From Amyelois transitella (Eukaryota; Arthropoda; Insecta; Lepidoptera; Pyralidae): a DNA stretch of 64,000 bases. Shown piece after piece: positions 1-64,000 of the stretch (positions are counted from its first letter, which is position 1; each line of letters opens with the position of its first letter). The stretch is taken from positions 7,626,001 through 7,690,000 of the forward strand of contig NC_083511.1 in NCBI RefSeq assembly GCF_032362555.1. Reading direction: 5' to 3'. The translations under genes were made by a program, and so were the position numbers. The notes below the pieces were generated by a model that had not been told where the DNA came from, made no database searches, and saw nothing but the letters and a program-made list of their open reading frames with translations.

Positions 1-31
1 GCGTATTTCAATTATTGTAATTTGTTCCCAG

Positions 32-2090
32 GATGTATTCGCTGGATGTCCCATCCCGTACCCAAAACGGGAGTTCTTAACGGATGATGATCAGGATGAT
101 AAAAGTGATTCCAAGGCAAGGCAAAATCAGCAACAGCAACAGCAACAGCAAGCAAATGTAAGTTATGTAAAAGCTAGTTACGGCCTAATAAAGACTAATA
201 AGGCTAGCAGCCTGTCACTATTTGAGTCTCAGTTCCATCATTGATCCATATAGTTGAACCTGGCCGTTTAGTATTTTCAAGACTGTCGGCTCTGTTTACC
301 CCGCAAGGGATATAGACGTGATTATATGTATGTATATACAACACGGATCATACATACATATAATCACGCCGTTTCCCATGGATGTCGTTAAACAGGACTT
401 AGGATATAAGCCTATTTATCTAGTTCAAGCTTGGATGCTTCCCTGTAACATGGCATGCTGGACGCTGTTTTATCGCGCGAAAAACTATCGCTGTTTCGCT
501 TTTTATTATGACGTGAAACGGGACAGCGATAATATTTCGCGCAATAATGACGGCGTTGCGCGTGCCATGACAAAACATAGAGTGCCAGCTGTTTCTTAAA
601 AACGAAATAAGTCGAGGGAACTGCTTTTAAAGGGATTCTTTCTTTAGGCTATGGGCTGTGAATCTTCCATCATCTGAATCCATATTGTATCTATGACAGC
701 AAGTGGCCTTAGAGTCTTATCCGTAAGGTATAAAATATCTGTGTTAAATCATCAATCAATTTTGAAAAAAATAAAAATTCTATACCTACATATTTTTCAG
801 ACTCAACAGAATCAAGTACAAGCTAACAGCCACGATCATGCGGCGAATAACGCAAAAAGAATGAGAATGCAAGGTAAATTAGCTTTTTATTATTATATCT
901 TTCTATTGTTATATAATAGAACTAGCGACCCGCCCCGGCTTCGCACGGGTGCAATATTCGGAAAAAATTATACATAAAAACCTTCCTCTTGAATCACTCT
1001 ACCTGTTACAAAAAAGCGTAATTTTAAAGATTTAAGCATACAGACAAACAGACTAAAATAGCGACTTTGTTTTATACTATGTAGTGATAAGGAATAAGTA
1101 GGACCACTTCATCTCTTTCCCATGGATATCGTAAAAGACGACAAAGTGATAGACTTATCAATTTGACATTCCTCGTGTAGGCGATGGGCTAGCTCACTAT
1201 TTGAATCTTAATTCTATCATGCTTACCTATTTTATGAAACCCGAATAATTAAACACATATGTATCTAACTTATGCCCAATCATGATTGAACTACCTTAAG
1301 CGCCATTTCACGTTTTTCAACGAATAAAACGAAGACGAATTTTATAAATTTTGGCGGTAAATCTTCCTTTTGTGGCGGTCGAGCCCGACCTATCGCTCCC
1401 GCTACACATTAAATTACTAGATAATATTACAAGCAATTTAATGGACTTAAAAATGTGAAATGGCTTTTAAGTTGCCGAATAAATAAAATCACATAAGTAA
1501 TAAGGACTTCATTATTTATAATGTGCCGTGTGGTTCCCGGCACTATTACAAAAAAGAATAGGACCACTCCATCTCTTTCCCATGGATGTCGTAAAAGGCG
1601 ACTAAGGGATAGGCTTATAAACTTAGGATTCCTCTTTTAGGCGATGGGCTAGCAACCTGTCACTATTTGAGTCTCGGTTCTATTATTAAGCCAAATAGCT
1701 GAACGTGGCCATTCAGTCTTTTCAAGACTGTTGGCTCTGTCTACCCCGCAAGGGATATAGACGTGACCATATGTATGTATGTATGTTATTTATAATTCAT
1801 TCAGGAGGTTAGGCAGAGATTACATCTTTTTACTTGCTACAAACACTTCTTTCACTTTATTATCGCCATAACTTCTCTCATTTCATAAGTTCTCCATTCC
1901 GCCGTTTACTCAGATATTTGGCAAAGAAGCAAATAATTAAGTTGTTTTTTTTTGTCGTATAGGTCCAAACCAAGGCAATAATCCGACGGGTGGTGGCCCG
2001 CAGGAGTTCCATCAACAACAACAAATGATGTTCGGCGGGCAACAACAAGGCAGCTCGCAACAACAGGGCAACTTTCAACAGAGATTCTAA
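32..2090 (+). CDS. 3' end of a glutamine-rich protein gene (partial, 3 exons)
   Basis: Three exons join in frame: 32-157 (acceptor TTCCCAG, donor GTAAGT), 801-873 (acceptor TTTTTCAG, donor GTAAAT) and 1963-2090 (acceptor CGTATAG, stop TAA). The encoded C-terminus begins [16 protein letters not shown]. An acidic stretch (TDDDQDD) follows, then a CAG/CAA-coded glutamine run, a His/Asn segment ([15 protein letters not shown]), and a Gly/Gln tail ([21 protein letters not shown]) ending in FQQRF. The 5' part lies left of the window, so the full domain content is unknown. I do not recognise the family. The 3' end converges on the minus-strand gene ending at 2844, about 750 bp away. A SINE and other repeats fill both introns. 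Confidence 0.7.
205..340 (+). repeat. SINE, 3' half
   Basis: Matches the 3' half of the window's main SINE: GCTAGCAGCCTGTCACTATT, then a tail GGGATATAGACGTGATTATA followed by ATGTATG. It is truncated at the 5' side and lies in intron 1 of the glutamine-rich gene. The + orientation means it reads from the GTGCCG head to the ATGTATGT tail. Confidence 0.8.
440..590 (+). repeat. unclassified dispersed repeat, copy 1
   Basis: Shares a core with 29285-29405: both contain TTATTATGACGTGAAACG or a close variant (TTATCACGTGAAACGAGACA), TTTCGCGC and GTGCCATG/CATGCCATG. Both copies stay open in the same frame ([11 protein letters not shown] here, CFAFHYHVKRD there). I cannot assign the class. Confidence 0.5.
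915..1090 (+). repeat. dispersed lepidopteran repeat (ACTAGCGACCCGCCCCGG type)
   Basis: Begins ACTAGCGACCCGCCCCGGCT and ends GCGACTTTGTTTTATACTAT followed by GTAGTGATAA. I recall this short repeat as common in moth and butterfly introns. It is non-coding and lies directly upstream of a SINE piece. The class was not verified. Confidence 0.5.
1085..1215 (+). repeat. SINE, 5'-central fragment
   Basis: Contains TAGGACCACTTCATCTCTTT, CCCATGGATATCGTAAAAG and GGCGATGGGCTAGCTCACTA, which match the middle of the main SINE. The copy is diverged and has lost its tail. Confidence 0.7.
1522..1786 (+). repeat. full-length SINE copy
   Basis: Near-complete copy: head GTGCCGTGTGGTTCCCGGCA, middle AGGACCACTCCATCTCTTTC, conserved hairpin CAGTCTTTTCAAGACTG, and tail GACGTGACCATATGTATGTA. 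It is a useful reference for the family in this window. It resembles widespread lepidopteran SINEs of the Metulj type as I remember them, but this was not checked against a library. Confidence 0.85.
1797..1885 (-). repeat. LINE 3' stub (decayed)
   Basis: Reads GGTTAGGCAGAGATTACATC then TTTTTACTTGCTACAAACAC, a degraded reverse complement of the last coding segment of the LINE at 30819-33395. It is a dead-on-arrival 5'-truncated copy, next to the SINE tail. Confidence 0.5.
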
Positions 2091-2843
2091 GAGACTGTGT
2101 TAGTTATAAGAAATATGAAATATACATGATTAATATCAAATGTTTTGTTTGTAATTGTTGGGTCTTTTTATGTACTTGGTTCCATGCTAAATGCTTAAAA
2201 AATATTTTAACGATTCCCTTCTTTGTAAATAATATACCTATAAACTTAACATTTGCTTTGCTCTCATTTCTCTATGACACTAGATTTCGCTGGGATAAAA
2301 AAAATCAAATATTTTATTCGTTTAAATTTAACAATATATTTTATATCTTTAAAAAAAAAGCAATAGTTTAATATTAAAATCATTAATATCTACACAAAAA
2401 GTATAAAAAATATGGAAGTTAAAAATGAAATGAATTATTAAAATTAGTTTCATAAAAGGCACATTCTTCTTAGTACTAACGTAACTACTAAATTAACAAT
2501 TTCAACCTTGTCCTATTTTCTATCAGTCACTTATGATATTTTAAAGCTAAAATTTCGTAAAATTGTAGTTTATGAGACATAGTCAGTACTTACATACTAT
2601 CGAATAACTTGAGCGTTCAAGTAAGGAAAGATAGAAGCCTACTAATGTCAATGGTCATAGTATTATATTAAATCTCCGAACATACAATAATAGCATTCAA
2701 AATTTAGTGGAGGCGTACCGCAAAAGTTATCTTCAGAAAAATTCGGATTAATCTGAGATTTATTATTCAGCTTTATCTGCCTGACCACACTTTATAACTC
2801 TGTGCGATACAATTTTCATGAGTGGCTTTCCACTTTGACGACG
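2091..2843. other. intergenic space between convergent genes
   Basis: AT-rich sequence holding the 3' UTR of the + strand glutamine-rich gene and, on the other strand, that of the mucin-like gene. No coding exon or clear repeat was recognised. Confidence 0.6.
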
Positions 2844-5800
2844 CTAAATAGACCCATTTGAGAATTCAACGACTGTGCCTTGTTGCCCGGCGTTCACAAT
2901 GCTGTACTCACTCTTCTTGAGCTCGTCTCTTCTTAATTTGGTGGTGCTACCAACTGTCACGATTCGCGTACGAAGTCTACTGCAGCGGCCGTCTGTGATC
3001 TTCTCGTAAGCTGGAATTGGGAAATGTGTTTATTTAGATGACGTATTAGCTCTTAACTAGAAGTTAGAGGCGCTTTATGTACATTTCAAAGTTTTGTGTG
3101 TGCTTTTGTTAAAGTTTGGTCCTATTGATTCAAATGTTTTTTCAACCTACCATTTCTATTTTTTTTTCAGAGAAGTTATAGTCTCTATCTCTACATGGAA
3201 AACGTGTAAGTTCTACAATTAAAAAATCCATGATTTTATTTATTGCGGTTTTGTTTGAATTGTTCTTTACAACCATACAAATGTTTAGTCAAGACGCAAA
3301 CAAAAACGCACCTGAATAGCTTAAATACATATATATATATATATATATATATAGAATACATATCTACCTACATATAGAATTGAGATTCAAATAGTGACAG
3401 GTTGCTAGCCCGTCGCCTAAAAAGGAATCCCAAGTTTGTAAGCCTATTCCTTAGTCGCCTTTTACAACATCCATGGGAATGCGATTTAGTTTCCTATTCT
3501 TTTTTGTATTGGTGCCGGGAACCACAGGACACTACTTAATCAAATTACAAACAAACAAATATTTTTTTTATAACTTAACAATTAAATATGTAAAACTGCG
3601 TTTTCGTCCAATTAATTGCACATGATCCATTAGATAATGTAATAAAGGATGGCCAGTGTATTTGCAATGCCCGCTTGCAAGTACATAGATCCGCTCGCAT
3701 TTTTTAAGTTAGACATAAAACATGTTACGGTCAAATGGATGTGTTAAAAATATTGAACTTAGTAATTCGACGTTCACTGAATGCGTAATTGTAACATTTA
3801 TAATTCAACGAGCGTAGATAACGGCTTGAGTAACTATTAACTGTATATATATGTAAGTAATCGTTTTTTCTCATCTTTGTGTTGAGTAGGTTCACGCATG
3901 GTTTGTAATCAATGATTCGCAATTAAAACATAAGTTTACTAAACTACTCTTCAATCATGTGAAGAAAGAAGGTATGACAGCTGGTAGGTACATAATGTTG
4001 ACTCAATCTAAATCAAATATCTATCGCTATTAAAAAATATAAAAATTACTACTATTTTTTGTCCTTTTTTTAATAGGTTCCGATAGAGATTTCAAATATG
4101 TCCCTCTAGTGTTTCAATTTAAACTACCTGTAAACAGCTCCATTAACTTTAAGTATTATATTGTGATGATCATAATGTTAGCCAAAGAACATAATTTATT
4201 GATTTATTTATTTTAAACTTTATTGCACAAAAAAAAAATGTACAATAGGCGGATCTAATGCCGTTTGGCATTCTCTACCAGTCAACCAGCTGACCAAACA
4301 GACAAACTTTAAGTAGTAAGTGTAACATAATAAAGGCGAACAAAATAATAAATGGTTGAAAGGCGTATCAATTACCTGGAGTCCTGTAGGAGTTGTGACA
4401 AGCCATGTGACAGATCGAAGGGAAACTCTTTAATTCCTTTGGATCAATTATGGTTGAGGACAGTGGAATGCTGCATAGGATATCTTTTCTCCCTCTGCAG
4501 GACTGTATACACGCATCGTATGAGTTTCTCTTTGGCTTCGATGTCCTCTTCGTACGTGGCCTTTGTGTACTTGTAGTTGGGTTTATCTTTACGTTTGTAA
4601 TTGATCCTTTAGGAGCAACAACTCTTATTATAAGCCCTGGTGATTTCGTGGAGATTGGTCTGTTGGATAGTGTATTTGGTGCTAAAGTTGATGTAAGTAT
4701 TGTAGGCGTTACAATAGGAGATGTACGACAAATATTAGCAGGTGATGTAAATGGTGAAGTGGTAGTAGTGCTTATAACAGCAGGGGTGATTGTCGTACTT
4801 GGTAATGTTGAGATTGTAGTAGATGTGACTTGAGGCGTAGACACAGTGGGTACTGGCGGAGGAACTTCAGTTGGCCGGGTATTTTGTGGTGCTTGGTACA
4901 CAACGACAAAATTAGGCGGTGGTGTCGAAGTTGTTGATGGAAATTCACTGGCAAAAGTTGAAAATTGGGTTGAAGCCGGTGGTACAATTCGAACAGTAGG
5001 TGGAGTAAACGTTAAACCACTATCAAAGAAAGTAGGCGTTTGAGTTGTTGATGGAGTGAAATTTACTGAGGAAAGGTCTATTTCACCGAATGTTGGTAAA
5101 GGTGTGCTTGAGAATTCTGGAGCTTTTGAAGTGCTGATCGTTTGGAACAAAGTTGTTCCAGGTTGGTTGGATGAAGGATAAGTGGGTTGTGGCGTAGATG
5201 AGGGTGATAGTACGACGATTGGTTGTGTTACAGAAAAGCTGGGTTGCGTCTGTTTCACGGTTAAAGTAGGTGGAGATTGAGTGACCGTGAATTGAGGCGT
5301 AGATTGTGTTACAGAGTTTTGGGGTGAAGATTGAGTTACAATGACTGGCTGTGTGACGAAGGAAGTCGAAGACTGCGCAGGCGGGCTTTGGCTCGATGAG
5401 AATAGTTCTGAGATTGGCTTCGGGGAGAAGTCGTCGTTAATGGCGTTGGCTGAAAACCATTGTCCTGGCAGAATTTGCGATATTTCTGCGCGGCATAGTT
5501 GTAAAACTGAAATGGGAATAAACATATTGGCTATTAAAAAAAACTACGTACTACTTAAATACTAAAGATTTTTACGATTATCAACGGTCTATGATCAAGA
5601 TGTTTGAAAAACTGTAAATATTCCGGGTGCCGTGAGTCTCATGTATTCGTTTGGAAAATGCTATTAAAATGTAACATACGAGAACAAGTATTGTTAAGCG
5701 TCACATGCAGAATCAATCTTTCCGTCCCCTTTGCCCTTTTCACACAACTAAAATGTAAATAGGTAAACCTATAAAATTGGTCATAAAATAGACATTATGA

Positions 5801-7994
5801 TATCCGTCAAGTTTTTCCCAAGTTAGTATCTACAAACTTAGTATGTGTAGTGAATACTGCAGATTTGAAGGCCAAGTCACGTTCAGGTTTAAAACTGGTT
5901 ATCAAGTCGTGCTTTGCGAATCTTTTGGGTCAAGCACCGCTAAGAATCAAAACATTACGTTTCATTGATCAGTCGTTATGCTCTAAAAATGTTATACAAT
6001 GTGAGTCACGTACCTACTCGTGTTGTGATCGCTTTCACTGTTCATGTACTCGTATGTCGAAACTGATTTGTTTTGATGTTGTATATGTAGATACTTTTAT
6101 ATTAAACATCACCTCTGTATAAAGGCAGATTTTCGTGACGTAAGATACTTAATTTTGCCCCGACTTTTCTTGATCTGATAACTAGCAAGAGTACTAGTAG
6201 ACACTAGTACCTACTACTACAAAAAATGTTGCTATAAACTCTACTTATTTAGTTCTTCTCTTACATACATACATACATACATATGGTCACGTCTATATCC
6301 CTTGCGGGGTAGACAGAGCCAACAGTCTTGAAAAGACTGAATGGCCACGTTCAGCTATTTGGCTTAATGATAGAATTGAGATTCAAATAGTGACAGGTTG
6401 CTAGCCCATCGCCAAGAAAAGAATTCCAAGTTTGTAAGCCTATCCCTTAGTCGCCTTTTACGACATCCATGGGAAAGAGATGGAGTGGTTCTATTCTTTT
6501 TTGTATTGGTGCCGGAAACCACACGGCAGTTCTTCCCTTACTTTTTCATTTTTTCTTATGTTTAAGAGCTAACTCTTGTTTCTTTAACTAACGTTTTGAG
6601 TTAACGATAATTTGCGTTCCGCTCCCTTTTGGATTTCCAAAAATAAAATGTTACTCTCGAAATTCCAATACATTTTGCTGTGCCTCATGTGATCCAATCT
6701 GTCCAAGAAGTCATAGGTGATTTTATTTTATTCGTTACAAACATTAAAATACAAATCTTTTCTTTTTATCGTTAGTAGATAGTAGTTTGGATAATTAGGC
6801 AAGTATTGAATAAGATTGACTTAGTAAGTTTATTATGAATCTGCAAATCCAGTTATGTATGTGCAAGCGCACGCATGCAGTTAACATAATCATTTCCGTT
6901 TTTGGCCGATCCAAACCTATCTACTTTTTTATATACGTAACACGCAATACTGATTGCATTGTCTATATTGATAGACAGACAGTTATTGATGTATGGATTT
7001 CATCGGATTTGGGTATTTTATATTGTCTTTAGGTAAGTTGACCTACCGATTAGTCCAGTTTTGGTTTGTATTTAAGAGGTAGGTATTTCTTCTACATTGA
7101 TTAGGAAAAGTGAATCAGAATCTTTCCCTCAAAAAGTCACTTAAAACAATACCTACTTCTTAGTAAATTTTGAGTTCATGGGTATTTAAAAAAAAAACCA
7201 ATACTTATGCATTTCGCTCCTGTATGAATTTCTAGAGTAGGTACCTAAGTGAAGGTGTTATCTAATTATTATAATTATTCTTCTGAATGTCTAATTTATC
7301 TCTGTGCCAAACTTCATCAATATGAGTCCCGCAGAATTTTTTAAGATTATTAGTATAAACAAAAAATGTTTGACTTTGAAGTATTGGTATGAAAATTCAG
7401 TTTTATTACTACTGAGACAGATTTTCACGGGACTAAAATTTTTGTGGAAATCGGTTTGTTATAACGAAGACGAAGTGCTCTACGTCTTTATCTGAGGAAA
7501 TAAGCCCGTGTACTAGCTCTGTATAGAAAGCATAATTTCCACTAAGTTTTTGCAAAAATACTTAGGATGTTATAAGTTAGATCCTTTGTAAGACAAAAAC
7601 ATACTTAAAGGACTTAAGTATTTATATGGATAGTGTTTCGCTCTCAGGAATGCAATAAGTATAAAACTTGACAAAAACTTGCACATACAGGTTCTGGACG
7701 TTTTTGACCTTGCAAACTACCTATAATTTGGAGGCACTTACACATTTCATTTTAAATAAAAAATTGACCTATCCACTCAAAAAAGTATACCTTGTATCTT
7801 TCAAGTTATGTATGTCGACATTGCAACCTTAATGATATCACTTTGTCAAACCTAACTATGCCGTTTAATTGAAACGAAGTCACTTATATTATTCTGATTA
7901 GCGTAAGGCACTTGTTTTTAGTTTTCACCTACAAAATAAACAGAATTTACTCACGTGTTAAAACAAGGAGCGTTTTCAAAATGGCGTGCTCCAT
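2844..7994 (-). CDS. secreted mucin-like protein with C-terminal Kazal-like domain
   Basis: Three minus-strand exons join in phase: 7994-7955 (ATG, donor GTGAGT, phase 1), 5506-4376 (acceptor ATTTCAG, donor GTAATT, phase 1) and 3010-2844 (acceptor TTCCAG, stop TAG), giving 445 residues. Splicing exon 1 to 2 completes a signal peptide (MEHAILKTLLVLTLLQLCRA). Residues about 30-340 are rich in Thr, Pro and Ser, with repeated VTQS/VTQP motifs suited to O-glycosylation. A cysteine domain follows: YDACIQSC, DILCSIP, SICHMACHNSY, then EKITDGRC from exon 3. The spacing fits a degenerate Kazal fold split by the last intron. A basic tail ends FSNGSI. It is probably extracellular. Protease-inhibitor activity is inference from the Kazal-like spacing only. 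Confidence 0.8.
3333..3354. repeat. (AT)n microsatellite
   Basis: A run of about ten TA units in the last intron of the mucin-like gene, just before a SINE copy. Confidence 0.9.
3374..3532 (-). repeat. SINE, 5' half
   Basis: Reverse-strand copy from TAGAATTGAGATTCAAATAG to GTGCCGGGAACCACAGGACA. The tail half is missing. It lies in the last intron of the mucin-like gene. Confidence 0.8.
6263..6527 (-). repeat. full-length SINE copy
   Basis: Complete reverse-strand copy: CATACATACATACATATGGT at the tail end, CTTGCGGGGTAGACAGAGCC, GCTAGCCCATCGCC, and head CCGGAAACCACACGGCA. It lies in intron 1 of the mucin-like gene. Confidence 0.85.
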
Positions 7995-9591
7995 GTTTGG
8001 CTGGAGTGAGGGAACTGAGGAGGCCGCTGTAGCCCGCAGAACCGTTCACTTATTTTGCACTAAGTGGGGTACCAGAGCCTTATTCGCGTGAATTGTGTGA
8101 TTTTTTTTGAGATCGGAATCGATTCATCTGAAAAGTAACGTTGGTAACCTAAAGGTTGACTGTTAATGATTTCAGCAAAAAGTCACGCCACTTTCCTGAG
8201 GTAGACTTTCCTTTAAGATCGGAGTAACAATCAGTATGCATGTTAATTACGATGAAAACCATTGACTCGGTACGAGGAACGGGTAATTTACCGTTTGTGT
8301 GAATATCAATCAATGAACTGATGAGATACCTATCGATGTATTTGGGATAAGTTCGTGTATACGTGAGGGTGTAAAAATGTTACATTCATACATATAATCA
8401 CGTCTTTATACGTTGTGGGGTAGATAGAGCCAACAGCCTTAAAAAGTTTGAGAGGCCACGTTCAATTTTTCAAGAGGACTATTGAAAATTCTATTAAATT
8501 TTACAAAAATATTATGATCCTATTCTCGTAACTCGTATAACTTAAGGGGGTTAGCCACTATATGTTTTGTCCGAAGTTCCCATGGCACCCTCAGCGATGT
8601 CCCCTGGGGGAGCCTTGTGTCTGCAATATTTTTGGTTAAACTCAAAAAGGTTGAGTTGTAGGACAGGGTGAAAATACCCATTCCCTCAGTTGCCACTTAC
8701 GACATCCATGAGAAAGAGCGGAAGTTTCTAAAGTGCTGGGAATTTCGCTGAAAAGAACGCAGTAAGTTACTAAAATACAATGCAGTTTACTCAAATTTTT
8801 GCTTGACGGTATTCTTGATGTGATGATGTATTGGTTTCGGAACACAATTAAATCCCTTGGTATTTATTTTTCTACTCAGCTGTTTAAGGGTTCTCTCATA
8901 ACTGGTAGTTAGAATATCCTTTAAATATATAGGAGCACTATTTGTTAAAAAATATATAAAGGTATTACTTATAGAGTTCCTATGTTTTTACTTTTATTTC
9001 AGTGCTTTTAAAGCGCTCTATATATGTTTTACCATAGAAATCTTGCATTTAATTTCTTTAATTTTGAACATCAAATTTAATTACATGTGTTTATAAAGCC
9101 CCACTTTTGTAGAGCGATATAAATATCAATTTCTTCACATAATAGAAACCGGACGGTAGGTACGGAACTCCAAGTATCCGAGCACAACTCTTAACTTGTC
9201 CGGTTGTCTTTTATTTCAAATTTATTACGATACCTAATTCACCTCGTGTAATAAACTTGGAAACATAAGATGTACAGTTTCATGTTAGTTTGTCTTATTT
9301 TCTTGTAGAATGAACATCTAAAGTTTCAATATCCATTTTATAAAAAAAATACCGAAGTACTTTAAAATAAAGATACTGTATTTGAATCAGTGAATTGGAT
9401 TTCATGCTTTCATATATTTTTCGGTACGTATGTTTTTATAATAAAATAAAGTTGTATTTAACAATTTTTAGGAAACCCTTTCCTAAAAATCTTGGTTATA
9501 ATCGTAAATATTAATCCTATTGAGACCTTAGTATTTTCATTTTAGTAACGTTATCCACTTTATAATGAAAATAATAATTATTACATATTTC
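7995..9591. other. intergenic region between mucin-like gene and desaturase A
   Basis: Holds the presumed promoter of the minus-strand mucin-like gene, with a modestly GC-rich patch near 7990-8090. Two decayed SINE pieces in minus orientation follow (8385-8480 with TATACGTTGTGGGGTAGATA, and 8680-8750 with TTACGACATCCATGAGAAAG). The rest is AT-rich sequence in which I see no gene. Confidence 0.6.
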
Positions 9592-9667
9592 ATATAATAT
9601 TGACTAGGTATACAAGAGTTATTGTGATTTTACACAATAACTCTTGTATACCTAGTCAATATTATAT
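9592..9667. repeat. perfect 35-bp inverted repeat with 6-nt loop
   Basis: Arms 9592-9626 and 9633-9667 are exact reverse complements around ATTTTA. The inner part of the left arm reads ACAAGAGTTATTGTG and the inner part of the right arm reads CACAATAACTCTTGT. It ends about 310 bp before the ATG of desaturase A. Confidence 0.95.
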
Positions 9668-9974
9668 TTCCTTTATTCTTTACCTTCTCAGAATAACAAA
9701 AAACATATTTTACTTGTTAAAGTGAACATAGGTTTTCCATTCCCAACCACGTTTAGACATAGAATAATTTAAGTAAATAAAAATGAAAGTATACTTACAC
9801 GTGTTAAGGTAGATAATTTATCCTTTTGGATTTAAGATTTCATGCTAAATCATTACGATTACATAATGATATCAACTTATTAATAAAGTTGGAACATACT
9901 TACCGAATGGTTTTTAAAACATGAAAAAGATGTTGGTGCATATTTACATTATGTTTTAGGAAAAAAAAAATACA

Positions 9975-11702
9975 ATGGTCCCCAATAAAGGTTCAAGCAA
10001 CATTTTGCCAGAAACTCCCGAGGGTCAATTCAAAAAGTTAATAGCTCCACAAGCAGAGCCGAGGAAACACAAGATAGTGTATCGGAACCTGCTCACATTC
10101 GGCTATTGGCACTTATCTGCTGTATACGGCCTCTATCTGTGCTTTACTTCTGCTAAACGGGCTACGATTATATTTGGTACGTAGTTAACCCCATTGTAAT
10201 TTGAAAAGTTACCACAAATGTAGCTAACGTGGAGCCAAATTAATATGCATATTCTCTTTCTATATTTGTGAAACCAGCACATCCAGTAGTCTGAATGTGT
10301 GGGTGCTCCCAAAGCAGAGTAAATGAAAATATTGCATGCCTAAAGAGTTAATACTATTGTAATGTATTTCCATCCGCATGTCTAAGTACACAGTTAAGCA
10401 ATAGATATATTTAAGTTTTAGATTCACTATGGACGTTGGCCCTAAAATGTCTTTTTGAATTATCTTTTTCAGCAATCTTCATATACATCATAGCTAAAAT
10501 CGGTATAACAGGTGGCGCTCATAGACTATGGGCACATCGGGCTTACAAAGCCAAGTTGCCTTTGGAGATTCTGTTACTCATAATGAATTCCATTGCCTTC
10601 CAAGACACTGTTTTAACCTGGGCGCGAGATCACCGCCTTCATCACAAATATTCTGACACTGATGCTGATCCACATAACCCGACTAGAGGGTTCTTCTTTG
10701 CCCACATGGGCTGGGTTCTTGTGAGGAAACACCCTGAGGTCTTAGCAAGGGGGAAAGCCCTGCCGATAGACGATTTGAAGAACAATCCGTTGCTGAGATT
10801 TCAAAAGAAGTAAGTTGTATAAGAATCTTTTATTTGGAGATTTGCTCTCGTAGGAATTTTTAAATTTTTTAGACATTTGATAATAACTTTATGTTCAAAA
10901 TTCTCTTCTTAGATTTCCAAGAATTTGTGGTCTCAGCTGCACATTAGAAGATATCAGTCAAGAAAAATATCAATATTTATTCTGCAACGAATAAAATACA
11001 ACAGTACAGAATGAAGCATTCAATTATGACTTCTATATTGTTTCTTGATTTTATCATACATTAGCTAAATTTTTATTCAGGGCTTTGCTTCTGTTAATTT
11101 AATTTAAGTAAAGGTCTTGTCTATCTCTGCGCCGAAATTGTTGTAAATTGGTATATCTGTTTTATATTGATATACGTTAATTATTTATCTATTTTCACAG
11201 ATACGCCATCCCAATGATTGGCACTTTGTGCTTCCTTATGCCAACATTTGTGCCCGTGTACTTCTGGGGCGAGAGTATCAGCACGGCCTGGAACATCAAT
11301 CTACTGCGTTACGTGACGAACCTGAACGTCATTTTTCTTATCAACAGCTGGGCCCACTTAATCGGGAACAAGCCTTACGATAAAAACATTGCCGCCACTC
11401 AAAGTATACCAATAAGTATTGCTACTTTAGGTGAAGGATTCCACAATTACCATCACACGTACCCCTGGGATTACAAAGCATCGGAGCTAGGGAATAATAA
11501 AATCAATTTGACGACGAAATTCATAGATTTCTTCGCGTGGGTCGGATGGGCGTATGACCTGAAGTCTATGCCCTCAGAAGGCGTTGCGAAGAGACGTGCC
11601 AAGACGGGTGATGGGACGGATTTGTGGGGCCGAAAAGTGAAGATAAACGAGAATATTGTAAGCGATGATAACATTGAAACATATGATAACAATGAATATT
11701 AG
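9975..11702 (+). CDS. acyl-CoA desaturase A (membrane fatty-acid desaturase)
   Basis: Exons 9975-10176, 10473-10809 and 11201-11702 (stop TAG) encode 346 residues; introns are in phases 1 and 2. It should insert a double bond into fatty acyl-CoA using a di-iron centre in the endoplasmic reticulum membrane. All three histidine boxes are present: HRLWAH, HRLHH (in WARDHRLHHKYSDTDADPHN) and HNYHH (in GEGFHNYHHTYPWDY). Hydrophobic stretches include YGLYLCF, AIFIYIIAKIGI and TLCFLMPTFVPVYFW. An acceptor-like TTTTAG just before the ATG suggests a non-coding first exon. It ends in a tail of about 20 residues (NIVSDDNIETYDNNEY) absent from desaturase B. Family members make Δ9, Δ11 or other products, including sex-pheromone precursors; regiospecificity cannot be read here. 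Confidence 0.93.
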
Positions 11703-12539
11703 TTGATCTTTTAGATACTAACCACTGTTATGTAAACAATTCAAACGATCTTCTTTTATTTTTATTCTTCTTATATTATATGTTATTTTTTATTTTAATA
11801 AGTATTTATTACTAATATAGTTTATATCTTGATGAAAAAAAAGTTGTAACGGTCGTTTGGAATAATTTCAAGAATAAAGTATAGCCTTTGTTATCTACCT
11901 ATCCTATAAGATTAATGTATCTCTCACTGTACTATAAAATTTTTGACAAAATGTTTCTATGAGTTTCGAGTTTATTTGTTGCAGAAAATCTTTCCTCTTT
12001 GGAGAAGTATTATTTCCGAGTGTCATGGTGTTTACCCTAGTTTCGCATTTTTCGCCGGTTGGTCAATATACGCTGCCTATAACTATTAGTAGGTATTGGG
12101 AAACCGAGCTCAATATAGCGTTTGAATGTTAACAGGGTCTTACGGAAAACAAGAAGACACTTTCGAAAAAACCTGAATCTGTTATTTGTACTTTGGTTAG
12201 TTTCCTCTATCAACAGGAATAAAATATTGATAAGGCAGAATTCGCTTCGTTTTATTACCTGACTTAACCACTTTTGGATTTCGGTCATAGGTTCAATATA
12301 AAAGCGGAATTTCACTTCAATGACGTATAAACCAATACAGAAAAAGACTAAGCGTAGATTTGAAAGTGGACGCCAAGAATGTGTAAAAAAGGATATTATA
12401 GGAACGAATTCGTGGATAGCAGCCGTAAAATTTTTTTTTTGAGAGAGATACCATATTATACTGCGTTTGTTAGTAAAAAGTTTAGTAAGATGTAGGTGCT
12501 CTTCGTGGGACTTCGTTTGATAAGACCTGAATTCTTCAG
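11703..12539. other. 3' UTR and intergenic DNA
   Basis: Contains an AATAAA (in AAGAATAAAGTATAG, near 11873) suited to polyadenylation of desaturase A. Beyond it is AT-rich sequence with no recognised gene. Confidence 0.6.
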
Positions 12540-13930
12540 TTACGCATAGGTGAATTTCAGGCCCCGCAGCATCTCATCGACAAATCGCTTAAATGTCTGT
12601 CTGGCATTATCAAGTTTAAACATTATGAACGGATAGTTGCTATTTTCTCAACGGCGTTGTGATTGCTGTTCTTTATCTGGTCGTAGGCCATTTGCAAATC
12701 AATATTTGAGAAAACAGTGCAGCCTAATAAAGAGTGGAATAAATTGTGAATGTGTTTAATGGGTATTGTCCAGGCATTCAGCGTCCGGTAATCCACACAA
12801 GGACGCCTCCAATTGTCCTTATTGGGCGCGAGGCGAAGGAGTGAAGCCCATGCCGATTCAGAAGGCAATTCGACTTCGAAGGAAGGAATTTCAACTTAGC
12901 AATTTATCAGGCGTAAGCCTTAACCCTAAAGCCTACGGGGATCCCAAGAGACTGGTTGGGTCAGGTGTAGTGCGGAGATGATGGACAGTGTAGGGTACGA
13001 AGGATTCCTTGTGAGATTTGGGTAATTTTGCTGGGATATCGTGATACACCAGAAACCACCTCCACAAAGAAATACTTTATTGCCGTCCATGAGGCGTTGA
13101 TTTCCGACATCTACTATGATATTGTAGTGATAAGAAATCCACACCTATTATTGCCCTCGTGTCGTCGGCTACAATAAAATGCCAAGCAAAGTCACGACGC
13201 AACCCTAGATTCAGTACGCAATGATAGAAACCGTATGATGTATTAGATTCGTTTTCAGCACACAAAGCCGAATAAGATTTTAAATTTTCGAGTAGATACG
13301 GGCAGTGATTAGTGTGTATACCACACTATCTATTAAAAGATAATAAGTATCTGTTAAAATTGTAATTAAGCCTGTTTGTCAATAACAAATAAGCGACCAG
13401 TACTCCGGAATTCGTTAGCTATCTTTTTTGACTGCTTTGTTCATTTTCCGTATACGAGTAGTCACACCTTTTTACTTTATTACCGAACTGATATCAACCA
13501 GCAGATTGGGATCTTTCTGTAATTCGAGAGCGATCTTGTTGACAAACGGCAACTGGCTAACACTTCAATTTGGCGATGTTAATGCTACAAATTCACTGAT
13601 TCAATAATGGGACATTATTACTTAATAATTGCCATATCTTTTGGTTACACAACATTGGTTGACGTCAAATAAATTATTTAAAACTAGGTTTACTGCTCAC
13701 TCTGCCGCTACCGCACTCGATCTACTATTATCATTGTCTTGAACTCCTGTTTCCTTTTAATCCGGTGATACAGCATCCAGCACTTGATCTGCTAGATCGG
13801 CAATCTCATTGAATTTCACCCTTGTCTGAACGCAATGATTTGTTGTACGCTATTGGGTAAACGGCAGGTCCACAGAATCACGAACAACTTGTTGACCGAG
13901 CGAGCGAAGCAATTGAAGTCTACCAATCAA
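12540..13930 (-). mobile_element. decayed Gypsy-type LTR retrotransposon remnant
   Basis: Minus-strand fragments appear in element order. Near 13870-13750 is gag-like sequence (EIADLADQVLDAVSPD) after a frame break. At 13265-13077 is retropepsin-like sequence (LGLRRDFAWHFIVADD, IIGVDFLS). At 12868-12623 is the start of reverse transcriptase (WRRPCVDYRTLNAWTIP, FSNIDLQMAYDQI). Frames are broken by stops and shifts, no LTRs were recognised, and the catalytic half of the polymerase is missing, so it cannot be active. Confidence 0.75.
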
Positions 13931-14059
13931 CTTGGGCGTTGCATTACATTTACAACATAACCTTTTTTAAGTATGTGTGTTTATAACGCGATAACTATCG
14001 AACCGTTGGTCAGGTTGCTAGGTAAAGGATAAAGACGTGATTATATAAATGTCAAACGT

Positions 14060-14520
14060 TCGAAGAGTAAGGCCTAGATGAACATTAAACATACATTGAT
14101 CTATTCGGGGAAGTACAGGTGAAAGTTCAGGTCTAGAGAACTTTGAATTGGCGGATTTCCATGAAAAGATTATGATTGTTGGTGAAGCAAAAGAACTATG
14201 CAGGGATCGAGGAAAGATTTAGTCTATATCTATCTCTCTAGAAAGCGTGGTCATAATGTTAAATCAGTATCCTCTTTCGTGTGGTTTATTTATAATAGAA
14301 CTACTACATATCTTAAAGAGTGACTAAGGGACGAGTTGATAAACTTGGAATTATTTTTGTAGGCAATGCGCTAGCAACTTGGGACTATTTTAATCTAATT
14401 TCCATCACTAAGCCGCGCATCTGAATGTGGCCTTTCAGTTTTTTCAATACTGTTAGATGTGCCCGTCTGAACTCCGCTTACATTCCAATAGGAACTACCC
14501 GTATTGGCGTGATCATAATG
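14060..14520 (+). repeat. decayed LINE stub followed by decayed SINE
   Basis: 14155-14230 keeps GAAGCAAAAGAACTATGCAG, matching the LINE segment encoding EAKEVCRDRG. From about 14300, GTGACTAAGGGACGAG, GCGCTAGCAACTTGG and TTTTCAATACTGTTAG trace a heavily diverged + strand SINE. The remaining DNA up to desaturase B is AT-rich without a recognised gene. Confidence 0.5.
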
Positions 14521-15324
14521 TATGTGAGGTACAAATTATTATCTACGGAACCTTCTCAATGAGTTGGAACTCGCAACTTATTGCTTTGCAAAAGATCGCG
14601 CTAGGGCAAATAAGCTTCAATGTAGCACAATTTACTATATATATTCTCAAGTACATTTCTTAGGTATTTCTTGCGTTAGTATCTGAAGGAGTTAGTACTC
14701 CACGGTTTTAAGAGTACTCGTGTATTGTAGCGTGTTTAGTAAATTAGAAGTGCTTTGTTGAGTGGATTTATGTTTCAGTACATTATTCGGTATGTAGTTT
14801 ACGATTTTTTTAATGTAACTCACAGTGTTTACGGTCAAGAAATGTAATCTTTTTCAATTTCATCTTCTTTTAATGGTAAAAGATACTAAGTACTTTAACG
14901 AAGATACATAATGCTGATAATATATATGCTTTTTTAAAGAAAACATTTGGTCGCTTCCATCTTTTTATTTAATTAAAAGGTTATACTTATTCGTTCTAAA
15001 ATAAAGTAGTTTCCATTCATCTTTGATAAACCCAACAATCAAGGGGCTACAAAAACAAACCAAAAAAATTAATATTACCATGAAACAATTAGGTGAATTA
15101 ACTACTTTGTCGAACCACGACTGTTCAGGAAGGTAAAAATTGTTATTAAGTCAAGAAATCCTGATGTTTCTGGCTGAACGTTGATTGGTGGTAATTTTTT
15201 TTCTCAACTATGCCTTTTTTAAGTTGACCGCACACTTGGCCCCGTCGCATGAACCAAAGTTGTCGAAATACTTTATATGAAGATGTATAAACAATCTTAT
15301 AAATTTTCAGATCGAGTATCAACC

Positions 15325-17509
15325 ATGGTCCCTAACAAGGGTTCCAGTGACGTTTTGTCTGAACATTCTGAGCCCCAGTTCACTAAACTCATAGCTCCAC
15401 AAGCAGGGCCGAGGAAATACAAGATAGTGTATCGAAATTTGCTCACATTCGGCTATTGGCACTTATCAGCTGTTTATGGGCTCTACTTGTGCTTTACTTG
15501 TGCGAAATGGGCTACCATCTTATTTGGTGAGGACAGTTAACTTTTACCATGCGAACGTTTTAACACAATGCTACTAAATTTATTGTAAAAAATTAAATTT
15601 CTGTTTCTTAGTAGCTTTGATTCTATGGCTTGTTAGAATGTAAATGGAGTAGAAGATGAGATATAAGAAATTGCCACTTTAAAGACATTGAATAGATTTT
15701 GTTTGAAATAGGTTTAAGATTGCCAAGTTAAAATGTTGTCATCATCATAAAAGATTTGTAGTGACAAAACATTGTCGTAAAATACAAAATTGTCAACACT
15801 GTATGAACTTATCTTGACTCTGAAGTTATTAAGATGCATCCAATTATTATGTTTGTGATGTAATAGCTTCTCAGAAAAACTAGCCAGGGTTCAGAATATT
15901 AACTGTAGTAATAAATTTTCCTAGGTACATTTTGAGATAATCGCTCGAAAAAAAGAATAGCGGCGATGGAAATTATGTCATTGACTTCTGTTGGTCTTAT
16001 TCTACATTGCCGTAAACAACACGACCGTTGATACACGTTGATAACCCTACTACCTAAATACCCCCAAAATCATCATCATGTTTTTGTTTTATCCTTAACT
16101 ATGTTGCTTCAGAGCCCGACGTGCTTCAGCCATGGTCTAAAAATTGTTTCTGACGTACGCCCTTAAGTTGGACTTATACCTAACTAATGCTCTTGTAGAG
16201 TGGAAACTTCCTCATTTATTAAAATTTGATTTATGATATAACCTTGCCGTCAGAAACTTGACTTAATCCAGGAATAAAAACGATTAAAGGTGGACCTCGA
16301 GTTCCTCCTCAGAATAACGACGTAATCGGCATTGACCTCAGGAGCATATGGTGACTAGTCTTTGCAAGATTGGTTGATTTTGTACCCTCTTGTATTTAAA
16401 TACATTACATAGCCCTTTATTTTTTCCTTTTGGTCTGTTTCAGCATTTTTCTTATACGTGATCGCGGAAATCGGTATAACAGGTGGCGCTCATAGGCTAT
16501 GGGCACATCGGACTTATAAAGCCAAGTTGCCTTTAGAGATTTTGTTACTCATAATGAATTCTATTGCCTTCCAAGACACTGCTTTCACCTGGGCTCGAGA
16601 TCACCGTCTTCATCACAAATATTCGGATACTGACGCTGATCCCCACAATGCTACACGAGGGTTTTTCTATTCACATGTAGGCTGGCTTTTGGTGAAGAAA
16701 CACCCTGAAGTCAAAGCAAGAGGAAAATTCTTGTCGTTAGATGATCTTAAGAATAATCAATTGCTTAAATTCCAAAAGAAGTAAGTTGGCGTTAGACTCT
16801 AATAATATCTTGTATAATATTTTATTGGCGTTATCGTCTTCAATGCATGAAGTGGACTGTTTCTCCAAAGGATTTCCACATTGATCGTTAGTAAGCAGAG
16901 TATATCCAAGGTCATATCGTAACAGTAATAAGGTCGTTCGAACCTAGTGTCTGAATTCTAATAAAAAAAAACCTTTGAACAATTTTTCCCGTATATATTA
17001 TATAAATATTAAAAATTACTTCACTGCCTAGGGAAAATTTAATGGGATTTATTCTTTCTTTCCACAGATACGCTATTCTAGTTATAGGCACGTTATGCTT
17101 CCTTATGCCAACATTTGTGCCCGTATACTTCTGGGCCGAGAGCATCAGCACGGCCTGGAACATCAATCTATTGCGATACGTCATGAATCTTAACATGACT
17201 TTCTTAGTTAACAGTGCAGCGCATATGTTTGGCAACAAACCATACGATAAGAGCATAGCTTCAGTCCAGAATATTTCAGTTAGCTTAGCTACTTTTGGCG
17301 AAGGATTCCATAATTACCATCACACTTACCCCTGGGATTATCGTGCGGCAGAATTAGGAAATAATAGGCTAAATATGACTACTGCTTTCATAGATTTCTT
17401 CGCTTGGATCGGCTGGGCTTATGACTTGAAGTCTGTGCCACAAGAGGCCATTGCAAAAAGGTGTGCGAAAACCGGCGATGGAACGGATATGTGGGGTCGA
17501 AAACGATAA
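15325..17509 (+). CDS. acyl-CoA desaturase B (tandem paralogue)
   Basis: Exons 15325-15526, 16444-16780 and 17068-17509 (stop TAA) encode 326 residues. Coding exons 1 and 2 have the same lengths (202 and 337 nt) and phases as in desaturase A. Histidine boxes HRLWAH, HRLHH and HNYHH are intact. I start at MVPNKGSS rather than the longer open frame from 15277, because an acceptor (AAATTTTCAG, ending 15310) lies just upstream and the same start is used in A; the acceptor implies a non-coding 5' exon. Differences from A cluster near the N-terminus (SSDVLSEHSEPQF), at ARGKFLSLDDLKNNQLLKF and at MTFLVNSAAHMFGNK. The protein ends at DMWGRKR, without A's extension. It is a recent, probably functional duplicate. 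Confidence 0.93.
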
Positions 17510-17844
17510 TTCAACCCGGAACGACCAAAACATCCCTTAATTACTCTTATGAATGAATGCCTGAATTTTCGACACATATTTTATAATGTATTATGTAAAA
17601 GATGGCAAAATACATGTTTCTTTTAATTTTGTATAAGAAAATATTTTTTTTGTAATTAAACTTTTTAAATAATTATCTCATGATAGGTTTTATTTTTATA
17701 TTATGGATTAAAAACTTTATTCAATATTCTGTCAGTTCATTTGCCCTTCATTGTGTTGAATCAACGAGCAATTAACAAGAATAGAAATAAATCGTGATCT
17801 TCGTACTATGATCCTGATATTATTTTAAGGACAAATCATTACAG

Positions 17845-20800
17845 ATTCTCAAAGGTGTTTGGGCATAAAACATATATATTTTTAATATGCACAACACTGC
17901 TTTTACCTTCCGTTTACGGAAGTCAACTACCATACGTAAAGGTAATTATTTTTGTGCAATTGGTTTCAAATTGGGAATGTCCTGGCGAAAGGTCAGCTCA
18001 AAAATATCCTAAACCGATCAGCTTGTATGAAGAGAGTTGTGTAATGTGAATACAGGGATCGTGCCTAGTGGACTGATGTTGTCTCTACCTACCCCTCTGG
18101 ACAAGAGGAGTGATTTTGACCGATGACTATCTATATCTATATAAAACCATCGATCGAAGACAAAAATGTTAGTTTTAGAATTTTTTATCTGTAGGTATGT
18201 TTGTACTCGCATCACGCAAAATCTACTGCTCCGATTTGAATGCAGTTTTGTCAGATGTATTAGGCTTGGTCCAACTATTAAACTGGTTAACAAAAATTTC
18301 TACCCCCACTTCTCTAAGGGGTAATGCAGGGGCAGCTTTTTTCTATCAAGATTATCGCTGAACTTTTACGGCGAGTGAAGTAGCGGGCAACACGTATTAC
18401 TAATTAAATATTATCTTGCAGAAAATTGCTAAGTTAACAGATACAAACTGCCGGAGATGTAAATGTAATCTTCAAACCAAATTGCAGGAACCTGTAAGTT
18501 ATTTTTATATTTCCCAAGATATAAGATAATTATATTAAAACCTTATCAATATACATACAAGGTGACATTTAAAACAACTGCATCTTTTTAAACATAGACT
18601 ATACCCATGCTTCTGAGCTGTTTGAGCCTATTTTTATTTAACTTAAATGTCATCATCTTCACATTTAAAAAACCTTCAAAAACTACGTCACACGCTTTAT
18701 TAAAGACCAATACTACAAAAAGAAATTAAAACTAAACATGTAAATAAATGTCTGAAAAATAAATTATTTTTCTAGTATCAAGGTCAAGTAAAGTACAGAG
18801 TTGTCGAGATCGCTCAGCTGAATGAATTGTGTCATTGACCTCTGAATCTTACGCGCCGCTTTTCGCCGGCCGGGGTGAGACGTATTTAGGATCGTGGATT
18901 TTGATACTTTTATTTTTTTTTCGTACTTTCTGAAATATGAACCGATATTTTTCTTTTAACGTTTTTAAATATTCTTTAGATAAGTAGGCTTAACAGTTAA
19001 ATTTATGCAGTTGAATTAAAAGTCACCCTGTATAGAACTACTTCTTAACTGAGTGATAGACAATGCAGAGGTATGTAGGTTCCTTATATGTGTATGAGTG
19101 CGCTAAGAGAAATTTTCTCGAAATTCTGGCGAGAATTAACGGGATTTTTCGATATAAGCGGAGTCTGGCGGGCCAGGGGTACGCACTCTATCGTACTTAA
19201 TTTATAAGTGAGTAAGTAACTCTGTCTATCTGTTATGCTTTCACGTCTAAATCACTGAAACGACTTCGATGAAATTTGGTACTAATTAATTTAATAGCTA
19301 ATTCTTGACCATGAGGAAGAGCACAGAATAAATTTTTTATTGCAAAAAAAGGAGAAGACCACGCGGAAGAAATCGCGGGAAAATGCTTGTATCTTAAACA
19401 CTCGATAAATTTCGGTATCATTGTAATAAGCTAACGTTAAAATTGTTGAGTAGTCATTTATCATCATAATCATAAACTTTGTGATTTATTTATTTTTATA
19501 CTTTATTATCAATAAAAATGATGTACGATCATAAAATTAAAATGTATTTTATTGAGACCCGCGGCAAGATATCACTTATGTGTGTAAAATTTATATATTT
19601 ACACGTTATTTTACACTTTATAAATTGTGCTAATCAAAATCATGCTTTATTACAGGAAGGTCCTTTAAATTCTTCCGTAGTATATGCTTTAGATAATTAT
19701 GAAAAGAGTAAACAATTGAAATCCTACGAGGTGAGTTTTCATCATAATAATATCGTTTTAGTAGGAAGATTCCGACTTAAGACAGATTTCTAACACCATG
19801 GTTCCTGGATTAGGTTAGTCAGATTTTTACACGAAGCGGCTTCCGACGACCTCCGCAACCTTTGTAGGGAACCTAATCATATTGGATCACATTCATTCAT
19901 CATTCATACAGTTACATATTCAGTTGCATGAATGTGTAGGTTTCCTCACGATGTTTTCCCTCACTGTAAGAGTATCTTGAGAAAAAAGACTTGTCAAGTT
20001 CTCTTCTTATAAGTGTGGTAACCAACTCTCTGAATTCTATAATAGACTGGGCTTTGTTTAGCCCGTATAACGGAAAAAGACGTGATGGATGACGTGTATC
20101 TTACACCAATTTGTTTTTCAGTTTTTTATGCATTAATTATTTTTAATAATAAATATAATTTAAGTTCTTTACTCGCCTACTATGGATGCCTCGATGTAGA
20201 ACAAATTTACTTAATCCATAAGAGGTAGTAATGAAATGGTCGTATTCAACTTCAAAAGTTCTATTTTCTAGTAGAATTATTATTTATTATTATTTTAGCC
20301 TAAATATTCAACTACTACCGAAGACTTCATAGATAGATATAAAAGGCTGAAGCAGATGAAATATTACAATGTAAGTACGACAGAAATACAGCCAACTACA
20401 TACACAAGAGGTAATCGCTACATTGAAAAAACAATAAATGAGTATCTAGTTATATGTTTTTACTGTTAGCTTTTTTCAAAACCCGCGACTTCAATAAAGC
20501 AACTGAATTAGAGTAACTTAATATGTTATTCCATTGTATAAGCTATATAACTGAAAAGTTTTACGTAATCCGTTCCAAAGTATTGTGAAAGTGTAACAAA
20601 CAAATCCTTAAAAACTTTTGCATTTATAATGTTAGTAGAGTTTTCTGTTGTTAGGTAAGTACACAATGATATATACGCCATATTTTATCAAAATTACATA
20701 CATACATATTGGCACGTCTATATCCCTTGTGGGGTAGACAGAGCCAACAGTCTTGAAATGACTGATCTGCCACGTTCAGCTACTTGGCTTAATGATAGAA

Positions 20801-23800
20801 TTGTGTATAAGTTATTGTTAACAAAATTATGTATACGAAATTCCTGGGCGTCTTCTATATTAGTCTTTCATACATACATACATACATATAATCACGTCTA
20901 TATCCCTTGCGGGGTAGACAGAGCCAACAGTCTTGTAAAGACTAATAGGCCACGTTCAGCTGTTTGGCTTTAAGATAGAATTGAGATTCAAATATAGTGA
21001 CAGGTTGCTAGCCCATCGCCTAAAAGAAGAATCCCAAGTTTAAAAGCCTAGACCTTAGTCGCCTTTTACGACATATTAGTCTTTATTCTATTAAAATTGT
21101 CTGTCCTGATGTTTCAGTCTAGTTTATATAGTGGCTCAGTTGGACTCGCTGAAAGTCAAGCGGCAAAACCTGAAGGACTTAGGCAATATGTAAGTGATTT
21201 CTGTTATTATCAGCGCAATCACCAACATAACAGCGGAATAATTCAACATTCGTTCCTCATATTAATTATATTTATGTATGTCTATAAATATTATATATAT
21301 ACAAACATATTATAGTGAAGTCTATACCACTTGCGAGGCAGACAGAGCCAACAGTCTTGAAAAGAGTGAAAGGCCACGTTCAGCTAAAAGGCTTTATGAT
21401 GGAATTGAGATTTAAATAGTTAAAGGTTGCTAGACCATCGCCAACTAGAGGAATGTGAATTTTATGAACCTGAGTCACGACAATCATGAAAAATATATGG
21501 AATGGTTCCATTCTAAAGTGCCTGAAACTACAAGTTATATTACATTTGTTTACTTTCTATTAAATTGACATGATGTATCATAAAGTTGGCATTTTACTTG
21601 TAGGTATGCCTAGGTGATATATGAAACTTAATTCCTAAACCATAAGCTTGACGTGGCCTTATAGTTTTTTGGCTCTGTCTAATACTAATAATATAATAAA
21701 CAAGTATCAATTTAGATATATATGTATTAAGATTTATATATATGTCGAAATATTTCGATTTCCTCTATTTTTTGTTACTTTGGTAATAATTTTAATTGTT
21801 TTTCCTAATCTTTCAGTCTAGTTTTTATAGTGATTCAATTGGAATTGCTAGAAGTCAAGAAGCAAAATTGGGAGATCTAAGGCACCATGTAAGCGAGTTT
21901 TCTTTAATTATATCCATACTAATATTATACATATGAAAGTATGTTTGTCCGTAGCACTTAATAAACGTCAAACGATCTATTTTTATAATTACTTAGTTTA
22001 TATTTGATTTATTATTATAAATTATTATACTAAACTTATATTATCATTATATTATTCAATTCCACTTAATTCAAATTACTTTATAGAAAAAGACAATTAG
22101 TTTATTAGATTAGTAGGTACTAACAATATTTTCTATAAGTTTACTTATTCGAATTTGTTGTTAAAGGTTTCACTAAGATGTGTAAAATTTTTATAAATAC
22201 ATAAATAGTTATAGAAAAACATTTAATACTTTATGCAATTTCGTATCAACAGGTATTTTTGCTTAAAATGTACAGTGCAAAGAAAATGGAGTATAGAGCG
22301 TTCTGCGCGGGGAGCATCATCACTAGACAAAGAGTATTGTCATCAGCACATTGCTTTTACTCGAACAGAAAACGGTAATTGTTTTTACCATGCTTTTATT
22401 TAGATTCACTTACCTACATAGTAGTTCTATGTAAAGGTACCTGTGAATTCCCCTGTCACAATTTTTGTTAAATCTTCCCATACATAGGTACATATAATCA
22501 CGTCCATATCCCTTGCAGGGTAGACAAAGCCAATAGTCTTGAAAAGACTGAAAGACCACTTTCAGCTGTTTGAGTTTTAAAGGACAGGTTGCTAGCCTAT
22601 CCCTTAGTCGCCTTTTACGACATCCATGAGAAAGAGATGGGGTGGTCCTTTTCTTTTTTTTATTGGTGCCAAACGGCACCAAATCTTCCTAAGTGAAATT
22701 TAACACCTTCCGGCTATCAATTGATTTGAAATTTTGAAAGCATGTGTAAATCGGATCAATATGCAATTGTACTGATCTGATAGTAATTGCGCCAATGCAT
22801 CCGAATACACTATAATAAATAAATAAATAGATTATTTCATATTGTATTCAAATCCATACTTCACAATAATATTGACATTTCAGTTTGAGACACCAGCTGA
22901 ATGAGGTCCAAATAGTTGCCGGATTGCTGCTTACCGTACAGCGCTATCCGTCAAACGTTACAGACACAGAACAACAGTGGAGGATACCGACCCGTGTGTT
23001 TACACAGAAATTCTATCGTTTTCCTGCTTTCAGCCTTGCTGTTATTGTATGTTCTTGTTTTTATATTTTCATAAGTTTTTGCCCACGTAAAAAGTACTCT
23101 ATACTAGAAATGAACATATGCAAAAATTGTTAGAGATCGTTTTAGTGGTTTATCAGTTCATGGTAGTTGTATTTGAAAATACATTGCCCAAAATTTTTTG
23201 GACGATAGTATAAAATTTATACCCAAAAAGAGGTAACGAAACTCATTTTAAAAATGATTAAATTTTTTACATATTTTCAGGAAATTAATTTACCGTGGAA
23301 ATTCAATCATATCGTTAACAAAATACCTTACGCTAAATCAACATTAGATTACGACGGAGTGTGTAATGTTGCAGTGGTAAAGATAACTAAGGTAAAAGTA
23401 CTGTGAACATTGAATGACATATAAATGCCAAACCGGGCCACTTATTATCACAAAAACTAAATCGTCTTAATGTTTTTTGGCATAACTGTTTTAGCATACA
23501 ATATATTGGCATAATATGGTCTAAGGGCTAATGGTTGATTTTGACATGCGGGTAAATGTGGATAAATTATTTTTTTGGCTAGTTTGGGTTAGTTATGCTT
23601 TAAATAATTATGCGAAAAACACTTTGCCTAAATATCATTATGCCGTTATACGGTATGCTACAGGTTTGATTTTTAATGCTTGTAGATTGTGACCTCGAGG
23701 GTTTACGTTAGTCTTAAAAAGTAAACATGATTCTCTTCATTCAAAGTCATTGCCAAGAGTATTATCGCACCATAATTTTATTTTGATGTTATAATATGCC

Positions 23801-24851
23801 TGATACATAATAATTTTATAGTATTTCCTTCTTAATGCTTGCATACAGAGCTGGGCGTACAAAAAATATCTTTTCACGGAACAGCACAGAATCGTACCGC
23901 GGGAGAAATGCGAGCGAAAGCTGCTTAGAACATGTCGACTCTATATATGCACAATGGCCGAAATAGCTCAAGCTGAATCAGTAAGTTTTACTTTTCAATA
24001 ATAAACTTCTGAAGTAATGGACATAGGTACTCGTGGATCACCTGTAGGGTTCATTGTGGCTTTTGTAATGTGTTACCACCATTCCTCTCTCAATTCGTAA
24101 GGCGGACTCACATTAGTATCGTGGCTAAAGGCGCGGGCATCTCTCCAGAGGAGTAAGACGCAATCGGGTACCTCTGATACCTCTCTAAATGTACCAAAAT
24201 CAAGCTTGTAAATAATGTTTTCTGATGAAGTTCTGCTCTTGCATTGCATGCTATGTGTTAGCAGAGATATCAAAAATCATCAGCTCATTATCTTCTTTAT
24301 CATGGCGTTAATCCCGGTTACATCTTTACCTCTCCCGGCCGAGAGACCAGGGTGCGCCTTTGGATCAGGATCCTGGATAGGGTTAGTCAGTTTTTTAAAT
24401 GTAACGGCTCCCGTCTGGCCGCCACCTTCATAGGGAATCCTAAGCCATATTGAATCATGATAAAAGCTAAACTTCATGAAATTGCCTATTTCCTTAGCTT
24501 CTCTTTACGGCATGCACGGGAAAGATGCACAACTGGTCCGCAGTCACACCATATCAGGTAGTTATCTGATCCACATGACAAGCTTTGCAGTTTATGAGCT
24601 GTTTCATGATGACCATTCCCAATTTCTCACAGGAAACAGCAGGCGCTGGTCTGGTGTGCTTCGAGACTGGTACCGCTGAAGAGGATCCACAAGGCGGTCT
24701 TCTGGTCGGGGTCACGGTTCTCATCAACATCGGCCTACCATCCTTGCACCACAGGATTGCAATGTTCGACAAATGGGTGGCTGACGGCGCGTACCGAGTC
24801 TTCAATCTACCTTTTATTTTGCTGTTTACTTGTCTGTGTATGGTTTTATGA
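17845..24851 (+). CDS. catalytically dead S1 serine protease homologue with repeated linker exons
   Basis: Phase-0 exons form the linker: A 17845-17941, B 18422-18493, C 19656-19730, D 20299-20370, E 21118-21189, F 21817-21888. Domain exons follow: G 22253-22374, H 22884-23046, I 23281-23391, J 23849-23980, K 24633-24851 (stop TGA). His57 remains (VLSSAHCF). The Asp102 segment reads FSLAVI where a paralogue has SDIAII. The Ser195 segment reads TAGAGLVC in place of DSGGPLVC. No IVGG motif exists. The chain ends in a hydrophobic tail (FILLFTCLCMVL). Two N-termini are possible: exon A has a signal-like core (YIFLICTTLLLPSVYG) but no in-frame ATG, so an upstream exon is needed; or the frame runs from ATG 19578 (MCVKFIYLHVILHF) straight into exon C. 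A binding or regulatory role at the cell surface is inference. Confidence 0.78.
18018..18118 (+). repeat. LINE 3' stub
   Basis: Contains TGTATGAAGAGAGTTGTGTA and CCTACCCCTCTGGACAAGAG followed by GAGTGATTTTGA, matching the end of the LINE at 30819-33395. It is a 5'-truncated relic between protease-homologue exons A and B. Confidence 0.65.
19205..19330 (-). repeat. diverged dispersed repeat tail
   Basis: GTCTATCTGTTATGCTTTCA and GATGAAATTTGGTACTAATT resemble the 3' region of non-LTR repeats that I recall in many lepidopteran introns. A similar phrase occurs near 27455-27500. No coding capacity is seen. Confidence 0.35.
19795..20090 (+). repeat. second SINE-like repeat family, copy 1
   Basis: Contains ATGGTTCCTGGATTAGGTTA, GGCTTCCGACGACCTCCGCA, ACCTAATCATATTGGATCAC and GTTTCCTCACGATGTTTTCC. 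Parts recur at 24290-24475 and 27960-28150, and the TTTCC-ACGATGTTT phrase also near 57815. It lies in the intron between exons C and D of the protease homologue. Confidence 0.6.
20695..20800 (-). repeat. SINE, 3' part
   Basis: ACATACATACATATTGGCAC, then CCCTTGTGGGGTAGACAGAG and CCACGTTCAGCTACTTGGC. A second copy in the same orientation begins only about 70 bp further on. Confidence 0.8.
20870..21074 (-). repeat. SINE, most of element
   Basis: CATACATACATACATATAAT to CGCCTTTTACGACAT; the head is missing. It ends about 40 bp before exon E of the protease homologue, so it sits close to that exon's branch-point region. Confidence 0.85.
21118..21888 (+). repeat. duplicated 72-nt coding exons E and F
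   Basis: Exons 21118-21189 and 21817-21888 each encode 24 residues and both are phase 0-0. They are clearly related: SSLYSGSVGLAESQAAK against SSFYSDSIGIARSQEAK, then LRQY against LRHH (13 of 24 residues identical). Exon D (20299-20370) and exon B (18422-18493) have the same length and phase but little sequence identity. Confidence 0.85.
21305..21530 (-). repeat. SINE, diverged
   Basis: TATACCACTTGCGAGGCAGA, AGCCAACAGTCTTGAAAAGA and GGCCACGTTCAGCTAAAAGG trace the element. The head side is degraded (ATGGAATGGTTCCATTC). It lies between exons E and F. Confidence 0.75.
22483..22685 (-). repeat. SINE with internal deletion
   Basis: TACATATAATCACGTCCATA, GTAGACAAAGCCAATAGTCT, GACAGGTTGCTAGCC and CCTTTTACGACATCCATGAG, with head TATTGGTGCC. 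A central segment before CCCTTAGTCG is shortened. It lies in the intron between exons G and H. Confidence 0.8.
24290..24475 (+). repeat. second SINE-like repeat family, copy 2
   Basis: ATCCCGGTTACATCTTTACC, GGTGCGCCTTTGGATCAGGA, GGCTCCCGTCTGGCCGCCAC and CCTAAGCCATATTGAATCAT align with copies at 27960-28150 and 19795-20090. It lies in the last intron of the protease homologue. Confidence 0.65.
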
Positions 24852-25224
24852 TTTGGGTACATAAATGTTTAGTTTTATTTCTTGTTTGTCGTTATAAAAA
24901 ACTTGGAAATAAAAATATTTTTGTTTAGACCCATAAGAAGTGGCAACGTTATACATTTTTAGCTAAAAAATAAGAAAATTCTTCAAAATGTTAGAAGCTG
25001 ATGTCCTTGTCATCGAAAATTCTCATAGTAAATCGAAAACTAGTAAAAATGGGCTAGGAATCTATCATTGTCTGAATCTAAATTCTATCATAGAAGCCAT
25101 CTCTACTTAGACTATCGCTTCTGACTAATCTTAAAGGGATACGTGACTTATGTTTACACTTCGAATTATCCAGGCATTATACACAAAGGTTGTTCACAAG
25201 TTGATATATAGAAATTAAACCAGA

Positions 25225-28200
25225 TCAACATAGATAAAACGCCGCGTATATTGTCAATATTACAGCAGACTTAACAGTATTAGATATCCTTGTTGCTTGG
25301 CTGTGTGCTTTTATGAACTTTGTAAACGAAGAAACTCTTGTGAAAAATGAGCCAACACCGACGCGGTGACCACTTACAATTCCAACTAAAACTCCTTTTT
25401 CTTTTTCATTGGGATCGCCAGTAGATTTGCAAACTATAGGCCCGCCTGAATCTCCCTAGAATAATGAATTATTAGACATGGGACTTCAAAATAATCATCC
25501 CTCTCTCTCTTTCTTTCATCTGTGCGTTCCCACTTGAACTCTCCGTCACTTTGTTTTGGAGTCTGTTAATCCACTTACGAACATACTGTCTTTCCACGTT
25601 GTCCGGTCTGTATCGTCTTCAGTTTTAAGATCATTGGTACGCATATCATTTTTTGCGTAGTCAAGCCAGGATTTGTTCCGCCTGGCCCTTGTACCAGGTC
25701 CCGACGGAGGTGGCATGACTAGACATTTATTCTCAGATAGTTTTAAGGCAGAACAATGTAGCCTTACCAGCGTAGCCGGCTGTCCTAAATTTTGTCTCAT
25801 ATTGACATTACGTATAAAGAATAGGGGGTGAGTGATACAGAACTACTTAAAGGGACAATAAAGAGCTTTTGTAAGAAGTCAAGAAAGGATACTCTGTTAA
25901 AGAGGGCTCGCGAGGTCTTCCAGGCAACCTTAACAATACCGCGTGAGAGAGTTTTAATGCAGGGGTTGTTTCTAAAAAATTAAGCTACTAATACACCACT
26001 ATTACTTATGAATATGAAGCTACACGGTCGGTTTTCGTACAGATTGATAAACTTGCGGTATCAAATAGGATTGCGAGGTGGGATAAGGAAAAAGGGAACA
26101 AAATCTACATATGTGCGCTAAGGATTATACCAAGTATTTCAATGATTTATACTAACTTTTGCAGTATCAGGCATTCTCGATGAAGTACAAACGAAGCGAT
26201 ACATATTTTTGCCGTGCATTCTGTTGCAGTAAATCGTCGGTATCATATGCATATTTGCCACATATAAATATGGAGATAATTGCTGAGAAAAGCAAATAAG
26301 GTATTTTTAAATAAAGTATTTAAGAAACTTCATTATAAGCCAAAAATAACTTTAGACGTCTAAATTAAAATACTGACTGACATAATATCAAATCGCTGAT
26401 TCTATACAAATTTGTCTTGTTAGATACCTTGTGTTCTAGGGTTGTATCCTGAGAGAATATTCTAAAAAGTTTGTAAGATTAACTTTTATAGGAAGTAGGG
26501 TTCATTTCCATCACGAGTATCTTTGGATTACTCACTGGGAAGTCCAAGCATCTAGTTGTAATCAAAATTAACTAGTATGAAGTAATAGAGGCCGCGGCTC
26601 CACCAGCGTTTGTTTGTTTGTAATATCTTTATTGCATATAAATTTACACAGTAACAGCGTATTACGAAAAACTCTGTTAAATCCCGTTCGAGGGGGAATT
26701 TAGGAAAATCGTCCCTCGCTGCACCCCTAGACCACTTAAGGATCCTAAACCAAATTTCAAGTCAACCAAGCGGTTTGGGATGTGCATTGTCTATCAGTCA
26801 TTCAATACCTAACGGAAGAGTAATACATGATACATACATATAATCACGTTTATATCCCTTGCGAGGTAGACAGAGCCAACATACTTAAAAGAATGATAGG
26901 CCACGTTCAGCTGTTTGGCTTAATGGTAGAATTGAGATTCAAATACTGACAGGTTGCTAGCCTGTCGCCTTAAAGAAGAATCTCAAGTTTATAAGCCTAT
27001 CCCTGAGTCACCTTTTACGACATCCATGGGAAAGAGATGGAGTGGTCCTATTCTTTTTTCTATTGGTGCCGGGAACCACACGGCACATGATCATGATATA
27101 GATAGGTATACATATCTGGCATATTAGGTACTGAATAGCTATATTACCTGGTCGCGATCTGAATGTGACAGTCTACCGTAGCCAGAAGCCTGGCAGGCCA
27201 TATTATATTCTACATGGCGGATCGCTGTAGGTATCGGTTGAACGTAGCTGTTTATTGTGAACGGTTTTCTTATCGTCTTGAAAAAAAAGAAGAATATTTC
27301 GAGCTTGCATGATGAATAATGAATGTGGATTAAGCGAAAGAAGTTAGCTGGGATCGTGGCAAGTGAAAACATGTACGAGTTGTCTCTGTTTGCAGATCCG
27401 GGAAAACCTATGTAAGTTGGCATCCATATTAATATTCTAAATAATAAAGTGCGTTTGTTTATCCGTCTTTCACGTCAAAACTACGGAAAATACATAGTGT
27501 TGAGTACAGAGAAGGGCATAAGGTACACTTACGCGAGGAGAAGATAGAAAGTCAAATGGCGTCTTACTATGATAGCTATGTCCGATCTAGGGAACCTGTA
27601 GCTAGCTGGGTATACTCCTCTTGAGAGCCTCTTCCACTGGCTTGATGGGTTTTGCTGTCGACGATCCTCTGCGTTCAAGAGGGTACCAGCCACGGCGTAT
27701 GTATTTTTTATGAGGTGCGAGCTGACGGCTCTGAAAAGTACACAATTTTTTTAATTATTGTCTTATAAAGTCAATCAAGAGAAAGGCAGATAAACTTGGG
27801 ACTCTTCTTTAAGGCGATTAACTAGCAACCTTTCAATTATTATGAGTAAGTTCCGTTATTAAACCATACAGCTGCGCGTGGTCATATCCTTTTCAAAAGA
27901 CTGTTGGCTCTGTTTATTCCGTAAGGGATGGTAATATGTATGTATATATGTTCTTATTTTGCCTCCTGGCGTTTATGCCGATTACATCCTCACCTCTCTG
28001 GAGAAAATCTCGGGGTGCGCGTTATGACCATGATCCTGGAATGGGTAAGTTAGGTTATCACACGGAGTGATACGGAGCGATTCCCGTCTGACCATTGCAA
28101 TTTTGAAGGCGAATCTAACCCATGTTGGGTCATGGTAAATGTATATATACCTAAAGACGCTACTACTACCTAAGACGATATAAGGCGTAGGCACAAGAAT

Positions 28201-29120
28201 TTAGTACAGATGAATTATGGCTTATCTCTTAGTGGTTTTAAACAACATTCAAGTCTTAAAAGAGACAAACAACAAAAGTACAAACAAATACCCTTAGGCC
28301 GTGATGTGGTGATCTTACCCCTCAGTATACCTATAATAAATGCGATAGTATCTGTTGCTCAGGCAAAATATATTAGGTGGATTGGTATGACACCTTACAG
28401 TAATATTCTGCAGTGAAGTATCGTGTAATAGTCTTAATATAAAAGTTAACTTCTTCGTACTTTTCTCTCTGCCAAAATTTACATTTGCTGAGGTCACACA
28501 ATTGCCTACTTTCAAAGCAATGGGCTGCAGTGAGGATTTTTGTTGGTGTTATTATGCTCCCTCCGCAAAAAGTTCTGTACTGAGAAGAGCGCTTATTTCG
28601 ACTTTGTTTGAAGGCCACCTGAAAACACCACACATTAAATTTAAGTTAGTACGGAAACCATAATTTTAAAGAACAAGTAGTTTATTCCTTTAAACTACTT
28701 GTTCTATAAAATTATGATTTTCGTTCGTTTGGTAAATTTATAATCTTGGAATTCTTCTTGTAGGCGATAGGCTAGCAACCTGTCACTATCAGAATTTCAG
28801 TTTAATAATTGGGACTTTGCCGCTGAATAGAAAATATAAAAAAAATCGTGACATGAGTTTTTCGAGACTATTAGCACTTTTTACACCGTGAGGGATAGAG
28901 ACGTGATATATGTAAGTGTGTATCTGACCTTTCATAATATAGATTAAATCAAGACTTAATAACTAACCTGAAATGGAACATCGCCAAGCGCCGCCCGAGT
29001 TCCTCCTATAATACGTGGTATCAAAATCGACCTATTTACAGGTGCATATCTAAATATCCGTTGAGACAAACAAGGTTTACAAATAATGCATACGAAAATA
29101 TAATAAATTCCCAGAAACAT
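25225..29120 (-). CDS. S1 serine protease lacking the 191-220 disulfide
   Basis: Six minus-strand exons: 29120-28968 (ATG), 28618-28500, 27730-27568, 27276-27148, 26282-26157 and 25455-25225 (stop TGA), 306 residues. Intron phases 0,2,0,0,0 match the neighbouring paralogues. There is a signal peptide (MFLGIYYIFVCIICKPCLS), a short propeptide and an activation site PRIIGG. The triad is complete: LTAAHCF, SDIAII and GDSGGPIVC. PDTAK before GDSGG puts Asp at position 189, predicting cleavage after Lys/Arg. Position 191 is Ala instead of Cys, and no Cys follows in IVSGHRVGVGSFFTRV, so the usual 191-220 bridge is absent. The C-terminus is hydrophobic (SAVILTIYAAFYLC), suggesting GPI or membrane anchoring. 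The donor of exon 2 (GTGTGA) is weak and chosen by phase and alignment. Confidence 0.85.
26595..26815 (-). repeat. dispersed repeat with CCCTCGCTGCACCCCTAGAC core
   Basis: AATATCTTTATTGCATATAA, CCCTCGCTGCACCCCTAGAC and CACTTAAGGATCCTAAACC look like the 3' end of a non-LTR element. The class is not established. It lies upstream (on the + axis) of a full SINE. Confidence 0.4.
26828..27087 (-). repeat. full-length SINE copy
   Basis: CATACATATAATCACGTTTA, CTTGCGAGGTAGACAGAGCC, GACAGGTTGCTAGCCTGTCG, CCATGGGAAAGAGATGGAGT and head GTGCCGGGAACCACACGGCA. It lies in an intron of the minus-strand protease, in sense with that gene. Confidence 0.85.
27301..27415 (+). repeat. LINE 3' stub abutting a splice acceptor
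   Basis: GAGCTTGCATGATGAATAAT, GGATTAAGCGAAAGAAGTTA and GATCGTGGCAAGTGAAAACA match the LINE end (GAGCTTGTATGAAGAGAG and so on). The relic starts 25 bp from the acceptor of protease exon 27276-27148, antisense to the gene. Confidence 0.7.
27775..27950 (+). repeat. SINE, 3' two-thirds
   Basis: ATAAACTTGGGACTCTTCTT, GCGATTAACTAGCAACCTTT and AAGACTGTTGGCTCTGTTTA, with a tail ATGTATGTATATATG. Diverged. Confidence 0.7.
27960..28150 (+). repeat. second SINE-like repeat family, copy 3
   Basis: GCCTCCTGGCGTTTATGCCG, CGGGGTGCGCGTTATGACCA, CGATTCCCGTCTGACCATTG and CCATGTTGGGTCATGGTAAA match copy 2 at 24290-24475. Confidence 0.65.
28659..28716. repeat. 26-bp inverted repeat with 6-nt loop
   Basis: Arms 28659-28684 and 28691-28716 pair with a single mismatch around TTCCTT; the inner stem is AACAAGTAGTTTA against TAAACTACTTGTT. 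It lies in intron 1 of the minus-strand protease, about 40 bp upstream of the exon 2 acceptor. Confidence 0.9.
28735..28925 (+). repeat. SINE, diverged 3' part
   Basis: TAGGCGATAGGCTAGCAACC, TGTCACTATCAGAATTTCAG and GAGGGATAGAGACGTGATAT. It is antisense to the host protease gene. Confidence 0.65.
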
Positions 29121-29284
29121 TTAACTTTAGTCACATATGTGACATCACAAAATTGGTAAAAATATTGTCCATGCAAAGTCCAGTCGCTGATGAAGGTGAT
29201 ATCTGCAAAAAATAATTTGTATGAGAGTACTATTTTTTGTTTGCGAGTACTACTTGTTGCGCGTGGGCGTGGTCTCGTTTTTCA

Positions 29285-29405
29285 CAAAAAAAGAACCTAG
29301 CATATGTTCTTATCGTAACTATTGCTGTTTTGCTTTTCATTATCACGTGAAACGAGACAACAATAGCTTTTCGCGCTATAAAAACGGCGTCGCGCATGCC
29401 ATGCT
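29285..29405 (+). repeat. unclassified dispersed repeat, copy 2
   Basis: AACTATTGCTGTTTTGCTTT, TTATCACGTGAAACGAGACA, TTTTCGCGCTATAAAAACGG and GCGCATGCCATG match the repeat at 440-590. It lies in the promoter region of the minus-strand protease, about 170 bp upstream of its ATG. Confidence 0.5.
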
Positions 29406-30230
29406 ACAGGGGCAATGTAAATAGTTCTATCAGCTTATTATACGAAGCGACGCTGTTTTAAAGGCCTGTAAACGTACATATATGTCTTGTAAACGCTCAT
29501 GAATAATGCCATCGTAGAAAACGAACGTTTTCTAATTGGGTTGCGTTTTGGATGTTTATTTTTGTAAGTACTTATTTACTCGTCCAGCGACATTTATACA
29601 TATAATAGAGCGGGCCTACCTTAGGAAAAACAAGTCATTGACTACAAGCACTTGTACTTGTTTGTTCGGTTAGCCTGGATTTAGGCCAAGATTGGTTTCA
29701 CTTTAGATATTGTTTTGTATCCGATTTTCAAATTTACGTTTTTCTCAATAATTTTCTATTTTCCTTTCTAGTGACATTATCTTGACAACTCCCTTTACAC
29801 GTGTGTATGCTTTAAATTTTTTTAATCATGATTCATAGTCATGCCATATGAACGGTTCTACTTAATGCTAAAGGTCTATGGCAAATGTTAGACTCAGAAT
29901 AAAGACAGACCTGAGACTATACCCGATGTGTTTTGAATATATTATTGTTGAGACAGGTAAATTTAGATATTAATTATATTTAAGTTATTAGATATTATTT
30001 CTTGTTGTCATTAAAATCTCCAAGAAATTTATATGAGAAACGAGATCAAAATTTTTAAATGTCAGAATTCAATTCAAAGATGCTTCTTTCAAAATTGACA
30101 AAATATTGCATTGTGCAAAGGCATACTTACCTATCTTTATAATTGTCATGTTTATTAATTTTTTATAATAATAAGTCTCAGTGAATAATTTTCTGTTAAA
30201 GTGTAAATTATTTAAACAATTAATGATCAA
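29406..30230. other. intergenic region between divergent protease genes
   Basis: The two protease genes at 29120 (-) and 30231 (+) are divergent, so this AT-rich stretch should hold both promoters. I see no further coding exon. The DNA just before ATG 30231 is very AT-rich. Confidence 0.6.
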
Positions 30231-37327
<7,097 letters not shown>

Positions 37328-37471
37328 TTAATTATATTTAGTTTATATTAATTTTGCTTTTTGTTTTCTTCGTTATCTTAAAATCTGTTTTGTAGATTTA
37401 AAAATGCTTAAATGGCAAGGTGATAGGTACTATAATTTTACACCAAACATTTATTTCACCTTAAGAAATAA

Positions 37472-37735
37472 GTGCCGTGGGTTCCCGGTCTTATAAAAAA
37501 GAATAGAACCACTCCATCTCATTCGTAGATAGATAGGGGCTATCCCTAGCCTTATAAATAAACTTGGGATGCATCTTTTAGTTAGGCGACGTGCTAGCAA
37601 CCTGTCACCATTTGAATCTCAATTCTATCATTAAGCCAAACAACTGAACGTAGCCTATCAGTATTTTCAAGACAGTTGGCTCTGTCTACCCCGAAAGGGA
37701 CATAGACGTGATTATATGTATGAATGTAAGAAATT
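37472..37735 (+). repeat. SINE, near full length
   Basis: Head GTGCCGTGGGTTCCCGGTCT, GACGTGCTAGCAACCTGTCA, GTAGCCTATCAGTATTTTCA and tail GGACATAGACGTGATTATAT. It lies about 150 bp downstream of the trypsin-like stop codon. Confidence 0.85.
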
Positions 37736-38199
37736 AAGTTTTATTTCCCATTGTAAAATCATAAGTTTATTTGCGTAACAAAAACACACTTATCCTTTAG
37801 TATAGTAGCTTAAACGCTACGGTAAATTGTATAGCGCCATCTTTTATTTGATTTGAAAACTAAATTACAACTGTTGAAGCAGACTGGAAATTTTACTAAT
37901 CTCGTTACTAACTACTTCCAAGTAGATCGTATAGAGCTTCAATGATATGATCATCTCGATGTGGATCTTATCATCACGAAGTCATTGAAAAATTTTACTT
38001 TAAAATATTATTTTGTTATTACGTAGTCGACATCTGAAAATTGTCAGTTATAATTACTAGTTTGTCAGTTTGTTAAGGTTTAGTCAGTGTTAGAGGCGTG
38101 TTTAAAAATGAGTTTACATAAATGATTTGAAATTTGACACTTTTTCCTTTTAAATATACATATACTTGTGTCTATACATTTGCGCCGTCTTATCTTCAG

Positions 38200-38493
38200 G
38201 TTACTAAATCTAAGGCCGCTGCTGCAAATGAGGCAGAAAATAAAAATATATTAATTAACAATATTTTAAACTTTTGGGGTAGAAACTTTGGGACCGTGGG
38301 GCCCATCTGCCCATCAGATTTTTCGACAATTGTCGGAAAATTGACGAAAAAGCTGATTGAAGTATCTCGTGACCGAAGGGCTGGAAATTATCTGGCTCAG
38401 AGAATCAGCGTTGCCCTTCAAAATGGCAATGCTGCCAGCCTTCTGAGCACACTCCCGCAAGTTGATACTATGCAGGGACTGTACAATTTGTAA
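38200..38493 (+). CDS. orphan terminal exon of an unrecognised protein
   Basis: An acceptor TTATCTTCAG is followed by 97 open codons ending in TAA. The product begins VTKSKAAAANEAENKN, contains NFWGRNFGTVGPICPSDF, is amphipathic and helical-looking (LTKKLIEVSRD, AQRISVALQNG, ASLLSTLPQ), and ends MQGLYNL. The only in-frame ATG lies near the end (MQGLYNL), so an upstream coding exon is needed; none was found between here and the trypsin-like gene. Codon choice (GCC, CTG, GGC) is richer in GC than the surroundings, which supports real coding. I do not recognise the family. It could instead be a fragment of a lost gene. Confidence 0.55.
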   Translation, partial: VTKSKAAAANEAENKNILINNILNFWGRNFGTVGPICPSDFSTIVGKLTKKLIEVSRDRRAGNYLAQRISVALQNGNAASLLSTLPQVDTMQGLYNL

Positions 38494-39075
38494 ATTTAAA
38501 TTTAGTTTCTGATTATCTTTTTTTATAAGTAGTTTTAGTTTTAATTTTGCTTATTCCAAAATGATATATATTATTTGGTTAATAATAATCTCAAACTTAT
38601 AAGTCAGTACCTATATACAGAAAATTGTTGGTTTACTTTGGCAGTGTTTTAGACGTCGCGCTCGAGGGCAAGTCCAAAAATTATTTTTCTAATGACTACC
38701 ACGACTACATTTTGTATATTACAGATTTAAAAAGTATCTCACACAAACTATTTTCTTTTTCTTTCTCAGACCACCACAGAAAGAACCGGATTGAATTTGA
38801 TATTAATGAACTATTTTGCATAAGTACGTACTTGAAGTATGATCTTCCACCCAATGTCTTAATTCTTGATTATAGTTTAAGGCGATCTCAGACGGTTATA
38901 CATAATATATCAGGTGCTTCATTACGGACTAGTCGGCCCCTTAGCGGCAGAAGGCAGAGGCCGGAACTCTGTTCATAAATTATAACTTCCGACTAGTTTC
39001 AACTTGGATGGATATGTGTGTGATGCACACTAGGTGAATTTATGCATATCAGTTAGACAGTGAGTTATTAAAACG
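38494..39075. other. AT-rich DNA with an uncertain open frame
   Basis: An acceptor-like CTTTCTCAG at about 38769 precedes a frame open to 38978 (HHRKNRIEFDINELF to RQRPELCS). Its last 90 bp are GC-rich and may belong to a repeat. I cannot support it as a gene. Confidence 0.3.
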
Positions 39076-39960
39076 ATTTTTTTTTTTTTTATTAATTTAT
39101 TACACAAAACAGATTACAACTATATCTAAACAAATTATATAAAACAAAACTTATAATCTAGGTTGTATTCCAAAAAATGTGTTTTTATAAAAGCTAAAAG
39201 AAGAGTTAACTTAAACTATGTCTAAAATAATATAAATAAAAATAAAAGAATGAGTATACTAAACAATAATAGGAGGAGACCAATGTTCCACACGACAGGG
39301 ATTAAACTGTCGTCTTGTGGTATAAAATATTTTTGATTGTATTACTATACAAAGCCAATTTAGGTAGAAAAACGTCAAAGGTCTGGTTGCCTTTGGCGAT
39401 TTCATTGCATTGACGAGCCATCCTAACCAGGGGATTGTAAAATGAGGTATTATTGCGATACACTTGTAGAACAAAAAGTCCTATTTGATTAGCTCTACGA
39501 GCACTAAATCTCGTATTAAATGATAATTCAGCCAGCAAGTTAGGGACGTCTAATAAGGAGTGAATTATTTTATAAAAATAAACGAAATCAAAATATTTTC
39601 GACGTGTATCTAATTTCTGTACATTAAATTTAATGAGACGAGCTTCATAATCAGGGGTGTTTCGCTTTGACTGTTGGCGGTAGCATAAAATCCGCAGGCA
39701 CTTACGCTGCACTCTCTCTATATTATCAATATGAACCTTATAGTGCGGAGACCATATTGGGCTACCGTATTCTAAAACACTTCTGACCAACGTATAAAAA
39801 AGATAAAGAAAAGAACGAGTGCCTTTGAAGTCTTTGGTAGATCTAAAAATAAACCCAAGAAGTTGATTTGCTTTTTGCACTATGTGGTGGTTTTTGCACT
39901 ATGTGGTGGTTTTCTGTAGAAGTCGGCAGGTAAAATGTGTCAGGTTACTCTTTCTCACTT
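39076..39960 (-). mobile_element. 5'-truncated Jockey-like LINE remnant
   Basis: A minus-strand frame 39880-39302 encodes the region downstream of reverse transcriptase (ANQLLGFIFRST, LVRSVLEYGSPIWSPH, RVQRKCLRILCYR). The 3' UTR ends in a T-run at 39077-39091 on the + strand, that is a poly-A tail. The polymerase core is missing. A 19-bp tandem duplication (TTTTTGCACTATGTGGTGG, 39872-39909) lies near the truncated 5' end. This differs from the (ATGT)n-tailed LINE family in the window. Confidence 0.8.
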
Positions 39961-40059
39961 TGCATCTTTGCGTCTTATCAGCTGCACTCTCCGCTACAAT
40001 ACTTTGGGGCCTGAGGTCCGGTATTGAACATTTTTTCTTTCATTTTGTCCGGTTCGTGT

Positions 40060-40135
40060 AGGTACCTAAGGGTTGTGGTAAATGGAAAGGTCTCTGCCTA
40101 CCCCTCCGGGGAACAGGCGTGATTTTATGTATGTA
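40060..40135 (+). repeat. LINE 3' stub
   Basis: GGTAAATGGAAAGGTCTCTG, CCTACCCCTCCGGGGAACAG and GCGTGATTTTATGTATGTAG: only the last 75 bp of the (ATGT)n-tailed LINE. Confidence 0.75.
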
Positions 40136-43100
40136 GGCAGCAACTTTAATTACGTTAAAAGAAACAGATAATATTAAATGCAGTTTAAACTAAAATGTCT
40201 TGCAATATTCGCCTAATGTGAACAGTATAGTGAGCTCCCTGCTTGTGAATTGTCTTGAGATCCGCATTTAATTAGCACGACCTCATCTGACGTGCTGCGC
40301 CGGATATAATCGCAAACTTATATTAACTATAAATACCAAATAACTAGTTGAGATATTATTATTGGCAAATTTACTTATACTAAAGCATGATAGTTAAAAT
40401 TAATGGATTCAAATTCAAAATATAATTCATTATTATGGGACATTTCCAACTACACTGAATAATTGCCATAATTCACAAGATAGTTCAACAATGAAAGTTA
40501 TGCTAAAAAATTATATCATACATATATCAGGTCTTAATCCGTTACGGGTCTACCCGGTAATGTTAACAGGGTAGAGATAACAGTTTTAAAAACAGGCCGC
40601 ATTTAATTAGATACTGAGTGGTGAGATTCAGACAGAGATTCACACATGGTTGCCAGCCTATTGCCTAAGAATCTAAATTTATTTATCGATAGGTTATGTA
40701 TTCCGAGCAAAGCTTAGGTTGGCTAATCTGGGCTCAATAATAAATCTATTTTTATTAAAGCAAAATATTTGCCAAAATCATTAAGTAGGTATATAATACT
40801 GTAAATTCTGTAAAATGATTAAACGTTTATACGAGTAATTCATATCCATAATTTTTTTGTTGTAACGTGTATAATTAATTTTTCTGATGTTTTGGTCCTA
40901 GTCTCAATCCTTGTCCTAGACAGATAGGTATGAATATACTATTTATACGCGTAAGTACCTACTTACACGACCAATCTAAGTAGCACTAATTAGGTCTACC
41001 AAGTTGGACAACTTGTAGATTAGTACCAATTCTAATTAAGCGATACAGGGCTGCTAAGTACGGCTATGTTGCTAACTTGCACGCTAAGTTTCCGAATTAA
41101 CTTTGAAACTATACAAGTATGCATTGTTGTGTTTTGGCAAGGTTAGGCTGTGTAGTTTCATAATTAGCCACTCTCACTAATTAACTTTTGTGTCTCTGTC
41201 TGGTTATTATGGAAAGGAAAATTAAAATATGTTAAAATTTAAAATGTGTGATTACCCATGAAATGCTTCAAAAACTAACGATAGATGTCTTTAATTTTTG
41301 TTTGGTTACATTTTCTGCAAATCACAATTTAAATAAATCACCTTTATCATTTGTTTAAGTTTTTTTTGTGAAATAAAAACTTAAACAATTAAAAAGGAAA
41401 TTAAGTTCTCTCAAAAATTTAAATAAAACGTATCTTTTATTGACTTCATAGCTCTTTCCTATTTTGTTAACAAAATTGTATTGCAAAATGTGAATATGGC
41501 AACAACTAACAATAAATAAATTGACATTTAAGACTTTTCTTCACTAAATCAAACATTCAGCCATCAAAAGGAACAGATGCAACACAATACTTCGTTACAC
41601 ACATCTCGCCCATTCCATAAAAATATCATAATCATAAATGCAGAGGAGTGCATGTTGTTTTACGCCCGGCGAAAAAATAGGGGTGTTGTGAGTTTAGCGT
41701 CAGTCCGTGGTGTAATTGACACTCTTTCTGAATCTAAGGTGTAATTTAAAAAACAATCTAATTTAAAAAGAAAAAAGAAAAAGATGTGTTAAAATCGAGT
41801 AAAAAAAAAAAAAGAAAATGAGAAAGCTATCATATCGATCTACGTAATCCAATGAGCAATAAAATTTCTACCAAAACAACAAAAAGGGCACTGACCAGGG
41901 CAACAAAAGGCACTCAACTTGTTCATGGCATAAAAAACTTAAACAGTGGGCCCAATCTGCCCATTACTGCGACGATGCTTATTAAAAATGTGGCCTGAAT
42001 ATCAAATTGCTATCTCCTTTTGTATTCCACCCTAAGCTGCGCAGGCACCGCTGCCCCTGCGTTTTTGAACTGCATAGAGTACTTTCGGTATACAGATACT
42101 GGCGTAATTGAAAAAGTGATACTCATATACGCTATATTTTGCATGGCAATTTTACTTGATTACATTGAATGCTGGGTGATTTAGTCACGTATATTTCTTT
42201 TGGAATGGCAGAACCAATAGTCTCCAAAACTATTCTATATACCTACTCAAAACATAGGACATAAACGCCTGCGCCTAACAAACTACTAAGTTAACCAAAA
42301 TAGAATAGAGATACTAACAGAAAAACAAACAAGCAAACAGACACACGTTAATGTTTAAACACCTCTCTTTTTTGCGTCGTTGTCAAGTAGGTATAAACAA
42401 TGTGTACCTAATGTAATATAAAGATAATAATAAAAGGAACATAAAGATAATATACATTTACAAAAAAGATCAGAAAATGCAAAAAGGAAATATGAAAAAA
42501 GTCCAATAATACATGAGATTTTTGTAGACTGTGTTACCCTACATTGCTCTGTGATAAGGAGTACTAGCAAAACTGTTATCCAAGGGCTCTTGGTGCCGGC
42601 AACAATTGTTTGTTTTTTTATAAATAAATTCAGTTGTCACATCGGAATGATAAATGGTCGCAGTCTCGCAATGACATGGTAGTCATATGGCGAATTTAGA
42701 CCCACTTGTTATGGCCAGGTTCGTTATTTCGAAGTTTTGAGGGCTGGTGCAAACACTTGTGCCAGTTGGTGAGTATTTTTTGTTTGGATCAGATTGGTTG
42801 TGAAATTTTTTGGTTGCTTTTTGGCAGTATTATCTTGTTAAGATAAGTATATACTACATGAACACAACTTATGACTTAGATAAAAATCCAAGGCCGTTCA
42901 GAAAACTTTAATTTTACTCAAGACCTGACCGAGGATAGATACACTTATAGATCTCAGAGACAGGACCATCTTAACCCAATCAAGCCGTCTAATGTATCAC
43001 TTTCATGGGCTCTTTAATTGAATTGTTACAAGGACTGTTTAGTTGTTGTAAAGATTTGTTAAAAAAATTAAGTACCGCTGCGTAGTGTGACTTGTTAGAA

Positions 43101-43777
43101 AATTATAGAAATAATTTGAACATTATTTCAGATACTTTAAGTGTTCAAGTCATTCCAATTTAGCCGAATATAAATCACATAAGTTAAAAAAAATTATATG
43201 CAAGTTTACAGTTTTGAAGGCGAACGGCGGAAGTTTAAATAAATAATCAGCTCGCGAATCCATTTGATCCGGTTTCCGAGTTTTTCTGCTCCATTACTAC
43301 GATGCGAGGCCAATTTGAAAATATTGAATAAATAACGCGCCCCGAAATATGAATACAGAGAGTTTTGCAAGCAGAATAGACACTATTTTATACCTTCCTG
43401 GCGTAAAAGTTCAAATCAACAAGAATTAGAAATAAAATAAAAATAACATTTACGAAACAAAAACACAAAACTTTGATTACTTATGTGTTATATTCGACTT
43501 ATAAAACAGTTCCGGTGTAAGAACCCAAGAGATAAAGAGAGAGGGAGAGAGAAAAAGAAACAAAGAGAAAGAACGAGCGACAGAGATAGAAGAAAGAAGA
43601 CTGAAAATTATCAGAGTTCCGATTTATTGATGATTTGAATTGATTAGTTCAATTTATTTTTGTAAAATATTTAACTTATTATTATTGTGTTTAGTATTGT
43701 GTTTTTTTTTGTTATTTAATATGACTTTATGTATTCCTACATAATACTTACCTATTCTTGTATCTTGTATTTTGTAT

Positions 43778-43880
43778 CATTAAGCCAAATAGCTGAGCGT
43801 GGCCTATCAGTCTTTTCAAGACTGTTGGCTCTGTGTACCTCACAAGGGATATAGACGTGACCATATGTATATGTATTCTT
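43778..43880 (+). repeat. SINE, 3' third
   Basis: CATTAAGCCAAATAGCTGAG, CAGTCTTTTCAAGACTGTTG and ATAGACGTGACCATATGTAT. A clean 5'-truncated copy. Confidence 0.85.
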
Positions 43881-46439
43881 GTATTTATGTCATTCATTAT
43901 GAATTGATTTTCAGCGAAAAGGTAATTCTGTTAGAGACTGAATGAAACGTACCTAATTATTTACTTTTATAGGTCATTATAGCTGGTGGTTGAAATAATT
44001 GGAATTTGAAGTCAATTTATTGTCTATATTAAAATAGAAAAGAATACGCAAATAAAAAATGTTATAACAATGTTCTGAAGAAAAATAAAATTCTAGTTCT
44101 ACAAAACATATTTCATCTATGACAGACAGCAGAGGCGCTACGGCTAAACACATTATGAGGAGTTTCCCTCGTTTTATCATACCACAAACGTAATTTTGGT
44201 CGGGCATGGAAATACAACCTTCGCCATTAAGGTGATGTGAATGTCTCTCATTTTTACAACCAGGTTAATGGGGTTCCCTGGTATAATCTGCGGCGGTTGT
44301 GTTTGGATTTAAGATACCCTTTTCTTATTTTTATAAGGATCACATTTCTGTTAGAGCCGCGATTTACTGATGCATCAAATTTTGTAACTAATTAGTTCCT
44401 AAGTAGAAAATATTTTTTGCTGTTAATAGTTTTTAATTCGTAGCCTTTGTTATTTCGTAAGTCTGTTCTTGTACCAAATTTTAAACACAAATGATCACTA
44501 ATTATATATACCTATATTCACTAAAAAAGACCACCACTAAAGAGTAGCAAAAGAGATAATCTTTTTTATTTGATGTGGTAAGAATTTATACATAAAACTG
44601 AGATACAAGTTGGGATTATAATGATTGACTAAAATATCATAGATCGAAATTATACTGAACTTATTCTACGGTCTGTATCGCGCTTGCCTACGTTGATGTC
44701 AGGTATGCAGTCAGGTTTAGCAGCACGTTTCATAGTTCCTAGTTATTGCATTATTTTTAGTGGGATGTGTTTAACTGACGTTAGCAAATGCATTTTTGCA
44801 CTGCACCTTATTTTAAACTGTCATACCGGGCATTACGTCGGCTGCCGCGCAATTACAAATTTAGTATTCTTTCATACTTTTTTGTTAAATAAGTAAACAG
44901 TCTGGTTGCGATTAAAGATTCTGACAAGCCTCACATTTCTAAATTACGTTTTATTTAAACTTCTGTAAAAAATATATAAAAGGCAAATTTAATACCTCTT
45001 ATAGCTTTTTTAATCTGTCATATAAGCAGAGTAAAGGGTAGTGAAAAATTAAATATATTTTAGTGCCCTCATATCCACCAACCACAGAAAGAGGTGAGCT
45101 TATAATAATACGGCAAATAGCCGGAATACCTACGTACAAAACATAAATCAGCTTAAAAGCTAAATAATCTATGAACAAGAAAATAAAAGCATTTTTAAAT
45201 TACCAAAATACACACAATAAATAAAAAAATTACCGCAAACAGCACGGGGTCTTCTTAAGAATCGTCGGCACATCTTAACCATGCAGAAAGCCATACAGTA
45301 GTATAACATGACATGACAGCCATTCAACCCTTTCCCTGCTACTTATTATAACATCATTCAATTGTTTTGTGATGGCTACAGTATTCAATGAGTTATAATG
45401 TAGGGATTGTTCAAAATATTTCCTTTTAGCGCAGCTTTTTATTTCATTGCTTTTTGTACTCACAGCATGACAATTAGTTTGTCATTCAATGCTTTGAAAA
45501 TAGATACCAAAAAGAATATTTGCTAAATGAATACCTTGCTTAAAGTCACTTAGGTAGTAAGCAATATAACGAAATCTTGTTTTTGTCAATTTTTGTTAAA
45601 AATTAGAATGAGCGTGTTTATCTGTTTAAACTTAAAACTGCGAAATGATGTCTAAGGTGGTAAACGCTTAAATAATGTAAAGATTGACTAAGTGTGTGTA
45701 AAAAAACCTGTAGGTATTTAAGATGACAAAAAAATAATTTCTTTTCTTCACCTTATTCAGATGAACGGTGATGATGTAACGGTACACCTAACCACCAAAT
45801 AGCATTCATCACGTCAAAACAGTTTTTCATATCCTAAACCACTTGAAAACCGTGAACAAGATTATCGACTTCCGTGGTCACATCTGTCCGTTTTTGCTGC
45901 TCGCCCTTCATAGAAAAGCAATCGGGACATCGTAAATGTTAAGGGCCTGAAAGGGCCCTTACGGGGCAGTTAGGGCCGAGGCAATGCTCGTGACGGGTCG
46001 AAAAACTACAAGATCAAACCCTGATTCCTCACGGCTGCCAAGGGTGTCGTAAGAACGGCAAAAAGAGTAATTTAAAGCGGACTTAAGGTCTCGAATTAAA
46101 ATGCCCCATTCGCAAGGTATAAATAGTACCTATACCTATACGCTGTTAGCGTCCCTTTTTGTGGAGTTCGTATTTTTTTCGTGATAAGGAAAATAAAGGA
46201 AAGCTGTTGTAAAGTTATTATGAAGATGATTAAACGTGTTTTCTATATTAGATGTAATGAACCTACCTAACCTACAACATTTTTATGGAAAAAGGATTAA
46301 GTATTGTTAAAGGATTAATTAGTGCGGCTTTATTTTTTCACTACGGTACTCGAAATGGAAACCACAGACTGATAGATAAAAGCATAGAAAAATACTTATG
46401 TGTAACCCTTATAACATGTCTAGGTTATTTTTAATATTT

Positions 46440-46510
46440 AGAGAATGCAAGAATCGTAGTAAGGGAAAATCAACCTCTTCCTACCCCTATGGGAAACAGG
46501 CGAAGTGGGT
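46440..46510 (+). repeat. LINE 3' stub (decayed)
   Basis: GAATCGTAGTAAGGGAAAAT, CCTACCCCTATGGGAAACAG and GCGAAGTGGG match the LINE end with many changes. Confidence 0.5.
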
Positions 46511-47107
46511 ACTTGTAAATTGTATGTAAGTATTTTTTAAACTTTACTTATGCGATATAAATTTTACAATGAATACTTGATCCTTATAATTAAATTTATC
46601 AATAAATCTCCTAATTAATATTCAATTCGTTACAGTTTCAATGCAAATGCGTTTCCCAGCTGACTGCATTCCATACAATCGCTACCTGATTGTCATTCAG
46701 CCGCCATTGTTCTCCATAAGGTCTTCAGGAAACCGATTTACTATGCAAATCAATCGAATTAGAAAATAGAATTGTGATAGAAATAATACTAATTGGCTGA
46801 AATGCAGCCTTTATCCAAATCGAGCTTCGAAGTATTAATATACTCAATTAGCCAAAAATATAGTTTAATATAATAGTAATACCAACCAAAATGAATTTTA
46901 TTGCCAGCTTTGATAGCTCTTACGGTAAATTAAACATTGCGAAACATTCCTCATAGTCTGAAATCCTATAAACTGAATCTCAAGTTGACTGTATGTGTAA
47001 CCATGATTCAAAATGGGTAAGAATTCGCCTCAAAGATTGCAGAGGCCAGATGAGTGCCGCATCGTGTAAAACAGAAGCAGATAACGAAAGTACCCAGCAT
47101 TTAAACT

Positions 47108-47232
47108 ATGTATGATAACGATAACAGTTGCAAAAGTTATGAAACTGCTTCTTTTAGTCCTGTGCCCGAAAAAGTCCTCCCTCCTCCTGTTGGAAAATGG
47201 CGTTCTTTACGTAAGTGCGTCCAAAAATTTAA
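47108..47232 (+). CDS. possible short first coding exon
   Basis: ATG at 47108 opens 41 codons plus two bases that run into a strong donor (TTTAA|GTAAGT). The peptide begins MYDNDNSCKSYETASFSP and continues VPEKVLPPPVGKWRSLRK. Its composition looks protein-like rather than random AT-rich translation. The outgoing phase is 2. No partner exon was identified; knot exon 58004-58160 accepts phase 2, but that is only compatibility. It may be chance. Confidence 0.3.
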
Positions 47233-47404
47233 GTAAGTTAAAAGTAAAACCATAAATTAATCAAATATCCTGTTAAAGAATATGTTTTACCTTCGTCTTG
47301 TTGAAACCCGAAACCTTTAGGTACCTATAACCAAAATATCATCCATATAATCTCTACGGTATACCAAATCCATCAAACATCTTAACCGACCAGCATATTT
47401 CGCA

Positions 47405-47485
47405 ATCTGTAGGCTGTGGGCGTGGCCCGAGGTGGGCGGGGCGAGGGGTGGGCGTGGCCTGCGATCTCCAGGGCATGGCATGGCC
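47405..47485. promoter_or_regulatory. GC-box cluster
   Basis: GGGCGTGGC occurs at 47418-47426 and again at 47450-47458, with GGTGGGCGGGGCGAGGGG between, in otherwise AT-rich DNA. These match Sp1/KLF/EGR-type sites. It lies about 3.5 kb upstream of knot exon 1. Confidence 0.45.
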
Positions 47486-47629
47486 CATGAGGCCTTACTT
47501 GTTTGTTGTTCCAATTGCAATATTAGGGTATGTTGTAAATATGTTTGGTAGGTAAATGATGTAAGAATTCCGATCAATATTATATGTGAGTAATCTTACG
47601 AACATAGTGGGAATTGAAAACAATAATCC

Positions 47630-47705
47630 CTTAATCGTCTTTACTCCCTTGCGAGGTAGACAGAGCCAACTGTCTTGAAAAATCTGGAAGGCCACGTTCA
47701 GATGT
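47630..47705 (-). repeat. SINE fragment
   Basis: ACTCCCTTGCGAGGTAGACA and GGAAGGCCACGTTCAG; a short relic. Confidence 0.6.
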
Positions 47706-48139
47706 AGGATGATGATGAAAAATGATGGAATGGAAATATTCACTTCCCATGGGATTTTCCAAAAAAATTTTGCTTGTTTCGGGGTCCAGTAAGTATCATC
47801 AAAATGAATCAGTAGTTTACGAACAAAGCAACAAAAATACAAATATATTACTCTTACATAGTATTATCATATATTAGTATCGATGGTATATTGTGAGACA
47901 TAAGTACCTACCTACGACCTACCTACGAACTTTCAAAAATTCAAGAAAATGTTAGTACCTAATCATTAGGTGTCGAAAATTAGTCATTGTATAATTTGTA
48001 TTCGTTTATGAGAGAAGAGAAAGGAATATTTAGATCGTATAATAAAGTGGACTTGATGGTGTTTTCTTTTATTCTTTTTTTTTGAGGACTTTTATCGTGT
48101 TGACATGTCTGCCCCGTGAAACCAGGTTTACTTAGCAAG

Positions 48140-48385
48140 TATACGTGAGTGTGGATTAAAACGTTGGGGTGGGAGACCTACACGAACGACCTTTATCAAA
48201 TCCAGGACGTCCTGAATAAAGATCAGGTCGAGAATATCGGATAAGTACTTACTAACCAGTTTGCATGAAAGGAGTTATGAATGCGGATGAAGCCAAATCA
48301 ATGTCTGTCGCGCATCTTCGTGCCATTTAGCTGTGCGACTATTGGCCTTGTCTACCCCGCAAGGGATAAAGACGGACTACCTATA
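48140..48385 (+). repeat. LINE 3' stub followed by a SINE tail fragment
   Basis: GGTGGGAGACCTACACGAAC, AGGACGTCCTGAATAAAGAT and GGAGTTATGAATGCGGATGA match the LINE near 33180-33310. At 48325, GGCCTTGTCTACCCCGCAAG then GGATAAAGACGG is a SINE tail piece. Confidence 0.65.
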
Positions 48386-50100
48386 TGTACCTAATTATCC
48401 TGTAAATTGTGTAGGTGTCCGCTTATAATAGGTATTTATTGTAAATTCCAATGCGATCGAGTGTCTGTTCTGAAAGTAGGTACCCATAACAGAAATTTTG
48501 AAATACTTACCTATAAGTAGGTATAGCAAATATTAGGAGTTGGTATCTACGATCAATTTATTAAATATTCCTACTCGCAGGTATCTCTCTGTCCCTGTCT
48601 CAACAGAAAGCATTCCCAAGTGCATTTTTAACTGCAAAAATCATAAAAAAATTTAATGTTTTTGAAGTTTCCATCATTTGAAATTCGTCAAAGTATAATT
48701 TATTTTTAAAGGCAGGTGTTAGTGATTTTTTATAAGTCACTTTTAGCGATATTTTATTTTATTTTATTTATTTTATTTATTAAAGACCAACAGCTTACAA
48801 TATTAATAACAAGTTAACAGTTATACAAAACGAAAAGCCAATTTACAGGTCTTACTGTTAGAATTTGATTAGTTATTACAAAGGACGAACATATTTTCGG
48901 GTTAAAGAAATCTTTATTCTCATAAGAAAAATATTCACTTACATGAGAACTTAGAATCTAGGCTTAGAATATACAAATGTAGGTATGTCGTTGCGTGCAA
49001 GATGCAGTATAAGTACATTTAAAGGTAAATTGACAAACAGTTTAGTTTATAATTAATAAAAAAAAAAAAAAAAAAAATTATACACGCTATTTATAATTTA
49101 ATTAATACAGTTGCAAGTGATAGTTATTATTAAATAAGGTATGGTAGTTAGATAAGAGCATTTTACATACAAATTAATAAAGAGTAATATAATAAATAGT
49201 GCATTTATTGGAGCATATGTTCATAAAGCAACCGCTTTGATATTCATAGGAAGTCTCAATATTAGCTTTCTTTCGGAAACTTTTATCTAAATTTTATTTA
49301 CGCTAGATTAGATTTTAAAGCATCAAATTTCGTCAAAGAACATTGCAGTTGCACGGGTAACCTTTAGTTCTAAATATTTTGTAGAAAACTTTTTAGAACG
49401 ATGGTACTAATGTCATACTGAGCTTAAAACCAATAGCGGATAATAAAACCGCAGTTATATTTTAAAGAAAGGGAGAAAACTATGACAGTTGAGAAGTTCA
49501 TTTGTAAAAACCTGCCTATCTACCTACTATCTATATTGTTGTTACATTTTTTTTTGTTAATTAGGTACCTAAGTATAAGGATTTTTAACATTTCCCAATC
49601 AGTTACGTAACAATTTTTTGTAGACATTCGTAGACGTTTATTTATTTGTTCATTTATTTATTTACAAAACAGTTAGTGCTATGCTACGAGTTGAGTACGT
49701 GCTACGAGCTACGACGCCACATCGTTCTACTTTTTTGACCATATGACAAAAGTACCTAATGGTTGACGAAGTAAATACATAAGGGAATATTTTCAGTTTA
49801 CTCTTTTGAAGTGTAGAAATACTATTGAGACCGAAAACAGAAACATATTTCGTAGTGAGGTATAGGAATAAAGATTAATAATTAAAATTAAGGCTAACTT
49901 ACTAGCCCGACTAGACAGGCATTCTTCACATTTACGATATACTTACTTAAATATGAATATCTTTCCTTACAATACCGAACGACGACCTCAAACATTATAA
50001 ATAATGAGGAGACAAAACCTCATCTTGCATGTAGTTAAAGTCAATTCCCACTGAAATTTCATCATCGTCAATCTAACTTGTTTTAATAAGTAATACTTGT
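48386..50100. other. AT-rich upstream region of knot
   Basis: No gene seen. It contains a poly-A run at 49059-49077 and a short palindrome-like CTACGAGTTGAGTACGTGCT near 49684. The rest is unremarkable. Confidence 0.5.
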
Positions 50101-50990
50101 AGCGCTGTGGGCCGTCCCAGAGCTGAGCCCGGCTGGTCCAGCGAGATGCTGTGCGTCTCATCTCGCCCGCTATCCTTTACCCGCCCGCGGTCTCTGAGGG
50201 AAACCACGCCAACGAGCATCCATTATTATAAACCTCGCCGTAAACGCCACACGTGTATCCGAACTTAACTTAAAAATAAAAAATAAAACTGAACGCTTTA
50301 ATTCCTACCAGTTACAAAAATGGTCACAACGTTTTTTGAATTTAGAAATTTTGCAAATGTAAGAGCAAGTGGCGCCATCTGTGACTGTGTCGCCGTCCCG
50401 CTCTTGAGGCGAGGGCGTGTCCCTAGGGCGCCTCCCACAGTCCGCGGGGACGGACGGGGGCGCCGCGATGCCCGGGCACTCGGCGGCGCGCTCCCGCGAC
50501 GCTTGTTAGTGTTCCGCAAATTCACAGCGGGATCGCCCGCACAACCGGGACTCGATCCCAGTACGCACATACGATAATACAGAGCCGCCTATCGGATATA
50601 TTACAGATACCTAGTTTCATGATAATATTACGTTGTTGAAACAAAAGCGATATTAAAAGTAGAAATTTTTAGCGTTTATTTCTACTCGAAATAAACTGAT
50701 CCACAGTGAATTAGAAATTTGGTATTTAAATAAAACTTGTGTCGTAACCGCGTATGATGTTCCGGACTTTAAAATTTTAAAAACAAAAGAGTTTTGATTA
50801 GTGCGCGTTCGAATTTAAATATCGAATTCGCGTTCGGAAATCTTCGCAATTACCCGTTTGTGTTCGTGCGCTTTCGGGCGCGGGGTTTCAGGCGAATTTC
50901 GCGTAGTGTTTCGCGATTCGGTCGGACGAGCTAAACGCGGCGGCGGGCGGGTACACCGGCTCGCCGTGGCCGCCGCTCGAGCTAGACCCC
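50101..50990 (+). promoter_or_regulatory. kn: CpG-rich promoter and 5' region of knot
   Basis: A sharp rise in GC and CpG content against the AT-rich background, in three blocks: 50101-50250, 50370-50575 and 50820-50990. It ends at the first coding exon of knot. Open frames here are by-products of the base composition. A tRNA-like B-box phrase (GGGATCGAGTCCCGG on the minus strand, near 50550) is embedded in it. The exact transcription start cannot be placed from sequence alone. Confidence 0.6.
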
Positions 50991-53900
50991 GTGGGATGGG
51001 GCCGAAAGCTATACCCGTCTGGGGCGCCAAGATCTTCAGGTGTGTATTTTTTTTATGTTTTTAACGGCCGTATAATCAAATTAAGGAATCTCTTTATTTG
51101 TTCAAATCTTAAACCTTCACATTTGCTGTTTATGTTTAATATTGTTATTATGGCTCCCGGATTTGCCTACTGAATTCTGTTTACTTTGTCATTGTACTCA
51201 CTTTGGTATTAGTTTTTCCCGTAAAAAGTTATTTATTGTCATACGTGTACCTATTTTATTTACACTACCTATAGAAAAAAAATAGATTTACATTTATGTA
51301 TTTTTATTTTAAATCCGACATTCCAAAACATATTTAAGTAGGTATATAGATAACAAATGTATATAACTTTAAATTATTTTAAAACATAAAATCTGTGCCT
51401 TAAGTTTTATTCTAAACCATAATTTAAAATACGAACAATGCTTCTAAAGTTTATCATTACCTAGTGCCTACCTATATAACAGTTTTGGCTTGTTACTTAG
51501 CTTTTACTGTCTGTAAATTTTACCTTTAGTCCAATTTGTGGGAAAGTACCGTTACTCGCAAAAGTGCAAAATACAGACTAAGCTTTTAATCCAATAAATA
51601 TTGTAACAAAACTATTAGCTTAAATATAAATTCCTACAATTAGGTTTGTCACTACATTATACATATTTAGGTATCTATCTACATAGGTATGTTATGTTAT
51701 CTTCTAGTTAGAATATAAATATTATTTTAATATTACTTCAGGTTATAAAGCGATTTAAATCAAACGCATTAAAGATTTTTAATTGTGAATTTTTTTAATG
51801 CATAAAATTAAAAGAAATTAATTTAAAATATAAAATAATGTGTAAATTACATTAGATTCTGATATCGAACAACAGGATTAAAATAAACTCGTTTTTTTTT
51901 TAAACTTTCGTTTTAAAAATATATAAGCAAGTTGACACCCTATCAACAATAATCATGTGTTCAAATTAAAAAAAAAAATATATTTTAACCAGGCGGGTTG
52001 ATGTTTGGTCTACACCACCAAGAAGCGGCGGGCGGGTTGCACACTCAGCCTCGCGGGCCTGTCACCTCACTCAAAGAAGAGCCGCTCACCAGAGCTTGGA
52101 TGACACCCAGCTCTTTAGTTGACAATACCAAGTAAGTATAGACTGAGAACTAACCGAAGCCCTTATGTTGAGGGAAAACATCGTAAGGAAACTGGATGGG
52201 TAACCATGAGCAAATATGGTGACAAAGCTCTAAGTGCGAACAGTTTCTCCAGCAGTATAATGTATTTCTGTTATATTCTCACTGTAATGTATCAATTCTA
52301 CTTTAACTGTTATTTTCTGTTCACTAAGTACGAGAAATTTTGATGCATTTAATGCAATGTTGCTTATTGAAGTTATGGCGTTCTACTTATACTTAGCTCA
52401 ACCTTATTGGTACTACCATTATACCTTTTTTGTTTTATCTCTGTCATAATAGTAATACATGTAGTTGTTTGAACTAGATTAAAATTTACTGAACTATAAT
52501 AAAAACAATATCATAGTCTTATTTAAAGAAAGAAATGAAATTTAAGTTTTGGTAAAAAAAAACTTTTCACTGCTTGTAAGTACTACATTTGGAATGAAGT
52601 CCGTCTATTGTATCAACATTGTTTGTAAATTAAAGTTTAAATAAATAAAGAAATATTTTTTATATAATAATAAATGAAATAAAAAATCAACAACATGAAT
52701 ACAATAGTCATTAGATGACAAAGTGGATATTTTTATTAGATTCTTTTAAAATAATAGCTTGGAAGTCCTAGTCCTAATTTTATTTTATACTGCAACATTA
52801 AAATAAATAAAATTCCTTATATAAACAGCATAAGTCATAAATGAGGTTACTCTTATACCAAATAAATATTTATATTTCTAATAAACATTTTTGGGAAAAG
52901 AGCAGTGCTAAACTTATTATTGGCCAAATTGTATTAGGGTTCCGCAGAAACATCGTACCAAATGTGTGCATGGTTTGACATTAAATAGCTGTATGGGATT
53001 AAGTTGGTACACAGAGGGGCAATGGTGAACTGATGGTAAAGATAACATGAGAATACTAGCTGCCCAGCCACGCGTTACTCACTCGGTGTGACCAAGTTAT
53101 ATTTTACACTTACATGTAAAATATTATCAAAAAATGTTTTAAATTAATTTATTAAGATGGTATATCTTAACTGAATTTATCAATATTACCAGTTATTCCA
53201 AAAATTGGTTTGCTACTGTAATTCAGTATGCGACTGTTATCCCTTCTTCATTTAGAATACATTTATTTAAATTTTCTGGCCATAATTTAACTTTAGACCG
53301 GACAAGGTTCTGAAGCTAAAATTTTAGTTTTTATATGGTCAAAAGAAAATAGATATAATGCCATGTTTTCTCCTCCGAACAAGATAAATTAATTCTGGTG
53401 TATTAATTATAGAATGCATTACTGTCAGAGTTAGCAAAAAAATTTGCAAGATTTTAGTCATAAATACTGTTTTATGCACAATACGTTCATTATAGAGCGT
53501 CGTCCAATCAGGGACGAGTACGGCCGGCGATAATCAACCGCGCCGTAACAAGTGTGTATTCATAAACGCAAAGGGCGCGATAAATCATGATGCGGCGTGG
53601 TGGGGCGCGCGATACAGTTTTGTTCGCGACTGTACTCGATTATGAGAAGTTTGCATTGTAAGTAATATGAGCGGAAAATTAAAATTATGTTGTGAGATGT
53701 TGTTGAAATTAAGCGTGAGTAACGAAACACAAGATCCATAATGTTAGAGTGAAGACTATACGTATTGAAATCAAATTGAATTGGCTAAATTAGTTTTAGT
53801 TACCTGTGATTTTGACGTTTAACGCTGTTCGAAAAGTTGGTTTTAAGATGATCTCATGTAATTTTACTAGTTAGAAAATAGTTAAAATAATTAGTTATAG

Positions 53901-56900
53901 AACGAGTTTAGTTTTTCTATTAAAAAGTGTTGAATATTTGATGAAAGTATTTGACTGAAATATATTATAGGATTTTTTTTTCCTTTAAAGGCTTAACATT
54001 TTGAAATTATTTCTACGATTTTCTAAAATTGTACCCTTGCATATTAAATAATTATTATGAAGCAGACCTAGTTCCTCAAACCATAATTTTGCAACCCTCT
54101 TTTCCAAACGGCCATCTTGTAATATTTACACAAGCATAATGAAGTTGCGTAACAATAAACATTTGGTGTAGATAACTTATAATGCTGACTATTGATGATG
54201 TGCTCGAATTAGTGAGCATTGTGTTTGAGGAGGGCCTCTCCTGACATCTGTCGTGTTTTACTCGCCTCTAAAATGTTTGTACTAGTCTAATATATGTTTT
54301 TTTGGGAAACTAATTTAATGAGTCTCAGTTTTATTAGAAAACAAGAATCGATAGATAAAAAAAGGAAAGAAAAAAAATATGATAATAATCCGTTATACCG
54401 TAAATTATTTATTTTTACAAAATGATGACGTTAATTAAACACATCAAAAAAAAAAATAAGAATAATGTTCCTAATATTTCAAAAAGTTGAATGAGTTCTT
54501 TGCGTTCCCCAATAAGACTTTATAAATAGGGATAGATTAGGGATAAAGGATGGACAAATTGTGTGCATGTTTCTAATATTGATTTTTATCAAAGAGATTT
54601 CACGTCTTTATTCAAAATGGAGAAGACAGATCTAATGGTTTTGAAAATTCAGGCCACGTTCAGCTGACAGTAGAAGAAGAATTCCAAATATTTTAATTTG
54701 CAACCCAACTCTATACTAAATTTTTGTACTCACAAAGTACGTAGTATAATGAAAGTAAATAATTTGCACAACGTTAATCTTTTTCTTGAACCAATTTCGC
54801 GCAAAGTCTTTTCAATCCGATTACTCTTCCTCGGAAAATTAATTACTTATAAACCGGGCCAGTAATATTCGTAATTAAAGTAATCGCGGCAGTCATCAGC
54901 TCTCGATGACAAATGTTGACAGATAGGCAGGCAGCAGTGATGACAGAGTCATTTATATGCCGTGTTTAAATCATTAATATGCCGCACCCCGCCGATTAGA
55001 CGCGTTTTTAATAAATTACGTTTTAGTACACCTACCGTGTAATTTGCTACATTTTGGAATGGACGAACAAATTTTTTGTAATTTTTTCAATGAGTATATA
55101 TTATGTGGGTCCCAGAGAGAAATTTAATTTTATAAAACACTAACACAAAAGTTAAAAGGGAGATAATTTTGATTATTTGAAAATGATTTCAAATAAATGA
55201 AAGAAATCAAACAATGAATTCGACATTTTAAAAAGCAAAAAGGGTAATCATCTGCTGTTCTACTTCTAAGCTTCTTTGTTAAAATATATAATTAAATACC
55301 TACATATGATATAGTTTACATAACTTTATTAAAATAATATTGGTTATCTGTAACAATACTATACCCGAAATCCTATTCATAAATATCGTAAGATTATAAA
55401 TCTGAAAGAGATGCTACCATATCGATAGCACAATATGAAGTGATGACGCACAAATTGTGCCACACACCTCGATATCGACATGTGTTACGTATAAAAATAT
55501 ATCCGTTACTATCGACCTTATTCCACGGCGATTAGGAATCGATTTTGAATACAGATTGAATGAAAATACGTGCAATAAATACATCGATAGAACATTTGAA
55601 ATGCGGCACTTCATCAAATCTTCGGTCTCATTTCTCACTGTACCGGATGCGTGTTTTGGACTAGTGTCGTTTGCATAGCAGAATAATTATTCAATACCAA
55701 TGCAATAATATTTGAATTTATTTTGATGTCTAGTAAAATTTGTTAGTTAAATATTAATGAAAATAGTAAAAAGTTACCATGTAGAGTTTGTAAGTTTCTG
55801 TAATATTAATAACCAAAATTATTAACTTATTTTAAAATTGTCGTAAAAGGCGATTAAGGGACAGGCTTACAAACTTGGGATTCTTTTCTAGGCGATGGGC
55901 TAGCAACCTGTCACTATTTGAATCTCTATTCTATAATTAAGCCAGATAGCTGGACGTGGTCATTCGGTCTTTTCAAGACTGTTGGCTCTGTCTACCCCGC
56001 AAGGGATATAGACTTGACCATTTGTATGTGTGTATTAACTTATTTTGAACAAGTTAGTTCATACATACATAATTTATAATAAAAAGGTTTAAAATATTAT
56101 TTTTCAAATCATTTAACTTTTATTATAACTTATTTTACACCTACTGAGTATTTTATTTATCACTCCTGCTAGCTCTTATAAGGTTAAATACTAATTGAAG
56201 AAATGCGTACGTTTTAACATCATAAGAAACTAGTGAAATGAAAGGCATTAACACTTAACTACTAACCACAAGCCTTCCCATAATATTTAAACAACAAAAC
56301 ATTATTTTATCGACAAGTCGTTGACATCGACTCACCACATTACTACGTTCGCAGCGTATTACTATGTTCGCCCATTCATCTCCGCTGCAGAATTTGCGTA
56401 AACAAATTGGTTTCGCGATTGCCATTTTATACTCGCTCGCGACTCCATTGTTTTATTTATCGCTACCAGTTTCGGCGCCCGCGTTTAGCTTGCACCGCTT
56501 TTTTCGCTTACATTGGACTATTATCAATCTTTGGACAGATTTTGTTTTACGTAATTTTATTTACATATTTTTTAATTTTTATGCGTTATGTACCTAGATA
56601 TGTATATTTTTTTGTTGCATATACAATTATAACAATTTTATCCTAAACTTATATTATCTTATCGCATTAGGCAATCTCTTCCAGGCAAAGATACGTCACA
56701 TAAAAATCGAGTACAATAAACGCCTCTAACTACATATATTTTAGAATGCTGCGCGTATTGCGGTTGTTTTTAATTTTTACTTACCCTAATGAAAAAACCT
56801 GTTAACATTTTACTGTCATTATGAGCAGTAAAAGGTTAATTTTTAGTTCCCGTCAATGAAGATATCACCGCTAATATAATATAAAACTATCTTTACAAAG

Positions 56901-59900
56901 GCAACAGTATGATTTGCGAAATTCCATGACCGAGTAACGGCCCCAATAAATCAATTTTAAAAGGATTAGAGCTAAGAGTAACTGCTTTTTATAGAGCGCG
57001 AAAATAAGACGAGGTCTATGTTTTGTCATGAGGACATTTTGGCCAATATTTAGTTTTATTATTTTATTGATATTTCTTCAAAAATACTGGAAGTAACATT
57101 AAAATAAAATGTACCTCAAAAGTATAAATAGATCTTTATTAAAAATTATAAAACACATGAACAAATATTACGTCTAAAATACACATTTATTCTTATACTT
57201 CTTGTACTACTAAAGGATTAAAAAGAGCTAGAACTGTCATAGTGACAATATGGCTCTGATTTTAAGATAATCAAAATAAAAAAATGATTTTATTTATATT
57301 ATTTAAAACGTGTACCATGTTACCGCGCGCTCTACAATATAACTCTAACTATATTGAAAAGTTTTATTATTCTTGTGGGTTTGTCAATAGCTCCTAAACT
57401 ATTGCTGTGGCAATGTGGCTTTGACAAAGAGAGACAAAAATAAACTGTTAAACTTTTAATTTATGACATTGTTACGGGATGCACGTTTTTGCATGCCCAG
57501 ACTCAGATGTTTCGAAACGAATGATTTGTTTGTTGTTATAAGGTCTGTTTCGCATTATTGACGTGAGACATGAAAAAAAAATTTGCATTTGAAAAAGGAA
57601 CATTGTTTAAATCATAACTTAATCTGTTCATTTATATTTTTTTGTTCCATAATATATTTTTATTTTCGGCCTGTTCCGTTGTCGTTTTAATGAAAGGGGT
57701 ATTTTTAATGACTCATACTGATATTTCCTGGGATTAAAAATATCTTATTTTCATAGTTTTACGTGCACTCATATTCGATCACGACTAAATATTCAGTTTC
57801 CAGAATATGAAAATTTCCTTACGATGTTTCACGCTCACCGTAAGAGCATCGTTTAGCAATCAAATACTTACTTTCTTTGTAAATACAAATAAGAGTAGCG
57901 TAGATCTTACATAGACGTAATAGATCTTGAACAAATATTTTTTTTTTATTCTGGTAACCGATGATTTAAGATAGAACAATTAACTAATGGTTTGTCACAA
58001 CAGTGGCGTAGGTGTTGGGCGAGCTCATTTCGAAAAGCAACCGCCGAGTAACCTGCGCAAGAGCAACTTCTTCCACTTCGTCGTAGCCCTATACGACCGA
58101 GCGGGACAGCCAGTAGAAATTGAGAGGACTGCCTTCATCGGATTTATTGAGAAAGACCAAGTAAGTTCTTCTTTTAATTCCTTTAGAAAAGAGTCAGCTG
58201 GAAGAAATTTGATTTAAATTAAACTGAATCTTTGTACAGTCGACTACTAACGCCACAGCAAACTCTGTGAGGTGGTAATAACGGATATTTTACAGTAAAT
58301 TTGATTACTCAAAGTTAAACATGTCAAGTGGGTTTGCGTAAGTTGTTGAACTTTGTGTAACTGAGTGTAATATTGATATGTTTCCTTTGAACAATTTACA
58401 TATACGCATATTTTGTACAAGTCAACCATAACAGTTAAGCAAATCCATTCACAGCTTGTTTAATTTTATATTGTAAGCTATAAAGCCAACAGTTGATAAT
58501 ATAATGCAATAATGAGAGAGAGAGTAAAAGAGAATGTTATAGAGAAAATCAGTATCAGAAGTAGATAATAAGCAGCTCTTTTTTACTCATAATTATACTC
58601 GTACTTATGAAATTTATCAAAAAAAAGGACGTATTTGGGCAATGTTAATCGATACTTATTTCTAGTCTCGCTACATTAAAAAGGTTCATGTATACTCATG
58701 CCACCGCAGTAGCGTATTATGTAAATAAGGCTTTATACACACAATGGACATGATGTCTGAACGATCCTGATTAATGGACAAACTGATCGAGATACAATCA
58801 AATCAGAAGTTTATCGGTTATTGAAAGGGGGTCTATTTATAAGCGATTTATTTGAGCATGCTTTGTAACCTTTTCGGTAGGTATCGTACAGGGTGGCTTT
58901 GAATTTATAAATAGGTACATATCCTTTTAATTTTACACTATGTTCATGATTCGGAGCGATACAAACCTATGATTAAGTAAAAACCAATGATAAATAAAAC
59001 ATGTTATTGCTTAAAATACAATAAGAATTAAAACAGTACAAAAAGCGACCTTAATTAAGTAATTTAAACACATACATACATATAATCACTTTTATATCTC
59101 TTGCAGAGTAGACAGAGCCAATAGTCTAGAAAAGATTGATAGGTCACGTTCACCTGTTTGGCCTAATGATAGAGTTGAGATCTTAATAGTGACAGGTTGC
59201 TAGCCTATCGTCTAAAAGAAGAATATCAAGTTTATAAGCCTATCCCTAGTAATATAAACATCGTGATTTTTGCATAGGTATTTGAAAAAATTTAACTACG
59301 TCACATACTTTGATAAAGTACGTGACCTAACCTTAAAAAATATCTATCCATACTTATTTAATTTTTTAACTACATGTGATATTTAAAAAGTGGGTCAGCA
59401 ATGTAGAACAACTGTCACTATCGTCCTACAGTTCTCACAATATTGTTAGTTGAGTTTTCTCTTTAATTATTCAGGGCCAAACACCCTTGTTCAAGTTTTT
59501 ACGATACTGCCTTTACTACATTGAAAATAACACTCCTTTTTGGGCTGTGGCGTAATTACCAGGGTTTAAGGTGTTTGTCCTTTTGGATGTTTTTTGTTTA
59601 TTTAAAAATATATACATACATACACAAAATCACACTTTCGTCCCGGAGGGGTAGGCATAGACTACATCTCTCCACTTGCATACTTCTTTCGCTTTAAAAA
59701 TAAATCCTAAAATAAAATCTATTAACTTAAAGCGTCTACGTTATGTAGTTAAATGTGTTTGTTGACAGAGGAATCGGTAAAATTAATAGATTACTTAATG
59801 TAGTTGACTTAATTCACACTGCCATAAATATATAGTTAGTATCTCATAATACATGTTTCGAACTTATTTCGAGACTAACTCAATCTGTGTATATAATCGT

Positions 59901-61886
59901 AATTCAGAAAAGAATCATGGCCGGATGTAGGTTTTGAATCTGTGCGTCGCTTTAAGTCTTAACCCTTGTTCGTTTAACCACTGACGCTCAAATACAACAG
60001 CTCTTACTTACAATATAAAATAAACAGTAGTACTAACTAATAAGGTACAGAAAATTCTTCTTATTGTATGTTCATTGTTTTCTTTTTATTACAGGAAGCT
60101 GAAGGGCAGAAAACAAACAACGGTATCCAATATAGACTGCAGTTATTATATGCTAATGGTAAGTATTAAAGAGATAAAATTAGTTTGAGTATTTATTTTT
60201 GTGAAATCATCGCATTCACACTCATTACAACTTCTGTTTGTAACATTTATTAACAACGCTTCCGCGGATAAACTACTCGACAAGTTTTGATAAAAAAAAT
60301 GGTTGAATATAGTTTATTATCCGAGGTCAAAAATAAATATTTTTCTAGAAATTCCCACGAAAACGACGCCTGGTGCAAAAGTTTCACAAAAGCCTGATTA
60401 TGAGATTGATTATTTAATTTACTCTTCATAATGTTTTATGATGTCAATAAAAATCATAATATTAAAGAGCTATCATCAGAATAAACAGATAGCAATGATT
60501 ATTTTTGTATTGATCAATTCCTTGCACACATACCTCAATGGAGCGTGCAAACAGGTCGGTCGTGCATTCAATAATCGTCTCTATCGCTTTGACTTAAAGG
60601 CCACATCAAACATAACCTGATTCTGAATTCAATAGACAGAGAACCGGAGACAATGTACACTGCAATGTAAATATTTGGTATCTTGGCCTTAGAGCTAGAT
60701 AATGGAAAATTGGCGCAGAATACTCTGGCTCTTAGACTATGAATGATGGCTGCTCCTAGCTCTTGTACTATATTGTGAGTGTATTGTTAGGAATTTGTAC
60801 TTGATACACAAAAGGTTAGTATAGATTATTACCTTTTACATGCAACACGTCGATGCCGCTTATGATGAGACATCCGACATTCATAAAAGTTAAAAGCCAT
60901 GTTAAGAATTATGAAATTAAGCTTGCTAAACAAAAAACAAAACAAAAAATTAGAGGCAGTATAAATATTATTTGTAAATATAATTACCGCCACTAGTATC
61001 CAATAAACGTGGCTATGAATTCACTTCTGTAGTGAGTTTGACCTCACCTACCAGGTGAGTGATAATGGAGTGATATGGACATACATACATATATAATCAG
61101 GTCTTGTCTACCCTTGCGGGGTAAACAGAGCCAACAGTCTTGAAAAGGCTGAAAGGCCACGTTCAGCTGTTTGGCTTATTGATAGAATTGAGATTCAAAT
61201 AGTGACAGGTTGCTAGCCCGTCGCCTTAGAGAAGAATCCCAAGTTTATAAGGCTTTGGGTATGGATGTAAATAAAATGTGAAAATAAAATATATAATATT
61301 GCTTAAATAAAAAAATTGTAACATCTATTATTATTATTGTAAATCTAACGTCTGCAATACGCTAATACGAGCTACGGCGTAGCTCGTAGCCGCTACGATC
61401 TTTATTACTACGAGAATGCAAATGCTTTATACCGAGAATTAGTGAACACATGCACTCAACATCGAGGGCAATAATTTATGCAATTTATCAAAATACTTCA
61501 CAAAAGTTGGAACCTACTTTATAGAAAAGTTATCTATAGAAATTTTAATGGAGGATATTTAACATCAACTTAATAAAGCCCCTGATGATATACATATTAA
61601 AATCATACCTATTTTCCGGAGAATAGGCAGAAACTTCAACTTCCCGCTACAATTCTTCCTATAGAGACCGGAAAACTGTCATTATTTGAATCTCAATTCC
61701 ATCATTGAGGTATGTTGGCTCTGTGTAAGGACTAAGGACGTTATATGCTTGTGTTGTAAGATTTAATTTTAGTTAATTTAGAAAGTATTGAGATAAATCT
61801 TTTTATGATAAATGATTTTTTTGTCCACAGGTTTGAGGCAAGAACAGGATATTTTCGTCCGTCTCATAGATTCTGTAACAAAACAG
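50991..61886 (+). CDS. kn: COE/EBF transcription factor knot (collier), exons 1-5, partial
   Basis: Exons 50991-51039, 51993-52131, 58004-58160, 60095-60158 and 61831-61886 join in phases 1,2,0,1,0; the next exon lies beyond the window. Exon 1 gives [15 protein letters not shown], exon 2 GGLMFGL and TSLKEEPL. Exons 3-5 give the start of the COE DNA-binding domain: [48 protein letters not shown] and [17 protein letters not shown]. All match collier and vertebrate EBF almost residue for residue. In flies, collier is a nuclear regulator of head, wing, muscle, neuron and blood-progenitor fates. No in-frame ATG precedes GWGRK: the codon where fly collier has Met is GTG (50991). The ATG at 52001 (MFGL) aligns with the vertebrate EBF start. 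Introns of 0.95, 5.9, 1.9 and 1.7 kb suit a developmental regulator. Confidence 0.93.
53505..53660. promoter_or_regulatory. CpG-rich island in knot intron 2
   Basis: GTACGGCCGGCGATAATCAA, GGGCGCGATAAATCATGATG and GGGGCGCGCGATACAG stand out from the AT-rich intron. It could be an enhancer or a secondary promoter. Confidence 0.4.
54880..55020. promoter_or_regulatory. candidate enhancer with TGACAG sites
   Basis: TGACAG (Homothorax/Meis-like) occurs at 54917-54922 and 54941-54946, with a related TGACAA at 54907. ATCATTAATATG and GATTAGACGCG homeodomain-like cores follow, beside AAGTAATCGCGGCAGTCATC. The motif density is higher than in flanking DNA. Confidence 0.35.
55415..55600. promoter_or_regulatory. 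cluster of ATCGAT (DRE-like) motifs
   Basis: TATCGATA at 55420-55427, CGATATCGA near 55470, ATCGAT at 55538-55543 and ATCGAT at 55583-55588. These match the DRE core bound by DREF/BEAF-type factors in flies. Confidence 0.35.
55842..56036 (+). repeat. SINE, 5'-truncated
   Basis: GTCGTAAAAGGCGATTAAGG, GGCGATGGGCTAGCAACCTG, CGGTCTTTTCAAGACTGTTG and tail ATAGACTTGACCATTTGTAT. It lies in knot intron 2. Confidence 0.85.
59068..59250 (-). repeat. SINE, most of element
   Basis: ACATACATACATATAATCAC, GTAGACAGAGCCAATAGTCT and GTGACAGGTTGCTAGCCTAT; the head is missing. It lies in knot intron 3. Confidence 0.8.
59612..59705 (-). repeat. LINE 3' stub
   Basis: ACATACATACACAAAATCAC, TCCCGGAGGGGTAGGCATAG and TCCACTTGCATACTTCTTTC match the reverse strand of the LINE end. 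It lies in knot intron 3. Confidence 0.75.
61080..61255 (-). repeat. SINE, most of element
   Basis: CATACATACATATATAATCA, CCTTGCGGGGTAAACAGAGC and GGTTGCTAGCCCGTCGCC; it stops after AAGTTTATAAGG. It lies in knot intron 4. Confidence 0.85.
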
Positions 61887-62127
61887 GTAAGTGAGCAATA
61901 TAATTTTGATTTAAACTTTATCGAGCCTTTAAGCTACTATCGGTGAAAATTATGCAATTAACTATTTTACCTATGATTATATTACAAATGCATTATCAGT
62001 AAGCTATCATATATTGTTAGGTTGGCTGGATGAGATCCCACTTAGGGATAAGCCCGCCTTTATACTGTACTACTGTTTTATATTTGTAATGTACTTCTTA
62101 AGTGAACAATAAAGCATTTACTTACTT

Positions 62128-62385
62128 ACTACATACATATGGCCACGTCTATATCCCTTGCGAGGAAGACAGAGCCAATGGTCTTGAAAAGACTGAAAGG
62201 CCACGTTCAGCTATTTGGCTTAATGATAGAATTGAGATTCAAATAGTGACAGGTTGCTAGCCCATCGCCTAAAAAAGAATCCCAAGTTTGTAAGCCTATC
62301 CCTTAGTCGCCTTTTACGACATCCATCGGAAAGAGATGTAGTGGTCCTATTCTTTTTTATATTGGTGCTGGGAACCACAAGGCCA
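62128..62385 (-). repeat. full-length SINE copy
   Basis: ACTACATACATATGGCCACG, GCGAGGAAGACAGAGCCAAT, GCTAGCCCATCGCCTAAAAA and head GGTGCTGGGAACCACAAGGC. It lies right of knot exon 5 and forms an inverted pair with the copy at 62845-63100. Confidence 0.85.
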
Positions 62386-62584
62386 ATACTTTACCTACTA
62401 TCCAGTAATATTATTCATTTTTATATCTTAAATAGTGACGTCTTTTTAATTGATTACAATCACAATTATTTTACGAATTTTCATTGCATAATAATGCATT
62501 GATTCTTCCTTAGAACGATCATTATAATAATTTGACCACCGGTTTGAATCTGCCACTCCTGCGCAGCAATTCAGCCGCGATGCC

Positions 62585-62625
62585 ATTGGTTCACGTGTCC
62601 GACACGTGTGGTCACGTGTCAGATT
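62585..62625. promoter_or_regulatory. three phased CACGTG E-boxes
   Basis: CACGTG at 62592-62597, 62603-62608 and 62613-62618; starts are 11 and 10 bp apart, about one DNA turn. They sit in a GC-rich patch (62545-62700) right of knot exon 5. CACGTG is bound by Myc/Max, USF, MITF and clock-type bHLH proteins. Confidence 0.5.
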
Positions 62626-62844
62626 GTCATCGGGACCCGATTAGGACCTAATCCACACGCCCTGTTAGGGTCGCGTTAGATATGGTCGAAGCAGTACTGG
62701 TAGGATTTGCGTATTTTCGAGACCGAGGATTAGTACTGTGATGAATATAAAAAAAATTATAACATTATTCCGCCTCTAAGTAACTGACTGAATCTTGCGA
62801 TGAAAATTTAATTACTGATTGTCATTTAAAATTACATAACATTG

Positions 62845-63100
62845 TGGTTCCGGCACAAAGAGAAAAAAGAATAGGACCACTCCATCTCTTTCCCATTGAT
62901 GTCGTAAAAGGCAACTAAGGGATAGGCTTATAAACTTAGGATTTCTCTTTTGGGCGATGGGCTAGCAAACTGCTTCTATTTGAATCTCGATTCTATCATT
63001 TAGCCAAAACAGCTGAGCGAGGCCTATTAGTCTTTTAAAATATTGTGGGCTCTGTCTGTATCGTAAGGGATATAATCGTGATTACATGTTTGTATATACC
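62845..63100 (+). repeat. SINE, near full length
   Basis: TTGTGGTTCCGGCACAAAGA, GGACCACTCCATCTCTTTCC, GGGCGATGGGCTAGCAAACT and tail GATATAATCGTGATTACATG. Confidence 0.8.
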
Positions 63101-63184
63101 TATATTATATTTTTTCGACTGTTTAATGAAAGTTCGTCGTTAAGTGACTATGTTATGTGTATAGTGACCTTAATTGTGCGCCCT

Positions 63185-63385
63185 TCTCACGCCCGTACAA
63201 CTTGCGTTATCTTTCGTTATCTCGTGTTGCAATTTTATTCCACGTTAGTTTCGCATTGACATATGAAGGGTTAAGTTGGGGGTGTCCGGTTGTGGTGTCA
63301 CGTGATTATCTATAATTATGAATGCTATGAAATCTGAGTGACGTCATTCAAAGTTTTATAATGGGTTGGATTGGCTTCTCGTGTG
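63185..63385. promoter_or_regulatory. motif-dense segment with CRE, E-box and GATA sites
   Basis: A full CRE palindrome TGACGTCA at 63339-63346, CACGTG at 63299-63304, and repeated TTATC/TTATCT (GATA) phrases near 63208-63222 and 63305-63312. It may be an intronic enhancer of knot. Confidence 0.3.
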
Positions 63386-64000
63386 AAGTAAAGTATTGGT
63401 AGAGAAAAATATGATTTAAGTAAATGAAGAAAATTGCAGTTAAAATTGCTGTGGGATTCTGTATAAAATTATAGTTCCTAGCTTTCTACGAAATGCTACC
63501 TACATAGTTACTACTATTTCTCAGTGAATGTAATGAAATAATTTTTTTCTAAAGTAAATTAAAAATAAATAAACATTAATATCTACCTTGGCGTACAAAA
63601 CTTATCAATAATTAAACAATCTTATTAAAAAAAACTTTTTTTATATTACCTTAGCGATAGAATTTACTTATTATAAAAGCGAGTGTTTTAGTAAAAACTC
63701 GATACTTACTGCAAACATTAAAAATCTCATTATTTATCACAGGCCTATCTGGCAGAAAGGAAAGCAATTCCTGCACTAAGTTAGCGTTTGGCCAAAGTTA
63801 ATTACGTTCGCCGTATAAATCTTTCGTAATTGGCCTCTTGTTTCACAACACTAAGAGTATGGGACGTGTTGAAATTATATATGCGAGTGCGACGCGAGTT
63901 TCATCACGTTTCGGTAAATTATGTGTTGGTAGGTACTTACATTTATGTGATGGGGTATCATTATTTTGTATCGGTAAATATACCGGTGTAAATATTTGGA

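Follow-up and report, generated by a model that had tools for sequence, protein, structure and literature searches.

The window (the whole 64,000-nt stretch of Amyelois transitella DNA that was analysed) carries a probable S1 protease-like gene, read as exons A to K, on the plus strand and two neighbouring paralogues, one on each strand (Table 1). Pfam searching of the joined A-K reading matched Trypsin (PF00089) at residues 164-338 with 39.2 bits against a cut-off of 20.6 (E=8.7e-10). No other Pfam family, clip domains included, matched with an E of 1 or below, placing the gene outside the clip-domain serine protease homologues (SPHs). The best solved relative of the F-K reading was the chymotrypsin 1eq9, with an E of only 0.0019. 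When the domain was aligned with both paralogues the catalytic His was present (SSAHC), but the catalytic Asp was replaced by Ser (PAFSLAVI) and the catalytic Ser by Ala (ETAGAG), which is not the triad of an active S1 protease. The substitutions in the domain are D102S, D194T and S195A in S1 residue numbering. Asp194 is the partner in the activation salt bridge of S1 proteases. With an S1 domain, at least one catalytic residue replaced and an intact frame, the gene has the sequence features of an SPH, and its classification as a catalytically dead S1 homologue is supported.

Intron phases are common to all three paralogues. As the G-K frame is intact and the Cys changes are paired, plain gene decay is unlikely. 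Read by eye, the C-terminus encoded by exon K resembles a membrane or GPI-anchor signal and all three paralogues have hydrophobic ends; the pseudoprotease may be anchored in the membrane. The preliminary description took both neighbours to be active. The plus-strand paralogue has its triad and motifs intact; the minus-strand paralogue keeps the triad, but the region before its GDSGGP gave no clean S1 exon. Each neighbour does have, as described, one activation exon with a phase-0 end directly before the exon that begins VAFKQ or VALRE.

Table 1. Exons and related features at the locus, in positions of the window
Feature	Position	Strand	Description	Remark
Exon A	17845..17941	+	Phase 2 to 0, signal-like FSKVFGHKTYIFLICTTLLLPSVYGSQLPYVK, no in-frame start codon	Gene membership uncertain
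Exon B	18422..18493	+	72 nt, phase 0-0, KIAKLTDTNCRRCKCNLQTKLQEP	Unlike C-F and the activation segments
In-frame extension of exon C	19578..19655	+	ATG and 25 codons, MCVKFIYLHVILHFINCANQNHALLQ	Candidate alternative first exon with signal peptide
Exon C	19656..19730	+	75 nt, phase 0-0, EGPLNSSVVYALDNYEKSKQLKSYE	Homologue of D
Exon D	20299..20370	+	72 nt, phase 0-0, PKYSTTTEDFIDRYKRLKQMKYYN	Homologue of C
Duplicated unit around E	21090..21205	+	116 nt, 75% identical to its partner 21789-21904 around F	Repeat family D2
Exon E	21118..21189	+	72 nt, phase 0-0, SSLYSGSVGLAESQAAKPEGLRQY	Tandem copy of F
Exon F	21817..21888	+	72 nt, phase 0-0, SSFYSDSIGIARSQEAKLGDLRHH	Best candidate for activation-segment exon
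Exon G	22253..22374	+	S1 domain start, VFLLK...SSAHCFYSNRK	Catalytic His retained
Exon H	22884..23046	+	...YRFPAFSLAVI	Catalytic Asp to Ser
Exon I	23281..23391	+	S1 domain	
Exon J	23849..23980	+	S1 domain	
Exon K	24633..24851	+	ETAGAGLVC for GDSGGPLVC, hydrophobic C-terminus, stop	Ser to Ala, Asp194 to Thr
Minus-strand paralogue exon 1	28968..29120	-	ATG, signal-like start and activation segment RIIGGTRAALGDVPFQ	All in one exon
Plus-strand paralogue activation exon	30574..30690	+	117 nt, phase 0-0	

Small exons upstream of the S1 domain

The five small exons B to F had been proposed from the letters of the sequence, and their positions, lengths (72, 75, 72, 72 and 72 nt), AG...GT borders, 0-0 phases and open frames were all confirmed. 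Their splice signals scored well with splice matrices, lowest for exon E, and the exons join phase-consistently through G-K in one frame up to the stop codon. Because all five lengths are divisible by three and all borders are phase 0-0, adding or skipping any one of them leaves the frame undisturbed. When open exons of 30-300 nt with both borders in phase 0 were sought, with the weakest B-F splice scores as cut-offs, exactly B-F were returned on the plus strand of 17500-24900; across the whole window the same cut-offs returned 12 such exons on the plus strand (B-F among them) and 2 on the minus strand. Using approximate splice matrices and tight cut-offs chosen post hoc with B-F already known, dinucleotide shuffles of 17942-22252 (n=100) gave a mean of 0.15 exons, a maximum of 1 and no 72-nt exons, against five in the real sequence. 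Looser cut-offs gave 7 real exons against a shuffle mean of 0.86 and a maximum of 4 (same region, n=100). Subject to the post hoc cut-offs, these counts rule out a chance origin of the whole array. Codon usage of B-F was like that of open noncoding sequence (p 0.51) and not coding-like, in a weak test in which pieces from five known gene sets averaged just 0.62-0.71 percentile; we regard it as uninformative or mildly against coding.

The codon usage is one of several observations that fit an alternative in which the upstream exons are partly or wholly unused. The gene would then start at C with its extension, or be decaying with B, E or others as relics, and the five serial exons would be an artefact of open AG...GT stretches. 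Exon E, with its low splice scores, sits among dispersed repeats. Exon A, described previously as a possible signal exon, is signal-like but lacks the start codon that would make it complete, and those start exons found upstream of it in a matching phase all had poor donors (0.1 or lower). Upstream of exon C its reading frame runs on without a stop for 57 codons; an ATG in this part precedes a hydrophobic segment, and from the ATG the exon would count 51 codons, as exon 1 of the minus-strand paralogue does. Exon C could, from these features, open a first exon rather than be internal, and the shared length makes homology of C with the minus-strand exon 1 an attractive rival reading; however, the similarity of the extension to that exon did not reach significance (ungapped p 0.065, gapped p 0.163). 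The codon usage of the extension was also poor (0.057 percentile), and its hydrophobicity was equalled or exceeded at 77 of 6814 AG sites (1.1%), so that the chance of such a case among five exons is about 5%. These results, together with the excess of five open exons over the shuffles and the intact G-K frame with its paired Cys changes, argue against unused exons, and we consider this alternative unlikely.

Exons C and G have similar upstream flanks over 38 nt (79%), at 90 nt before C and 89 nt before G; this likeness was one out of 288 comparisons with 200 shuffles each.

Kinship of the small exons and the activation segment

E and F clearly belong to a tandem duplication, whose unit of 116-118 nt takes in short intron flanks and is about 75% identical between the copies. 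Two methods put the dN/dS between them at 0.61 and 0.26, over 72 nt only, which does not make purifying selection firm. C and D are also related, with a p of at most 1e-4 and none of 987 background peptides scoring as well. No other likeness was detectable among the five exons. The comparison of C/D with E/F gave p 0.2-0.7 individually and 0.25 jointly, with no trace of shared flanks at the DNA level, and exon B resembled neither the other exons (p 0.58) nor the activation segments (p 0.74). C/D were marginally like the activation segments (joint p 0.037). The earlier term "serially repeated" is not confirmed for the five exons. Multiplication of an activation-segment exon could apply at best to E/F, and the derivation of C/D and B from such an exon is unsupported, as is a common origin of all five. 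The full proposal, a single activation exon ancestral to all five with every copy retained serially as a modular spacer, draws on the common phase, the near-equal lengths, the proven E/F copies and the marginal C/D likeness; given the absence of detectable kinship between the pairs or with B, it appears improbable.

Exon F resembled the activation segment of the minus-strand paralogue most closely over the last 16 residues (p 0.00095, equalled by 3 of 987 background peptides) and less closely over the full length (p 0.018, 21 of 987). F also lies 15 residues from the conserved phase-0 intron, as the activation segment does. For exon E the likeness was no longer detectable (p 0.36) and the ALGD pattern was gone. 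Resemblance of F but not E to the activation segment fits E as the displaced copy, and of the five exons F is the likeliest to be the activation-segment exon.

The previously proposed alignment of IARSQEAKLGDLRHH in F with IIGGTRAALGDVPFQ in the minus-strand paralogue is possible, but a gapped alternative (GIAR/SQEAKLGD) keeps the Arg of F at the cleavage position. The claim that the cleavage site was lost is therefore uncertain for F. The active-type Ile-Val/Ile-Gly-Gly N-terminus is absent in both alignments, and its partner Asp194 is missing as well. No [ILV][AILV]GG motif was found upstream of exon G on the plus strand of the gene, F having IARS or AR/SQ instead. The elements of zymogen activation at Arg15-Ile16 (a basic residue followed by IVGG or IIGG, and Asp194) are thus not present together, position 194 being Thr. 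With both the N-terminus and its partner gone, the switch itself does look dismantled.

Exon use and the fate of the activation switch

The reading we tentatively favour, at somewhat less than an even chance, is that of a real, probably membrane-tethered S1 pseudoprotease in which both ends of the switch were dismantled, F took the place of the activation segment, E arose as its later copy and B, C and D lengthened the leader. The switch would have lost the Ile-Ile/Val-Gly-Gly N-terminus from F, and Asp194 from the domain along with the catalytic Asp and Ser. F would occupy the place that the activation segment has in both neighbours and would pack on the domain without cleavage. E would have arisen from F by a later tandem duplication and diverged more than F from the ancestral segment; with B, C and D it would extend the N-terminal leader, each exon being frame-neutral and open to addition or skipping. 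This reading presumes that the gene is expressed with these exons included jointly, and any binding or scaffold role is likewise presumptive. A more specific version, in which the activation exon was copied and kept serially after the switch was lost and the number of modules sets the reach of the membrane-tethered dead protease, seems rather improbable.

The exons could instead be used either-or, each transcript choosing between C and D and between E and F (or including at least one member of the latter pair), with F an interchangeable segment meeting the S1 domain and not the end of a chain. C/D and E/F are both homologous adjacent exons of the same phase, and E and F are tandem copies of equal length, phase and place, which is how mutually exclusive exons are usually arranged (PMC9013439). 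Either E or F could splice to G in frame, the homology is arranged as two neighbouring pairs, and E is flanked by complementary repeat arms (20937-20961 with 21645-21669). However, exclusion is not forced, as 72 nt preserves the frame, and the introns of 364-1162 nt are well beyond any steric limit. Whole-intron duplex energies gave no special pairing, with only A-B with D-E beating all 20 shuffles (14 of 15 intron pairs, 20 shuffles each), and E has lost the ALGD pattern. Either-or use is a possibility to be taken seriously, though on balance a doubtful one.

Clip-less pseudoproteases are common in moths: Table 1 of PMC10036332 counts 34 in Ostrinia furnacalis and 81 in Bombyx mori, and PMC4676143 gives Plutella 101 SPHs and 120 SPs, with a clip domain in only three SPHs. 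The gene is like these clip-less insect SPHs in having an S1 domain with replaced catalytic residues. Altered activation sites occur there too, as in Ostrinia, where PMC10036332 reports another P1 residue in 21 of 177 genes and none in 5. The gene differs from them in the row of five small phase 0-0 exons ahead of its domain, in the duplicated activation-type exon and in the additional loss of Asp194. Clip-domain SPHs share the dead S1 domain and an N-terminal extension, whereas here the leader is built of unrelated short exons and has no Pfam clip match. No such exon array in S1 homologues was described among the listed titles and abstract starts of openly licensed papers, and pattern matches in genome_contigs (8) and viral_contigs (3) yielded 0 confirmed relatives, both collections holding the wrong kind of organism.

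Tandem exon duplications occur in about 10% of animal genes according to a 2002 study quoted in PMC9013439. Dscam, Mhc and 14-3-3zeta, named in that paper, likewise have neighbouring homologous exons that match in length and phase; in the present gene the duplicated unit is the activation segment of a dead protease, and exclusive choice is only a candidate. A precedent for a duplicated exon retained serially is found in vertebrate COE factors, where the duplicated exon is mandatorily included according to PMC2394523, although the unit there is a transcription factor helix and here it is a secreted protease leader. The duplicated exons in PMC3154331 are those of an engineered mouse allele, and this paper was set aside as a precedent.

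A gene with five tiny frame-neutral exons before a dead S1 domain is plausible as a twist on a common family. If transcripts omit the small exons, the case would be an ordinary one. If E/F, and perhaps C/D, are used serially, the locus would be a concrete case of an activation switch turned into structural material after the loss of catalysis, with an E/F duplication young enough to be read from the DNA. If the exons are used either-or, a dead protease would have gained variable N-terminal segments. Either of these two outcomes would be relevant to the way in which the numerous clip-less moth pseudoproteases acquire new uses.

The S1 domain and its paralogues

The joined exon reading of the plus-strand gene, in which small leader exons (B-F) precede an S1 (trypsin-family) domain (G-K), matched Pfam Trypsin at 39.2 bits (cut-off 20.6). 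Comparison with the two S1 paralogues of the window, one on each strand, demonstrated that the catalytic His was retained, Asp was replaced by Ser and Ser by Ala, bearing out the description of the gene as a pseudoprotease. Thr was found at Asp194 (residue numbers as we assume them), the position just before the active Ser. This loss is significant because Asp194 binds the freed N-terminus upon activation. The Cys pair 191-220 was absent from both the pseudoprotease and the minus paralogue, suggesting that these two are sisters. All three paralogues shared a phase-0 intron right before VAF/VAL/VFL and a C-terminal hydrophobic stretch, by eye a possible GPI signal. No relative was found in prokaryotic and viral sequence collections.

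Both paralogues had been considered active. The plus paralogue does have the look of an active enzyme of the trypsin type, with beta-tryptase as best solved relative (E 4.2e-34), but the minus paralogue, with its triad present, is uncertain because the stretch before GDSGGP gave no clean S1 exon reading. Within that stretch (25579-25842, minus strand) the expected Cys was absent, the reading was insertion-like and Pfam gave no match; it presumably resembles the end of retroelement frames and the minus paralogue may be damaged. Two plus-paralogue exons were flanked by two oppositely oriented element copies (table).

The small-exon array and the 5' end

Exons B-F were all found in the sequence at the positions, lengths and phases first described. 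Phases agreed across A-K, with G-K running on to a stop at 24851.

Features in and around the pseudoprotease gene (A-F, open AG...GT units; B-F, phase 0-0)
Feature	Position	Strand	Description
Exon A	17845-17941	+	
Exon B	18422-18493	+	72 nt
Exon C	19656-19730	+	75 nt
Exon D	20299-20370	+	72 nt
Exon E	21118-21189	+	72 nt
Exon F	21817-21888	+	72 nt
38-nt stretches, 79% identical	19566-19603; 22164-22201	+	upstream of exon C (by 90 nt) and of exon G (by 89 nt)
Dispersed repeat	20681-20818; 20861-20998; 21285-21422	+	three copies around E
Inverted repeat fragment	21645-21669		between E and F
Two tandem genes	9960-11702; 15253-17509	+	histidine-rich motifs, presumably acyl-CoA desaturase type
391-codon frame	4368-5543	-	Ser/Thr/Pro-rich with Cys-rich end; Pfam negative (E up to 0.01)
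Non-LTR-type element	30793-33375	+	860-codon open frame, reverse transcriptase (RVT_1, E 2.7e-41); plus-paralogue intron between activation exon (30690) and next exon (34082)
Shorter element copy	34850-35542	-	near-identical to end of 860-codon frame; plus-paralogue intron following exon 34558-34723

Splice sites were scored with approximate matrices, using tight cut-offs set at the weakest B-F scores and chosen after B-F were known. Between 17500 and 24900 no open phase 0-0 exon of 30-300 nt other than B-F passed, and the whole window had 12 on the plus strand (B-F counted) and 2 on the minus. At a middle cut-off (acceptor 4/donor 6) all four 72-nt exons of the window lay in the pseudoprotease gene. 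Shuffling 17942-22252 (n=100) resulted, at the tight cut-offs, in a mean of 0.15 open phase 0-0 exons (maximum 1), and a looser cut-off gave 7 observed versus 0.86 shuffled (maximum 4). Codon usage did not help, counting weakly against coding status: B-F ranked at percentiles 0.41, 0.41, 0.59, 0.69 and 0.48 among open noncoding 72-mers, with a mean score no better than chance (p 0.51; model trained on the window). This test is weak because held-out pieces of known genes averaged only 0.62-0.71.

Exon A, the proposed signal exon, was signal-like but lacked a start codon, and start exons of matching phase further upstream had donors scoring no more than 0.1. The exon C frame was open upstream for 57 codons, with an ATG at 19578 followed by a hydrophobic run, features matched at 77 of the window's 6814 AG sites. 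Extended exon C has 51 codons, the length of minus exon 1; likeness between them was not significant (p 0.065 and 0.163), and the extension's codon usage was poor (0.057 percentile).

Relationships among the small exons

E and F were copies: the duplicated units, 116-118 nt long and 75% identical, extend into the introns by 23 nt upstream and 21-23 nt downstream. Their dN/dS was 0.61 by NG86 (0.29/0.47) and 0.26 by LWL85 (0.27/1.06), over just 72 nt. The last 16 residues of F resembled the minus activation segment (p 0.00095; 3/987 open background peptides equally good), the full 24 more weakly (p 0.018; 21/987), and E did not (p 0.36). C and D were alike (p 5e-5 and 1e-4; 0/987), showing no likeness to E/F (joint p 0.25) and a marginal one to the activation segments (joint p 0.037). 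Exon B resembled neither C-F nor the activation segments. By these comparisons B-F are therefore two pairs and a singleton rather than, as the preliminary description had it, one activation exon multiplied, which would hold at best for E/F. Near-equal lengths hint at an older common origin.

A 2002 study quoted in PMC9013439 is cited for tandem exon duplications in about 10% of animal genes, and clip-less pseudoproteases are described as common in moths (PMC4676143, PMC10036332). Among titles and abstract openings of openly licensed papers, no S1 gene was found in which activation exons had multiplied.

The activation switch and the leader

In the full-row alignment IIGG was matched by IARS of F. 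With the minus row trimmed, GIAR of F fell opposite IPR with three residues deleted after, so F may retain Arg at the cleavage position. Neither alignment placed Ile-Ile/Val-Gly-Gly after this position and, because Asp194 is also lost, the classical S1 activation switch is predicted to be unworkable; the proposed loss of the cleavage site is not certain for F.

The dispersed repeat copies around E and the inverted fragment between E and F place complementary arms on either side of exon E. The main rival to serial inclusion is either-or use of E and F in transcripts, and intron pairing, computed for 14 of 15 intron pairs, decided neither for nor against it. In the most likely reading, F would sit at the activation-segment position and pack without being cleaved, and the leader would be extended by E together with the remaining symmetric exons, whose number could vary without loss of frame.
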